Source: a virus
Virus record (IMG/VR): IMGVR_UViG_3300042923_000188
Coordinates: 1 to 45,503 of that record
Direction: 5' to 3' (one strand)
Length of the DNA: 45,503 nt
Positions 1-45,503 of the stretch are shown here, one piece after another. The notes beneath the pieces were generated by a model. That model did not search any database, was not told the origin of the DNA, and saw only the letters and a list, made by a program, of their open reading frames with translations. The first letter of the stretch is position 1, and each line of letters begins with the position of its first letter. The translations under genes were made by a program, and so were the position numbers.

Positions 1-127
1 AGATCGAGCGGGTCCGGAAGACGACGAGGGTGTTGTAGTACTTGGTCAGCGCGACCACACTCTCACCATCGCCAGCACCGATGTCGACAAACCCCGGCGT
101 CTGCCAGAAGTTCGGCTGGCCGAGCAC
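1..127. repeat. Terminal direct repeat, left copy
   Basis: This stretch is identical, base for base as far as I can read, to the last 127 bases of the window. It lies inside a structural gene whose reading frame continues correctly from one copy into the other. A repeat of 127 bases is the length expected from a de Bruijn assembler that failed to trim a circular contig built with k=127, so it is more likely an assembly overlap than a biological terminal repeat. Confidence 0.95.
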
Positions 128-646
128 CTTCGAGTAGTAGACCCTTGTGCCAGTGGGGCTCCCCGGTCCTGGAGCAATCCAGAGCCGGAACTTGTACGAC
201 ACGATCACGTCGCCCTTGGGCATATCGGCATCAGCGACGAAGCCACCTGTCGGAGTCCAGGACCCACCAGGGTCAGTCTCCCCGACAGGGGCTACAAGCC
301 AGGCCTTGCCGTCGTACTGCGTCATCGCGCTGGCGGCGAAGGTGTTGGTGATGAGGTTCCACGAGCCCGAGAGGTAGTAGTACGTGCTCGACAGGCCGTC
401 GCTGGCCAGCAGGTAGGGCGTTCCACCTGTGTCGTAGTACATGCCCAGGAGGCGGGCGTTGCCACTCGCTCCGAGCGTCATCGGGTCACTGAGATCCTGG
501 AAGGGAGGTCTGCTCTTCAGCGAGCCCTCCAGGCCGGGGTCGAAATTCAGCGCCTCGACAACCTCGTCATCGAGAACGGCAGTGGGGTCATCGTAGGTGT
601 TGAGGCCACGCCCGAAGGGACCGATGACGAGAGGCTGGATCGGCAC
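1..646 (-). CDS. Propeller-like virion protein, N-terminal part (split by contig ends)
   Basis: This is the first 215 codons of a 513-residue protein; the rest lies at 44481-45376 after circular closure. The frame opens with GTG directly after the TGA of the adaptor gene, so the two are translationally coupled. The start is VPIQPLVIGPFGRG, followed by short aromatic and glycine-rich beta-strand blocks such as LLGMYYDTGGTPYLLASDG. This pattern, and its place next to a gp4-like adaptor, resembles the P22 gp10-type packaged-DNA stabilisation or tail-hub proteins built on a beta-propeller. That assignment is an inference from architecture and gene order. The gene is broken only by the arbitrary contig start and is not a pseudogene. 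Confidence 0.85.
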   Translation of the reverse strand, partial: MPIQPLVIGPFGRGLNTYDDPTAVLDDEVVEALNFDPGLEGSLKSRPPFQDLSDPMTLGASGNARLLGMYYDTGGTPYLLASDGLSSTYYYLSGSWNLITNTFAASAMTQYDGKAWLVAPVGETDPGGSWTPTGGFVADADMPKGDVIVSYKFRLWIAPGPGSPTGTRVYYSKVLGQPNFWQTPGFVDIGAGDGESVVALTKYYNTLVVFRTRSI

Positions 647-1291
647 TCAGTCCACCTCCCGGATGACCTGATATGTGATGTCGGCCGCGAGGAAGTCCTC
701 TTCCCGCTGTTCCGCGAGCGCGTTCTTGAACTGCGTCTCCTTCGCCTGAGAGGCCTGCCAGTCCTCATCCATCTCGTAAGCCTGCTGGAGGATGTAGGCG
801 ACGAGAGCAGGATAGTACTTGTTCGGCATCTCGATGATCTGCGAAGGGTCCCCGGTGACCACGGTCGGAGCCTTCGTGAAGAACATCGTCAAAGTGCCGA
901 CAGCATCCGGCTTGGGGTAGAGCGTCAGCGTCGAATTCCAGAGGTACCAGAGGTACGGAGTGCCAGTCTGCTCTTTGTCAGGGTCGCTCGTGATGATCGT
1001 CTCTTCGGCCTCGACGAAGGGCAGAGCAAGAAGCGGCTGTCCGTCGTAGTGCAGAGACGAGATGCTGTGAATGTTGAGATCCGACAGAGGGTATTCGCTC
1101 TGATCGACAACGGTGGGCAGCGTCATTTTCGAGCGAAGGATCTTGTTCTCGGTGACGATCTGCTGGAGACCGTCGTTCGTCCAGGCGAGGATGTCGGCAT
1201 CCTCCAGCTGCACGCCAGACTCGTCTCCGAACTTCCGCTTCACGTCGCGGAGGAGACCGCCATACGTGCGAGTCGCTGGCTGGATCGACAT
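647..1291 (-). CDS. Head-to-tail adaptor candidate (P22 gp4-like)
   Basis: A 214-residue soluble protein. The N-terminal part (TYGGLLRDVKRKFGDESG, then DADILAWTNDGLQQI) is the helical opening typical of head-completion or adaptor proteins that dock under the portal. A longer upstream reading is possible, but ATG at 1291 has a GAGAGGGG ribosome site and lies 1 base past the previous stop. The role would be to join the portal ring to the short tail and keep packaged DNA in. The neighbours agree: an unknown virion protein upstream and the propeller protein downstream. The family assignment is by pattern only. Confidence 0.65.
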   Translation of the reverse strand: MSIQPATRTYGGLLRDVKRKFGDESGVQLEDADILAWTNDGLQQIVTENKILRSKMTLPTVVDQSEYPLSDLNIHSISSLHYDGQPLLALPFVEAEETIITSDPDKEQTGTPYLWYLWNSTLTLYPKPDAVGTLTMFFTKAPTVVTGDPSQIIEMPNKYYPALVAYILQQAYEMDEDWQASQAKETQFKNALAEQREEDFLAADITYQVIREVD

Positions 1292-1292
1292 G

Positions 1293-1760
1293 TCAGCCCC
1301 TCTCGAACTTCTTGCCGTTGTGCTTGACGGTGTGCTTCTTGTCGCGACCACCGGTGGCGAGGAACATCATCTCATCAATCGCCTGCTCGCGCTCATCGTC
1401 CTGAGCCTTCATCTGGAGCACCCGGTCGAACATCTCCTTGGCCTCCATGCGCTCCAGGATCGACACAGGGCGGTGCTTCTTTAGATCGCCCTCCCAGATC
1501 CACGCGAGCACTTCGGCCGGGTTGTCCATCTCGGCTTCAGTGAGATAGCGAACGATGTATGGAGGCTGATCGCCACGAGGCGTCTGCCGAATACGGAACG
1601 GCTTCGTGTCGGTCTCGTCACGATCCATTGAAGGGACGTACTCCAGAGAGAGCGTGTCGTCGTACTCGCTGAGGATCTGAGCGAACTGCATGTGCTTCTG
1701 GCTCACGAAATCGTGAGTCTCCGAGGAGTAGATACGAGGCTCGGTCTGGAACTGGGTCAT
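1293..1760 (-). CDS. Hypothetical virion-operon protein
   Basis: 155 residues, charged, without membrane segment. The middle is beta-rich (PPYIVRYLTEAEMDN) and residues from about 90 are helical and charged (ILERMEAKEMFDRVLQMKAQ). The gene starts with ATG behind GAGGTAGG. It is followed after one base by the adaptor gene, so it probably belongs to the connector or tail assembly set. I do not recognise the family. The C-terminus is basic. Confidence 0.75.
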   Translation of the reverse strand: MTQFQTEPRIYSSETHDFVSQKHMQFAQILSEYDDTLSLEYVPSMDRDETDTKPFRIRQTPRGDQPPYIVRYLTEAEMDNPAEVLAWIWEGDLKKHRPVSILERMEAKEMFDRVLQMKAQDDEREQAIDEMMFLATGGRDKKHTVKHNGKKFERG

Positions 1761-1801
1761 GGCTGTGATCCTACCTCAAAGGTATGCGTTCTGTTGATGG
1801 A

Positions 1802-2722
1802 TCAGTCGACCCACCATGTCTGCCTGAGCTTCTTCACGCGGAGCACCTTCGCGACGGCTTCTCGGGTGATGATCGCGAATGACGGTCGTGCATCGGTTGG
1901 TGTTGAGAACCCGGAGGCGAGGTCACGGTATGCGAGAACACGACGATCCGCGTCCAAGAGAAACAGTTCTTTGGTGCGACAGTTCAAGAAGATCCCGAAG
2001 TTCTTCGGGGTGTTATTCGCCGCCTGGATGCCGCCACGAACGTCGAACTCGCTGGGGGTTTCCGTACCCGCCACATCACCTGAGATGCCGAGGCGCATGA
2101 ACGTCTCCGTCGATCTCTGGACTGCATAAACGCCTGGGGTTGCCCCGACCTGTTGGATGCGGAGGAAGATATCTGCGACCGGGTTGTGTTCGGTCAGGAT
2201 GAAACCCTCAACCTCCCACAGCACCGCCTCTACTGCACCGAGCGCTAGTCCGATCTCCGACCGGAAGTGTGCGGTGTTTCCCGAGACCGCCGTTGTGGTG
2301 ACCTGGGCGTATCCAATTGTGGTGGACGGTGACGCGACTGCGAATGTGCCTGTTGCGCTGAACGACGCGAGGAACGCATCAATCGTGATCGCGCCGGTAG
2401 CGGCAATAGCAACCGCTGATCCTTCTGGAGAGAGCGCCAATTGGAAGGTCGATCCACCGGACGCGATGACGTAATACGGTCGCTCAACAGTCAGCCCGGA
2501 AGTTCCGGCTGAGGTGACCCAGACCGTCGTTCCGTCCGCCAGCACGCGGTTTGTGGTCTGCGCGACGACGTTCGTCCCGGTCGTAGCGGTCGGAGATCCA
2601 ACCCGCATACGCTCCATCGGGATTGTGCCGTTGGAGAAGTCCCACTCGCGAGACTTCACCACCCTCCCGGGTGGGAATGTCCCTAGAGGTAGCTTCTCTA
2701 TCGGGTATCGGTACGTGCTCAT
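1802..2722 (-). CDS. Tail-associated receptor-binding candidate
   Basis: 306 residues, almost entirely beta-rich, rich in Thr, Ser, Ala and Gly, as is common in phage fibres and receptor-binding proteins. ATG at 2722 overlaps the tailspike stop by ATGA; a longer reading would run back into that gene. Residues about 68-115 carry a module (WVTSAGTSGL, PYYVIASGGSTFQL) that recurs in the preceding tailspike, which suggests module exchange between the two. The C-terminal third (FGIFLNCRTKELFLLDADRR) may be a compact beta domain. The biochemical role is unknown; the position downstream of a tailspike supports a host-contact role. Confidence 0.65.
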   Translation of the reverse strand: MSTYRYPIEKLPLGTFPPGRVVKSREWDFSNGTIPMERMRVGSPTATTGTNVVAQTTNRVLADGTTVWVTSAGTSGLTVERPYYVIASGGSTFQLALSPEGSAVAIAATGAITIDAFLASFSATGTFAVASPSTTIGYAQVTTTAVSGNTAHFRSEIGLALGAVEAVLWEVEGFILTEHNPVADIFLRIQQVGATPGVYAVQRSTETFMRLGISGDVAGTETPSEFDVRGGIQAANNTPKNFGIFLNCRTKELFLLDADRRVLAYRDLASGFSTPTDARPSFAIITREAVAKVLRVKKLRQTWWVD

Positions 2723-4509
2723 TCCGGGATCACCTGCCGAATCAGACCGAGCGATGTCTGAGTCCAATCGTCACTCGGAGTTGCGATGGTCGACGAGATA
2801 TAGAACCCCAGAAGGGTGCCGTCGTCGTGGAGGAATAGGTTTCCGGGACCGCCCGCCAGCCGCCCCTCTCCGGACAGTCGTTTGTCCAGGTCGATCTTGA
2901 TCGGCGGCGCGGCAAGTCGACGCAGACTCGCATCAAGAGGTGCCGCAGTCATATGCACCCCGCCGAACTGTCCACCGAACACACCGAACGGTGTGGCGGT
3001 GAGGAGGGTCCAATACTGTCCGTTCCAAAGGAACGGGCGGGTACCGATCCACGCGACCTTGAAGTCCGGGTCCGGGTCGCCGTCCGGGCCAGCGAAATTG
3101 ATGTCCCAGTAGATCGGCACCGGGTCGGTATACCAGTAGATCCCATCCTTGGATGTAGAGATCCCCTGGATGGCGCGCTCGCCTCCCGCGATGAGATGGA
3201 ACGCCACCCATTCGCGGCCGACACGGACGACCTTCGCGTAACCGGTGTGCTTGATGCCGTTCTTACCCTGACCATCGATCACGATGCCGTGTCGGGTCCA
3301 CGAGATCCCGTCGCGGCTGTAGGCAAGCAGAGTGAGTTGCTGATCCTGCGCGGTGATTAGGTCCTGCTGGTAGTACATGAACAGTGCCCCGACAAGATTG
3401 AGGGTCACGGTGCTGTCCGCCGCGATCTCGACAGGCTCCCCTCCCGGAAGCCCGGAGAGCTGGAAAGTAGTCGCTCCAGAGTTGATGACGTAAAACGTCC
3501 CAGCCGTGCTCAGCCCTGTCGCCCCGGCCGACATGACTCGGACGGGCTGGCTGTTCGGGAGGATGTCGCCGGGAACCTGAGCGATAGTGTCGCCCGCGGC
3601 GAGAGCCGTGAGACCGGCCCCGTACTGAATGACCGTAGCCTCGGCGTTCCAGTGAACGTCAGGGGTCTCCGTCTGCTTACCGACCACCGTATCGACGTAG
3701 ACAAGGCCCCGGTCAACATACGTGCCCGGGTCATACGGGTCATCGAACGTGATGAGCGCGATGCCACCCTCGGCGTCGTCATGGTCGGTGCTGTAGTACG
3801 CGTAATACTTCGCCAGCGCTCCTGCGACAAGACCCTCGACCGGGATCACGACGGGCGAGATCCACGACGAGAGTTCTTGCCCCGTGAACGGGAACAGGTC
3901 CTTCTGGATGCGCTCGAAGTTCGGCTGTACCATGCCCCGTGCGCGAGCGTCACCCATAGGTGCTCGGAGAGTACGCCCGTCAGCCGCCACAATCGTACTG
4001 ATCTTCTTGCCAGTCGAATCCTTCGCTTCTTCAAGAATGAGTTCTGTCAGCGACTCTTCGGTCAGCCGATCCGGCATAACTTCGTCAGGAATTTTACCGC
4101 TCGGACCAATAACCACGCTCTGAGCAGGGGGGTTGGAGTCCCAGTCATCTTCAATGAGAGTCTCGTTTCCAATCCCGGTCTGCACAAGAGTCAGAGTCGA
4201 GATCAGATCCGCCAGATCAGCATCCGCGATCCGGAAGTACGGAGACGGCCACCCCGAGTCGAGGCGGGGCTCGATGTCGAGGTATCGAGTCACCCGCCTC
4301 GCCTGAAAGTAGGTGCCTCGGGTGAGGCTTCCGACAGGGGTTCCGACAGAGGCCGTCAGCGTGGAGATGAGGTCAGAGAGCCACTCAATGACGAACGTCG
4401 CCGTCCAGGAATCCGAGCCCATGCCGATGTACCCGAAGCGAAACTGGAGACGCTCGGAGATCTCTCCGTACTCGGCTCGCCAGAGCGTGCCTCGAACCTC
4501 ACTAGCCAC
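2719..4509 (-). CDS. Tailspike with glycosidase-like beta-propeller
   Basis: 596 residues. Residues 1-110 (SDSWTATFVIEWLSDLIS) look like a virion-binding head. Residues about 140-220 form a linker. From about 230 on there are repeats of the type seen in five-bladed propeller glycosidases (GH43/GH32-like) and sialidases: YYSTDHDD, LLAYSRDGISWTRHG, ISTSKDGIYWY, RPFLWNGQYWTLL. The likely role is binding or cutting a host surface polysaccharide. Residues about 322-372 are a separate module, shared with the next gene, that interrupts the propeller pattern. The catalytic acids cannot be assigned by eye. The next gene starts within its stop codon. Confidence 0.7.
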   Translation of the reverse strand: MASEVRGTLWRAEYGEISERLQFRFGYIGMGSDSWTATFVIEWLSDLISTLTASVGTPVGSLTRGTYFQARRVTRYLDIEPRLDSGWPSPYFRIADADLADLISTLTLVQTGIGNETLIEDDWDSNPPAQSVVIGPSGKIPDEVMPDRLTEESLTELILEEAKDSTGKKISTIVAADGRTLRAPMGDARARGMVQPNFERIQKDLFPFTGQELSSWISPVVIPVEGLVAGALAKYYAYYSTDHDDAEGGIALITFDDPYDPGTYVDRGLVYVDTVVGKQTETPDVHWNAEATVIQYGAGLTALAAGDTIAQVPGDILPNSQPVRVMSAGATGLSTAGTFYVINSGATTFQLSGLPGGEPVEIAADSTVTLNLVGALFMYYQQDLITAQDQQLTLLAYSRDGISWTRHGIVIDGQGKNGIKHTGYAKVVRVGREWVAFHLIAGGERAIQGISTSKDGIYWYTDPVPIYWDINFAGPDGDPDPDFKVAWIGTRPFLWNGQYWTLLTATPFGVFGGQFGGVHMTAAPLDASLRRLAAPPIKIDLDKRLSGEGRLAGGPGNLFLHDDGTLLGFYISSTIATPSDDWTQTSLGLIRQVIPE

Positions 4510-4533
4510 AGGCCTCTCCTGTCGGTCTCGGGG

Positions 4534-4797
4534 TTACTTGCCGGGGTGGCTCTGTGCAGTGGGGTCGAATGCCACCTTGGTCGGGACGACGTAAGTACCG
4601 ATGCCGGGGACGCCGAGACCACCGAGGATGGCGATGGCAAGACCAATGCCTTCGTTGAGATCGAGAGCGCCGTCCGCGAGAGGAGCACCCGTCAGCCACA
4701 CGCTGACCGCCGTGACGACACCACCGATGGCGGCGAGGATGGCCTTTGAGGGGCCGAGAGTGATCTTCGGGGAAGCCGAAGTGGTGTGGATAGTCAT
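4534..4797 (-). CDS. Holin-type small membrane protein
   Basis: 87 residues with two hydrophobic stretches, AILAAIGGVVTAVSVWL and GIGLAIAILGGLGVPGIG, separated by a short polar loop, and a polar C-tail. This layout matches two-helix holin-type proteins of actinophages. ATG at 4797 has a strong AAGGAG site and follows the previous stop by 1 base. It is the last of four lysis-type genes (5677 to 4534), all in one transcription unit. The endolysin is not adjacent but about 8 kb upstream in the same operon direction. Which protein of the group is the actual holin is not determinable from sequence. Confidence 0.65.
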   Translation of the reverse strand: MTIHTTSASPKITLGPSKAILAAIGGVVTAVSVWLTGAPLADGALDLNEGIGLAIAILGGLGVPGIGTYVVPTKVAFDPTAQSHPGK

Positions 4798-4798
4798 G

Positions 4799-5182
4799 TC
4801 ATTCTCCTTGATTGGGGTCAAACCGTCCGACCTTTTTCGTAGGGCCTGTCTTCGGCTCTATCTCAATCTTCTCCTGTCGATTCCAGTTCCGCAAAAGAGC
4901 GTAGATGAGGTAGATACCGGCGAAAGCTACTCCCGTCAAGCCGATGGCTCTCCAGAGCGGCCGAAGCCAGTAGTCCTCCCCCACCCAGGCAGTGAGAAGC
5001 GAGAGAAGAGACACCACGATAAGGCTGATGTAGGAGAAGAAGACAGCGCGACCGGCACGACGTTTCTTCCACTGATACAGCAGTCCGTAAACCACCGTAA
5101 ACGCGAGGTACGCGATAAAGGCTACGAGGATCGCAACCCTCGCCCACCCCGTGAGGAAGGCGGAGACCTCAGGGCTAAGCAT
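4799..5182 (-). CDS. Multi-spanning membrane protein of the lysis cluster
   Basis: 127 residues with three hydrophobic helices: ARVAILVAFIAYLAFTVVYG, FSYISLIVVSLLSLLTAW and AIGLTGVAFAGIYLIYALL. A charged cytoplasmic-type tail follows. ATG at 5182 behind AAGGAG overlaps the previous gene by 8 bases; the longer reading from 5221 has no ribosome site. It could be a holin, an antiholin or a membrane regulator of lysis timing, given membrane-protein neighbours on both sides. The family is not identified. Confidence 0.65.
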   Translation of the reverse strand: MLSPEVSAFLTGWARVAILVAFIAYLAFTVVYGLLYQWKKRRAGRAVFFSYISLIVVSLLSLLTAWVGEDYWLRPLWRAIGLTGVAFAGIYLIYALLRNWNRQEKIEIEPKTGPTKKVGRFDPNQGE

Positions 5183-5387
5183 GACGCTCCTTGTTTCGAG
5201 TGAAAGTGATCGAGAGATCATCCCCGAAGTGATTATCCCTCTGTCGGCTCTCCAGCCACGAGGTCATCTGAGCTACTTTGGGTCCTCGGGAAGCGACCCT
5301 GTTGTATTCCTGCTGACTCTGACGCAGTTCCTGGAGAGCCTCGTTGCTGGGAGGCTTATCGCCTACCACTCGCTTCCAAAAGCTCAT
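5175..5387 (-). CDS. Small basic helical protein of the lysis cluster
   Basis: 70 residues, no membrane segment, helical and charged. The central part (RVASRGPKVAQMTSWLESRQ followed by DNHFGDDL) resembles a small protein found next to holin-like genes in actinophages, with a pattern of a helix ending in R-x-N-H-F. It overlaps both neighbours, so its translation is coupled to the membrane proteins. The function is unknown. Confidence 0.65.
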   Translation of the reverse strand: MSFWKRVVGDKPPSNEALQELRQSQQEYNRVASRGPKVAQMTSWLESRQRDNHFGDDLSITFTRNKERHA

Positions 5388-5677
5388 CCTGCACCCCCCT
5401 CGAAGGGATCGGTGTCTTCCTCAACGTCGGGTCCAGCCGAGCGAAGAACAGCCTGGACCGTACGACCTACAGACATCAGACTAGCAACTTGGGCTGTCAG
5501 AGCGTCAATGGTCTTGTCCTTGTTGACAAGGATGGCCCGGTAGATCTCGATTTCTCGTTCGTGTGAAGATTTTGTAATGAGACGACCTGTAGCGAGCAGG
5601 TAGTAGAACAAGGCGATAACGCCGATGCCGAATCCGATGGGGCTAAGACCCCAGAGTCCCGGAAAGATGGTGTCCAC
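5384..5677 (-). CDS. Membrane protein with one helix and coiled tail (lysis cluster)
   Basis: 97 residues. One hydrophobic helix near the N-terminus (GFGIGVIALFYYLLATGRLI) is followed by a charged helical tail (SSHEREIEIYRAILVNKDKT). I chose GTG at 5677 because GGAGGGGGAGGA lies just upstream; the ATG 24 bases further up has no ribosome site and sits in the terminator region after the capsid gene. Actinophages often carry such one-helix proteins beside their holins. A role in lysis timing is inferred from position. Confidence 0.65.
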   Translation of the reverse strand: MDTIFPGLWGLSPIGFGIGVIALFYYLLATGRLITKSSHEREIEIYRAILVNKDKTIDALTAQVASLMSVGRTVQAVLRSAGPDVEEDTDPFEGGAG

Positions 5678-5704
5678 GATTGAGTCCTCCCCCTCCAGCA
5701 TGAG

Positions 5705-5741
5705 AGGGGCCGTCTGAGTCGTGCGGTCCCAGACGGCCCCT
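5705..5741 (-). terminator. Hairpin terminator after the major capsid gene
   Basis: A perfect 12-bp GC-rich stem (5705-5716 with 5730-5741) with a 13-base loop, directly downstream of the capsid stop and upstream of the holin-like cluster. On the minus strand it is followed by TCTC, a weak U-tract, so termination may be partial. That would suit high capsid and lower lysis expression. Confidence 0.7.
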
Positions 5742-5751
5742 GTCAGTTCGG

Positions 5752-6960
5752 TCAGGACTCGATGATGTCCTTGATGACACCGTGCGTGTTGCGCCGATCC
5801 GTACCGAGTTCGTGACGCTCCACGAGGTGGGCGTACCAGGCGTCGTAGACACCGTTGGCGTCACGCACCTGCTTGAACATCGAGCCATCGCGGTCGAGCC
5901 AGTTCCACTCCTCATCGCGATAGAAGGTCAGCGCCTCCTCGTTGATGAAGTACTGGGTGCCCAGCGGGGCATCGATGTCAGCCACGACCGGGATCTCACC
6001 GTTCTCCGTGGTGAACGCGAGGCCCGAGAAGCCGCCCGTGAACTTCTGCGTGTTGACGACCTGACGAAGCTGCATCAGCAGGTTCGCGTAGGAGCGCCGC
6101 ACACCGAGGCTCTGGAAGATGACGGTCGTCTTGCCACCGCGCGTGCGGATCTTGTCGACCATCAGCTGCATCAGACCCTCGGAGATCGCCCGAGGAGTAC
6201 CGGCGTTGGAGTCGACCTCCGCCTTCCACTCCGGCTCAGTCGTCGGGTTGATGTTGTAGAGCGTGCCGGTGTTGTTCACGATAGCCGCGAAGCCCGTGAT
6301 CTCCTTCGACAGGGAGCCCGCTCGGACGATCACCTGGCCGACTGCGACGTTGAAGGTCGCGCCCGACAGGGTGATGGTGTTCGCACCGGGCGTGAGGTCG
6401 ATGGCGGTGACCACACGGTTCGTCACGACTGCCGTGCTCGGCAGCGTGTAGATGTCGACCACCTCGTCCATCTGGAAGAGGCGAGCATCCACGACAGGGA
6501 CGACGGTGACGCCGGTGCCGATGGCACGAACGGTGCTGATCGCGCCGGTGCCGTCGCCGTAGATCTGGCGGTTCATGTCCTTTCGGACATCCGTCTTCAG
6601 GCGCTCCATCTCCTCGTCCATGGACTTCGCGAAGGCCTGCTGGTCCTTATTCGCGAGGTCGATGGCCTGGCCCGTAATCTGGAAGCCGCCGTAGCCGTGC
6701 TTCAGACCGATGCGAGCAGCGGCGTAGCCCTGCTGGCCGGGAGTGGGGAGCGGGTCCATCTCGTTGCGCGAACCGATACCGGCGTTGCGACGAGTGTGGA
6801 CGGGGAAGGTGACGTACTTGCCGCCGATCTCGGAGGTGACGCCAGCACCCGAACGGGTGACACGCTTCAGCGTGGTGATCTCGTCATTCAGCTGTCGACG
6901 GATCTTGCCGGTGTAGACCTCTTTGAGGTACGGCTCGATGGTGGCGAGTGTTGCGGCCAT
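5752..6960 (-). CDS. Major capsid protein (HK97-fold type)
   Basis: 402 residues, the usual size for phage major capsid proteins. The helical N-terminal arm (LATIEPYLKEVYTGKIRRQL) leads into an extended region (GGKYVTFPVHTRRNAGIGSR) typical of the E-loop. A central segment with alternating beta and helix and a C-terminal region ending in GTDRRNTHGVIKDI follow. The gene lies downstream of portal and scaffold and upstream of a strong hairpin. ATG has an AGAAAGGGA site. It would form the icosahedral shell. The HK97-fold assignment follows from length, order and pattern; no search was run. Confidence 0.85.
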   Translation of the reverse strand: MAATLATIEPYLKEVYTGKIRRQLNDEITTLKRVTRSGAGVTSEIGGKYVTFPVHTRRNAGIGSRNEMDPLPTPGQQGYAAARIGLKHGYGGFQITGQAIDLANKDQQAFAKSMDEEMERLKTDVRKDMNRQIYGDGTGAISTVRAIGTGVTVVPVVDARLFQMDEVVDIYTLPSTAVVTNRVVTAIDLTPGANTITLSGATFNVAVGQVIVRAGSLSKEITGFAAIVNNTGTLYNINPTTEPEWKAEVDSNAGTPRAISEGLMQLMVDKIRTRGGKTTVIFQSLGVRRSYANLLMQLRQVVNTQKFTGGFSGLAFTTENGEIPVVADIDAPLGTQYFINEEALTFYRDEEWNWLDRDGSMFKQVRDANGVYDAWYAHLVERHELGTDRRNTHGVIKDIIES

Positions 6961-6997
6961 GGGAGTGTCCCTTTCTGGACTTTGACCGCTCCGCTGA

Positions 6998-7945
6998 CTA
7001 GTTGCCCTGCTGGACCGCTCGGCCGATCATTTCGGCCAAGAGAGCCGTGGACTCCTCGCGAGAGTAGTCCGCGACTTCCTTCTGCTGGTGGTTGGCCGCT
7101 GTCGGAGCGGTGCCACCTGAGCCAGGAATCCGGGGTGCGAAGTCATTGGGGCGGGGCTGAGAGAGAATCTGGTTGCGGTAGGCCTCGCGCTCAGCGTAGA
7201 TCGCCTCCAAGCTTGCGTCGTACTCCCCCGCCTTCAGGCGGCGAGCGTACTCCTGGAGAATGACCCCCTCCTCCTGCTTCGAGATGCCCTCATGAGCCTG
7301 TCGAAGCGTCTGGATCTCCTGGTCAAGAGCCGAATCAGCCTGACGGTTCATCTGCTCCTGCTGGGCCTGCATCTGCTGGGCCTGAAGGAACTGAGCCATC
7401 TGCTCCTGCTGTTCGCGAAGAGCTTGGAGTTCCAGATCCCGAGGATCAACCTCGGCGTCCGGATCAACCTGGTTCGGATCGACCTGTCCCGGTTCCTGAA
7501 GGAGACCCTGCGAACGCAGGTGGCTCTCCAGGAGTTGGTACATCTGGAGCGGGTTCTCGTCGATGCCTCGTACGATTCCGAGTGCCCTGGTCACGATGTC
7601 AGGGTTCACGCCCTGCTTCTCGAACTGGCCCCACGGGTCGTACTTGGAGTTCAACTCAGTGATGCGCGACTGCGCGTTCTTGTCGAACTCCGAAAGATGC
7701 GGCTTGATCTTGTCGAAGACCTCATCACCCACAACCGCACGGATCGGGTCCCATGCGGGGTGCCCTGCTCCTGGCGGAGTCTGTGGCTGAGAAGGTGCCT
7801 CCTGCTGAGCGGAGGGTGCTTCAACCGAAGCTTCCTGCTGGCTGTTCGCTGTCTCGGTGTTCTGGGCTGACTGCCACTCATCAAAAGTGGGAGTCGGATC
7901 CGGAGCCGTGATCTGGTCCTGGCCTACTTCGTCATCAACCGGCAT
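6998..7945 (-). CDS. Capsid scaffolding protein
   Basis: 315 residues, acidic, rich in Gln, Glu, Pro and Ala. Residues 1-70 are disordered (Pro- and Gln-rich). Residues about 80-170 are helical. A Gln-rich coiled coil follows (EQQEQMAQFLQAQQMQAQQE), and the end is helical. This composition and the position directly before the capsid gene are typical of scaffolding proteins that guide procapsid assembly and are later removed. ATG at 7945 has AAAGGAAAG upstream; the longer frame has no such site. Transcription can start at the promoter just upstream (7992-8004). Confidence 0.85.
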   Translation of the reverse strand: MPVDDEVGQDQITAPDPTPTFDEWQSAQNTETANSQQEASVEAPSAQQEAPSQPQTPPGAGHPAWDPIRAVVGDEVFDKIKPHLSEFDKNAQSRITELNSKYDPWGQFEKQGVNPDIVTRALGIVRGIDENPLQMYQLLESHLRSQGLLQEPGQVDPNQVDPDAEVDPRDLELQALREQQEQMAQFLQAQQMQAQQEQMNRQADSALDQEIQTLRQAHEGISKQEEGVILQEYARRLKAGEYDASLEAIYAEREAYRNQILSQPRPNDFAPRIPGSGGTAPTAANHQQKEVADYSREESTALLAEMIGRAVQQGN

Positions 7946-7991
7946 TGTCTTTCCTTTTCCGCTGTACCCCATTGGCCCTGGCGTTCTGGAA

Positions 7992-8004
7992 GAAATGTAT
8001 CACA
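7992..8004 (-). promoter_or_regulatory. Extended -10 promoter for scaffold and capsid genes
   Basis: On the minus strand this reads TGTGATACATTTC, which contains TGA-TACATT, an extended -10 box (TGN plus TANNNT). It lies just downstream of a strong terminator and 47 bases before the scaffold start. The same 13 bases occur once more, upstream of the plus-strand gene at 23094. No convincing -35 is present, as is usual for extended -10 promoters. Confidence 0.55.
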
Positions 8005-8009
8005 AGAAA

Positions 8010-8041
8010 TAGCCCCCTATGCACCGATGCACAGGGGGCTA
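8010..8041 (-). terminator. Intrinsic terminator upstream of scaffold
   Basis: A perfect 9-bp stem (8010-8018 with 8033-8041; TAGCCCCCT) with a 14-base loop. It is followed on the minus strand by TTTCTT. It should stop or thin transcription coming from terminase and portal just before the scaffold-capsid promoter. Confidence 0.8.
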
Positions 8042-8060
8042 CCGTCGCAGGGGGCGACGA

Positions 8061-8261
8061 TCACACGCCGTCGACAGTCAGACCATGAATCCGAGCGGCG
8101 TTCAGCATGTCCAGCTTGGTCATGGCGTTCAGCCGCGTTGTCGAGTACGAGGTCGCGTTGTAGGTGTTCAGCGCGGTACGAAGAGCAGAAACAATCGGCT
8201 TGGCCGCGGGTCGCTTGGTGTTGACCGGCGTCACGTCGGCCTTGATGTCGTTGATCGCCAT
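8061..8261 (-). CDS. Small protein between portal and scaffold
   Basis: 66 residues. The N-terminus is Lys- and Thr-rich; the C-terminal half (TRLNAMTKLDMLNAARIHGL) resembles the two-helix SAP or HeH nucleic-acid-binding pattern in spacing only. ATG at 8261 has GAAGGAG upstream and starts one base after the portal stop. It could be a minor head protein or a DNA-binding protein. The following terminator ends its transcript. Confidence 0.7.
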   Translation of the reverse strand: MAINDIKADVTPVNTKRPAAKPIVSALRTALNTYNATSYSTTRLNAMTKLDMLNAARIHGLTVDGV

Positions 8262-8262
8262 G

Positions 8263-10449
8263 TCAGACTCCTTCTTCCGGAGGCGGAGGTCCTTCCTCGC
8301 CGCCCATGCTACCAGGAGGACCGCCCGGACCACCGCCCTGCATCTGCATCTGCTCAAACATCTGCTCCGCGAGACGCTCCTCGTGGATCTTGACGTGCAT
8401 GTCCATCTGTTCCTTCTGCCAATCCGGCCAGGTCTCGTACTCCTGACCCATCCGGAAGCGGTTGTGCTCCTGGATGTGAATGGCATCGTCGTCGAAGTCG
8501 TCGACCTGAATGACAGGCGGGACCATCTGCTCGATCTGAGCCGCGATCTCGGCTCCTTGGGGCATTCCCTGCATCGCCTCCAAAACAGAGTCGACATCGA
8601 GTTCTTCCGGTGGGATAGCAGGCCCGCCCGTCTCCTTCATCATGTCCGACAGGACGATACCGGCGTACTTCTGCCGGTTCTCGGTGATGGCCTGCTCGGT
8701 GACGAGACGGAACTTCATGTTCTCGCGGTTGGCCTTCTTTCGGGCCGCGTCGAGGACCGACAGGATGCGCTGAGCACCGCCGATTTCGAGCATCTGAAGT
8801 GCCTGGTTCGGGTCGGTGATGATGCCCATGCCGAACATGTCCATGACGGTAGCTCGCTTCGCCGCCATCGACTGGCCGATGCTCGATCCGGGCTCGACCC
8901 GAACGTCCGTGCCTCCGGAGATGTCGGCTGCGGAGAGCGTCACCGTGTCGAAGGAGGCATCCCGGCCGACAATCTTGATGGCACGAGGGATGTCGACGAA
9001 CTGCTGGAAGAGCGCGAGCGTCTGGGTGGCGATGCGCTCGAAGCCGTCCTCGATGTTCTGGTACTGCGGCGTGAGGTACTGGTCATCCTTCTCCTGAAGG
9101 AACGAGATCGCCGTACCAGCGGTGACTCCCGGAGGGGCGTCGCCACGAGAGACCTCGTGCTGTCCAGAGATGTCCTCGAAGTCGCTCAGAATCCTGTCGG
9201 GGATCGTCATGACGTACTCGGGGAGTGGTGCTGGCTGGATCTGTGTCGGAGCCTGGAATCCCTGGTTGTATGGGATAGCGAGACCCGGCTCATTCGTGAG
9301 CTTGTTCGGGTCCAACGAGCCCTTCTGGTAGAGCAGCTGAGGACGACCCATCCGCTTCGCTGCGAGCGAGATGTCTGTGCGCCAGTCGTTGTACTCCTGC
9401 TGAAGCGGAATCAGGTCCACAAGAGGAGAGTCGGCGTAGAAGGCGTCGTTGTAGATGTAGTCGAACTTCGTATAGGGGTACTGCCCGTGCTTGTACGGGA
9501 GGCCGTCCTTACGGAGCGCGACGAGGGTGTTCTCGACGAGGACGAGCCACCCGCCATCAGGCAGGAGGGGCGTCTGCATCGGCTTCACCCACATCTCGTA
9601 GATGACCACGCTGTCAAGATCCGAGCGGGGCGAGTTCGACAGGTTGAGATAGGCCTCGTCGAGCAGGGTGTTAGCGGAGACGGTCGAGGGCTCCAGCTTG
9701 CTGCCTTCGAGTTCGGCCGCGTAGTACTGCTTGACCCACTCGATGTTCTTCACCTGGGCCTGGAGCACGTAGGGCTGGTCGTCGAGTTCGTTCTCACGCA
9801 GGTCGGGCACGAAGATGTGGAACGGAGTGATCGACTTGTACACGATGTCACCCGGCTGATTCGAGTGCTTGTCGATGATGGTCGGGTCCCACCACTCCTT
9901 CATGAAGCCGACGCCAGTGATGATCTTCCAGTACTCCGCCTTCGAGTACTCACGACGAAGAGCGCGACGGCTGGCGTAGGACTCCCACACCTGCTCAGCC
10001 GCCTGTGCTGACGCCGTATCTTCGTCTTCCCCAGAAGCCGGGATCGCCTCAACGACAGGGAGGGTGGACAAGAACTTCGAGTGGTCGGCTCGGACAAAGG
10101 ACCGGATGCGGTTGGCCGTGCGCCGGTTGAGGTAGCGCGGGCTCCTCTTCGTCACCATCTTCCCGGCGACTGAGTTCGGGAGGTTCTTGGCGATGCTGTC
10201 GATCCACTGATGACCGAGGTAGAAAGCCATGTTCTGGTACCAGATCCGCTCCTTCACCTGGCGAGCGGTTTTGCACCGGCTGAACTCGCTCTGAACCCAG
10301 GTGACCAGCTTCTTGCCTTCCTCAGTCATCCGGAAGGCTCGAAGCTCGTCGAGGCTCATCATCCCATCAGGGAGGACGGTCGGGTTGTTAGAGGGCGCGT
10401 CCTGCGGCACCAGGGAAGATGTCGTCGAGGAACTCTCGGTCATCGTCAT
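8263..10449 (-). CDS. Portal protein
   Basis: 728 residues, the size of podovirus portals (about 700) rather than the shorter siphovirus type. The N-terminal part is disordered (Ser/Thr-rich). The body has the mixed helix and beta pattern of portals, including DPTIIDKHSNQPGDIVYKS, and the long helical C-terminal barrel ends in a Gln/Met-rich and Gly/Pro-rich tail (EQMFEQMQMQGGGPGG). ATG at 10449 has GAGGAG upstream. The protein forms the dodecameric vertex for DNA entry and exit and would contact the terminase encoded upstream and the adaptor encoded at 647. It overlaps the preceding gene by 62 bases. Confidence 0.85.
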   Translation of the reverse strand: MTMTESSSTTSSLVPQDAPSNNPTVLPDGMMSLDELRAFRMTEEGKKLVTWVQSEFSRCKTARQVKERIWYQNMAFYLGHQWIDSIAKNLPNSVAGKMVTKRSPRYLNRRTANRIRSFVRADHSKFLSTLPVVEAIPASGEDEDTASAQAAEQVWESYASRRALRREYSKAEYWKIITGVGFMKEWWDPTIIDKHSNQPGDIVYKSITPFHIFVPDLRENELDDQPYVLQAQVKNIEWVKQYYAAELEGSKLEPSTVSANTLLDEAYLNLSNSPRSDLDSVVIYEMWVKPMQTPLLPDGGWLVLVENTLVALRKDGLPYKHGQYPYTKFDYIYNDAFYADSPLVDLIPLQQEYNDWRTDISLAAKRMGRPQLLYQKGSLDPNKLTNEPGLAIPYNQGFQAPTQIQPAPLPEYVMTIPDRILSDFEDISGQHEVSRGDAPPGVTAGTAISFLQEKDDQYLTPQYQNIEDGFERIATQTLALFQQFVDIPRAIKIVGRDASFDTVTLSAADISGGTDVRVEPGSSIGQSMAAKRATVMDMFGMGIITDPNQALQMLEIGGAQRILSVLDAARKKANRENMKFRLVTEQAITENRQKYAGIVLSDMMKETGGPAIPPEELDVDSVLEAMQGMPQGAEIAAQIEQMVPPVIQVDDFDDDAIHIQEHNRFRMGQEYETWPDWQKEQMDMHVKIHEERLAEQMFEQMQMQGGGPGGPPGSMGGEEGPPPPEEGV

Positions 10450-10765
10450 TCATCTGCTCCTCGATACCGTCACGCTCGCCTTCGCGCTCGTGAATCCGGC
10501 TGATCTCTCCCTCGTCCGAGGGGTCATAGTGTGAAGTGTACTGGTCCTGAAGATTCATCGCCTGCACAGCCTGGAAGGCGATGGGGTCTTTGACTGAAAG
10601 AAGCGCGACAGCTTTGTCTAGCGCTGCGATCTCCTTCAGCCGTGAGTCACGCTGATACGTCGCCTGATTCTTCAGAGCGCGGAGAAACCACCACGCCATC
10701 AGACACAGGAGCAACGACATCCAGATACCTACGAAGATCACTAGCAACAGCGGCGAGGTTTCCAC
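10388..10765 (-). CDS. Single-helix membrane protein overlapping two neighbours
   Basis: 125 residues. The N-terminal hydrophobic segment (LLLVIFVGIWMSLLLCLMAW) is followed by a charged helical domain with an acidic end. GTG at 10765 has AAGGGAGG six bases upstream; an ATG 21 bases earlier is an alternative. Its first 119 bases lie inside the preceding gene in another frame, and its last 62 bases lie inside the portal gene. An N-terminal anchor with a soluble helical tail would also fit an inner-membrane spanin or a lysis regulator, but its position between terminase and portal is unusual for that. No family is recognised. Confidence 0.65.
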   Translation of the reverse strand: METSPLLLVIFVGIWMSLLLCLMAWWFLRALKNQATYQRDSRLKEIAALDKAVALLSVKDPIAFQAVQAMNLQDQYTSHYDPSDEGEISRIHEREGERDGIEEQMNDDDREFLDDIFPGAAGRAL

Positions 10766-11009
10766 CGATGGCCTCCCTTGTTCCATCCAGGAACCCCCGT
10801 GCGTACTCCTGGCTCTGATCGGGTCGGTCGGTCTCGAAGAGATCGGCCAAGGCGAGCACGGTCGCCTTCGACAGATAGATGTGACCGATGATGCGACCGA
10901 ACTGATCGGTGGCCTTGACCCCTGTGTCCACGAAAGGACCAACAGCAGAGCCGGTGAGGAAGTCGACAGCCGGTTGGTTTTCCGGAGCGTTCGTGACCTG
11001 TGGGTTCAT
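10647..11009 (-). CDS. Hypothetical protein downstream of terminase
   Basis: 120 residues, soluble. The central region (GRIIGHIYLSKATVLALADL) is amphipathic and the C-terminus is disordered (SPRSEESGD). ATG overlaps the terminase stop as ATGA, with GAGGAAG upstream, which supports it as a real coupled gene. Its last third overlaps the membrane protein gene in a different frame. The function is unknown. Confidence 0.65.
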   Translation of the reverse strand: MNPQVTNAPENQPAVDFLTGSAVGPFVDTGVKATDQFGRIIGHIYLSKATVLALADLFETDRPDQSQEYARGFLDGTREAIGGNLAAVASDLRRYLDVVAPVSDGVVVSPRSEESGDVSA

Positions 11010-12550
11010 GCGAAGTATTCTTCCTCGTAGTCGTAGATTTCCTGGTCCTGCCAGGAATCCTCAGATACTACCTCATCCTGGGCCTGGATCATATTCATGA
11101 TCGTTGCGAAGTCGGTGTGAAGAGGTAGTTCTTTGGTCGGGCCGGTGGGCTCAGGAGCGAGATCCGGCATGATCGAGCCGAGGTAGCGGATGCTGTCGAA
11201 GGCGTGGTCGTCCTTCTTGTGGATCTGCTCCTGGCGGTTCAGTTCGTACTGCTTCTTCTGGCTCTCGTAGGCCTGCCACCGGAGACGCTTCAGTTCGCGG
11301 ATGAGGTTATGGCAGTTCGGGGCAACGACCCACCGAGGACGGTTCGGACCCCAAGGGCCGTCTTCGAGCACACGGAAATACTGCTGAAGCTTCTCGACCC
11401 CGATCATCACGTCACGAGGAACTTCGGTGCCAATGTGAATGCCGTACCGGCCGTACTCCATGATGACCGAGGTGCCGGTGTTCATCTGGCGCTGATTGCC
11501 CGCGGGGTCGCCTATCCGGACTTGGGGCTTCCACTTCCAGTCGGCCTCTCGGGCGAGCACGATCTTCGCGTGTTCTGGGGTAGTCATATCGCCGGAGTAG
11601 TGCTCTGCGAAGGTGATGATCCGACCGTCAGAGTGAGCAGCCGTCCACAGCCAGGCTGTCGGGTTGTTGATCCCGAAGTCGACAGAGGAGTAGAGCGTCC
11701 AGTCTCGGCTCGGGAAGAAGTCCAGGACGTGCGTCGCCGGGGCGAAGTTCGGGAAGACGAGACCGGAGCGGGCGACGAAAGCACCCTCCTCACGAATGGC
11801 TCGCTCCTCCTCGCTCATCGCGACGTAGAACTTGCCTCGCGTGGCGACATCGGACTGGAGGTAGGGGTTATCGCTCTGTCGAAGCTGGAAGGTCTTCACC
11901 TCCTGGAGTGTGCCCGCCTGGCTGGGCTCCCAGAGGAGGTCGAAGGTCCAGCCGATGCCCTGAACTGGAGTAGCCGACATGATCCACCGGCCGTCGTAGT
12001 CGACGAGACGGAGCATGTTCTCGTTGAAGACCGCCTGCGGCGGCTCCTCGTCGAATGCGACGAAGTGGAGCGGCACACCACCATGCTTGTCGAGGTCCAT
12101 CGCGTGCGTCAGGAACTCGATAGTCGATCCGTTCGCCAGCGTCAGCGTCAGGGTGCGGTTGTCCCAGGAGTCCTCCCACGAACCATTCACGAGGTCAGAC
12201 TTGGCGAGCCAGCGCTTCAGCTTCGGCAGGATGATCTTCTCGACACCCTTCACGATGTCGACGACGACGAAACGGCACTGGATCGGTCCTGAGCCCCAGC
12301 CGACAGGGCGTTCAAGGAACGGGTGGGTGTCAGTAGCCCACCAGATCACCTCGACCACGGCGGAGTCGGTCTTACCTGACCGGTTGGCTCCAGCGACGTA
12401 GCGCCCGAAGGCGTCACAGCGATGGAAGTCCTCCTGCTTGGGGTAGGGCTTGTAGGTGTGGCGGTTTCCTCGTGCCACGGACGACGCAAGCTCGTCGCGA
12501 GCCAGCGTGAGAAGGCTCCCGACATCGAGGTCTTGCTTGCGAGGGGTCAT
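11006..12550 (-). CDS. terL: Terminase large subunit
   Basis: 514 residues, usual for the family. The ATPase half has Walker A GANRSGKT at residues 54-61 and a Walker B region FVAFDEEPP near 165-173, followed by SATPVQG (motif III type). The nuclease half has the RNase-H-like acids in YSSVDFGINNP near 295, IGDPAG near 348 and KKDDHAFDSIRY near 465. It packages DNA into the procapsid through the portal and cuts concatemers. The start overlaps the preceding small gene as ATGA. The small subunit candidate is not adjacent but three genes upstream (15345). Confidence 0.93.
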   Translation of the reverse strand: MTPRKQDLDVGSLLTLARDELASSVARGNRHTYKPYPKQEDFHRCDAFGRYVAGANRSGKTDSAVVEVIWWATDTHPFLERPVGWGSGPIQCRFVVVDIVKGVEKIILPKLKRWLAKSDLVNGSWEDSWDNRTLTLTLANGSTIEFLTHAMDLDKHGGVPLHFVAFDEEPPQAVFNENMLRLVDYDGRWIMSATPVQGIGWTFDLLWEPSQAGTLQEVKTFQLRQSDNPYLQSDVATRGKFYVAMSEEERAIREEGAFVARSGLVFPNFAPATHVLDFFPSRDWTLYSSVDFGINNPTAWLWTAAHSDGRIITFAEHYSGDMTTPEHAKIVLAREADWKWKPQVRIGDPAGNQRQMNTGTSVIMEYGRYGIHIGTEVPRDVMIGVEKLQQYFRVLEDGPWGPNRPRWVVAPNCHNLIRELKRLRWQAYESQKKQYELNRQEQIHKKDDHAFDSIRYLGSIMPDLAPEPTGPTKELPLHTDFATIMNMIQAQDEVVSEDSWQDQEIYDYEEEYFA

Positions 12551-12834
12551 GGGGTAGAGGAATCAGAGGCACCGAGAGCCACGAGAATCTGGTTGATCGA
12601 CAGACGCCAGGCGTCCGAGTTCCGGGACCCCGTGATCGTCATGCCCTGGAGAAGCGGGATGCTGTCGCCGCCCTTGTGGTTGTGGTTGCCCGAAGCGGCC
12701 TGGAACTCGCCAGGACCCAGTGTGTGGTGGAGCGCTTCCTTCCGCGAGTTCGTGTCCGCGTTCGTGTGGAACCTCTCCACCTCCTCAGCAGTCTCGAACT
12801 GCGAGGTGGACTCCCTGCTCTCCTTGTCGGCCAT
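12547..12834 (-). CDS. Small phage protein before terminase
   Basis: 95 residues. The N-terminal half is charged; the centre has HHTLGPGEFQAASGNHNHKG, a His/Gly pattern (LGPG-Q-A-GNHxH) that recurs in actinophage virion proteins. The end (SRNSDAWRLSINQILVALGA) is helical. Its start shares the A of TAATG with the endolysin stop, and its end overlaps the terminase start. It may be a minor virion protein or a packaging accessory. Confidence 0.7.
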   Translation of the reverse strand: MADKESRESTSQFETAEEVERFHTNADTNSRKEALHHTLGPGEFQAASGNHNHKGGDSIPLLQGMTITGSRNSDAWRLSINQILVALGASDSSTP

Positions 12835-14510
12835 TATCCCTCCAGGGCGTCTTCAGCGATGGCGACAATTGCCTCCAGCGCCTTCCGGTGGTTGTCGGGC
12901 TCAGGCTCTACCACAACAGGGGGCTCGCCGGTTGCCGGGTCGAGGAGACCGTTCGCGAACTTGTCGGCGTACTCGCGCACCAGGCCAGGCTGGATGTTCG
13001 AGCACGAAGTCGCCCGGAACTCCTTGTCGAGACGGATCGGCTCGTCCTTCAGGTGCGGGTTCAGCTTCTCGACGATGTAGACGAGGTAGCCCAGCGTCTT
13101 GTAGCCGAGTTCACGTCCCTCGTCAACCGTCATGATCGGATCGTTCTCCGACTTCCAGCCGAAGGGGTTCCGCTGCCCTGTCGTGAGCGCGATCTGATCC
13201 AGCGGCATGCAGAGCGTGATCCGACCGGGAGACGTGACGTAGTTGGTCCCCTTGCTGTCCGTTCCGTTGAGGTGGTCGACGTTGCCGTCGTGAGTACCTG
13301 CGTTGCGAGGCTCTCCCCACCAGTGCGCGTGGTGCTCGATGGGCTCATAGATCTTGCCGTAGTAGGCCTCCATGTTGCCGTTCCACGACGACGGACCCGA
13401 CCAATTCAGCCACTGCTCATCGAACTCCTCTTCGTACCGAATCCACGAGGGGAAGTCGGCCGCGGTCGGAGTGATGAGATTCGGCGTGTGACCTCCCGGA
13501 ACCGGATCGACAGGATCGGGAGCCGGGACCTTTGTCCAAGTCTTCTTGGCGTTGAGGAACTCCTGAAGCGCCCGGATCGTAGCAGGACCCATGTCGCCGT
13601 CCTGAGCAGTACCGACGTTGAACTGGATGCCCTTGACGGTGACCGGACCCAGCTGACCATCGACCGGAACGCCGACAGCTGCCTGGATCTTGCGGGTGGT
13701 GTCAGGACCCCACTCGCCATCGACCGCCGCACCGACAGACTCCTGGAGGCGTCGGATCGTCGCGGCTCCCAGCTGGCCATCGACCACGAGAGGAGCGTTC
13801 TGGTCGACATGGGGCTGAAGGGTGCCGCCCGAGTTCAGGTGACGCTGGAGAGCCTTGACCGTCTCCGGTCCCAGCTGCCCGTCGACCGCTGCCCCGACGC
13901 GGGCCTGGAGAGCGGAGATCGTCTGCGGACCAATCTCACCGTCCTGAGCCACACCAAGTCGAGCCTGGAGAGCCTTGATGGTAACGGGGCCGAGAGCACC
14001 GTCCTGGCTGACGCCGAGCACAGCCTGGAGCTTGGTGGTAGTCGCCGCGCCCCAGTTGCCGTCGACAACGAGAGTGCCATCCGGGTTCGTGCCGGTGGCA
14101 CCGCCACCGAGAGATCCGATGTACTCGATATGCCACGGCTCGATCTGGCTGAAGGTGTAGCCAGCAGGGTCGAAGCCGAATCGAGGAGCGTTGGCTCGAA
14201 GCCAGTTGGCTCGCGGTGTGCCGTTGCGGGTGACGCCAGGGTCACCGCCAGAGTCGCGCACATCGAGCGCGCGAGGGCCGCGGGGGCCGCCCTCCTCGTG
14301 GTTCGACGTTCCGGGGTACGCGGCGAGGTTGCCGGTGCCGTTCTTGTAGGCGTTCCAGAGCGCCCACTGCTCGGCGTTCGTGCGGGTCCCTGACGAGACC
14401 AGGAGATCGAGACCCCAGACCCGCTTGAATTCGGCTCGGAGAGCCTCGAATGCGCGAGCTACAGAGGACTCAACTCGCTGACCGTTGATGGTTGTGTACG
14501 TGAATGCCAT
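12834..14510 (-). CDS. Three-domain endolysin: M15 peptidase, eight repeats, amidase-like domain
   Basis: 558 residues. Residues 20-130 are a VanY-type (M15) L,D- or D,D-peptidase with zinc ligands H71, D83 and H127 and the base E124 (EPWHIEY). Residues 150-323 hold eight copies of a 20-residue unit of the form DG-x-x-G-x-x-T-x-x-x-x-LQ, in two blocks of four (starting at D150 and D244); these are peptidoglycan-binding half-motifs. Residues about 380-520 resemble a type 2 N-acetylmuramoyl-L-alanine amidase (IEHHAHWWG, then ATSC), but the His expected eight residues before C503 is Asp495. The host wall is the substrate. ATG has AAGGACTATCTC upstream. The gene lies between tail and terminase genes, far from the holin-like genes, so it could also act as a virion protein. 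Confidence 0.85.
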   Translation of the reverse strand: MAFTYTTINGQRVESSVARAFEALRAEFKRVWGLDLLVSSGTRTNAEQWALWNAYKNGTGNLAAYPGTSNHEEGGPRGPRALDVRDSGGDPGVTRNGTPRANWLRANAPRFGFDPAGYTFSQIEPWHIEYIGSLGGGATGTNPDGTLVVDGNWGAATTTKLQAVLGVSQDGALGPVTIKALQARLGVAQDGEIGPQTISALQARVGAAVDGQLGPETVKALQRHLNSGGTLQPHVDQNAPLVVDGQLGAATIRRLQESVGAAVDGEWGPDTTRKIQAAVGVPVDGQLGPVTVKGIQFNVGTAQDGDMGPATIRALQEFLNAKKTWTKVPAPDPVDPVPGGHTPNLITPTAADFPSWIRYEEEFDEQWLNWSGPSSWNGNMEAYYGKIYEPIEHHAHWWGEPRNAGTHDGNVDHLNGTDSKGTNYVTSPGRITLCMPLDQIALTTGQRNPFGWKSENDPIMTVDEGRELGYKTLGYLVYIVEKLNPHLKDEPIRLDKEFRATSCSNIQPGLVREYADKFANGLLDPATGEPPVVVEPEPDNHRKALEAIVAIAEDALEG

Positions 14511-14520
14511 GAGATAGTCC

Positions 14521-15345
14521 TTACGCCAGTCCGTAGAAAGAGATCTCTCCGCTATACGGGGAGCCTGCTCCCATTGTGATCTGAAGTCCGGTCAGCTGAT
14601 CGGAGGAGTTCAGGTTGGAAGTAAGTGTGCCTACTCCAGTAGTCCCTCCAAGGACGGTCCAGTCAGAGATGGTGTAGGTCTGAACCGCTGCGTTGGGAGA
14701 AAACCATCGTGTATGAGATACGCCGATTGTGCCCCAGTAGGGAGTGAGAATGCTTCCGAAATCAGTCATCCCGGTCGCCTGGCTATCAGCCCTAGCTCCT
14801 GCAATCAGGAACTGCTGCGCGCGGGAGTGCGTACCAGAAGTAACAGGCGTCGTACCTACCAAACCTCGAACAGGGCAGTCAACGTTTGCGTTTTTCGCTG
14901 TCCAGATTGCCCTGGTCTCGTAGTTACGGAACCGTGAAGAGAAGATCCCCAGAATCTGAACCACCGTACCCGGCGCAACGTTGGTGAAAACCACAGAACC
15001 GTTTGCTCCGATTGTGACTCCGGCTCCTGTCACAGAAGCAGGCCGGATAAGGTACATCCCACCTTCGTTGGTGACCCAAAGCCCGCCGAGACGACGCCAC
15101 AGAGTCTTGCTTCCGTCAGACTCCTGGTAGGTGTCACCATCCTTCGGATCAACAGGGATGGTACCGATGTCAGCGGCAGGGCCATACCACTGCCGGTTCT
15201 GATTGTCCACATCACCGATGGCGGTGTCGATCTTCCGGAAGTTCTCGTTGAGCGGATCGATGTCGGCCGTCTCATCTGGCAGGATCAGACCTGTTGACCC
15301 CCCGCCAGGGAGATAGAGGTTGAGGTTCGGGGTGCTACCAGCCAT
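14521..15345 (-). CDS. Minor tail or fibre protein
   Basis: 274 residues. The start TPNLNLYLPGGGSTGLILPD followed by PLNENFRKID is the N-terminal pattern of phage tail-fibre or appendage proteins that attach to the virion. The remainder is beta-rich with Gly/Thr/Ser-rich strands, and the C-terminus (GLQITMGAGSPYSGEISFYG) looks like a small beta domain. ATG overlaps the preceding TGA (TGATG). It probably contributes to host adsorption together with the proteins at 1802-4509. The binding target is not predictable. Confidence 0.7.
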   Translation of the reverse strand: MAGSTPNLNLYLPGGGSTGLILPDETADIDPLNENFRKIDTAIGDVDNQNRQWYGPAADIGTIPVDPKDGDTYQESDGSKTLWRRLGGLWVTNEGGMYLIRPASVTGAGVTIGANGSVVFTNVAPGTVVQILGIFSSRFRNYETRAIWTAKNANVDCPVRGLVGTTPVTSGTHSRAQQFLIAGARADSQATGMTDFGSILTPYWGTIGVSHTRWFSPNAAVQTYTISDWTVLGGTTGVGTLTSNLNSSDQLTGLQITMGAGSPYSGEISFYGLA

Positions 15346-16115
15346 CAGCCGATCTCCTTCAGAGCGTGTTGGACCCTCGTCGCCCTCATGATACCGTCCA
15401 ACTCCCCGAGAATCGCCTCGCGTACATCCTTGGGTGCGTGCTTCTCGATGGCCTCCACCAGAGTCAGCACGATCTGCCGTGCATTCTGCACTTCGACAGC
15501 ATCCGGATCGAAGCGACCGGACATCTTCAGAGCAAACTCAATAGAGCGCTGGTTCCCGGACTCGACATTGGTGGCGAGCCCGACGATGGCGGCAGGAACG
15601 ATGTCCTCCAGAACCCTCTCCGTGCGCTCTCGGTACATCCGGGAGAAGAGCGGCTGTCGCATCCAGTTCTGGAAGGTGGCGTAGGAGACCCCGAGATCCT
15701 TCAGCTTCGCTGTCGTGGATCGGGCATCACCAGGATTGGTCAGGATCGCGAGAGCGGTTGCCTGCTTCTCCGACAAGCCTGCTCCGCCCGCAAAGCTGAT
15801 GCCACGTCGTTCGAGGGCCTCCTTGAACTCGACGGTGGCGAAGATGGTCTGGAACAGCTTCAGTGGGATAGTTGGCCAGAGCGTCCGAGCCTGACTCGGG
15901 GTGGGAATCTGCCCTCTGTCGTTCCAGTACACGTCGACCGCCGCCAGAACGTGCCGGAAGTGCATCGGTGAGATGTCCTCCGGCACCTTCTGGCGGGCTA
16001 CCCGACCATCGGGATTGAGTACGACTACTTCCGAGCCTTCGACCTCGAATGCCCTCTGCGGGGCTCCGTCAAGTTCCATATCACCCCAAACGCGAGTGAG
16101 AACAAGATACCCCAC
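15345..16115 (-). CDS. Small terminase subunit candidate (HTH)
   Basis: 256 residues. Residues about 110-160 (LSEKQATALAILTNPGDA, then KLKDLGVSYATFQNWMRQPL) form a helix-turn-helix of the kind found in phBC6A51-type proteins and small terminases. A helical region (GNQRSIEFALKMSGRF) and a charged C-terminal helix follow, which fits an oligomerising DNA-recognition protein. GTG at 16115 is the longest start; ATG at 16079 with GGGGTG upstream is a good alternative. Small terminases choose the packaging site and load the large subunit. Here three genes separate it from terL. A transcription regulator is the other possibility. Confidence 0.65.
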   Translation of the reverse strand: MGYLVLTRVWGDMELDGAPQRAFEVEGSEVVVLNPDGRVARQKVPEDISPMHFRHVLAAVDVYWNDRGQIPTPSQARTLWPTIPLKLFQTIFATVEFKEALERRGISFAGGAGLSEKQATALAILTNPGDARSTTAKLKDLGVSYATFQNWMRQPLFSRMYRERTERVLEDIVPAAIVGLATNVESGNQRSIEFALKMSGRFDPDAVEVQNARQIVLTLVEAIEKHAPKDVREAILGELDGIMRATRVQHALKEIG

Positions 16116-16146
16116 GAACCGAGGTCGAACATCAGCGCATCAGGCA

Positions 16147-16707
16147 TCAGCGCTTCCGGCCCTTGTCCTTGAAGTAGCGGGTCTGAGCCTGATCGAACCG
16201 CTGGGTGAACTCGACACCCTCGATCTCCTCGAAAGCGTTCCGGATCGGGGACGGCATCTCGGCCTGGTGCATGTACTTCTTCACCATGATGTCCCGGACC
16301 CGGAGCAGCTTCGCCGTCTTGGCGATGGAGCCGACAGTCCGCACGAGGCGGGCCATCGGAGATCCAATCCCCGGTCGGAGATCCGGCAGGTTCGTGCGGT
16401 GCCGCTGGTTGAGACGCCAGAAGAACCAGGCCTCGTCGATGTCTCCGAAGCCGTACTTGTTCTCCAGCGCTGCGAAGAGGTTGATCCCGGAACTCTCGGC
16501 CTCTCGGTAGAGAGCCGACTCCAGCATGTCGCCCACACCCTCCTTCCGGCCCTGGGCCACGAGGAGAAGGTGGTTCTCTCCGAAGCCATAGGACTTGGTG
16601 AAGGCGGAGCGAGTGACGCCATACTGCCGGAGCAGGAAGTCGACGGGGTTCTCGTTGGGGTAGTCGTCACGGATGTCGTTCGTGCCGACAGGGGAGAGAG
16701 CGGTCAT
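16147..16707 (-). CDS. Putative helix-turn-helix protein of the late operon
   Basis: 186 residues, mostly helical. Residues about 20-60 (NPVDFLLRQYGVTRSAFTKS followed by YGFGENHLLLVAQGR) have the spacing of an XRE-type helix-turn-helix, although the assignment is weak. The C-terminal half is basic (RVRDIMVKKYMHQ, DKGRKR). ATG overlaps the previous stop as ATGA. It could be a late regulator, a packaging accessory or a virion DNA-binding protein. If it is a regulator it would be unusual for lying inside the late operon. Confidence 0.6.
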   Translation of the reverse strand: MTALSPVGTNDIRDDYPNENPVDFLLRQYGVTRSAFTKSYGFGENHLLLVAQGRKEGVGDMLESALYREAESSGINLFAALENKYGFGDIDEAWFFWRLNQRHRTNLPDLRPGIGSPMARLVRTVGSIAKTAKLLRVRDIMVKKYMHQAEMPSPIRNAFEEIEGVEFTQRFDQAQTRYFKDKGRKR

Positions 16708-16985
16708 GCCTCCACCTCCTGGTAGAACTCGTGGTATGCCTCGGCTGTGGTCGAGATGAAGTCGACCGAGACCGGATCGAAGAGGATGAACTCGCCGTAC
16801 TCGACGACATCCATGCTCTGGCCCTTCGCAATGGGCAGGTACAGCCGACCGCTCACCGGATCGCGGACGATCTGGCTGAACGGGCTGTTGTCCTGCACCC
16901 ACTGCCGGATCGCCTCGGCCTCAGCCTCGGTGTACTCGACAGCCTGGAGAGTGCGAGGGATCAGCTGTACCTCACGAAGCTCCAT
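16704..16985 (-). CDS. Hypothetical protein
   Basis: 93 residues, acidic, with mixed helix and strand (EYTEAEAEAIRQWVQDNS; SGRLYLPIAKGQ). It overlaps the gene before it by 14 bases and the gene after it by 4, so all three are translationally coupled. No family is recognised and there is no membrane segment. Confidence 0.7.
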   Translation of the reverse strand: MELREVQLIPRTLQAVEYTEAEAEAIRQWVQDNSPFSQIVRDPVSGRLYLPIAKGQSMDVVEYGEFILFDPVSVDFISTTAEAYHEFYQEVEA

Positions 16986-17343
16986 CGCCGCCGCCCTTCA
17001 GGAACGTGAGATAGGCCTCCGCCGTCTCCAGCGTGTTCGACGGACTGACCGTCGCGTTCTGGACCGACAGCACGAGGGCCTGTTCGCGGAGCCGACGATC
17101 TTCGTAGTCGAACCACTGAGTGCTGACTCCCGCTTCTCCTTGCCCATCGGACTGCTCGAAGGCAGGCTTGGCCGCATCGTCGAGCCGGTTCTGGGTGTCC
17201 TTGGCCCACTCCCGCATCTCAGGCTGTCGGAGCACCGCATCCACCACGTCGGTCGGTGCGTAGTCCAGATCGTGCTCCTTCAGGAGCCGGGTTGCAGCCG
17301 CTTCGAGTGCCGCGTAGATTCCGTTGCTGGTGTCATAGATCAT
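16972..17343 (-). CDS. Hypothetical helical protein
   Basis: 123 residues. ATG at 17343 follows AGGGGG at a usable distance; the longer frame upstream lies in the spacer and preceding gene. The sequence is mainly helical (NGIYAALEAAATRLLKEHDL; NTLETAEAYLTFLKGG). It is the third gene after the late promoter. The function is unknown; early late-operon genes of this kind are often packaging or head accessory proteins. Confidence 0.7.
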   Translation of the reverse strand: MIYDTSNGIYAALEAAATRLLKEHDLDYAPTDVVDAVLRQPEMREWAKDTQNRLDDAAKPAFEQSDGQGEAGVSTQWFDYEDRRLREQALVLSVQNATVSPSNTLETAEAYLTFLKGGGDGAS

Positions 17344-17362
17344 TCTGTGTCGCCCCCTGCGA

Positions 17363-18031
17363 TCAGCGGCGCTTGCCGCGCTCTTCGCCCAGCCGCTTCT
17401 CGGCCAGGTCGTCCAACTCATCGAAGGCCCGACGAACCTCGTCGACCTTCTCTGCCAGGACCACAATCGGCTCGACGCCGATCATGCCCACCTGCCAGAT
17501 CTTCACGACAGGCCGTCCCCGAAGATCCTCGACAGAGACGATCACGTCATCCGTCACGACCGAGATCGGCTCCGGCCGACCCGTCTCGTCGTTGAGGTCG
17601 ATGGAGGTCAACTTCTGCACGCTCTTCGTGTTGCTCTTCGGGCTCTTGCCCTTCAGCGGCTCCACGTACTCCGGAACCACGTCGTTCTCCGTGCCCGGAG
17701 CCACCTGAAGCTCGGTCGGATTGACAACGACCTGGCTGGCCGGATCTGCCTTCTCCTCCAGCTGCCGCTTCGCGTCCTTGTCGGCATCCTCCTTGCTCAT
17801 GGTGTTGGGGTTCCCCTTCGGCTCGGACTGGGCCTTGCGGTTGGGGTTCTTCGGAGCGGACGAGACCGGAGCATCCGGGTTGGAGGCGGTCTCCTTGTCG
17901 TCCTTCGCGGGCGTCTGGTGCGGACCCGACAGATCCTCCGGGTCAACAGCCCCCGGAATGTCCGTCTCCGGCTTCTTGGTCGAGACCGAGGTCTTCGGCC
18001 CCGGCTTCGTCGTCTTTCGTGCGGTGGTCAT
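17363..18031 (-). CDS. Lys/Pro-rich protein with disordered N-terminus
   Basis: 222 residues. The first 90 are Lys-, Pro-, Thr- and Asp-rich and likely disordered (TARKTTKPGPKTSVSTKKPE). Residues about 140-215 form a compact domain with beta strands (DVIVSVEDLRGRPVVKIW) and a charged helix (EVRRAFDELDDLAEKRLG). AGAGGAGA precedes the ATG. The basic tail could contact DNA or RNA. No family is recognised. Confidence 0.7.
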   Translation of the reverse strand: MTTARKTTKPGPKTSVSTKKPETDIPGAVDPEDLSGPHQTPAKDDKETASNPDAPVSSAPKNPNRKAQSEPKGNPNTMSKEDADKDAKRQLEEKADPASQVVVNPTELQVAPGTENDVVPEYVEPLKGKSPKSNTKSVQKLTSIDLNDETGRPEPISVVTDDVIVSVEDLRGRPVVKIWQVGMIGVEPIVVLAEKVDEVRRAFDELDDLAEKRLGEERGKRR

Positions 18032-18067
18032 GGTGTCTCCTCTGGTCGGTGTGAGGTAGTTGGCAGA

Positions 18068-18310
18068 CTACGCCGACTTCTTGGAGGATGCAACCTCATG
18101 AGACGTAAGCGGGAGTTCCCAGTCACCCAGGTCCTCGAAGGCACGAGCAGAGAAGTACCCGTTCTGGAGGAACCAGTCGACGATCTGCTCGGCCACCGGG
18201 ACAGAAATGCGGTTGCTGTGAGCGCGAAGTTCCTCGATGAGGGCCTGCCGAGTGGTGACGATGACGCGAGCGTGCCTGTTAGCGGTATCAGTTTGGTTGA
18301 TCTGAGACAT
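18068..18310 (-). CDS. First gene of the leftward late operon
   Basis: 80 residues, helical (TTRQALIEELRAHSNRISVP; VAEQIVDWFLQNGYF). ATG is preceded by AAAGGACTACCTC, so the CTACCTC motif sits between ribosome site and start. It is 32 bases from the -10 box of the leftward promoter and therefore the promoter-proximal late gene. The beginning resembles small DNA-binding helices, but no firm motif is visible. The function is unknown. Confidence 0.7.
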   Translation of the reverse strand: MSQINQTDTANRHARVIVTTRQALIEELRAHSNRISVPVAEQIVDWFLQNGYFSARAFEDLGDWELPLTSHEVASSKKSA

Positions 18311-18341
18311 GAGGTAGTCCTTTCAGGATGGGGTAGTACGG

Positions 18342-18370
18342 AGTGTATGGGGTAGTGAGGGGTGTGTCAA
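18342..18370 (-). promoter_or_regulatory. Leftward promoter of the late operon
   Basis: On the minus strand TTGACA (18365-18370) and TACACT (18342-18347) are separated by exactly 17 bases, a near-ideal host sigma-70 type promoter. It points at the late operon and lies in the divergent region between the leftward and rightward genes. The spacer ends in CTACCCCA. Confidence 0.8.
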
Positions 18371-18387
18371 GTCCGCTCCACTCCAGG

Positions 18388-18404
18388 GGTATCAAATGGA
18401 CGAA
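18388..18404 (+). promoter_or_regulatory. 17-bp leader element, copy 1
   Basis: GGTATCAAATGGACGAA, one mismatch from copies 2 and 3. It stands 73 bases before the start of the first rightward gene and 18 bases beyond the -35 box of the divergent promoter. All three copies precede a separately transcribed plus-strand gene. Confidence 0.7.
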
Positions 18405-18410
18405 ACTCAA

Positions 18411-18473
18411 TCCGGAACAAGATGCCGGAGACTATCTCATGTAGGGGGAGATACCCCCGGACCTGGGAGGTCC
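18411..18473 (+). promoter_or_regulatory. Structured leader with AUG-UAG and sequestered ribosome site
   Basis: Three consecutive perfect hairpins can form: 5-bp TCCGG/CCGGA (18411-18429), 5-bp GGGGG/CCCCC (18444-18458) and 6-bp GGACCT/AGGTCC (18459-18473). The last holds the GGGAGG ribosome site of the downstream gene in its loop and stem. Between the first two lies ATG immediately followed by TAG (18439-18444), a minimal start-stop element preceded by the same CTATCTC found before the endolysin start. Confidence 0.5.
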
Positions 18474-18476
18474 ATC

Positions 18477-18725
18477 ATGTTCAAGTCAGCACAGACACTC
18501 GGCATCAACCCCGCCATCATGGCCGGGATGGTGATGAAGGATGACGTGATCACGGTCGGTCATCGCGATCACCTCGAAGTGGTCGATGTGGTCAAGCGTG
18601 GCAAGTATCGCGAGATCCAGGCCAAGTGCTTCGAGGGTGAGGTGTGGACGGGGCGCACGGTGTCGCGCACCTTCCACGAGGAGTTCGTCGTCTACCTGCT
18701 CGGCACGTACCGGAAGGACGCCTGA
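18477..18725 (+). CDS. First rightward early gene, hypothetical
   Basis: 82 residues. The core is a small beta-rich domain (DDVITVGHRDHLEVVDVVKR) followed by basic strands (GKYREIQAKCFEGEVWTGR). This looks like a compact SH3- or OB-like fold, possibly nucleic-acid binding, but no family is recognised. ATG at 18477 is chosen for the GGGAGG site; the open frame upstream runs through the leader hairpins. It is followed after 2 bases by the next gene. Confidence 0.7.
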   Translation: MFKSAQTLGINPAIMAGMVMKDDVITVGHRDHLEVVDVVKRGKYREIQAKCFEGEVWTGRTVSRTFHEEFVVYLLGTYRKDA

Positions 18726-18727
18726 TC

Positions 18728-19105
18728 ATGACTACCGTCATCCCTGAAGGCCTGACCTTCGACGAGTACCACCCGTCAATGGCTCCCATCTTCGAGAGCA
18801 TCGCGCGGCGCGCGGTGTCGGATGGAAGGTCCTACGAATACAACGAGATGGCATCTCGGCTCGGGTTCCCTGACCTCGACGCTCTGTCGATCTCGGCCGA
18901 GAAGCGCTACACATGGGAGGTCGAAGTCGAAGTCACTCGCACGGTGACTGTCTCCGTCAGCGCTACCGGCACGTCCGAAGAAGAGGCGTGGGAAGCTATC
19001 AACGAATCAGATGTCGAAGAGGCACTGGACAGCGATGGCATCGAATACGACTCCACGGACCCGAACTGGGGCAGCTACAGCCTCTACGACGAAGAAGAGA
19101 TCTGA
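18728..19105 (+). CDS. Early protein with EYHP domain, paralogue A
   Basis: 125 residues. Residues 1-75 (IPEGLTFDEYHPSMAPIF, then GRSYEYNEMASRLGFP) match residues about 137-210 of the next gene product, so the two are paralogues. A beta segment follows (WEVEVEVTRTVTVSVSATG), then an acidic C-terminus (DVEEALDSDGIEYD). No catalytic motif is visible. It shares a transcript with the preceding gene. The very acidic surface could suit a host-protein-binding inhibitor, which is conjecture. Confidence 0.75.
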   Translation: MTTVIPEGLTFDEYHPSMAPIFESIARRAVSDGRSYEYNEMASRLGFPDLDALSISAEKRYTWEVEVEVTRTVTVSVSATGTSEEEAWEAINESDVEEALDSDGIEYDSTDPNWGSYSLYDEEEI

Positions 19106-19151
19106 TCATCTCGGGCTCGGGCGCTTCGGCGTCCGGGCTCGGATGGAGCTA

Positions 19152-19168
19152 GGGATCAAATGGACGAA
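19152..19168 (+). promoter_or_regulatory. 17-bp leader element, copy 2
   Basis: GGGATCAAATGGACGAA, identical to copy 3. Ten bases later comes CTACCTCA, then GTAAGTTCA. A TANNNT box (TAAGTT, 19192-19197) stands 23 bases beyond the element, nearly the same as in copy 3. A short GC hairpin around CTTCGG lies just upstream (about 19117-19134). Confidence 0.7.
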
Positions 19169-19242
19169 TGCCCTGCCCCTACCTCACCCCGTAAGTTCAA
19201 TCTTGGGCGGCTTGCCCACACACAACGATCTGGGAGGATCAC

Positions 19243-20052
19243 ATGACAATCACCGAAGCAGAATTCGTCTACCTTCAGGCGAACTCCACTCGTCTGCCGC
19301 GCGATATTCGCGAGCACGTCGAAGATGGACGCGGAGTCGACAACCTCAACAACCACGGCGGATGCAGTGCAGATGCGCGTCGCTGGCTCGACGCCAACCC
19401 CATGCCCACGGAAGAGAGCATCACCCGTATCTCGCAGCTGCGAGTCGGAGATGTGGTGCGACTCACCGGCATGTCGTGGGGTGCGGCCTACGCGGACACG
19501 GAAGCCACCGTGACGCGCATCGAGCGCAACCGGGCACACCTCACGGGAACGTTCGTCATCGAGGACCAGGAATCGCCATTCAGCGAATCGTGGCCTTGGA
19601 CGTTCGTTCGCCACGCCGAACCCACGCCCGAGACGGGTGGAGAATCGCCGGAGGTGCCCGAGGGACTCGTGTTCACCGAGTACCACCCCGCTCTCCTGCC
19701 GCTCTTCACGAAGGCCGCTCTTGCGGCCGACGAGGCAGGCTACTGCTCCGAGTACGACGCCATCGCGTCCGAGATCGGTGCGCCGAGTCGCGACGAGATC
19801 AAGCAGCTGGCCGGTAAGGAGTTCACCATCTCCTTCCCCATGACGGTCAACGTCACCACGACCGTCAAGGGCCTCAACCAGGATGACGCGCAACGGCGGT
19901 TCCGACAGACCATCGACTACCCTGCCATCCGCGCCATGATCGAGACCGCGATCACCGGCAACCGCTACGGCGACCCCATCCAGCGCAACACCAGCGGGTA
20001 CGAAGCCCAGTACCAGAGCAACTGGACTGTCACCGAGTCCCCGACCCCCTGA
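19243..20052 (+). CDS. Two-domain early protein, paralogue B
   Basis: 269 residues. Residues 1-50 contain a helical and Cys/His segment (NLNNHGGCSADARRWL). Residues about 62-125 form a beta barrel-like domain (ISQLRVGDVVRLTGMSWG; HLTGTFVIEDQ) resembling SH3 or KOW folds. Residues about 137-240 are the EYHP domain shared with the preceding gene (VPEGLVFTEYHPALLPLF), followed by FTISFPMTVNVTTTVKG. ATG has GGGAGGA upstream. It is its own transcription unit between the leader element and the hairpin at 20068. The function is unknown; no enzyme motif is seen. Confidence 0.75.
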   Translation: MTITEAEFVYLQANSTRLPRDIREHVEDGRGVDNLNNHGGCSADARRWLDANPMPTEESITRISQLRVGDVVRLTGMSWGAAYADTEATVTRIERNRAHLTGTFVIEDQESPFSESWPWTFVRHAEPTPETGGESPEVPEGLVFTEYHPALLPLFTKAALAADEAGYCSEYDAIASEIGAPSRDEIKQLAGKEFTISFPMTVNVTTTVKGLNQDDAQRRFRQTIDYPAIRAMIETAITGNRYGDPIQRNTSGYEAQYQSNWTVTESPTP

Positions 20053-20067
20053 CCTCCCAGGGCTGGG

Positions 20068-20089
20068 CGGCTCCCCGAAAGGGGAGTCG
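20068..20089 (+). terminator. Hairpin terminator after paralogue B
   Basis: CTCCCC-GAAA-GGGGAG with outer pairs extending the stem to 8-9 bp including one wobble and a GNRA-type tetraloop. It lacks a clear U-tract. It lies 15 bases after the stop and 18 bases before leader element copy 3, so it separates two units. Confidence 0.65.
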
Positions 20090-20106
20090 TCCGGTCGGGT
20101 CACCGG

Positions 20107-20123
20107 GGGATCAAATGGACGAA
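20107..20123 (+). promoter_or_regulatory. 17-bp leader element, copy 3
   Basis: GGGATCAAATGGACGAA, identical to copy 2, again followed after ten bases by CTACCTCA and then GTAGATTCA. TAGATT at 20148-20153 could be a -10 box. A second CTACCTCA occurs at 20173-20180, and a GCGCT/AGCGC hairpin (20232-20246) lies in the rest of this 147-base leader. Confidence 0.7.
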
Positions 20124-20270
20124 CTGCCTCCCACTACCTCATGCCCGTAGATTCATCCTTGTCAGCCCCGCACTACCTCACCGGAATAAGTCGGTGGATT
20201 TGGTGGGGCACCCATGCACATCACGTCATAAGCGCTGAGAGAGCGCACGACCCTGGAAGGACCGCACACC

Positions 20271-20507
20271 ATGCTTCCCCGTATCAAGCACATCCGACCG
20301 AACTTCACTCAGCTGATCTCCGATGAAGGCACTCTCTACTTCTCCTACGAGACGCTTATCGCCTTCGAGGTGGACGGCACTCTCACGATCCGCAAGAACG
20401 ACTGGGGTCCCACCACCGGCAGGCACCTCAACGAGATCAACCCTGACAAGTCGATCCGTGTGGACAGGGACACCTTCAGAGAGCGCTGGTCGCTCATCTT
20501 CTCCTGA
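20271..20507 (+). CDS. Small early protein of an actinophage-type family
   Basis: 78 residues. The pattern GTLYFSYETLIAFEVDG, then NDWGPTTGRHLNEI, matches a small family I recall from actinophages, in which the NxWGPTTGxHLN motif is invariant. No function is known to me. It is beta-rich and probably a single domain. The start is ATG with GGAAGGA nine bases upstream. A strong hairpin follows at 20528-20558, so this is a single-gene unit. Confidence 0.8.
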   Translation: MLPRIKHIRPNFTQLISDEGTLYFSYETLIAFEVDGTLTIRKNDWGPTTGRHLNEINPDKSIRVDRDTFRERWSLIFS

Positions 20508-20527
20508 TCCACTCCTTGGTTCCGACT

Positions 20528-20558
20528 CCCCGCCTGGGCCGAAGGCCCTAAGGCGGGG
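20528..20558 (+). terminator. Strong hairpin terminator, first of two
   Basis: CCCCGCCT pairs with AGGCGGGG, and inside it GGGCC-GAA-GGCCC, giving 13 bp with a two-base bulge. It lies 20 bases after the stop of the preceding gene. Confidence 0.7.
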
Positions 20559-20617
20559 GGGAGGCTCACCTCACCACTCGCTCCACACATGGCTGTGGTG
20601 GGTAGTCATTTACATTG

Positions 20618-20658
20618 ACCCCCACCACTACGCCTCCGTCGAGGCTAGTGGGGGGGGT
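20618..20658 (+). terminator. Second strong hairpin, start of the control block
   Basis: A long stem: GCCTC/GAGGC with a CGTC loop, continued by ACTA/TAGT and by a C-run against a G-run with one mismatch, about 17 bp in all. It insulates the AT-rich repeat block downstream from transcription arriving from the left. It has no U-tract on either strand. Confidence 0.55.
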
Positions 20659-20682
20659 AGAGTCCTGTCAAGTGAAAGCATA

Positions 20683-20699
20683 TTTGACACGATGTCAAA
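20683..20699. promoter_or_regulatory. Palindromic site 1
   Basis: TTTGACA-CGA-TGTCAAA, a perfect 7-bp inverted repeat with a 3-base spacer. It includes a TTGACA box on each strand. A TACACT box follows 20 bases after the plus-strand TTGACA. A half site TGTCAAG lies at 20666-20672. It is the same element as the two copies at 20763-20805. Confidence 0.7.
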
Positions 20700-20762
20700 C
20701 ACCTCGCTTTACACTGGAAACACTGACAACTCACCCCAAAAGAATCACATAGCGAAGCACTT

Positions 20763-20805
20763 GTTTAACAGCATGTCAAACGCTATGTTTAACAGCATGT
20801 CAAAC
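20763..20805. repeat. Tandem palindromic sites 2 and 3 (24-bp period)
   Basis: GTTTAACA-GCA-TGTCAAAC occurs twice, at 20763-20781 and 20787-20805, as 19-bp imperfect palindromes with identical sequence and a 24-bp period. They form an AT-rich patch in an otherwise GC-rich genome, ending 15 bases before the next gene. They can be repressor or activator operators, or iterons of a replication origin. In the plus-strand frame they encode a repeated FNSMSN peptide, but that frame is most likely not translated. Confidence 0.75.
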
Positions 20806-20820
20806 ACGATTGGAGCACGA

Positions 20821-21081
20821 ATGGAACTTCACTGGCAGGACCCTCCAGCCCCTCAGCCACGTAACCCGCGACGACCGGTGAACCGGAACTGGAACTCCAT
20901 CATCGAGACGCTGCGAGCCAACCCTGGGCGATGGGCACTCATCGAGCAAGGTGCGACTCTCGGTGCTGTGCAGAGCATCCAGAACACCGTCAATCGACGC
21001 AACGAGGGAGACCTCGAACTCATCACCCGCCGCAACCCCTCAGGTGTCGGACTCGACGCCTACCTGAGATCAAACCCCTGA
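20821..21081 (+). CDS. Small basic protein after the palindromic repeats
   Basis: 86 residues. The Pro/Arg-rich start (PAPQPRNPRRPVNRNW) leads into a helical domain (NSIIETLRANPGRWALIEQG; AVQSIQNTVNRRNEGDLELI). The PGRWA segment occurs in small actinophage proteins of unknown role. The frame is open far upstream, but ATG at 20821 has TTGGAG upstream and the longer version would cross the palindromes and hairpins. Its basic, helical nature and its place next to the repeats make it a candidate for the protein that binds them; this is inference only. Confidence 0.7.
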   Translation: MELHWQDPPAPQPRNPRRPVNRNWNSIIETLRANPGRWALIEQGATLGAVQSIQNTVNRRNEGDLELITRRNPSGVGLDAYLRSNP

Positions 21082-21103
21082 CACGAAAGGACGGACAACC
21101 CGA

Positions 21104-21469
21104 ATGTCTGACCAACTGATCCTCCTGCACACTCAGATGCGGGTCGTCGAACGCGACGAACTGCACAGCCTGATCGGTGAAGCGATGAACCTGCCATGGT
21201 GGCAGTCATGGGCACCCAACTCCTCGCTCACCGGCGTCTACATCACGGGCTGGGACCCGAACGAAGACGAGGGTGTGATGCAGGAGAAGCAGATCACCTA
21301 CGCCGCGCTCCTGTCGGCCGTGTCCACTGCCCGCGAGAAGGGCCTCATCTCCGATGAGGCCTGGCGAGACATGATCGGCGGGGACGAGCCCAACCTCGGA
21401 TACACCGACGCCTACGAAGCCGACTGCATATTGCAACTCGCCGTCTACGGTGAGATCGTATTCGGATAG
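21104..21469 (+). CDS. Hypothetical early protein
   Basis: 121 residues, acidic. Features are a helical start (VERDELHSLIGEAMNLPWW) and a strand with GVYITGWDPNEDEG, then helices. AAAGGA lies 13 bases before ATG, a long spacing. It follows the preceding gene in the same unit. The family is not recognised and there is no membrane segment. Confidence 0.7.
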   Translation: MSDQLILLHTQMRVVERDELHSLIGEAMNLPWWQSWAPNSSLTGVYITGWDPNEDEGVMQEKQITYAALLSAVSTAREKGLISDEAWRDMIGGDEPNLGYTDAYEADCILQLAVYGEIVFG

Positions 21470-21501
21470 CCCACTACCTCACTTCAACGAATGGAGAAAT
21501 C

Positions 21502-21933
21502 ATGACCGCTGGACTGTTCCGACAGCTGACCCGAGAGAGCGTCAGCGAAGCCATCGACAAGGCCGTAGCCGAGCGAGGAGAGGACTGGACCTACCCCGGC
21601 ATGGGTAGAGACGACTGGGATGAGCGAGACGAGGAGAAGGACGAGTGGCTGCTCATCTCCGAGGGGTGCCGCTACTTCGGCACTGACGGCAAGACGCCTC
21701 GCTGCATCATCGGCTATGTTCTCACCGAACACGGCCTCGACCTCGACACACTGAGAGGACTTACTGGAGGCCAAGTTGAAGGCGTCGGTATTGATGGGGT
21801 GCTCCGAATGGCACCAATCCTCACCGACGACAGGGCACTCAAAGATGCTCTTCAGCGTGCTCAAAGCGCTCAGGACATAGGCAAGACATGGAGCGAGGCG
21901 CGTGCCACCTTCCAGAGGTTCGTCAATGGCTGA
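21502..21933 (+). CDS. Hypothetical early protein
   Basis: 143 residues, acidic. The region DWTYPGMGRDDWDERDEEKD is strongly charged, followed by ISEGCRYFGTDGKTPRCIIG with two cysteines, and a helical C-terminus. ATG follows GGAG by six bases, and CTACCTCA stands 20 bases upstream. The gene overlaps the next small membrane protein gene by 8 bases. The function is unknown. Confidence 0.7.
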   Translation: MTAGLFRQLTRESVSEAIDKAVAERGEDWTYPGMGRDDWDERDEEKDEWLLISEGCRYFGTDGKTPRCIIGYVLTEHGLDLDTLRGLTGGQVEGVGIDGVLRMAPILTDDRALKDALQRAQSAQDIGKTWSEARATFQRFVNG

Positions 21934-22021
21934 GCGCCGTCTCTCAACACCCGTCCGCATCGGATGGACAATCGTCACCATCATCGGAGTAGGGCTCTGC
22001 CTCTACTACCTCATCAACTGA
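21926..22021 (+). CDS. 31-residue membrane protein
   Basis: A basic start (MAERRLSTPVRIGW) is followed by one hydrophobic helix (TIVTIIGVGLCLYYLIN) up to the end. The start overlaps the preceding stop in the TGGCTGA context, so translation would be coupled. Small single-helix proteins of this kind are common in phage early regions. The evidence is the coding-like composition, the fit between two genes and the helix. The function is unknown. Confidence 0.6.
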   Translation: MAERRLSTPVRIGWTIVTIIGVGLCLYYLIN

Positions 22022-22033
22022 AAGGATCACACC

Positions 22034-22252
22034 ATGGCAACGCCCAAGATCACCTCGGAGCCCGGAACCCCAGAATTCATCTTCGAGGCCCTCAGCCTCA
22101 TGACCGAGGAAGGGCAGCTTCAGAGCGACACAGAAGACGAAGTTCAGCAGATCCTGCGTCTTGTCATCATCGGAGGAGACCAAGACGCTCTCAGCAAGGC
22201 AGTCGACCTCATGACTGTCGGCATCCACTACGTGAAAGGCTACCTCACATGA
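22034..22252 (+). CDS. Small acidic helical protein
   Basis: 72 residues (TPEFIFEALSLMTEEGQLQS; LRLVIIGGDQDALSKAVDLM). It has no visible motif. AAAGGA precedes ATG. Its stop overlaps the next start as ATGA. CTACCTCA occurs at 22240-22247, just before that next start. Confidence 0.65.
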   Translation: MATPKITSEPGTPEFIFEALSLMTEEGQLQSDTEDEVQQILRLVIIGGDQDALSKAVDLMTVGIHYVKGYLT

Positions 22253-22686
22253 GCGCCCGAGAAGATGCCCGCGCCGCACTGGACCTACAGGAAAAGATTG
22301 AGGCCTGGGAGCCAGGCCGGTTGGAACAGACGAAGAAATTGGCAGGTAACTCTAGGCGTCTAGCTCGCGCCCTCCGCGCCCTGCTCGATGAGCCGGTCCC
22401 CGCCGTCGAACGCGAAGCATCGCGTGCCCTGGAGTACAAGCTGGCACGTCATCGCGTTGGACCAGGCCGCGCGAACGTCCGATCTGCCGAGGATGTCGCT
22501 CTGGCGGCTGCAATAACCGCTGGCTTCCGCCGACAGGGGCCGATCACCGACGCGATGGTGGAAGCTGCCGCCGAAGCCTTCGGTGGAATCACCTCCGCCA
22601 AGTGGGAAGACGCCTCTGATTGGGAACGGGAAGAAGTTCGCGACGGCATGCTCCGTGCTCTCGAAGCTGCGGAGGCGGCGAGATGA
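22249..22686 (+). CDS. Helical Ala/Arg-rich early protein
   Basis: 145 residues, almost entirely helical with alternating Glu, Arg and Ala (NSRRLARALRALLDEPV; AEDVALAAAITAGFRRQG). The C-terminal half (AAEAFGGITSAKWEDASDWE followed by REEVRDGMLRAL) is similar to a short helical domain often found in phage early proteins. It starts in an ATGA overlap, and its stop overlaps the next start in the same way. The function is unknown. Confidence 0.7.
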   Translation: MSAREDARAALDLQEKIEAWEPGRLEQTKKLAGNSRRLARALRALLDEPVPAVEREASRALEYKLARHRVGPGRANVRSAEDVALAAAITAGFRRQGPITDAMVEAAAEAFGGITSAKWEDASDWEREEVRDGMLRALEAAEAAR

Positions 22687-22829
22687 ACAGGAGAGCGAGG
22701 GACCAGATCATGATGCACTACGGGCCGGAGCATGTCCGATACCAGGACAAGCTCGACGAACTGCTCGAAGACATCCGCGACCAGAAGGAGGACCGTGAGA
22801 ATCAGAACGAACTTGCTCAGCAGGGCTGA
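22683..22829 (+). CDS. 48-residue charged protein
   Basis: A single charged helix (HVRYQDKLDELLEDIRDQKE). The ATGA overlap on the left and the inter-gene coupling on the right support it. Its 3' end overlaps the next gene by 35 bases in another frame. The function is unknown. Confidence 0.6.
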   Translation: MNRRARDQIMMHYGPEHVRYQDKLDELLEDIRDQKEDRENQNELAQQG

Positions 22830-23031
22830 CATCATCGGCATGGTGCTCGAAGAGCAGGCGAAGGATCGACTCGATCTCTCGCTCGTAGCCCGAGTGGAAG
22901 AGAAGGCCAGCCGAACCCACGCACGCGGCCTGGAGATCACCTTCGAGCCCGACCTCGTGATGGCCGAGAAGGCACGCCTCATCGGCAGCATCAAACACGA
23001 GGACCCAGGGGTGGTGTTCGATCACCTGTAG
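22795..23031 (+). CDS. Small hypothetical protein, GTG start
   Basis: 78 residues. GTG at 22795 is placed right behind AAGGAGG; the next candidate ATG at 22840 lacks a ribosome site. Sequence blocks are RADIIGMVLEEQAKDRLDLS and RGLEITFEPDLVMAEKARLI. It is soluble and without recognisable motif. It ends just before the promoter-like TGTGATACATT. Confidence 0.6.
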   Translation: MRIRTNLLSRADIIGMVLEEQAKDRLDLSLVARVEEKASRTHARGLEITFEPDLVMAEKARLIGSIKHEDPGVVFDHL

Positions 23032-23032
23032 A

Positions 23033-23045
23033 TGTGATACATTTC
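23033..23045 (+). promoter_or_regulatory. Extended -10 promoter, second copy of TGTGATACATTTC
   Basis: The same 13 bases as on the minus strand at 7992-8004, containing TGA-TACATT. It begins 2 bases after the preceding stop and lies 48 bases before the next start, almost the same spacing as at the scaffold gene. This repetition in two unrelated contexts supports a promoter role. Confidence 0.55.
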
Positions 23046-23093
23046 ATCCAAAGCACTAACCCACAACCACCTCACACCGAAGGAGTAACCCAA

Positions 23094-23603
23094 ATGCCCG
23101 AGAACCCCGAAGACTTCACCGAAGAACTCCAGAACATGCTCCGCGAACTCCAGGCCGAGGCGATGGAAGCCATGGCCGAGGCCGAGCGACAGAAGATCCG
23201 CGATGAGGTCAAGGATCGCATTGACGGCCGAACTCCCGACGAGATCGCAGAGGAGGCCCTCTTCGAGGCTCTCGTCTCTCAGCGGGCCATCCAGTCCCTC
23301 GTCGAGGCGTTCAACGACATGCGCAAGGCCAACAAGGAGTACGCCGACTACCTGCACAGCCACATCCACTCGCATGACAGGCTCACTGCGCTGAAGATGC
23401 TCGTGGTCGTGGCCGAGATCGTCGCTCGTCTCACGGGCGAGAAGGAGGTCACCTACGAGGAAATCCAGACCTTCCTGGAGGCGACCATCAGTGACGAGGA
23501 CGAGACGACCATCACCACCGAACAGGAGCCCATCCTCATCGCGGATGCACTCGTGGACTTCTTCCGTGAGCGTCGAGAAGGCACCAGCCGCTTCCAGGCG
23601 TAG
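23094..23603 (+). CDS. Acidic coiled-coil early protein
   Basis: 169 residues, rich in Glu and Ala, with a predicted coiled coil over residues 8-45 (FTEELQNMLRELQAEAMEAM, then AEAERQKIRDEVKD). The central segment has LHSHIHSHDRL. The acidic C-terminus resembles DNA-mimic or scaffolding-type proteins only in composition. GAAGGAG precedes ATG. It is a single-gene unit between the promoter at 23033 and the hairpin at 23614. The function is unknown. Confidence 0.7.
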   Translation: MPENPEDFTEELQNMLRELQAEAMEAMAEAERQKIRDEVKDRIDGRTPDEIAEEALFEALVSQRAIQSLVEAFNDMRKANKEYADYLHSHIHSHDRLTALKMLVVVAEIVARLTGEKEVTYEEIQTFLEATISDEDETTITTEQEPILIADALVDFFRERREGTSRFQA

Positions 23604-23613
23604 CACGGAAACA

Positions 23614-23644
23614 GAGGGGAGGGGGCTCGCACCCTCCTCCCCTC
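23614..23644 (+). terminator. Hairpin terminator
   Basis: A 12-bp stem (23614-23625 with 23633-23644) with one G-U pair and a 7-base loop, starting 10 bases after the stop. There is no U-tract, so it may be partial. Confidence 0.65.
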
Positions 23645-23661
23645 GCCAAGAAGGGTAGACA

Positions 23662-24123
23662 ATGACATCCGTACACCTCAGCGAGGGCGAGAGCCGAGTG
23701 CAGTCCGCACTGAAGGAGCACCCCGGCTCGACTGTTGCCGAACTGGAAGGCCTGGCCAAGGCCAGCCGACCTACGGTTCGCAACGCCCTCGTCAAGATCG
23801 AAGCTCGCGGTAACCTTCTGTCGACCCGAGAGTGGCCACGTCGCTACTCCTACGTCGCTATCCCACAGGCCACGCCTGAGGAGTCCGAACCCCGGTACCT
23901 CATCCAGCCCGACAACGTGAAACCTCACCTCATCGGTCGAACCTGGGCCGGGAGCCGCGAGAAGATCATCAAGGCCATCGAGGGGATCGACCTGTCTCGA
24001 ATGGACAAAGCTCAGGTCGAGAAGGCCTTCGAGGCTGTCACCAAAGCCACCAGCGGCATCTACGCCGCTCTCCGACAGATCGAGGATGGCCCGGAGTGGC
24101 GACAGGAAGCAGGAGTGAAATGA
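23662..24123 (+). CDS. Winged-helix DNA-binding protein
   Basis: 153 residues. Residues 5-65 have the pattern of a winged helix: SRVQSALKEHPGSTVAELEG, then a recognition helix in LAKASRPTVRNALVKIEARG, and a wing ending in TREWPRRYSYVAI. The C-terminal half is helical (RMDKAQVEKAFEAVTKATSG) and could dimerise. It is the clearest transcription-regulator candidate in the early region and a candidate for binding the palindromes or leader elements. It heads the operon that runs to the nuclease and helicase genes. The next gene overlaps by ATGA. Confidence 0.75.
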   Translation: MTSVHLSEGESRVQSALKEHPGSTVAELEGLAKASRPTVRNALVKIEARGNLLSTREWPRRYSYVAIPQATPEESEPRYLIQPDNVKPHLIGRTWAGSREKIIKAIEGIDLSRMDKAQVEKAFEAVTKATSGIYAALRQIEDGPEWRQEAGVK

Positions 24124-24281
24124 CCACCTCGATCAGACCCGAGGACCGCATGACGATGAGCGGATTCTGTGCTCACCCCAGCACCGGACTGTTCAGCAGT
24201 CACGAGTTCTGTCAGGCTATGCAGTCCTCGAACACCCGCAAATGCACATGCCCATGCCACCAGAAAAAGGAGAAGAAGTGA
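24120..24281 (+). CDS. Small Cys/His-rich protein
   Basis: 53 residues with FCAHPSTGLFSSHEFC in the middle and RKCTCPCHQKKEKK at the end. The three Cys and His near the end could hold a metal. It overlaps genes on both sides (ATGA and GTGA). It is the first of a run of small putative zinc proteins around the SNF2 helicase gene. Confidence 0.65.
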   Translation: MTTSIRPEDRMTMSGFCAHPSTGLFSSHEFCQAMQSSNTRKCTCPCHQKKEKK

Positions 24282-24658
24282 AGCACAACCCGTTCCCCGG
24301 CCAGACGCTCCGCATGGTCGAGAGCTTCGATGAGTACGGAGAGACCGAAGACAGCCGGAAGATCGTCGAGTCTGTCGAGGAGGCCACTGTCGTCACATCC
24401 GAGACCGAATCTCCGACACTGAAGAACGACTTTCAGCCGAAGCATAAGCCGGTACTCGACATCGATCTCCCTGTAAAGGTCGTCGAATCATCGACACCGG
24501 GGCATCACCATCTCTTCATCGACAAAGAGATGCCGTGGTCTGACTATGCGAAGCTCCTCGCTGTGCTGGCTGAGGTCGGCATCATCGAAGAGGGATACCT
24601 CGGAGCGGCTCTGATGCGTGAGCACACCGCTGTTCGACTCCAGGGGGTGACGAAGTGA
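24278..24658 (+). CDS. Hypothetical early protein, GTG start
   Basis: 126 residues. GTG at 24278 overlaps the previous stop as GTGA and follows AGGAGAAG; longer starts would lie inside the previous gene. The N-terminal half is disordered (Glu/Ser/Thr-rich); the second half (HHLFIDKEMPWSDYAKLLAV; EEGYLGAALMREHTAV) is a folded helix-rich segment. The family is not recognised. Confidence 0.65.
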   Translation: MKHNPFPGQTLRMVESFDEYGETEDSRKIVESVEEATVVTSETESPTLKNDFQPKHKPVLDIDLPVKVVESSTPGHHHLFIDKEMPWSDYAKLLAVLAEVGIIEEGYLGAALMREHTAVRLQGVTK

Positions 24659-24816
24659 GCCACGGCCGAGAGCGGCACCACAAGAACTGCCCCTACTGCG
24701 ACGAGCCAATGGAGTACTACCCCGGTATGGCTGACGACCGAGACGATGCTCCGATGTCCGGTCCTGAGCCGAACATCTTCTCCTGCCCTGAGTGCGGACA
24801 CGAGGAGGAAGCCTGA
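24655..24816 (+). CDS. Small zinc-ribbon protein, GTG start
   Basis: 53 residues. CPYC near the start and CPEC-GH near the end give two CxxC knuckles about 30 residues apart, the layout of a zinc ribbon. GTG overlaps the previous stop as GTGA, and the stop overlaps the next start as ATGA-type. Zinc ribbons of this size often bind nucleic acid or a partner enzyme. Confidence 0.7.
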   Translation: MSHGRERHHKNCPYCDEPMEYYPGMADDRDDAPMSGPEPNIFSCPECGHEEEA

Positions 24817-25016
24817 TGCCTGAGCCGACGTATGACTACCCCATCGCCCTCGAAGACGGGCAGAAGTACCAGCCCATCGTATGCAACCTCTGCTCTGCCT
24901 TCATCGAGAGCGAAGAGACGCACACTGCCTGGCATGACGACCTCGACAAGCGCATCCGTCTCGCTGGTGTAGGCACCACACCCGTTCCGTTCTTCAGAGG
25001 AGTTGTCCGAGAATGA
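24816..25016 (+). CDS. Small C2H2-type zinc-binding protein
   Basis: 66 residues. CNLCSAFIESEETHTAWH is C-x2-C-x10-H-x3-H, a classic C2H2 spacing seen in small actinophage proteins. The start overlaps the previous gene by one base and the end overlaps the SNF2 start by ATGA, so it is made in coupled amounts with the helicase. Confidence 0.75.
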   Translation: MPEPTYDYPIALEDGQKYQPIVCNLCSAFIESEETHTAWHDDLDKRIRLAGVGTTPVPFFRGVVRE

Positions 25017-26731
25017 GTCTGACCGACCTCGCTGATCGCGTGGCTGAGCATGTCGCAGAGGAGGCTGACCTCCGCACGCGGCTGGAGAGCCAGTTCCGCA
25101 TGTCAGCACATGGCAGGGCGTGGTTCGACGGGATCTTCCCTCACCAGTGGCAGGGTTCCTGCTTCGGTGCTGTCGCAGAGCGATGGGTTCTCACCGACGA
25201 GCCCGGTGCAGGGAAGACCCGGCAGGCAGTGGCATGGTGGGACCTCATCGGCTCCAAGAAGATTATTGTGGTGTGCGAGCCGAACCTGGCGAATCAGTTC
25301 GCTGGCGAGATCATGGACCTGGCCGAGCACCGTACCATCGTGAACCTCACGAAGAAGGACGCGAAGACCCGGAAGTCGATGCTCTCTGCTCTCCTCCGTA
25401 TGGATGAGGCCGTGGCGATCATCAACTACGAGATGTTCCGACGTGACTCCGATAGCCTCGGCCGGATGCTCCTCTGGCAGGCTGACACCGTGGTCGTGGA
25501 CGAGGCCCACAACCTGAAGAACGTGAAGACGAGCAACTTCAAGCACGTCGCGAAGATCATCCTGGCCGACAACACCTGCCCGGTCTGCGGCGAACTCATC
25601 TACGGGTTCACTCGCCCGTGCGGAGGGTGCGGATGGAAGAAGGATGCCAGCACTCCGAAGCCGAAGAGCCTCGAAGAACTCCTGTCGACCAAGAGCGTCA
25701 GGCGCACCCTGCTGATGACCGGCACGCCGCTGCTCAACACGCCCCTCGACCTCTACTCTCTCCTCTACCTCACGGACCCCTTCACGTTCTCCAGCATGGC
25801 CTGGTTCAAGAAGCGGTTCCTCCAGATGAACTACGCCGTGAAGAAGTACGACTTCCTTCACAACGGGGTCGATCTCCTGAAGCCGTACATCGAGGACCGC
25901 TACATCGGACGCACCCTGGAGGAGGTGGGCGTCTACCTGCCGAAGCAGAGGGTCCACATCGAGCGTGTCGACCTCGACCCTGAGCGCTACCCGCTCCAGG
26001 CCCGCACGGTGAAGCAACTCAGCGATTTCTACCAGATCAAGCTCTCGACCGGCGAGACGATGACTCTGATGCACCTCATCTCGGTCATCCTCCGCAAGCG
26101 ACAGGCAATGGTCTGGCCTGGCGGCATCCAGATCGTCGACCAGGACAAGGAGAGCCCGACCTACGGTGAGGTGCTGTTCTCTGTCGGCAAGGAGGTGCGA
26201 GAGTCGTGCATCATGGATGCCGCTCAGGAGCGCATCCTCGAACTCCATGCAGAGGGACGCCGACAGATCGTCTTCAGCCAGTTCACGACCGCTCTGCGGG
26301 AGTTCGGTGAGCGGCTGGAGAAGGCAGGCCTGCGGGTCTGTCACTTCGACGGACGTGCCACGGAGGAGGAGAAGGACGCCATTCGGGCGAACTTCCTCGC
26401 CTCGGGCGGCGAGAAGGCGAAGTGGGATGTCGTGCTCGTCCACTACCGCTCGGGCGGTTCGGGCCTGAACCTCACAGCTGCGACGGCGACTCACATTCTC
26501 GACGAGGAGTGGAATGCCGGGAAGCGGAACCAGGCATACAAGCGCAACAACCGCATCGGTCAGGAGCACGAGAGCGATGTCTATGTCTACCGCGTGCCGA
26601 ATTCGGTATGCACTTGGATGGCCAATCTCATCGACAAGAAGGAGCGCATGATGAACAAGCTCGGACGCACGATGAGCAACGCCGAGATGGTGCAGGACAT
26701 CCAGCAGGCCCTTCGAGATGGGAGCATCTGA
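25013..26731 (+). CDS. SNF2-family DEAH helicase with zinc-ribbon insert
   Basis: 572 residues. Walker A is EPGAGKT at 63-69 and DEAH is at 163-166. Motif III is LLMTGTP near 236, IVFSQFTTALREF starts the second RecA-like domain near 420, and SGGSGLNLTAATATHILDE and NNRIGQ are motifs V and VI. This is the phage SNF2 or DEAD-like helicase type, which moves along double-stranded DNA. Between DEAH and motif III, C189, C192, C203 and C206 form a zinc-ribbon insert. Its role in the phage is unknown; remodelling protein-DNA complexes in replication or recombination is likely. It lies in a coupled operon. Confidence 0.9.
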   Translation: MSLTDLADRVAEHVAEEADLRTRLESQFRMSAHGRAWFDGIFPHQWQGSCFGAVAERWVLTDEPGAGKTRQAVAWWDLIGSKKIIVVCEPNLANQFAGEIMDLAEHRTIVNLTKKDAKTRKSMLSALLRMDEAVAIINYEMFRRDSDSLGRMLLWQADTVVVDEAHNLKNVKTSNFKHVAKIILADNTCPVCGELIYGFTRPCGGCGWKKDASTPKPKSLEELLSTKSVRRTLLMTGTPLLNTPLDLYSLLYLTDPFTFSSMAWFKKRFLQMNYAVKKYDFLHNGVDLLKPYIEDRYIGRTLEEVGVYLPKQRVHIERVDLDPERYPLQARTVKQLSDFYQIKLSTGETMTLMHLISVILRKRQAMVWPGGIQIVDQDKESPTYGEVLFSVGKEVRESCIMDAAQERILELHAEGRRQIVFSQFTTALREFGERLEKAGLRVCHFDGRATEEEKDAIRANFLASGGEKAKWDVVLVHYRSGGSGLNLTAATATHILDEEWNAGKRNQAYKRNNRIGQEHESDVYVYRVPNSVCTWMANLIDKKERMMNKLGRTMSNAEMVQDIQQALRDGSI

Positions 26732-26859
26732 TGAAGTTCGTCACCTACGATGCTCGCTACGACATCTTCTGGAGTGACGGGACGGTTATAAGCCCGTGGG
26801 AGTACCGCATTCCGGTATGCCTTGCTCGACCGGACAGGTGGTGGGTTGGCTATGAGTGA
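26731..26859 (+). CDS. 42-residue aromatic protein
   Basis: The start is ATG in a TGATG overlap with the helicase stop, and the stop overlaps the next start by 8 bases. The sequence is rich in Trp, Tyr and Phe (YDARYDIFWSDGTVISPWEY). It is too short for family assignment. The tight packing supports expression. Confidence 0.55.
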   Translation: MKFVTYDARYDIFWSDGTVISPWEYRIPVCLARPDRWWVGYE

Positions 26860-26998
26860 CGTGGCCGATGTGAATGCTGTGCTGAAAAGCAAGGCATGCG
26901 GGTCCTGCGGGGCTCAGGGGCTCACCGAGTACGCTGTCATCGAGAGCAAGCGGTACTGCTGGCTCTGCACCTGGGCCGAGTTGGGAATCCTGATATGA
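26852..26998 (+). CDS. 48-residue four-cysteine zinc protein
   Basis: CGSC in the middle and CWLC near the end form two CxxC pairs about 20 residues apart, a small zinc ribbon. The ATG overlaps the previous gene, and the stop overlaps the HNH start as ATGA. It is one of several small zinc-protein candidates in this operon. Confidence 0.65.
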   Translation: MSDVADVNAVLKSKACGSCGAQGLTEYAVIESKRYCWLCTWAELGILI

Positions 26999-27726
26999 CC
27001 GAGTACGTTGACCGACCTTGCATGGCTTGCGTCGTCGGTCTGTTCGAGGAGTGCCACAACCCGAAGGAGATCGAAGATGCCCCAGGATTCATCATCCCGT
27101 GCGCCGTTTGGCTGGGGGTCACAACGGAACCTCAGCGGGAGAAGCAACGTGGGCTCACAGGTCGACCGCTCTCCGATCCAGACGAGATCAGAGATCCAAC
27201 GTCGACTGGACGCAAGCGAGCCGCCTCGATTCATCCCATCCTGGATGGGATGGTGTGTGACTGGAGCGGTCTACGTCATGCTGGCGGTGGCGTTGTTCCT
27301 ATCCTTGGCTGCAACGGCAACGTATTGAAGGCCAGCAAGGGCAAGCACGAGGGGAATGTGTGGCAGGGCGACCTCCACCACGGACCCGACAAGAACGTGC
27401 TCAACAACACGCCGGGAGTGAACCTCCACGCCATCTGCAACCAGTGTCACAAGCGCTGGCATCGGCTGAATGACCCCTTCTTCCGGGAGCCCCGGCCGTC
27501 TGCTGGGACGGTGTGGGTGCCCGAGCACGCCTACTACCTCCATGACCCGATGACCGGGTTTACAGAGGACGAATGGAGGATCGTCGAGGAGTGGTGGGAC
27601 ACCCCTGTCGATGATCGCCCCGACTACCCCTTCGCACCACCAGAGAGCGCACGCTTGATTACTCCGGTGGACACGAGTACACTACCCCACAACCCGTTCA
27701 CACCTGACGAAAGCACATTGAGATGA
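26995..27726 (+). CDS. HNH-type endonuclease
   Basis: 243 residues. Residues about 115-165 carry the HNH core: LHHGPDKNVLNNTP, then VNLHAICNQCHKRWHRLND, with His pairs and CxxC. The N-terminus has CMACVVGLFEEC, an extra possible metal site. The C-terminal 60 residues are acidic and Pro-rich. This HHGPD...NLHxIC type is common in actinophage genomes; it may be a free-standing nuclease, with a role in packaging or replication or as a homing enzyme. Here it sits inside a coupled operon, so an inserted homing gene is less likely. Its 3' end holds a promoter for the next genes. Confidence 0.75.
   Translation: MTEYVDRPCMACVVGLFEECHNPKEIEDAPGFIIPCAVWLGVTTEPQREKQRGLTGRPLSDPDEIRDPTSTGRKRAASIHPILDGMVCDWSGLRHAGGGVVPILGCNGNVLKASKGKHEGNVWQGDLHHGPDKNVLNNTPGVNLHAICNQCHKRWHRLNDPFFREPRPSAGTVWVPEHAYYLHDPMTGFTEDEWRIVEEWWDTPVDDRPDYPFAPPESARLITPVDTSTLPHNPFTPDESTLR
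27655..27683 (+). promoter_or_regulatory. Internal promoter at the end of the HNH gene
   Basis: TTGATT (27655-27660) and TACACT (27678-27683) are separated by 17 bases. The -10 box is identical to that of the late promoter. It would let the nuclease and Sak4 genes be transcribed apart from the helicase block. Confidence 0.6.
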
Positions 27727-27935
27727 GAACTCGGCCTGTCTTGATCCGCAACAAAGAGCACGGAAGCATCTACCGAATCATTCGGACAACGACTGGATGG
27801 ACCCGAGAGGGCAAGGTAGGACTGTACTGGATCGTTAAAGGACGTAACCCTGATGGCACATGGCACCGATCCACGTCCTGGCTAAGCGTTGACTCCTTCG
27901 TCAATGAAGGCCAGTGGGAGATCTACGAGTCATGA
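27723..27935 (+). CDS. Small basic beta-rich protein
   Basis: 70 residues. Strand-like blocks (SIYRIIRTTTGWTREGKVGL; YWIVKGRNPDGTWHR) suggest a small barrel that could bind nucleic acid. ATGA overlaps occur on both sides. The family is not recognised. Confidence 0.65.
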   Translation: MRTRPVLIRNKEHGSIYRIIRTTTGWTREGKVGLYWIVKGRNPDGTWHRSTSWLSVDSFVNEGQWEIYES

Positions 27936-29005
27936 GCACCGCTATCTCGCACTCCCGCGTTGAGTCGTACCTCTCGTGCCGACGCAAGGACTGGTACGGC
28001 TACCAGTTCCCTACCGACGAAGGCACCGGCATCCGCAAGGTCCAGCACTCCGACAGCCTCGGGCTAGGCACCGCCCTACACCGAATTGCCGCTGCGTTCT
28101 ATCAGTCGATCATGAACGGCCACGAAAAGGCTGTCGCCCTCTCGACCGCTATCTCGGAGTACGAAACGATCATCGGAGAAGGCTGGGAAGAGGCCGGGGG
28201 ACGCAAGGCCACACTCGACGAGGTGTGCCGACGTTTCTTCGACAACGAGGTCATCTCCGAGGAGTACGAGATCCTCGCGGTCGAGGAAGAGTTCAACTTG
28301 GAAACAGACGAGGGTGAGTTCCCGTTCGTCGTCGACCTCATCGTCCGACACAAGGAGACCGGCCTCGTCTACGTCGTCGATCACAAGACGGCCTTCTACC
28401 TCTATGACCAGGAGAAGACGGGGCTGATGCCTCAGATCCCGAAGTACATCGGGGCTCTGCGAGCGCTCGGCTACAACATCACTGCTGGCTTCTACCAGAT
28501 CGTTCGGACGCAAGCCCTGAAGGGCGAGACGATGAACAAGGCTCAGTTGGTTGAGCACCTGGAGTCTCAGCTGAAGCTGGACGACGAGGGTAACTACAGC
28601 CACCATGGAGTCTCCAAGCCTCTGTCGAAGTACACCGTCGCTGTGCTCGACGAGATCGCGGCCGATCACGGCATCACGACAGAGGGTCCGGTCGATCCAA
28701 AGAAGGTCTACCAGTGGATTCCGCTGGAGCCCAGCCTGAACCGCGTCATGGAGACCATGCGCGAGCAGTTCGAGGTGGCTGTCGAGCTTCGGGAGAGAGA
28801 CGAATGGGACCCGACAGAGCAGGATACCCGAGCCTGGCGTGTGTCGAATCAGACCGTCTGCAAGTCGTGCCAGTTCGCACTCATCTGCACCGAGGAGCTT
28901 CGAGGCGGCAACGTCGGTCTGGTGCTCCAGGCTGAGTACGAGCCGAAGCCGAAGCGACCGGGCATCGAGGTGTCCGAAGAGATTGACGCCGAGGAGGAAG
29001 GATGA
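27932..29005 (+). CDS. Cas4/RecB-like Fe-S nuclease (PD-(D/E)XK)
   Basis: 357 residues. The PD-(D/E)XK active-site pattern is visible: H50, a Glu near 118, D135 in PFVVDLIV, and D150-H-K152 in VYVVDHKTA. C16 together with C310, C313 and C319 (CKSCQFALIC) forms the four-cysteine iron-sulfur pattern of the AddB/Cas4 type. The protein would be a single-strand or end-directed exonuclease serving recombination and replication. The gene starts in an ATGA overlap and lies 206 bases upstream of a Sak4-like ATPase, with an SSB gene beyond, which fits a recombination cassette. No adaptation genes accompany it, so a CRISPR role is not indicated. Confidence 0.85.
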   Translation: MSTAISHSRVESYLSCRRKDWYGYQFPTDEGTGIRKVQHSDSLGLGTALHRIAAAFYQSIMNGHEKAVALSTAISEYETIIGEGWEEAGGRKATLDEVCRRFFDNEVISEEYEILAVEEEFNLETDEGEFPFVVDLIVRHKETGLVYVVDHKTAFYLYDQEKTGLMPQIPKYIGALRALGYNITAGFYQIVRTQALKGETMNKAQLVEHLESQLKLDDEGNYSHHGVSKPLSKYTVAVLDEIAADHGITTEGPVDPKKVYQWIPLEPSLNRVMETMREQFEVAVELRERDEWDPTEQDTRAWRVSNQTVCKSCQFALICTEELRGGNVGLVLQAEYEPKPKRPGIEVSEEIDAEEEG

Positions 29006-29163
29006 GGTACGTCTTCTTGGCCCTCGGCATCGTGACCGGCCTGGCCTTCGCCCGCATCCCGCACTACCTCGATCAGTGGTCTACGCACGGACTTCCGGTT
29101 GTCGAATGGAATGGTCCGAAGTATCGTCACTGGCACAACGGAACTGAAGACTTGACACGCTGA
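29002..29163 (+). CDS. 53-residue protein with N-terminal membrane anchor
   Basis: The hydrophobic start MRYVFLALGIVTGLAFARIP could be a signal anchor, followed by a polar part with Trp and His (VEWNGPKYRHWHNG). The ATGA overlap with the nuclease gene supports translation. The next promoter overlaps its 3' end. The function is unknown. Confidence 0.6.
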   Translation: MRYVFLALGIVTGLAFARIPHYLDQWSTHGLPVVEWNGPKYRHWHNGTEDLTR

Positions 29164-29180
29164 CCGCTATCCCATAGCCT
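29152..29180 (+). promoter_or_regulatory. Promoter of the Sak4-SSB unit
   Basis: TTGACA (29152-29157), 17 bases, TAGCCT (29175-29180). The spacer ends in CGCTATCCCA. The downstream leader has GTTACATCCG; both ten-base words recur before the gene at 34390. Confidence 0.65.
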
Positions 29181-29210
29181 GTAGTTACATCCGCACAGAA
29201 AGCACGCACA

Positions 29211-30089
29211 ATGCCCGCATCACCTCGTAAGATCCGCTCCGCGAACGAGATCTTCCAGCGCATCAGCGCGATGGAGGCTCAGATCACGAGCAAGGACTTC
29301 ATCTCCCTCCTCTACGGCTCCTATGGCGTCGGCAAGACCCTGCTGGGCCTGGCCATCGCACAGATGCTGAAGGGTGACGGCAAGATCCTCTTCCTCGACT
29401 CCAGCGACGGTTTCGTCTCGGCTGAGGAGTTCCCCGGCCTCATGGAAGACGTGGATCGCTACCGGGTCGATGACTACCGCGAACTCGGCGTCATCGGAGA
29501 GGCCCTGAAGAACCGGGCTCCTGGCTTCGAGGAGTACACCGTGACGCAGCTGGACGAGGTGTCCTCCTGGTTCACCGACATGCTCCACGCCTGGGTGCGT
29601 GAGTCCGAAGGCGTCACCAACGAGGCTCCTCTCCCGGAGATCGAGGGCAAGCACTACGGCCCTCCGACACACGTCTTCACCGAGACCATCGGCCGGTTCC
29701 ACAAGACCGAGGACATGCACCTGATTCTGGTGAGCCACGAGCAGAGCCGGGGCCGGGAGGGCTCCGAGATCGTCGGTCCTGCTCTGCCTCCTCGATTCCT
29801 CCGTGAGGTCAACCAGAAGATGCACCTCGTGACCCGCATCGAGGGCACCATCAAGGGAGGCGAGTACGAGCGGAAGGCTCAGACCCAGCCATCCCGCCGA
29901 GTGGTCGCCAAGAGCCGTGTCAGCACTCTCGGCGCTGTCGAGATGGTGGAGGAGATCCCCGAGAAGGTCTATGACTGGATCTACTCAGGCGCTCAGGAGC
30001 ACGATCTTGCCAAGCCCGAGGAGAAGAACCTCGATCTCCCCGACGACTACATGACCGATGACAGCGAGGAAGCTGTCGAGGTCGCATAG
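29211..30089 (+). CDS. Sak4-like RecA-fold ATPase
   Basis: 292 residues. Walker A is GSYGVGKT at 36-43. Walker B is in VTQLDE at 111-116. VSHEQSRGREG near 183 resembles motif 3 or the L1 region, and an Arg-rich stretch and acidic C-terminus follow (DDYMTDDSEEAVEVA). This matches phage Sak4-type ATPases, which with SSB carry out single-strand annealing and possibly strand exchange. The SSB-like gene follows and a Fe-S exonuclease precedes, a common phage recombination set. It starts at ATG 31 bases after the -10 box. Confidence 0.8.
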   Translation: MPASPRKIRSANEIFQRISAMEAQITSKDFISLLYGSYGVGKTLLGLAIAQMLKGDGKILFLDSSDGFVSAEEFPGLMEDVDRYRVDDYRELGVIGEALKNRAPGFEEYTVTQLDEVSSWFTDMLHAWVRESEGVTNEAPLPEIEGKHYGPPTHVFTETIGRFHKTEDMHLILVSHEQSRGREGSEIVGPALPPRFLREVNQKMHLVTRIEGTIKGGEYERKAQTQPSRRVVAKSRVSTLGAVEMVEEIPEKVYDWIYSGAQEHDLAKPEEKNLDLPDDYMTDDSEEAVEVA

Positions 30090-30092
30090 ACA

Positions 30093-30144
30093 TGGGGCAG
30101 AGAACGCGAAGACACGCCTGACACCAGTCAGTAACTCTGCCCCA
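30093..30144 (+). ncRNA. Structured 52-nt RNA element (three-way junction)
   Basis: A 10-bp outer stem (30093-30102 with 30135-30144; TGGGGCAGAG) encloses a short GCG/CGC hairpin (30106-30117) and a 5-bp CTGAC/GTCAG hairpin with an ACCA loop (30118-30131). It begins 4 bases after the Sak4-like stop and lies 51 bases before the SSB start. It could be a terminator, an mRNA-end stabiliser or a regulatory RNA. No U-tract follows, which weakens the terminator reading. Confidence 0.45.
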
Positions 30145-30195
30145 GCCGACAACTGAATATCGAGCACATCAATCACACACAGAAATGAGCACATC

Positions 30196-30681
30196 ATGGG
30201 ACTGTTCGCAGACCTCGGCGTCGACATGGAAAGCCAGGAGGCCACCTCCTTCCAGGACCCGGAACCCGGCTACTACGCCTACGAGATCTCGGCCGCTGCC
30301 GTGGTCAACGGCACGTCGAAGGACGAGAGCGTGGTGAAGTTCCGCATCACCTACGCCCTCTTCAACGACGACGGCACCCCTGCCGGATCGAAGGACGAGT
30401 GGTGGACCCTCTTCGAGAACTACGACGAGGAGACCGAACTCACGGAGAAGAGCCGTGGCTACCTGAAGGGTCGCCTCCAGGATCTCGGTGTCAGCAAGCC
30501 GCTGAACGAGGTCGAGGAGTCGGATCTGGAGGGCCTGCGGGGAACGCTCCGACTGATCCAGAAGGGCGACTACACCAACATCCGCAACGTCAAGGGTGAG
30601 GTGACGGAGGCGGCTCCGGCGAAGAAGGCTCCGGCTGCTCGCGGCACAACCGCGAGGCCGAACCCCTTCAAGAAGGGCTGA
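30196..30681 (+). CDS. Single-stranded DNA-binding protein (DUF669-like)
   Basis: 161 residues. The N-terminal part (GLFADLGVDMESQEATSFQD) and the beta-rich core (GYYAYEISAAAVVNGTSKDE; VVKFRITYALFNDD) are of the OB-fold SSB type found next to Sak4 genes. The C-terminal 30 residues are Ala/Lys/Pro-rich and basic, ending NPFKKG, unlike the acidic tail of cellular SSB. It would coat ssDNA in replication and recombination. The terminator at 30689 closes this unit. Confidence 0.75.
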   Translation: MGLFADLGVDMESQEATSFQDPEPGYYAYEISAAAVVNGTSKDESVVKFRITYALFNDDGTPAGSKDEWWTLFENYDEETELTEKSRGYLKGRLQDLGVSKPLNEVEESDLEGLRGTLRLIQKGDYTNIRNVKGEVTEAAPAKKAPAARGTTARPNPFKKG

Positions 30682-30688
30682 CCCCAAG

Positions 30689-30721
30689 CAGAAGGGCCGG
30701 GGGGTTAACCCGGCCCTTCTG
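30689..30721 (+). terminator. Strong terminator after the SSB gene
   Basis: A perfect 13-bp stem (30689-30701 with 30709-30721; CAGAAGGGCCGGG) with a 7-base loop. TTCG follows the stem, and the 3' arm itself ends in TTCTG. It begins 7 bases after the stop codon. Confidence 0.85.
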
Positions 30722-30751
30722 TTCGTGAGTGGCTAGACCCGAGGAGAGACA

Positions 30752-30802
30752 ATGGCCGCTACAGCATTCAGGGTACTCGTGAGGTACTGGAATGTCAACT
30801 AA
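30752..30802 (+). CDS. 16-residue leader peptide overlapping the primase start
   Basis: ATG with a strong GAGGAGAGACA site opens a short frame (MAATAFRVLVRYWNVN) whose stop lies 8 bases inside the primase-helicase gene. The primase start has a weaker site inside this frame. Translation of the short frame would therefore place ribosomes at the primase start. It may be a coupling leader rather than a functional peptide. Confidence 0.45.
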   Translation: MAATAFRVLVRYWNVN

Positions 30803-32582
30803 CCCTGCCGTCGACGAACTGCTGGAGTTCTTCGACCGGATCTGGGGCGATGCCGAAGGCTACGCCTATCTGCCGGTCAAAGAGAGCACCGGCAGGCTCC
30901 GCAAGATGTTTCTCCGCTGGCCGGAGCAGAGAGAGGCCGTGCCGAAGCACGTCCTGAAGCACGCCGCGAATCCCGAGGCCGAGGTCTTCTTCTCCCCGGC
31001 ACTGTTCAAGAGCATGAAGCCTGAGCAGGACAATGTGCTCGGATCGAACGTGGTCTGGGCCGACTTCGACGGCAACGCTCCGACAGAGTGGACGAGCGAG
31101 ATCGTTCCTCAGCCGACCATCGAGGTGCAGTCCTCGACCGAGAAGAAGCGGCACGTCTACTGGGTGCTCGACGAGTTCTGCGACGACCGCAAGACCTTGG
31201 AGCGCATCAACCGATCCATCGCCTACGCCCTTCAGGCCGACCTGTCGGGGTGGGATGCGAGCCAGTTCCTTCGCCCGCCCTACAGCGTGAACCGGAAGTA
31301 CGACAAGCCGATCACAGCGAAGGTGCTCGTCGACCGCTTGGAGAACGCCTACGAACTGTCGGCCTTCTCCGAGATCCCGGCACCAGCCGAGACGATCAAG
31401 GCCGAACTCGAACTCGGAGAACTGCCCACCATCGACGAGGTGAAGAGCCTCGCGAAGTGGGACAAGGAGATGCTCAGCATCTTCAACAAGACCTACGAGG
31501 AGATGGCGGGTCCGAACCACGACCGCTCCGGAGCACTCCAGCGTCTCGCCTACTTCGGTGCCGAGAAGCAGTGGACCGATGAACAGATCATGGCTGTGCT
31601 GCTGGATGCAGACGACAGATGGAAGAAGTATTCGGCTCGGGCCAGCCGTGATCGCATCCTGGCCGAACTCATCAACCGAGCCAGAGCCAAACACGGCTAC
31701 GAGAAGGTCACCTTCGACGGTCTGCTGAAGGGCCTTCAGACCCAGCCGGAGAACGCCGCTGACGATAGCGAGCACATCTACTCTGTCCGGGAACTGGCGG
31801 TGCTCCCTGGCATCGAGGACTGGGTGATCGAGGGAATGCTCATCCCCAGCGGACTCGGACTGTTCACAGGCCGCCCAGGTGTCGGCAAGACGCAATGCAC
31901 GTTTCAGATGGCTGCTGACCTCGCGACCGGCCGAGAGCAGTTCATCGAGTGGGAGCTAGACGGCCAGCCCCGGAAGGTGCTGTTCATGAGCCTGGAGATG
32001 GGTGCTCACCAGCTGGGGCACATCATGAAGCCTCTGTCGGAGCGCTACCCCGAGAAGACGCTGGAGCAGAATCTCATCGTCCACGCTCAGGGCAACCCTC
32101 TGCCTCTCGATGAAGAGTCGGGCCAGGCCTACTTCGTCTCCCTCCTCGACAGGTTTCAGCCCGAGGTCGTGATGATCGACTCGCTGTCTCTCGCTGCTGC
32201 GGGCGACGTGACGAGCGACAAGGAGATGAAGGCGATGTTCGACTTCCTGAAGGTCGCCCGCAACATCTACAACTTCGCCCTCGTCATCGTCCACCACCAC
32301 CGGAAGAAGGCGAACGACGCCCAGAGCAAGAAGAGGCCCGACGACCAGTCGGACATCTACGGCTCCTACATCGTCAGCCAGGCCATCGACTTCGCTCTAA
32401 ACCTCGAAGAGATCGGCACCGACTTCGACAACGGGGAGATCACCATGTCAATGCTGAAGAACCGATTCGCTCCTATCCCACAGCCGTTCAAGGTGGCTCG
32501 TTCGAGCAAGCTCCACTTCTCGAAGAACACTGTGAACTTCGACACCTCGTCCCTTCTGAGTGGGATCGCCGGAAATGCCTGA
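30792..32582 (+). CDS. Primase-helicase (PrimPol plus RepA-like ATPase)
   Basis: 596 residues. Residues about 1-190 are an archaeo-eukaryotic-type primase: D91-x-D93 in VVWADFDG, a Ser-His element (QSSTEKKRHVYW, S115 to H121) and D155 before SQFLRPPYSVNRK. Residues about 340-540 are a RecA-like helicase with Walker A GRPGVGKT at 360-367, Walker B VVMIDS with D463, and IVHHHRKK near 492. This fusion starts and unwinds at the phage replication fork. It is followed, with 8 bases overlap, by the DNA polymerase. It has its own transcription unit after the terminator, with a leader peptide. Confidence 0.88.
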   Translation: MSTNPAVDELLEFFDRIWGDAEGYAYLPVKESTGRLRKMFLRWPEQREAVPKHVLKHAANPEAEVFFSPALFKSMKPEQDNVLGSNVVWADFDGNAPTEWTSEIVPQPTIEVQSSTEKKRHVYWVLDEFCDDRKTLERINRSIAYALQADLSGWDASQFLRPPYSVNRKYDKPITAKVLVDRLENAYELSAFSEIPAPAETIKAELELGELPTIDEVKSLAKWDKEMLSIFNKTYEEMAGPNHDRSGALQRLAYFGAEKQWTDEQIMAVLLDADDRWKKYSARASRDRILAELINRARAKHGYEKVTFDGLLKGLQTQPENAADDSEHIYSVRELAVLPGIEDWVIEGMLIPSGLGLFTGRPGVGKTQCTFQMAADLATGREQFIEWELDGQPRKVLFMSLEMGAHQLGHIMKPLSERYPEKTLEQNLIVHAQGNPLPLDEESGQAYFVSLLDRFQPEVVMIDSLSLAAAGDVTSDKEMKAMFDFLKVARNIYNFALVIVHHHRKKANDAQSKKRPDDQSDIYGSYIVSQAIDFALNLEEIGTDFDNGEITMSMLKNRFAPIPQPFKVARSSKLHFSKNTVNFDTSSLLSGIAGNA

Positions 32583-34341
32583 CATCCTCCAGTGGCTCTA
32601 CGACCACCCCGACGAGCCCGCCTCTGTCGACACGGAGACGACCGGGCTGAATGTCCATGATGGCAGGGACCACGCCATCGGCGTCAGCATCGCCTGTCGC
32701 GCCGGAAGCCTCTATGTGGCCTACCACCACGTCGTGGGCGAGAACGCCGACGAGAGCGTGCGTGACAGGCTGGAGTGGGTGCTTTCTGACGGACGCACGC
32801 TCATCTTCGCGAACCGGACCTTCGACGTGCTCGCGCTGGAGAGCATCGGGATCTTCGTCAACGATAGTCCGTTCTACGACGTGTTCACGATGAGCCGTCT
32901 GATAGACCCCTCCGACCACGACAAGGAGGTCACCCTCGACGACCTCAGCAAGATGTGGTGCGGCGAAGCGGCGAAGATCACCGACTGGGAGTGGACCGAG
33001 TACAACGACAAGGGCCGACCGATCAAGGAGAGCACGCTCGACTGGCAGAAGAAGAACGGCTGGCCGACGACCACCCCCGAGATGATCGACGAATACGCCT
33101 GTGTCGACGCTGTGGTGACCTTCGACGTGTGGGAGGCCATCATGGCTCACCCGCACTGGAAGGCGAACCCTCCGAGCGTCTGGGAGCGCAAGCAGAAGAC
33201 GATGCGGACCTCGCTGGCGCTGCGGCGGAGAGGAGCCCTTCTCGACCTCGATCTCGTGCATAGCGAACTGGAGATCGGGCTGGCTCGGAAGGCCGAACTG
33301 CTGGAGACGATGCAGTTCAATCCCAAGAGTCACAAAGACAACATGCGGATCTTCATCGACGAGCTAGGACTACCTCCGATGCAGGTGTCGAAGAAGACTG
33401 GGCTGCCTTCATTCAAAAGCACAGTGATGGCTGAGTACGAGCCGATGCTGGAGCGTATGGAGTCGCCGCTGGCCGCTCAGGTGAAGGAGTACCGAGGCTG
33501 GGACACGGCAACAGGGCTGCTGCTTCGGCCGTGGTCCGAACTCGTCTCTCCGGATGGAAGATTGCGCACCGAGTTCACCACTCACGTCACAGCGACGGGC
33601 AGGCTGTCGAGCCGGAAGCCGAACCTCCAGCAGATCTCGAAGGAGAGCAATGGCAAGCGCTGGAAGGAGAACATCAAGCGGTGCATCATCGCCAAGCCGG
33701 GGTACTCCCTGGTCTCGTTCGACTACAGCCAGCTGGAGCTTAGACTCGCGGTCGCCTACGCCGAGGAGCCGACGCTCCAGCAGGTCTTCGAGGAGGGCCG
33801 GGACATCTTCACGGAGATGAGTGAAGAGCTTGGGATGAGCCGACAGGACACTAAGACGTTCGTCTACTCGATCCAGTACGGGGCGGGCATCCCTCGCATC
33901 ATGAACGCTTTTGGGGTCAGCGAGATGCAGGCCCGCAAGATGAAGGCGAACTTCTACCGCACCTACCCCCGGTTCCGAGCCCTCGACGCCTTCTGTCGAG
34001 ACCAGGCCGCGAAGTACCTCCAGATCCCGCTGTGGTCTGGCCGCATCCGCTATTTCATGTATCCCAGCGAGAACTACAAGGCGATGAACGCTCTGATCCA
34101 GGGAGGGGCGGCGGATGTCGTCGAGTGCGTCTGGAACTACGTCATGGACGAGATCGACAACGAAGACTGCCAGATGCTCCTCCAAGTCCACGACGCTCTG
34201 GTCTTCGAGATCCGGAATGAGGTAGTAGACCACTACACCCCGCTGATCCTGGCGACGATGGAGGATGTGCAGACGATCACGGGACAGTCGTTCCCCGTCC
34301 GGTTCGCTGTCGAGGCTTCCGACTGGGCACTTGCGGCCTAG
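32575..34341 (+). CDS. polA: DNA polymerase, family A, with 3'-5' exonuclease
   Basis: 588 residues, usual for phage Pol I-type enzymes. Exonuclease motifs: D19-x-E21 in VDTETTG, N80 to D84 in ANRTFD, and Y174-x3-D178. Polymerase motifs: A, SFDYSQLELR with D383; B, R423, K427, Y431 and Y435-G436; C, QVHDALVFE with H539-D540. In motif B the residue equal to F762 of E. coli Pol I is Tyr, as in T7. There is no 5' nuclease domain. ATG at 32575 overlaps the primase stop; GTG at 32560 is less likely. It replicates the phage genome. Confidence 0.93.
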   Translation: MPDILQWLYDHPDEPASVDTETTGLNVHDGRDHAIGVSIACRAGSLYVAYHHVVGENADESVRDRLEWVLSDGRTLIFANRTFDVLALESIGIFVNDSPFYDVFTMSRLIDPSDHDKEVTLDDLSKMWCGEAAKITDWEWTEYNDKGRPIKESTLDWQKKNGWPTTTPEMIDEYACVDAVVTFDVWEAIMAHPHWKANPPSVWERKQKTMRTSLALRRRGALLDLDLVHSELEIGLARKAELLETMQFNPKSHKDNMRIFIDELGLPPMQVSKKTGLPSFKSTVMAEYEPMLERMESPLAAQVKEYRGWDTATGLLLRPWSELVSPDGRLRTEFTTHVTATGRLSSRKPNLQQISKESNGKRWKENIKRCIIAKPGYSLVSFDYSQLELRLAVAYAEEPTLQQVFEEGRDIFTEMSEELGMSRQDTKTFVYSIQYGAGIPRIMNAFGVSEMQARKMKANFYRTYPRFRALDAFCRDQAAKYLQIPLWSGRIRYFMYPSENYKAMNALIQGGAADVVECVWNYVMDEIDNEDCQMLLQVHDALVFEIRNEVVDHYTPLILATMEDVQTITGQSFPVRFAVEASDWALAA

Positions 34342-34389
34342 TTACATCCGTAGTACGCTATCCCACTACTACCTCAACAAGGAGAACCC

Positions 34390-34617
34390 ATGCTGAAGAT
34401 CACTTCCGACAAACGACCTACCGTCGATCTGAAGACAGCTTCGCTGACGATTTCTGACGAGGACCTCGCTCGAAGCGGCGGAGAGATCATGTACCGCCTG
34501 AAGGCTTTTGCTGAGAGCCAGGGCATCCCGAAAGAGGTCAAGGCACGTCAGATGCACAACGAAGACACAGAGGAAACCGAGTACAGGTACGCCTGGTGGG
34601 AGATCTCCATTGACTGA
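34390..34617 (+). CDS. Small hypothetical protein
   Basis: 75 residues (LTISDEDLARSGGEIMYRLK; YRYAWWEISID). ATG follows AAGGAG. The 48-base leader holds CTACCTCA and two 10-base words shared with the Sak4 leader. It has no recognisable motif. It overlaps the next start. Confidence 0.65.
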   Translation: MLKITSDKRPTVDLKTASLTISDEDLARSGGEIMYRLKAFAESQGIPKEVKARQMHNEDTEETEYRYAWWEISID

Positions 34618-34957
34618 AGACGACGAGGTGATGCACGAGGAGATCCTCAGCCTCCGACAGGAGTACGAGAGCACGAAGCAGTCTACAAGCCCAGAACTCC
34701 TGCCGGATGCTCTGGTCAGGGCTCTCGCCCTCCGAGAGGATGAGAGGCTCTCCTGGCAGGCCGTCGCAGACCAGATGAATGCTGAGGGTCTCCGGACGGA
34801 GCGGGGCAGGCTGTGGTCTCGTGCGAACATCTGGAATCACCTGACCAGGAAGGGCATCTATGCCGAAGGAACAAGCAGGTCCGAGATCATGAGGAACTCC
34901 GTGAAGGACAGGCCTCGCGACTATCATGGCCGTTGGACGACAGAGGAGACATCGTGA
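34610..34957 (+). CDS. Putative helix-turn-helix protein
   Basis: 115 residues with a TTG start at 34610 (GGGAG seven bases upstream); ATG at 34631 is the alternative. The central segment SWQAVADQMNAEGLRTERGR, then LWSRANIWNHLTRKGIY, is the helix-turn-helix pattern seen in the recombinase domain of serine integrases and in small regulators. No catalytic domain is present, so this is a stand-alone DNA-binding protein. It precedes the RuvC-like gene with a GTGA overlap. Confidence 0.6.
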   Translation: MTEDDEVMHEEILSLRQEYESTKQSTSPELLPDALVRALALREDERLSWQAVADQMNAEGLRTERGRLWSRANIWNHLTRKGIYAEGTSRSEIMRNSVKDRPRDYHGRWTTEETS

Positions 34958-35445
34958 CTACGCTCAGCATCGACCCAGGAGGCACCATCGGGTGGGCTCT
35001 CTTCGACGACCGAGGAGGAGAGATCGGCCGAGGGAAGATGGATTTCGAGACCTTCTCTCACTCGATCCACTACAAGCCTCAGTTGAGCTACGACCAGATC
35101 CAATTCATGCCGCGAGGCATTGCACGAGCGACGGCGGGGCTCATGATCGATGAGGTAGTTTACGAGTCGTTCTACCAGGACCCCGGTATCAAGCAGGGCG
35201 GTTCGACAGGACCGGCCCAGGAGGTCATCGGCGTGGTGAAGTATCTCTGCCTCCAGGCTGGCATCCATCCGACCGCCCAGCGCTCCGCCCTCCTCCCTGT
35301 CGCCATGAAACACCACGGCTACGAGCCCCCGGTGACGAAGACCGGCAACCCGAAGCATCTCCCGGACGAGGACTCGGCCTGGCTGCATGGGATGTACTAC
35401 CTCACCTTCATGGGGAAGATCAAACCGAGGGATGCTACGCTGTAG
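34954..35445 (+). CDS. RuvC-like Holliday junction resolvase
   Basis: 163 residues. SIDPGGTIGWALFD near the start with D7, a Glu in VVYESF (E71) and acidic residues in PDEDSAWLHG (138-140) form the RNase-H-like triad of RuvC-type nucleases. It would cut branched DNA before packaging. GTG at 34954 follows GAGGAG and overlaps the previous stop. It is the last gene of the rightward block. Confidence 0.75.
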   Translation: MTTLSIDPGGTIGWALFDDRGGEIGRGKMDFETFSHSIHYKPQLSYDQIQFMPRGIARATAGLMIDEVVYESFYQDPGIKQGGSTGPAQEVIGVVKYLCLQAGIHPTAQRSALLPVAMKHHGYEPPVTKTGNPKHLPDEDSAWLHGMYYLTFMGKIKPRDATL

Positions 35446-35470
35446 TCACTCCAGAGGTGGAGAACGGGCA

Positions 35471-35500
35471 AGGCCCCCGCGAGCATCGCTCCGGGGGCCT
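35471..35500. terminator. Bidirectional terminator between convergent blocks
   Basis: AGGCCCCCG pairs with CGGGGGCCT, and inside it GAGC-ATC-GCTC, 13 bp with one unpaired base. On the plus strand ATTCCTTT follows. It separates the rightward early genes from the leftward virion genes. Confidence 0.85.
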
Positions 35501-35528
35501 ATTCCTTTGTGAAGACTCTCCTCGTGAG

Positions 35529-36236
35529 TCAGCCGTGATACTCCCAGTGCCAGGGTTCAAACTGGGAGAAGTTCTTTCCGGTCCAGACCCAGCCGTAGCG
35601 ACCGGCATTGGCTTGGAGCCAGCGGTGCTGAGCAGATCCGGCGTTCTGGATCGGGCCACCGAGGTCGACTGCTCGACCGGACTCGTGAACGGACGTTCCA
35701 GGAGGGGCTGCGAGGTTTCCCCGACCAGCCTTGTACGCCGCGAAGGCACGAGCCTGCTCCTCATAGGACCGCCCACCGGAGTTGACGATGAGGTCTCCGC
35801 CGAACTGCTGTCGGTAGGCCTGGTTCAGAGCCTGGAGGGCGCGTGTCGCTCCGACAGTGAGGCCGTGGGACCCACCTGCCTCGAAGGCTCTGCCTCCTCC
35901 GCCGCCTCCATGCTTGTGCGGGGCCGACGTGCCCATCTGGACGTTTCCGTAGGCCTGAGCACGGGCCAGCGACCGCTTCTGGCCGATAGCCTTCAGCCTC
36001 AATTGGTGCTGGTTCGAGCTTGAACGCTGAACCATCCCGACGCGATCTGAGATCGTTGGAGCGGCCGAGCGAGTCTGTCCCATACCGGCTTTGCCAGGGC
36101 CTCGTGGGGTAGGCAGCGCCACCTGTCCGGAACCGACGCCACCGAGCACGGTGTTGGCGTACTCGGCGGCTTGGTCCCGAGGGTTCAGGAAGTCTCGCTG
36201 AGGGATATTGCTCTGAGGGGGGGTGAAGACAGTCAT
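35529..36236 (-). CDS. Virion-associated M15 peptidoglycan peptidase
   Basis: 235 residues. Residues 1-115 are disordered and basic with a run of glycines (HKHGGGGGGRA). Residues 120-235 are a VanY-type peptidase with zinc ligands H184, D191 and H230 and E227 (FEPWHWEY). The domain resembles the N-terminal domain of the endolysin. The start overlaps the stop of the giant ejection protein as ATGA. It probably helps the virion cross the wall at infection. It ends the leftward virion block. Confidence 0.8.
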   Translation of the reverse strand: MTVFTPPQSNIPQRDFLNPRDQAAEYANTVLGGVGSGQVALPTPRGPGKAGMGQTRSAAPTISDRVGMVQRSSSNQHQLRLKAIGQKRSLARAQAYGNVQMGTSAPHKHGGGGGGRAFEAGGSHGLTVGATRALQALNQAYRQQFGGDLIVNSGGRSYEEQARAFAAYKAGRGNLAAPPGTSVHESGRAVDLGGPIQNAGSAQHRWLQANAGRYGWVWTGKNFSQFEPWHWEYHG

Positions 36237-39200
36237 TCGGCAGGCACCTCTCCGCGCTTGCGTTCAAGCTCAGCGTAGTTGATGTAGTTCGGCCGGGACA
36301 TGTCCTGGATGCCGAGGCCGGTGGCCCAGTTCATGGCCGACAGCCACATGTCCTCGGAGCCGAAGCCTCCCTTGTTGCCCTTCGCGACCTGGAACTGCGG
36401 GTCGAGGCCAGGCTTGCCGCTGAAGATCGATCCCAGCGAGCCGGTCACCGAGACGCCCATGATGTCGCTGAGGTAGTTGACTCCAGGGATCGACTCGTCA
36501 AGGTAGTCGGAGGCGTCGTTGATGCGAGCGCCGGTACCGAGAGAGCCACCTGCTGCGAGTTCGACAGGGGTTCGGATGAGAGGCGAGGTCATGCCGAGGA
36601 TGCCCCGGATCGGGTCCGCACCGAGCGTGTTGAACACGTCCATGTGCGTGAGTCCGGGGTTGACCCCGAAGTAGCCTTCCGCGGCGTTGCCGAACTGCGG
36701 GCCGAGCGCCTTCTCCGTGAGGAAGGAGGGGAACAGCTGATCCTGAGGGAACGGCTCGGAGATCGAGTCGGGGTTGACCCCGTTCGCCACAGCCAGGTTG
36801 TAGCTCGCCTTCGGGAAGGCCATCACACGACCGGGGTGACGGAGCGTCGACTCGAAGATGACAGGGAGGATCTTCGAGAACCACGAGTAGAAGGGGACCA
36901 CGACGCGGAAATACTTGCTCTCGCGGGGGGTGAGCATCGAGGCGTCGGGGTGGTACTTCTTGACCTCCGCCGCCGCCAGGTCGAAGAGGTTGTCCAGGCT
37001 CTTCACGCCAGAGAACTGCTTGCCCGAGAAGACACCGCCCTTGCCGAGTTCCTGGTGAAGGATCTGGATGAAGTGCTGTGCGCGAGCGTAGTGGTCGCGG
37101 GCCTGGGAGACTCCACCTGCCGCCTTGTTGAAGGCCGTGGTGCGACCGTGTACGTCCTCCTGGAGGGAGATCACCTTCGACCACTTCGCCATCTTGCTCT
37201 GCATCAGGGCGTCGTCGAACGTACCCTCGCTCATGTGGTAGGTCGGGCGAAGACCCTTCCGGTGCAGGAGATCGAGGATGTTGCCAGCTGTGATCTCCAC
37301 CTTCTGGCCGTTCAGGGTGCCTCGCACGATCACGTCGCTCTGTCGGGCCGGAAGAGCATCCTCGCCGTCGACAGCCTTCAGCGCCTTGATGAGGTCGACA
37401 TCGGTGTAGTCCTTCCGCATCGCCATGACCCGGAAAGCATCGCTCATCGAGCGGGAGTACTGTCGGCCTCCGCGCTTGACCCAAGTGATCGAGGCGTCAC
37501 CGATGGCGTTGCGGATGTGGTGGCCGGGGCGGTAGATCGTGATGGCGATCTTCCAGGCGTTCTGGAGAGGCATGAAGTACTTACGCACTGCCTCGCCCAT
37601 CTCACCCTGCATCTGACGTGAGGTAGTGGTCAGGATGTCAGCGTGGTGAAGTTCGCGGATGATCTCCTTGTTGTAGTAGACCGCCTTGCCGTCGATCTGC
37701 TGAGGCAGGAAGACGCTGAACGACGACGTGTTCGAGGTGTGAGGCACCTTCACGAAGCCAGGCTTCGGGTCATACGACAGCCACCCGAGGCCCTTGCCGC
37801 GAGCGACGAAGTTCTCGACGATGGCCTTGCGCTCAGCGAGAGTGAGAGCGGCATCCGACATGCGCGAGAGGAAGTCGGCCGGGTCCTCGATCTTCCAGCC
37901 TCGCCACTGCTCACCGAGGAACTGATAGAAGCGAGTCGGCTTGCCGAAAGCCTCGACCGCACGGCTCTTCGCGAGGCCGATGTCGAACTGCGGGAGGAAC
38001 TGCTTCGACGAGTCGAACTTGATCTTCAGCAGGTCGTTGAGATAGTCGAGGTTCTTCTCCGTGTTCAGGAAGACGTTCGAGAACAGCGAGTCCTCTCCGG
38101 CATCCCAGAGGTTCGCCACCATGCGAGCAAGCTCCGACTGAAGCTCGTCATCCGGACGGATCGGAGAGCGCAGCTGCACCCGCTGGAACGCCTCCAGCAT
38201 CTCCTCGCGAGTGTACCGCTTCGACAGGTCCGACAGGCGGAGATGCAGGGACCCGAGGTACTCCTGAGCCGCGAGGGACTTGTTGTGGGTGATGTCCCAG
38301 ATCTGCTCGTGCCCGTGCTTGACATTGAACGTCTTCGAGAGTTCGCCACGCATCCCGAGCAGACGCCGGGTGCTCTGGTCGATCTCGGCCACAGACCGAG
38401 GAGCCATGTCGTAGATCTCGATGGCCTCTCCGTAGGCGGCGAGAGCGTCGGCCTCATCAGAGCCGTCGAGACGCTGACCGATGTTGGCCTCCAGCATGGC
38501 CTTGCCACGAGCCGCGTCGATCTGCTCGTCCACCTCCGAGACAGCGCTCTTCACGCGCTTCCTGGTGGCATTGTCGACACCGTTCTGGACCGCCCTCAAA
38601 TCCTCTGCCTTCTCCAGCGGTACGAGGACAGCTGCGTCCTCCACGATGTCGTCACCGACCGCGACACGGGTGATCTCCGTGGCGGCATCCACGCTGTCCT
38701 GGTAGGTGCCAGTGGCCGAGCCCGCCTTCGCGATGTTCTTGTCCAGCCCAGCCACCTGTCGGAGGAACTCGCTCCGAGCGGTCGGGTCGACATAAAGGTC
38801 ATCGAGCCGCTGGAGAGCTTCGCTGGCGAGGTCGTAAGTCTCAGTCGCTCCCCGCTCTGCCATGCGCCAGCCGTTGTTGATGGCTGTACGAGCGAGCGAT
38901 TCACTGGCCTCCCGAATGCCATAGGTCAGCTGGTCAGCCAGTTCCTCGCCTGTGACGTGGACCCATCCGTCGCCCTTGCTACCCTTCGGCTTGAAGGACT
39001 TGAACGCCTTGATGTCGGCCTTCGTGAGGTTGTTGGGCATGGCCTCGCCCCTGGCACCCTTGGCACCAGGCTTCTGCGTGTTCAGTAGAGCAGCCTTGAT
39101 CTCGTCGTCCGAGCCACCCCACAGCGCCACGCGAACGGCGTCTCCCACGTTCGTCCAGTTGGCTCGGGTGTTGCCGTTGTGGAAGAGCATCAGGCGAGCG

Positions 39201-42133
39201 TCGTCAGGAATCACACCCTGGAGAGCGCGGTGGATGTCACCGAACGACAGGGGGATGAGGTCCTCGCCGTAGCCGAGCACCTGCTTGACGCCCAGCCGGT
39301 TGAGGGACTGGTCGAGGAGAGTGTGGATCTGGGTCCAGAGACGCTCATCCCAGCGAGCGCGGTTCTTCGAGTACATCCCGGCGATGTTCTTCTGACCGAT
39401 GCCCTCGCGCTTGAACACCTCCTCCGACAGTTCGATGATGGCAGGCCAGATATTGGCCTCCACGTCGTACTGATTCTGGGTGTTCCACTTCTTCAGGTGC
39501 CAGCCGAGACCCTCGCCGTTCTCCTGGGCCGTGCGGTAGGCACCAGACCGGGACCGGAAGGGGGCCTTGTCGGGAACGTCGGTGATGTTGTTCTTCGTGA
39601 CCTTCGCGATGATGTCACCGACCACCCGAATGAGCGCACGAGGATCGTCGGTGCGAGGCAGAGGCGTCTCGTCCACCATCGCCTCGACGATCTCAGCGAC
39701 CTCTTCCGCCGTGCTCGGCACCGGGCTGATCGTCGAAGGAGTGTCGACCACCTCTGCGATGTCCGTCGCAGTCGCACCCTCGATGTCGGCCGGTCGAGGC
39801 GTTGTCGGCGTCGGGTCCGGAATGAAGGGAACCGGAGGAGGCTCAGGCATCCCCTCCAGAGCCTCCTCCGGGAGAGCCTCAACGGTGTCCTGTGTTGCCG
39901 GAGGCTCGGTCTTGGGGGTCGGGTTCAGGGTCTCATCGACCCCGAGCATGAGTTCCCTGTCGAGGACGTTCAGCCCAGGACGGGTCTCGTCGAGACGGCG
40001 AAGCTCGCGAAGAGTCTCCAGGTTGTCGAGATCGAACTCGTTGTGCAGGAGGCGACGGAGGACCTCCATACGCTGGACGAATCGAGCCGGGTTCCGGCCC
40101 ACGGCGTCCATGACGTACTCGTAGCCGTACTCGCCCATCTGCTTGTACAGCACGTCGTGACGCTCGCGAATGAGGTACTGCCAGGCGTCTAGGACGTTCG
40201 TGATCTCGACAGCTTCGCGAGCGGGGTTCATGTAGCCGAGTTCGATCTCCTCGCGGAACAGCTGGTCCGCTGCATCGAGGATCTCGTACTCGCGGCGAGT
40301 CATGTTCGGGGGCGTGTAAGAACCGGCCTCTCCGGGCACGTAGTTGTCGATATCGTCGATCCGTCGAAGAAGCTCCTGGACCTCTTCCACAGAGACCTTC
40401 ACCTCAGCGCCGGAGGCGAGTTCGAGAGTGATTCGGCCGCTCTTGTCGGCAAGCTCTTCGAGACCATTGCTGACCCAGTAGTTGAACGACGCCACGTAGT
40501 CGGAGATGACCGCCTCGGAGTGCCCGAAGCCCTTGGTGCCGGGAACGATAGGCGACCGAGCCGGGACGGCGGGAATTTCGCCCGCCTTGACCATCATCTC
40601 CACCGTGTCGAGGAGGTCGCGCATCCGCTTGGCCTGCCCGGAGGACTTCAGGATCTCCCCGGGGGAGAGCGGCGTCTGGCTGAGCCCAGCTGCGATTCCA
40701 TGAGGAGCAGCACCGGTACGAGAAGCGGTTCCCTGTGTCTTCTTCGCCACCTGCATCTGGGCAGGGGCCACGCCGTTGTCGTTCTCTGCCAGCCACTTCG
40801 CTGCGGCGTCGTTCTCCGGGGTCTTCAGAGCGGCTTCCGCGAGGATGTCGGACGCCTTCGCGTCAGCCTCGCCAGCACGAAGACCCTCTCGCTCCTTGGT
40901 CGAGGTTCCGACAGGAATGAAGCCTTCGAGTTCGTCTCGCACGTAGGGGCGGTTGATCTCGGCCTCTTCGCGAAGGAAGCGGAGGTGGCTTTGCCACTCA
41001 GGCGGGAGTTCGCCGGAGCGCTCCAGTGTTACCGCCTGCTCCACCATGTCTCGTGTGATCGGGACCTTGGACTTGCCGGTATCGATGGCGTAGCCGAGGT
41101 CTGCAATGCCCACCCACATCTGTCGAGCCTCGTCACGAGGGCTGGGGACCTCCTGCTCCGCCTTTGCGACCGCCTGAGCCACCTTCGGAGCCTCGACAAC
41201 TTCCGGGTTGTCCTTCTTCCGGGAGGTTTTCCGGGCCTTCTGCGGGGTCGGAGCGGTCGCGAATGTCTTCTCGTCGAACAGAGGGGCGCTCGGCAGTTCC
41301 GGAAGACGGGGCTCAGGAGCCACAGGAGGCCGAATAACGGCTCCAGTCGGCGGCTCCTGGAGGAACTCCGACAGAGCGTCAGATGGGCGTAGAGCGGGCA
41401 TCTCAGCCAGCCCCGCAGCCGTTTTCTCCGGGAGGGGGATGCTCATTGCCTCCCGAGGGGTCATCCCGCCTCGCTGAGGAGCAGCAGGAGGGGTCTCAGA
41501 GGAGGCGACAACTGCCGGGGTCGCCGCCTCCTCCGTCTTTGCGGCCGGAGAGAGCTTGCCCTTGACGGCTCGTGCTCCCTTGACGATGGCTCCGACCGGA
41601 ATAGGAACGTACGAGATCGGGTCCAGCGCCATATCAGCAGTGAACCCGGCGATGCCCTTCAGAGGGCCGTACACGTTGTCGACTCGATCCACGTAGTCGG
41701 GGTTGAATGCCTGCCCCGCCTTGTCCGTGCTCTCTTCGATCACGTCGGAGAAGAACCGCTTCTTATCCGGCTGATCGGTCGTCAGCCCTTCGATGAGACG
41801 GCCAGGAGTCCTCGGATTGAAGAGCACTTGGCCGAGCATCTCAGCTACACCACCGGCGTCTCCCTGCTGGACCTTCTGGATCGAGGCCACGTTGTCGTCG
41901 ACGATCCCGGAGACTGCGTTCGTCACGCCGTACAGCGGGCGGCTCAGGAAGTCGAGGGTAGCACCGAGCGGGTCCTTCATGAAGTCAGGGTTACCCCCCT
42001 GAGCAGCAGGAGCAGCACCTTTCATTCCCGACAGGTAGGCGTCCCAGCCAGCATCGCTCTGCTGAGGTGCAGGACCACGCTTTCGAGCGAGGTTTCGCCG
42101 CGCCTCCTCGAAGTATTCAGAGAAGGATGCCAT
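36233..42133 (-). CDS. Giant internal virion (ejection) protein
   Basis: 1966 residues, 13% of the genome. The N-terminal 200 residues (PLYGVTNAVSGIVDDN; LKGIAGFTADMALDPISYVP) resemble the membrane-interacting start of large phage internal proteins. A Pro/Thr-rich linker lies near 750-810. The C-terminal 500 residues (NAWKIAITIYRPGHHIRNAI; YFRVVVPFYSWFSKILPV) match the large polyvalent-protein type domain of podovirus ejection proteins. The likely job is to be ejected with DNA and form a channel through the envelope. No catalytic motif is certain. The start is ATG; the ribosome site is weak. Confidence 0.7.
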   Translation of the reverse strand: MASFSEYFEEARRNLARKRGPAPQQSDAGWDAYLSGMKGAAPAAQGGNPDFMKDPLGATLDFLSRPLYGVTNAVSGIVDDNVASIQKVQQGDAGGVAEMLGQVLFNPRTPGRLIEGLTTDQPDKKRFFSDVIEESTDKAGQAFNPDYVDRVDNVYGPLKGIAGFTADMALDPISYVPIPVGAIVKGARAVKGKLSPAAKTEEAATPAVVASSETPPAAPQRGGMTPREAMSIPLPEKTAAGLAEMPALRPSDALSEFLQEPPTGAVIRPPVAPEPRLPELPSAPLFDEKTFATAPTPQKARKTSRKKDNPEVVEAPKVAQAVAKAEQEVPSPRDEARQMWVGIADLGYAIDTGKSKVPITRDMVEQAVTLERSGELPPEWQSHLRFLREEAEINRPYVRDELEGFIPVGTSTKEREGLRAGEADAKASDILAEAALKTPENDAAAKWLAENDNGVAPAQMQVAKKTQGTASRTGAAPHGIAAGLSQTPLSPGEILKSSGQAKRMRDLLDTVEMMVKAGEIPAVPARSPIVPGTKGFGHSEAVISDYVASFNYWVSNGLEELADKSGRITLELASGAEVKVSVEEVQELLRRIDDIDNYVPGEAGSYTPPNMTRREYEILDAADQLFREEIELGYMNPAREAVEITNVLDAWQYLIRERHDVLYKQMGEYGYEYVMDAVGRNPARFVQRMEVLRRLLHNEFDLDNLETLRELRRLDETRPGLNVLDRELMLGVDETLNPTPKTEPPATQDTVEALPEEALEGMPEPPPVPFIPDPTPTTPRPADIEGATATDIAEVVDTPSTISPVPSTAEEVAEIVEAMVDETPLPRTDDPRALIRVVGDIIAKVTKNNITDVPDKAPFRSRSGAYRTAQENGEGLGWHLKKWNTQNQYDVEANIWPAIIELSEEVFKREGIGQKNIAGMYSKNRARWDERLWTQIHTLLDQSLNRLGVKQVLGYGEDLIPLSFGDIHRALQGVIPDDARLMLFHNGNTRANWTNVGDAVRVALWGGSDDEIKAALLNTQKPGAKGARGEAMPNNLTKADIKAFKSFKPKGSKGDGWVHVTGEELADQLTYGIREASESLARTAINNGWRMAERGATETYDLASEALQRLDDLYVDPTARSEFLRQVAGLDKNIAKAGSATGTYQDSVDAATEITRVAVGDDIVEDAAVLVPLEKAEDLRAVQNGVDNATRKRVKSAVSEVDEQIDAARGKAMLEANIGQRLDGSDEADALAAYGEAIEIYDMAPRSVAEIDQSTRRLLGMRGELSKTFNVKHGHEQIWDITHNKSLAAQEYLGSLHLRLSDLSKRYTREEMLEAFQRVQLRSPIRPDDELQSELARMVANLWDAGEDSLFSNVFLNTEKNLDYLNDLLKIKFDSSKQFLPQFDIGLAKSRAVEAFGKPTRFYQFLGEQWRGWKIEDPADFLSRMSDAALTLAERKAIVENFVARGKGLGWLSYDPKPGFVKVPHTSNTSSFSVFLPQQIDGKAVYYNKEIIRELHHADILTTTSRQMQGEMGEAVRKYFMPLQNAWKIAITIYRPGHHIRNAIGDASITWVKRGGRQYSRSMSDAFRVMAMRKDYTDVDLIKALKAVDGEDALPARQSDVIVRGTLNGQKVEITAGNILDLLHRKGLRPTYHMSEGTFDDALMQSKMAKWSKVISLQEDVHGRTTAFNKAAGGVSQARDHYARAQHFIQILHQELGKGGVFSGKQFSGVKSLDNLFDLAAAEVKKYHPDASMLTPRESKYFRVVVPFYSWFSKILPVIFESTLRHPGRVMAFPKASYNLAVANGVNPDSISEPFPQDQLFPSFLTEKALGPQFGNAAEGYFGVNPGLTHMDVFNTLGADPIRGILGMTSPLIRTPVELAAGGSLGTGARINDASDYLDESIPGVNYLSDIMGVSVTGSLGSIFSGKPGLDPQFQVAKGNKGGFGSEDMWLSAMNWATGLGIQDMSRPNYINYAELERKRGEVPAE

Positions 42134-42137
42134 GGCT

Positions 42138-43469
42138 CTACTGTAGGCCCTTGGCGAAGTTCACCGCATACCCCATGTTGTCGCGGAGCCACGCCTGGAA
42201 GGCACCGGGGTCTTCGCTGTAGCCGATGAGTTCCTGGAGACGGCGAAGCGACTCGGGGTTCACTGGAGGCTGGCTTCCCTGCTGTCCGGGGTACTTCAGA
42301 GCAAGCTCGGTCGCCCGACGACTCTGGTCATCCTGGTATCGGCGCTCGTCCGTCTGGTTCTCGTACATCCACTGAGCGAGGGACAGCGCAGAGTCCTGGG
42401 CCTGGCCCTGCTGCGAACCGTACTGATTCGCCAGCGAGGCGTTCGCTTCGTTCTCGGCAGAGTCGATCTGACCGAGGATGTTGCGAAGCTCCCCCGCCAG
42501 AGCAGCCCGCCGGGACGCCGATTCCTGTCGAGCCGCCTGGTCGACTGCGGTGTTGTAGTCGAGAGCGCTCTGTCGGTTGGTGCCCAGCTGAGACTGAGCC
42601 TGAGCGTTCTGGGCCGCGAGGTCCGACAGGCGCTGCGTCATGTCGCCACCATTGGCCTGACCGGAGTTGATCTGATTCGCGACCGCCTCCTGGATGCCGA
42701 GCGCTGCGGCCTGCTGGGACAGCATGTCGTTCGCGCTCTGGTAGCCAGCCTGGACGTTCTGCTGAGCCTGGTCGGCCGCTGCCTGCTGGACCGCTTTCGC
42801 CTGGTCGTAGGAAGACCCAATTCCAGCGGCATCTCCGACGATGCTCTGCGACAGGGCGTTGTAGATGCCCGCGATCTTGGCATCCGACTCGGCAGCGTTC
42901 GTACGAGCAGCCTCTCGCTGGGGATCGTAGGAGACCGAGGATGGCCCGCCTCCGCCGCCACCGAACATCTCCATCGCCCGAGCGAGGATGTCGCTGAACG
43001 ACATCTCGGTGGGCTCTTCAATGCCCTGGCCGTACTGGCTCTGAAGGCGACCGAGAATACCCGCCTTCCCCGGACCCGAATTGCCACGACCGCGAGCGGC
43101 TGACACAGGCCTACGGTCAGTGGGCCAAGCCGACTCCATGAGGGTCTGGCTGGCGTTGTAGCGAGGGTCGCGAACCTCTTCGTTCTTCTCGTCGTAGTAG
43201 CCCCTGGTCACACCGAACACAGTGTCACCGAGGCCGGTACCCCACGAGTCGAACTTGTTGCGCTGGAAGCCCGTGGTGAGGTCACCGAAGAAGTTGAGAG
43301 CCTGCCGGGTCGGCCGAGTCAGGAAGCCCGACAGAGTGAAGCCACCGGGGCCGTCGTCGACTTCCTGGGCGCGCTTCTGCCGCGTGCCGGGAATACCCCA
43401 CTGCTGAGCGTTCGTGCGCTGCCCAGCAGCGATCCGAGGACGCTTCTTCTTGCGGTCGTTGTCAGCCAC
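42138..43469 (-). CDS. Gln/Ala-rich core or internal virion protein
   Basis: 443 residues. The N-terminal 160 residues are basic and Gly-rich (FLTRPTRQALNFFGDLTTGF). Residues about 190-380 form a long Ala/Gln-rich helical region (YDQAKAVQQAAADQAQQNVQ), likely coiled coil. GTG start with GATAGGAGCCC just upstream. Its size, composition and position resemble the second internal core protein of short-tailed phages. The role is inferred. Confidence 0.65.
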   Translation of the reverse strand: MADNDRKKKRPRIAAGQRTNAQQWGIPGTRQKRAQEVDDGPGGFTLSGFLTRPTRQALNFFGDLTTGFQRNKFDSWGTGLGDTVFGVTRGYYDEKNEEVRDPRYNASQTLMESAWPTDRRPVSAARGRGNSGPGKAGILGRLQSQYGQGIEEPTEMSFSDILARAMEMFGGGGGGPSSVSYDPQREAARTNAAESDAKIAGIYNALSQSIVGDAAGIGSSYDQAKAVQQAAADQAQQNVQAGYQSANDMLSQQAAALGIQEAVANQINSGQANGGDMTQRLSDLAAQNAQAQSQLGTNRQSALDYNTAVDQAARQESASRRAALAGELRNILGQIDSAENEANASLANQYGSQQGQAQDSALSLAQWMYENQTDERRYQDDQSRRATELALKYPGQQGSQPPVNPESLRRLQELIGYSEDPGAFQAWLRDNMGYAVNFAKGLQ

Positions 43470-43481
43470 GACGGGCTCCTA

Positions 43482-44252
43482 TCAGACGATGCCGTACTCT
43501 GCGGCACGACGAGCGGCCGATTCTGCCCGAGCCTGCTGTCGAGCCAGGGTGTCCTGGTTCGAGAACTCCGCCTTGCGACGGCCCATGTCTCCCATGAAGT
43601 CCGTCCGACCCGTCTCCATCGCGCCACGCTGATCGTTCAGCGAGCGCTCCAAGAGACGCTGGGCGTCGAGGTAGCCCTGGCTCTGGAGCATGCCTCGGTT
43701 CGCGAAGTCGTTCGTCTGGTTCTGGTAGGCACGGCCCGAAGAGGCCAGCACGTCGTTCCAGTCCCAGCCCATGGTCTGAGCCTCGCCGGGGTCCTGGTCG
43801 CGCCAACCGAGGTTCCGAAGGCCTTCGTTGTAGTCGCGGTCGTAGTTCCCGACCTCAGTGGTGTACTGAGATTCGTAGTCCTTCAGCGCACGGTCGAGAG
43901 CGCCGAGAGCCGCCGTGAGGATCTGATCGGAGGCGAAGTAGTCCTCTTCACTCATCACGGAAGGAGCAGGAGCCGACATCGGAGCCATGCCTCCGCCGCC
44001 ACCCCCGTAGCCGCCACCGCCTCCGCCACCACCGCCGCCTCCCCCGCCCGACGAGCGAGGAGCAGGAGCGCCACCGATGGCGTTGATCTGCGTCTGGTTG
44101 AGACCCGCCGCCCTGCCGAGACCACCAGGACCGTTCGAGGTGACAGGTTTCCGGTAAGGAGCGGGTCCGGTGACCCGGCCAACAGGCGGAGTCGGAGACT
44201 GATAGGTACGGGAGGTCTTCTTACCGCCCTCGATCTGCTGACGACCGGCCAT
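43482..44252 (-). CDS. Gly-rich virion protein with helical tail
   Basis: 256 residues. Residues about 69-88 are nearly all glycine, with one tyrosine in the run. The C-terminal 150 residues are helical (DQILTAALGALDRALKDYES) with repeated Asn, Gln and Arg. The gene shares the A of TAATG with its predecessor. It is likely an internal or connector-associated protein encoded beside the core proteins. No family is recognised. Confidence 0.65.
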   Translation of the reverse strand: MAGRQQIEGGKKTSRTYQSPTPPVGRVTGPAPYRKPVTSNGPGGLGRAAGLNQTQINAIGGAPAPRSSGGGGGGGGGGGGGYGGGGGGMAPMSAPAPSVMSEEDYFASDQILTAALGALDRALKDYESQYTTEVGNYDRDYNEGLRNLGWRDQDPGEAQTMGWDWNDVLASSGRAYQNQTNDFANRGMLQSQGYLDAQRLLERSLNDQRGAMETGRTDFMGDMGRRKAEFSNQDTLARQQARAESAARRAAEYGIV

Positions 44253-44467
44253 TATTGGTTCCTCCCGATACGGCGGAGGACCGCGTTCTTGCGGGCCTCG
44301 TTCTTGGCGTCTCTTTCGTTGTATCCAGCTTTGTCTGCTGTCTTCCCCATGTTCGGGAAGGGCCTTCCGGAGCCGTAGGTCTTCTTGCCCGCCGCTGTGC
44401 GGCTGAAGCCGCCACCGCCGATGAGCGATGCGTTCCTACCTCGCGAAGGGTTGAATCCTGCTGCCAT
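44252..44467 (-). CDS. Small basic Gly-rich protein
   Basis: 71 residues, basic and probably disordered (GFNPSRGRNASLIGGGGFSR; RDAKNEARKNAVLRRIGRNQ). It could bind DNA or bridge virion parts. It sits between the propeller protein gene and the core protein genes, coupled to the latter through TAATG. The start is ATG without a strong ribosome site. Confidence 0.6.
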   Translation of the reverse strand: MAAGFNPSRGRNASLIGGGGFSRTAAGKKTYGSGRPFPNMGKTADKAGYNERDAKNEARKNAVLRRIGRNQ

Positions 44468-44480
44468 GGCGCAAATCTTA

Positions 44481-45503
44481 CTACGAGATCGTCTTGACGA
44501 CGGATTCCTTGCCCGTGATCCGGGCCGACAGAGTGAAGACCTGAACAGGGGCGCTCGCGATGGAGCCGTCTGTCTCGAACTCCAGTCGGAAGAAGATCTG
44601 ACGGAACCTCAGAGCCTTCCGGAACTTGACGAATTTCCGAGCGGAGCCGAGGCCCTCCAGATCGTATTCCGTGATGACCTCGATAGACCCCTGGAAAGGA
44701 CTACCCCATGTGCCGTTGAGAAGCTGTCCCCAGGTGACACCCTGAGCGATCAGCTGTCCCCACGTCGGCTTCGAGTTGTAAGTGATCGGGGAGGCGATGG
44801 CCTTCACCTTGCGGCGGAAGAGAGCATCCACGCCCCAGTACGCCAGCCTCTTGAAGTTCGAGGCCAGCTTGTAGTCGAAGTTCTTGGTCTGGAGGACGCA
44901 GGTGAACTCCTCCGTGGCTGTGGTGACTCGATCCTCGATGTACAGCAGAGGGGTAGACCGAGATCCGCCAGCCGGAACCATCTTCGAGGGGAGCACGTAG
45001 GCCTCGTCGGCTGCGGCACCTGCCACTGGTGGAACGAACTGCCCAATGGCACCGTAGGTCTCCGAGCGCCAGCGAGTCCAGGTCCGAGTCCGGAGCGAGA
45101 AGACGTACATAGTGTCGTAGTAGCCGAAGATGATCCGGTTATTGAACGCCGACACCGTGAAGGGGAAAGCGATGTCGGCCGTCGAGACAGCGCTGAATGG
45201 CACCTTGATGTTGACCTGAGAAGCCCGGTTGTTGATGAACTCGTAGGCCTTCTCCTCGAACATGAAGTAGATGTAGTTCTCGAAGTTCACGAGGGCGTTC
45301 TTGTCGCTGAGTCCAACGCCGGGAACGAGCACCTGCACCGAGCCCTGAGCAGGGTCAGTGAGGTACTCGAACGAGAAGATCGAGCGGGTCCGGAAGACGA
45401 CGAGGGTGTTGTAGTACTTGGTCAGCGCGACCACACTCTCACCATCGCCAGCACCGATGTCGACAAACCCCGGCGTCTGCCAGAAGTTCGGCTGGCCGAG
45501 CAC
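44481..45503 (-). CDS. Propeller-like virion protein, C-terminal part (split by contig ends)
   Basis: The frame is open to the right end of the window and, after circular closure, joins the fragment at 1-646 to give 513 residues. The GTG at the very edge is an internal valine, not a start. Repeated strand blocks (VVALTKYYNTLVVFRTRSIF; FNNRIIFGYYDTMYVFSLRT) are propeller-like and resemble P22 gp10-type tail-hub proteins. The C-terminal third (KFVKFRKALRFRQIFFRLEF) is beta-rich and basic. It would stabilise packaged DNA at the tail hub. It contains the right copy of the 127-base repeat. Confidence 0.85.
   Translation of the reverse strand: MLGQPNFWQTPGFVDIGAGDGESVVALTKYYNTLVVFRTRSIFSFEYLTDPAQGSVQVLVPGVGLSDKNALVNFENYIYFMFEEKAYEFINNRASQVNIKVPFSAVSTADIAFPFTVSAFNNRIIFGYYDTMYVFSLRTRTWTRWRSETYGAIGQFVPPVAGAAADEAYVLPSKMVPAGGSRSTPLLYIEDRVTTATEEFTCVLQTKNFDYKLASNFKRLAYWGVDALFRRKVKAIASPITYNSKPTWGQLIAQGVTWGQLLNGTWGSPFQGSIEVITEYDLEGLGSARKFVKFRKALRFRQIFFRLEFETDGSIASAPVQVFTLSARITGKESVVKTIS
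45377..45503. repeat. Terminal direct repeat, right copy
   Basis: Identical to bases 1-127. Removing one copy leaves 45,376 bp. Both copies code for the same internal part of the propeller-like gene. Confidence 0.95.

Follow-up and report, generated by a model that had tools for sequence, protein, structure and literature searches.

A 17-bp element, present three times in this viral DNA, appears to be a sequence-specific signal that a family of actinobacterial podophages carries in the region of its direct terminal repeat (DTR), acting both in packaging and in the control of the units there; we put this reading at about an even chance. The window, that is, the whole stretch of 45,503 nucleotides analysed, has identical first and last 127 bases (1-127 and 45377-45503), and a gene homologous to that for Shocker gp33 crosses the joint of its ends; it is therefore a closed circular assembly. 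Protein comparison revealed the same gene order as in Microbacterium phage Shocker, with which it is collinear, and a more distant collinearity with Arthrobacter phage Jasmine. Its structural genes, with that for the terminase large subunit (TerL; 11006-12550, minus strand), are transcribed leftward and its replication genes rightward from a divergent junction near 18.3 kb, at which the linear genome of Shocker ends. A 1966-aa protein (36233-42133), kept across the family and without a Pfam or PDB match, is probably an ejected internal virion protein.

The 17-mer lies on the plus strand at 18388-18404 (with one mismatch), 19152-19168 and 20107-20123, and a scan of both strands of the window produced no fourth site with three or fewer mismatches. 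Shuffled versions of the window held a mean of 0.10 sites, and three were reached in none of 100 shuffles. A PWM built without the window copies returned the same three sites at 17.9-22.6 bits, the rest of the window scoring 9.3 bits or less. This bears out the sequence-only reading, which had described three copies and no others, each followed by a rightward ORF (starting at 18477, 19243 and 20271). The interpretation given there stands only in part, and one correction concerns the copies themselves: copy 1 belongs to another class than copies 2 and 3.

Copy 1 (GGTATCAAATGGACGAA) is a type I element, the sole site in the window with a box I downstream (AACAAGATG, 18416-18424, plus strand; family consensus TACAACATC), and has no upstream hairpin (z 0.3). 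Copies 2 and 3 are type II elements and directly follow hairpins, as had been noticed earlier. Upstream of copy 2 is a GC-rich, terminator-like hairpin without a T run (19112-19144, plus strand, limits approximate; z -4.1, 70 nt folded), and upstream of copy 3 the hairpin CTCCCC-gaaa-GGGGAG (20070-20087, plus strand; z -3.4); the copies are followed by GAATGCCCTGCC, a weak box II, and GAACTGCCTCCC, a box II, respectively.

The same division into two classes was evident across a catalogue of 45 sites of at least 12 bits in the early regions of 17 genomes, which were picked because they hold matches and whose sites seeded the PWM. Type I is the first copy in each genome, located at the divergent junction without an upstream hairpin and with the box TACAACATC 8-18 nt later; by a relaxed pattern this box follows 17 of 17 first copies (16 of 17 by the strict pattern) versus none of the 28 later ones. 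Type II comprises the later copies, 27 of 28 of which stand behind a strong hairpin (z <= -2) and most of which head the next short unit; the only later copy lacking one stands in tandem, 65 nt behind its neighbour. Hairpin z values, obtained from mononucleotide shuffles, averaged +0.4 at type I sites and -4.2 at type II sites. An ACTG..TGC block directly follows many type II sites. One composite type I element was present per genome in all 17 early regions, and the window and the Shocker genome, each searched from end to end, both contain a single one. The copies number one to four (first copy only in G017 and G029) within about 2 kb and in the same orientation; repeated sites near the cut are also a feature of cosB- or pac-like sites bound by the terminase small subunit.

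The family form of the core word is GGAATCAARTGGA, on the early strand and at the same divergent junction in relatives. The IMG/VR relatives were gathered via TerL alignments. Related-locus searches with two-sequence alignments gave 16 and 7 loci, and a nine-sequence TerL alignment gave 338, of which 80 were kept. No related loci were recovered in genome contigs, or with the helicase alone as query, and the protein encoded at 19243 yielded one weak relative only. When 32 whole records were searched with the pattern, 12 of them yielded 29 matches in all, versus 2 for the reversed-pattern control; the matches were on one strand only within each record, and one of the 29, at 39890 in Casserole, is probably due to chance. 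Where the sample is defined by length alone, as the 15 TerL loci whose upstream stretch measures 8.6 kb or more (several of these loci also supplied seeds), the element is present in all 15. Thirteen of them score at least 16 bits on the early strand, and the other two, L097 and L131, carry degenerate forms read by eye: in L097 the TACAACATC box is perfect and the first copy degenerate, and in L131 there are TACAACATC and a later GGAAACAAGTGGTC behind a hairpin. The opposite strand of the same stretches reached a maximum of 13.6 bits (L127 and L126). A similar pair was read by eye in Cellulosimicrobium phage DS1. Among 20 further TerL loci with 5.0-7.8 kb upstream the element was found in 2 (L071 and L038); the remaining short loci probably stop before the divergent junction. 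All 45 catalogued sites lie on the early strand, the best reverse-strand score being 11.3 bits. G036, whose sites score below 12 bits and were read by eye, was excluded from the 17 genomes, and in Shocker a 13.0-bit site at index 21551 of the rotated string was dropped as lying well outside the terminal region. No convincing copies were found farther out in the whole records searched or in the 17-genome catalogue. The element is conserved in relatives where the flanking genes are mostly different, in keeping with the sequence-only reading. A search of viral contigs with the exact 17-mer gave seven matches, which by sequence context were judged chance or coding. A scan for the element plus CTACCTCA gave three, of which L012 looks coding, and there were no further core copies in the L013 and L014 records. 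An Rfam scan of 7 loci gave nothing near the gathering score.

The evidence for a packaging role comes from deposited genome ends. The exact 484-bp DTR of Shocker starts within its type I copy (GGTCAA/ATGGAA), after the eighth base of the only composite type I site in that genome; this site is degenerate, scoring 9.7 bits by a PWM made without Shocker, and was not found by a PWM from other, more distant clades alone. Of six Jasminevirus records, five have their DTR start at ...gatactgg/CTGGAACTRATGAACCCGGCAACATG; in the sixth, Casserole, it lies eight bases later at GGAACT/AATGAACC. All six starts fall within or beside a related word that is followed by a CAACATG box, the match being made by eye and requiring a gap. 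Full reading of three Jasminevirus genomes showed two extra copies of their own version of the element inside the DTR, each behind a terminator. The physical genome end is thus in the 14-mer in Shocker and near a related site in the six Jasminevirus records. Given these DTR starts, copy 1 probably marks the genome end of the window as well: by analogy it is the predicted left DTR end, cut near 18395/18396. The span from first to last copy is less than about 2 kb in the catalogued genomes, and known DTRs measure 484 to 1558 bp. Taken with the Shocker and Jasminevirus ends, this span leads us to predict that the linear genome of the window starts near 18395 and that its DTR passes copy 3, so that copies 2 and 3 would both lie inside it. 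The sequence-only reading had overlooked that the copies fill the region which is the DTR in Shocker and Jasminevirus, where the first copy coincides with the physical end. For the far end of the DTR no clear site was found in the window.

In Jasminevirus (L020, L021 and L022, read in the early orientation) the far DTR end is located in the loop of an inverted repeat (CCCCTCTACC..GGTAGAGGGG in Jasmine), and in G027 and G033 similar hairpins come behind the final type II copy. Inverted repeats at the DTR end could reflect a hairpin-based duplication of the DTR.

We propose that the packaging machinery would cut at type I, in the window near 18395, and that one DNA-binding protein, for which a TerS-like HTH protein is the best candidate, would read the 14-mer shared by both types. 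The bound protein would mark the terminal region for packaging and occupy the gap before each DTR unit, and the hairpin ahead of type II would keep upstream transcription away from the site. Because the type II copies are tied to terminal-repeat units, a regulatory role is suggested as well; judged from the DNA alone, the packaging and regulatory roles are inseparable.

The terminase small subunit (TerS) candidate of the window (15345-16115, minus strand) is a 256-aa protein with an HTH and the proposed, putative binder of the element. It is encoded in the structural operon, has gp12 as its Shocker homolog, and was found in 36 related loci; 18 of 21 aligned members scanned matched a terminase small subunit family of PHROG. 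The fold predicted for it (mean pLDDT 78, pTM 0.44) gave only a weak match to a solved structure, the phage protein phBC6A51 (best E 0.026). This protein could bind the 14-mer, and a TerS-like HTH protein would be a better candidate than the products of 20821, 23662 and 34610; the HTH protein at 23662, with a weak TrmB match, may be considered the second. A more specific proposal, which we hold to be rather unlikely, is that one phage protein, probably TerS, reads the 14-bp word in two ways, with TACAACATC as the packaging end and without it, behind a terminator, for the silencing of each host-takeover unit in the terminal repeat. If this were true, the terminal genes would be shut down one unit after another as packaging begins, and the DTR would be cleared of transcription.

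Several points weigh against the element as a signal of the DTR region. Several copies would be needless for packaging alone, the TerS fold match is weak, the Shocker type I site is degenerate, the by-eye Jasminevirus match requires a gap and involves deposited ends that differ by 8 nt between five records and the sixth, and the presence of one element for nearly every DTR unit fits a role in transcription at least equally well. The main rival is accordingly that of an early-promoter regulatory site: an activator, repressor or upstream promoter site of the short DTR units, with the genome end merely adjoining the first of them. We regard this as a serious possibility, though on balance we doubt it. 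There is about one element per unit, and the distance from it to the start of the following ORF, where an ORF was found, is mostly 50-170 nt. This is not the placement of a start-associated sequence, which sits at the ribosome-binding site immediately ahead of the start codon. The copies are also identical in spite of diverged genes. Unit 1 of the window consists of a gene for an 82-aa protein of no family (18477-18725) and a second gene (18728-19105) whose product is 35% identical to a domain of the 269-aa protein of unit 2 (19243-20052), and unit 3 of a gene for a 78-aa protein (20271-20507; phrog_5643, function unknown), all on the plus strand. Genes after the elements differ widely, yet copies 2 and 3 are identical across 17 bp, and for this reason each copy seems to be under selection.

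The -35 is weak or absent at most -10-like boxes, which favours a regulatory site. The sequence-only reading was right that the element is asymmetric, in a single orientation, ahead of three early units and without a usable -35, and that copies 2 and 3 are followed, after a ten-base gap, by CTACCTCA and then by GTAAGTTCA or GTAGATTCA. Behind copy 2 (19178-19205, plus strand) a CTACCTCA box at 19179-19186 is accompanied by the -10-like hexamer TAAGTT, 26 nt after the 14-mer; behind copy 3 (20133-20160, plus strand) the box is at 20134-20141 and the hexamer TAGATT, 27 nt after the 14-mer. In relatives, clear extended -10 boxes are 32 to 65 nt after the 14-mer, and in other genomes plain TANNNT boxes are 19-27 nt after it. 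A sigma-70 -35 keeps a fixed distance of about 17 nt to its -10; here the boxes are at 19 to 65 nt or absent. As the -10-like boxes lie at such varying distances, the element is not a core promoter, and the suggestion that it forms part of one or substitutes for the -35 finds no support. The related suggestion of an activator site survives within the regulatory-site explanation. Such a site would keep a conserved distance or helical phase to its promoter; the distances observed here vary, but refer to predicted start sites. The same variation, about 19 to 65 nt, counts against a regulatory site generally. So does the main early operon promoter region (TTGACA at 20684, before the gene at 20821), which has no element, as do the Shocker end inside the first copy and the last type II copies of G027, G028, G030 and G033, after which no ORF was found within 300 nt. 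An ECF-sigma promoter has the form GGAAT-N18-GTT; by-eye comparison showed that most copies do not fit this pattern.

Sites that are long, asymmetric, uniformly oriented and ahead of early units might also be promoters for a single-subunit RNA polymerase that the phage encodes or carries in its virion. No such polymerase was found among the proteins scanned (a part of the ORFs), and in the 1966-aa virion protein, which was included, no conserved polymerase motif is visible; we consider this explanation very improbable. Slightly less credible still is that the element is the RBS and start codon (GGAGG-AATCAA-ATG) of short leader peptides. An SD-like GGA and an ATG or GTG are correctly spaced in many copies, and in G028 and G030 similar peptides of 10-11 aa are encoded by four of the type II copies. 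As a translation start the element was nevertheless rejected: ATA occupies the start position in three copies (G005 copy 1, G014 copy 1 and G030 copy 4), the frames stay open for anything from 2 to 280 codons, the peptides are not conserved in the window, and the spacer bases are conserved as strongly as the SD.

The genes themselves might suggest that the element is a cassette boundary, the copies being recombination joints for the gain or duplication of element-gene-terminator units in the DTR. Successive units encode related proteins in the window and in G031, and in other genomes such proteins are found in different units. The domain shared by the 18728 and 19243 proteins is common to terminal-region proteins of G017, G027, G031, G033 and G035. 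No recombinase or exact junction supports it, and a selected binding site would also stay conserved without conserved flanks, so that little probability, though a shade more than for a polymerase promoter, attaches to this idea. The shared domain carries ...GYCSEYDAIA... and is present in duplicate in both the window and G031; the window proteins 18728-19105 and 19243-20052 matched nothing in PHROG.

Several known systems invite comparison with a signal of the DTR region. The cos region of lambda consists of the cut site cosN and repeated sites for the terminase small subunit in cosB, and resembles the present arrangement in having one cut site with several sites of the same type to one side. 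Here, however, genes separate the copies, which are spaced at 0.3-2 kb, the ends form a DTR rather than cohesive ends, and binding is putative. Host-takeover modules of the SPO1 type are arrays of small early units in a terminal repeat with their own control signals, and to that extent are alike; we are not aware that these modules share an element connected with the genome end. To our knowledge the recognition and duplication of ends by DTR phages has been detailed for very few models. The element offers a sequence handle for locating the genome ends in circular metagenomic assemblies from this family, among them the window, and it provides a link, open to testing, from packaging to the control of the early genes in the terminal region.

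Like T7/T3 and the Bacillus DTR phages, the present family has a fixed sequence at the DTR end; in the available part of the Bacillus report, the shared AGGTTTT ends are taken as a terminase recognition or cleavage site (PMC5418689). Unlike in those phages, relatives of the end motif are here repeated inside the DTR before units, and a second box marks the end copy. Jasmine is described, in the portion of its report available, as a podovirus with a 1330-bp DTR holding the early gene Lsr2 (PMC5513430). It is collinear with the window, and Jasminevirus possesses its own version of the element in three copies, the first at the DTR start; this version is diverged in sequence and has an extra GGATATATACCG block. 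The accessible text of PMC5513430 does not mention repeats of this kind. For Microbacterium clusters EC, EF, EG and EI, start-associated sequences and other repeated intergenic motifs are reported in the available sections of PMC7302621. As far as those sections go, such actinophage motifs are, like the element, short, asymmetric or inverted, placed before genes and conserved within clusters; they differ in being present in 5-12 copies genome-wide, mostly near start codons, whereas the element is restricted to the terminal region and has a distinct first copy. What these two sources describe for Microbacterium and Arthrobacter phages, in the parts available, is other repeats or none (PMC5513430, PMC7302621). 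A full-text literature search with three forms of the word returned apparently nothing on the element, judged by titles and listing, and no mention of Shocker was found. We found no earlier description of a link between packaging and early gene control such as the element points to.

The CTACCTCA box had been taken for a conserved part of the element, and this was rejected: it is a separate motif of the window genome, over-represented there with 19 copies (for example at 18052, 18310, 20173, 21474 and 34369) versus 0.84 expected, and is not enriched in the element-bearing relatives. It is often located 7-29 nt before start codons on both strands. In its place Shocker has CTGTAAAGG and TACCCTAA and low-GC relatives TACGCTA; each group apparently has one genus-specific intergenic motif.

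Structured-looking sequence follows the last type II copy in L143, L142, L148 and L149 (G028, G033, G027 and G030, respectively), and it is possible that these stretches are terminal-repeat RNAs. Three palindromic repeats at 20681-20809 (TTTGACAcgaTGTCAAA, and TGTTTAACAGCATGTCAAAC twice), just before the gene at 20821, probably serve the main early operon as operators and might be bound by the product of that gene. On the early strand of L060 (G014), copies 1 and 3 are followed by a palindrome (TTGCCGTCTGGCAA and TGCCATCTGGCA) immediately upstream of the -10-like box, a possible operator.

Follow-up and report, generated by a model that had tools for sequence, protein, structure and literature searches.

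Three palindromic sites in the most AT-rich block of an actinobacterial virus genome are putative operators of an early promoter

Genome layout and the AT-rich block

The stretch of DNA analysed here (the window) is a 45,503-bp virus record from IMG/VR. A gene at 44481–45503 appears to run on at the left edge of the window, which is therefore probably a circularised genome. Judged by DNA polymerase identity, the best annotated relatives are Microbacterium phage Shocker (51%), the Arthrobacter phages Jasmine and Casserole (about 41%) and Cellulosimicrobium phage DS1 (35%). The podovirus Jasmine has terminal direct repeats and carries an Lsr2-like gene, and no integrase has been reported for it (PMC5513430). 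Shocker is syntenic with the window, with the structural genes reading one way and the early genes the opposite way; in the orientation of the window, the early genes occupy about 18.5 to 35.4 kb and read rightward, and the remaining genes read leftward. No tyrosine or serine integrase was found in the window genome, which apparently belongs to a non-temperate actinobacterial virus. A nucleotide search of phage records with 3 kb around the block described below gave no match, and a search of IMG/VR through the polymerase found no relatives.

A block flanked by a 78-aa gene, which ends at 20507, and an 86-aa gene, which starts at 20821, has the highest AT content in the genome at window sizes of 60, 100, 155 and 200 bp, with a GC fraction of 0.413 over its 155 bp, compared with 0.612 genome-wide. 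Two hairpins precede it. The first (20518–20565; −34.8 kcal/mol, z −3.66) is terminator-like, closes the upstream transcription unit and falls in the lowest 0.1% of the 60-nt windows of the genome by folding energy, while the second (20590–20634) folds at −22.3 kcal/mol on the plus strand and −25.4 kcal/mol on the minus strand (z −3.8 and −4.7, respectively). A preliminary description of this locus had placed palindromes in an AT-rich patch behind two strong hairpins, and was accurate in the positions of the palindromes, the base composition and the strength of both hairpins (z −3.7 to −4.7).

The block contains three dyads. Dyad 1 (20683–20699) is a perfect 17-bp palindrome, TTTGACA-CGA-TGTCAAA, with 7-bp arms separated by 3 bp. 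Dyads 2 (20763–20781) and 3 (20787–20805) are identical to one another, GTTTAACAGCATGTCAAAC, and their 17-bp cores (20764–20780 and 20788–20804) carry one mismatch between the arms. The motif TTTGACA-N3-TGTCAAA, initially ascribed to the whole set, is thus exact at one of the three sites. Likewise, the 24-bp array first proposed holds for dyads 2 and 3, with the third member 81 bp distant: the dyad centres, at 20691, 20772 and 20796, are spaced by 81 and 24 bp, neither of which is a whole number of helical turns. A half site, TGTCAA, is present at 20666–20671, and the last dyad ends 15 bp before the start codon of the 86-aa gene (20821–21081, plus strand), the first early gene after the block, which has a GGAG 5 nt before its ATG.

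No rightward consensus sigma-70 promoter was found in the block, only weak matches. The candidate TTGTTT-17-TATGTT (20761–20789, plus strand) is under the consensus threshold and has a predicted start at about 20796, the centre of dyad 3; a weak −10-like TACACT (20710–20715, plus strand) is without a well-spaced −35. On the minus strand, a promoter-like TTGACA-18-TAGCCT (20642–20671), in which the half site TGTCAA forms the putative −35, faces away from the early operon. Shocker has TTGACA-17-TACGCT at the same place (locus L125, position 44450, plus strand), and since a hairpin and then TTTTC occur about 100 bp past it, a short antisense RNA from this promoter-like sequence is possible.

Other motifs occur around the early genes. 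The best promoter match of the region, TTGACA-17-TACACT (18342–18370, minus strand), heads the leftward operon, and copies of an oriented motif sit in its spacer and leader. This motif, CTAYCYCA (ACTACCTCA, ACTACCCCA, GCTATCCCA), is intergenic and found before start codons, with copies at 18052, 18310, 18329 and 18348 (minus strand) and at 18432, 19179, 20134, 20173, 21474, 22006, 29167, 34358 and 34369 (plus strand). In 14 of the 15 intergenic copies, on both arms, it is oriented like the gene after it, as is TACCCTA in Shocker (16 of 21), and CTATCCTAT is over-represented in Jasmine. In its arrangement CTAYCYCA is reminiscent of start-associated sequences or stoperators. Ahead of three early genes, a separate module, ATCAAATGGACGAA, at 18392, 19155 and 20111 (plus strand), opens a short reading frame in the leader, and one of these frames overlaps the next start codon (ATGA); Shocker has a comparable AATCAAATGGACC near 45077. 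Shocker also carries CTGTAAAGG 38 times (34 when the terminal repeat is counted once) against about 0.6 expected, in both genic and intergenic DNA.

The dyads as putative operators

A lone palindrome of this size with 7-bp arms is expected several times by chance. On the other hand, none of 60 Markov genomes and none of 20,000 shuffled versions of the block produced three mutually matching dyads within 125 bp, and the whole genome has no further copy with up to three mismatches. The dyads are near-identical and grouped in one regulatory region, as in an operator array.

The best explanation, from the sequence features, is that the rightward early operon is controlled from the AT-rich block. 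Within it, we consider it likely that the three dyads serve as operators at which a dimeric, phage-encoded protein represses the early promoter, because of their position, their statistics and the recurrence of the layout, with different dyads, in relatives. This favours the operator set for an early regulator that had been put forward as one of two options. The likely early promoter TTGTTT-17-TATGTT is straddled by dyads 2 and 3, which have a 24-bp spacing and stop 15 bp short of the first start codon, so a protein occupying them would obstruct RNA polymerase. A TTGACA overlaps dyad 1, which lies 81 bp farther upstream and could govern a second start or give cooperativity. The hairpins would stop transcription arriving from upstream, and the early genes would therefore depend on the block.

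The other option was that the dyads are iterons of a replication origin, with the AT-rich DNA as the unwinding element and early transcription possibly priming synthesis. The block is indeed the most AT-rich place in the genome and has tandem repeats, and T7-like phages have origins at AT-rich promoter regions. However, the marks of an iteron origin (repeats in helical phase, an adjacent initiator gene and DnaA boxes) are missing from the block: the 24- and 81-bp spacings are off whole helical turns, no initiator gene adjoins it, the polymerase and primase-helicase genes lie about 10 kb away, and DnaA boxes are in no excess in the genome and absent from the block. Changes in GC skew track gene direction. 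We regard a replication origin at the block as unlikely.

The dyads could also be sites for a host transcription factor, through which the phage would sense host physiology or hijack a host regulator. A search of genomes for double sites returned mostly AT-rich chance matches, together with two operator-like sites in actinobacteria: TTTGACA-N3-TGTCAAA lies between divergent transport genes in Microbacterium azadirachtae, and upstream of a nitrilase-like gene in another actinomycete. The exact motif was present in just one of 198 genomes of the genus Microbacterium, which may not be the host genus of this virus, and this argues against a conserved host regulon in that genus. We consider a host factor rather improbable, and a phage-encoded repressor remains the preferred reading.

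Candidate DNA-binding proteins

The regulator would most likely come from the early operon itself, in a Cro-like negative feedback. The candidate there is a winged-helix protein (23662–24123, plus strand) with a TrmB-like HTH match (E 7e-4, below the Pfam cut-off). Homologues of it are encoded by Shocker (31%) and the L213 genome (E 1e-16), with a less certain one in L129 (22% in an alignment); homology to the HTH-like early proteins of two further relatives, L258 and L262, was not detected. A single-sequence structure model of the protein was too poor for use (pLDDT 50).

The second choice is the protein encoded at 16147–16707 (minus strand), a diverged member of a tandem Cro/CI-type HTH family, whose gene adjoins the small terminase gene, as do those of the family in most relatives. 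Several members have clear HTH_3 or HTH_31 matches, and the family sequences suggest a second HTH-like half; a family profile gave only weak Cro/CI-type matches against PDB sequences, and a further scan for the family added no new members. The genome was previously described as having no immunity repressor. This stands in so far as no direct HTH_3 match is found in the window genome, and needs qualifying for the 16147 protein, whose family otherwise consists of Cro/CI-type HTH proteins. Temperate immunity is marked by an integrase and a recognisable repressor gene, and of these the window has only this diverged tandem-HTH homologue.

The product of the 86-aa gene had also been proposed as the binder. 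It has no HTH family match, its structure model (alpha-beta-alpha-beta-beta, moderate confidence) has no significant match in the PDB, and no homologue adjoins the block in Shocker or L129, all of which speaks against the proposal; the 23662 protein is the better candidate. Relatives sought through the 86-aa gene gave two contexts, both unrelated.

Neither the 23662 gene nor the 16147 gene has a palindrome of the dyad sequence at its own locus in the window. The window dyads occur solely at the early operon, and a product of that operon is therefore favoured as the binder. We put the 23662 protein at somewhat short of an even chance and the 16147 protein somewhat lower, with the rest falling to other phage or host factors.

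Relatives and known systems

The window palindrome is absent from Shocker, Jasmine, Casserole, DS1 and all other relatives fetched, so its recognition cannot be traced across them. The layout is kept in relatives (a strong hairpin, an AT-rich block with repeats, then the first early gene), with differing sequences, as expected for operators co-evolving with a phage regulator. The preliminary description had taken absence of the palindromes from close relatives as grounds for rejection; the sequence is indeed absent, but with the arrangement kept, that test is too strict.

The syntenic block in Shocker, which precedes gp64, has the highest AT content of any 150 bp in that genome. It lies about 480 bp within the 484-bp right terminal repeat, has a hairpin behind it and carries a pair of direct repeats, TGAYGAACTTGAA, spaced by 22 bp; one member of the pair overlaps TTGACG-17-TAACCT. 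The relative L241 carries a pair of TTCAGAA..TTCTGAA dyads, spaced by 97 bp, where that locus is richest in AT, between a hairpin and the putative early-operon promoter TTGACA-16-TAATGT. In L258, a strong hairpin is followed by TACACGYTACRCCGTGTA (TACACG-type) dyads with a 45-bp spacing and then by the early operon, the second gene of which has an HTH_20 match (E 1e-4, below the Pfam cut-off). In L262, CGTTAC..GTAACG dyads come after a hairpin and just before an early gene whose product is 27% identical to the L258 HTH protein and has no Pfam match of its own. In the same scan, Jasmine, DS1, L129 and L213 gave no comparable dyad pair; L213 has the hairpin and the AT-rich stretch. A pair in L130 that is part of an 89-bp tandem repeat and a pair in L254 that probably lies in coding DNA were left uncounted. 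The fragments L210, L211, L212 and L325, with a nearly identical recognition helix, end before the early block.

These arrangements bear on a further alternative, in which the dyads work as RNA, forming hairpins in the leader close to the ribosome-binding site, or are bound by an activator instead of a repressor. Dyad 3 lies 15 bp from the start codon, comparable with the inverted repeats of cluster EG phages, 14–22 bp before starts (PMC7302621), and one L241 dyad has an activator-like position immediately 5′ of the −35. As RNA, however, the dyads would be weak, being short and A-U rich with 3-nt loops; one site is 81 bp upstream, and the repeats of the relatives stand at varying distances from the start codon. 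We hold this alternative to be very improbable, and continue with the dyads as repressor operators.

In both L258 and L262, a separate repeat pair lies immediately 5′ of the tandem-HTH (HTH_3) gene, the repeats being near-perfect with periods of 35 bp (L262, 2620–2690) and 36 bp (L258, 7425–7480). From their position these are probable autoregulation sites, and with repeats at both places, dyad pairs accompany both regulators in these relatives. Upstream of the tandem-HTH family, 8 dyad pairs (at no more than 6 distinct places, in 4 loci) were found in 96 kb against none in one shuffle of that DNA.

A more speculative idea, which we think doubtful, is that integrase-less actinophages of the Shocker/Jasmine kind share a two-regulator switch, combining an early-operon HTH protein and its fast-diverging dyads with the tandem Cro/CI-type HTH protein, which may target operators of its own or the oriented motif (CTAYCYCA here, TACCCTA in Shocker). 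If true, this would amount to operator-based mutual exclusion in lytic phages, like immunity groups. If the operator reading itself is right, the block is where the early genes are switched on and off in a little-studied group of actinobacterial phages, and it offers a compact set of promoter, operators and regulator that lends itself to direct tests. A fixed layout with fast operator change would then form a natural series for joint change of operator and regulator, bearing on whether lytic phages exclude relatives through shared operators.

At the OR and OL operators of lambda, bound by CI and Cro, 17-bp dyads symmetric about a central base lie 24 bp from their neighbours, centre to centre, at an early promoter. 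The window shares the 17-bp dyads, the 24-bp spacing of neighbours and a predicted early promoter position; unlike lambda, it has no integrase or lysogeny module and no adjacent repressor gene, its third site is 81 bp off, and its binder is a candidate. The nearest studied actinophage case is mycobacteriophage BPs, in which gp33 has palindromic sites at the early promoter PR; BPs differs in its 12-bp half sites, its temperate lifestyle, the adjacent repressor gene and the presence of sites elsewhere in the genome (PMC4557955).

Cluster O mycobacteriophages carry a 17-bp repeat, TGTTCGG-NNN-CCGAACA, in more than 30 copies genome-wide, mostly away from promoters (PMC4351075). The likeness extends to the 7-bp inverted arms 3 bp apart, the absence of an integrase and the predicted binding of a dimeric protein (PMC4351075), whereas the Cluster O copies are dispersed and of different sequence, and the window has three copies in one early control region. 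The 18-bp inverted repeats of Microbacterium cluster EG phages likewise lie shortly before start codons in an actinophage, but occur in 8–10 copies at many genes with arms 2 bp apart (PMC7302621), compared with one locus here. With no further window copy within three mismatches, the dyads fall outside this dispersed class. The stoperators of Cluster A are asymmetric 13-bp sites spread over many short intergenic regions in one orientation, in contrast with the symmetric, local dyads of the window; a stoperator-like distribution is shown in this genome by the asymmetric motif CTAYCYCA, which is distinct from the dyads.
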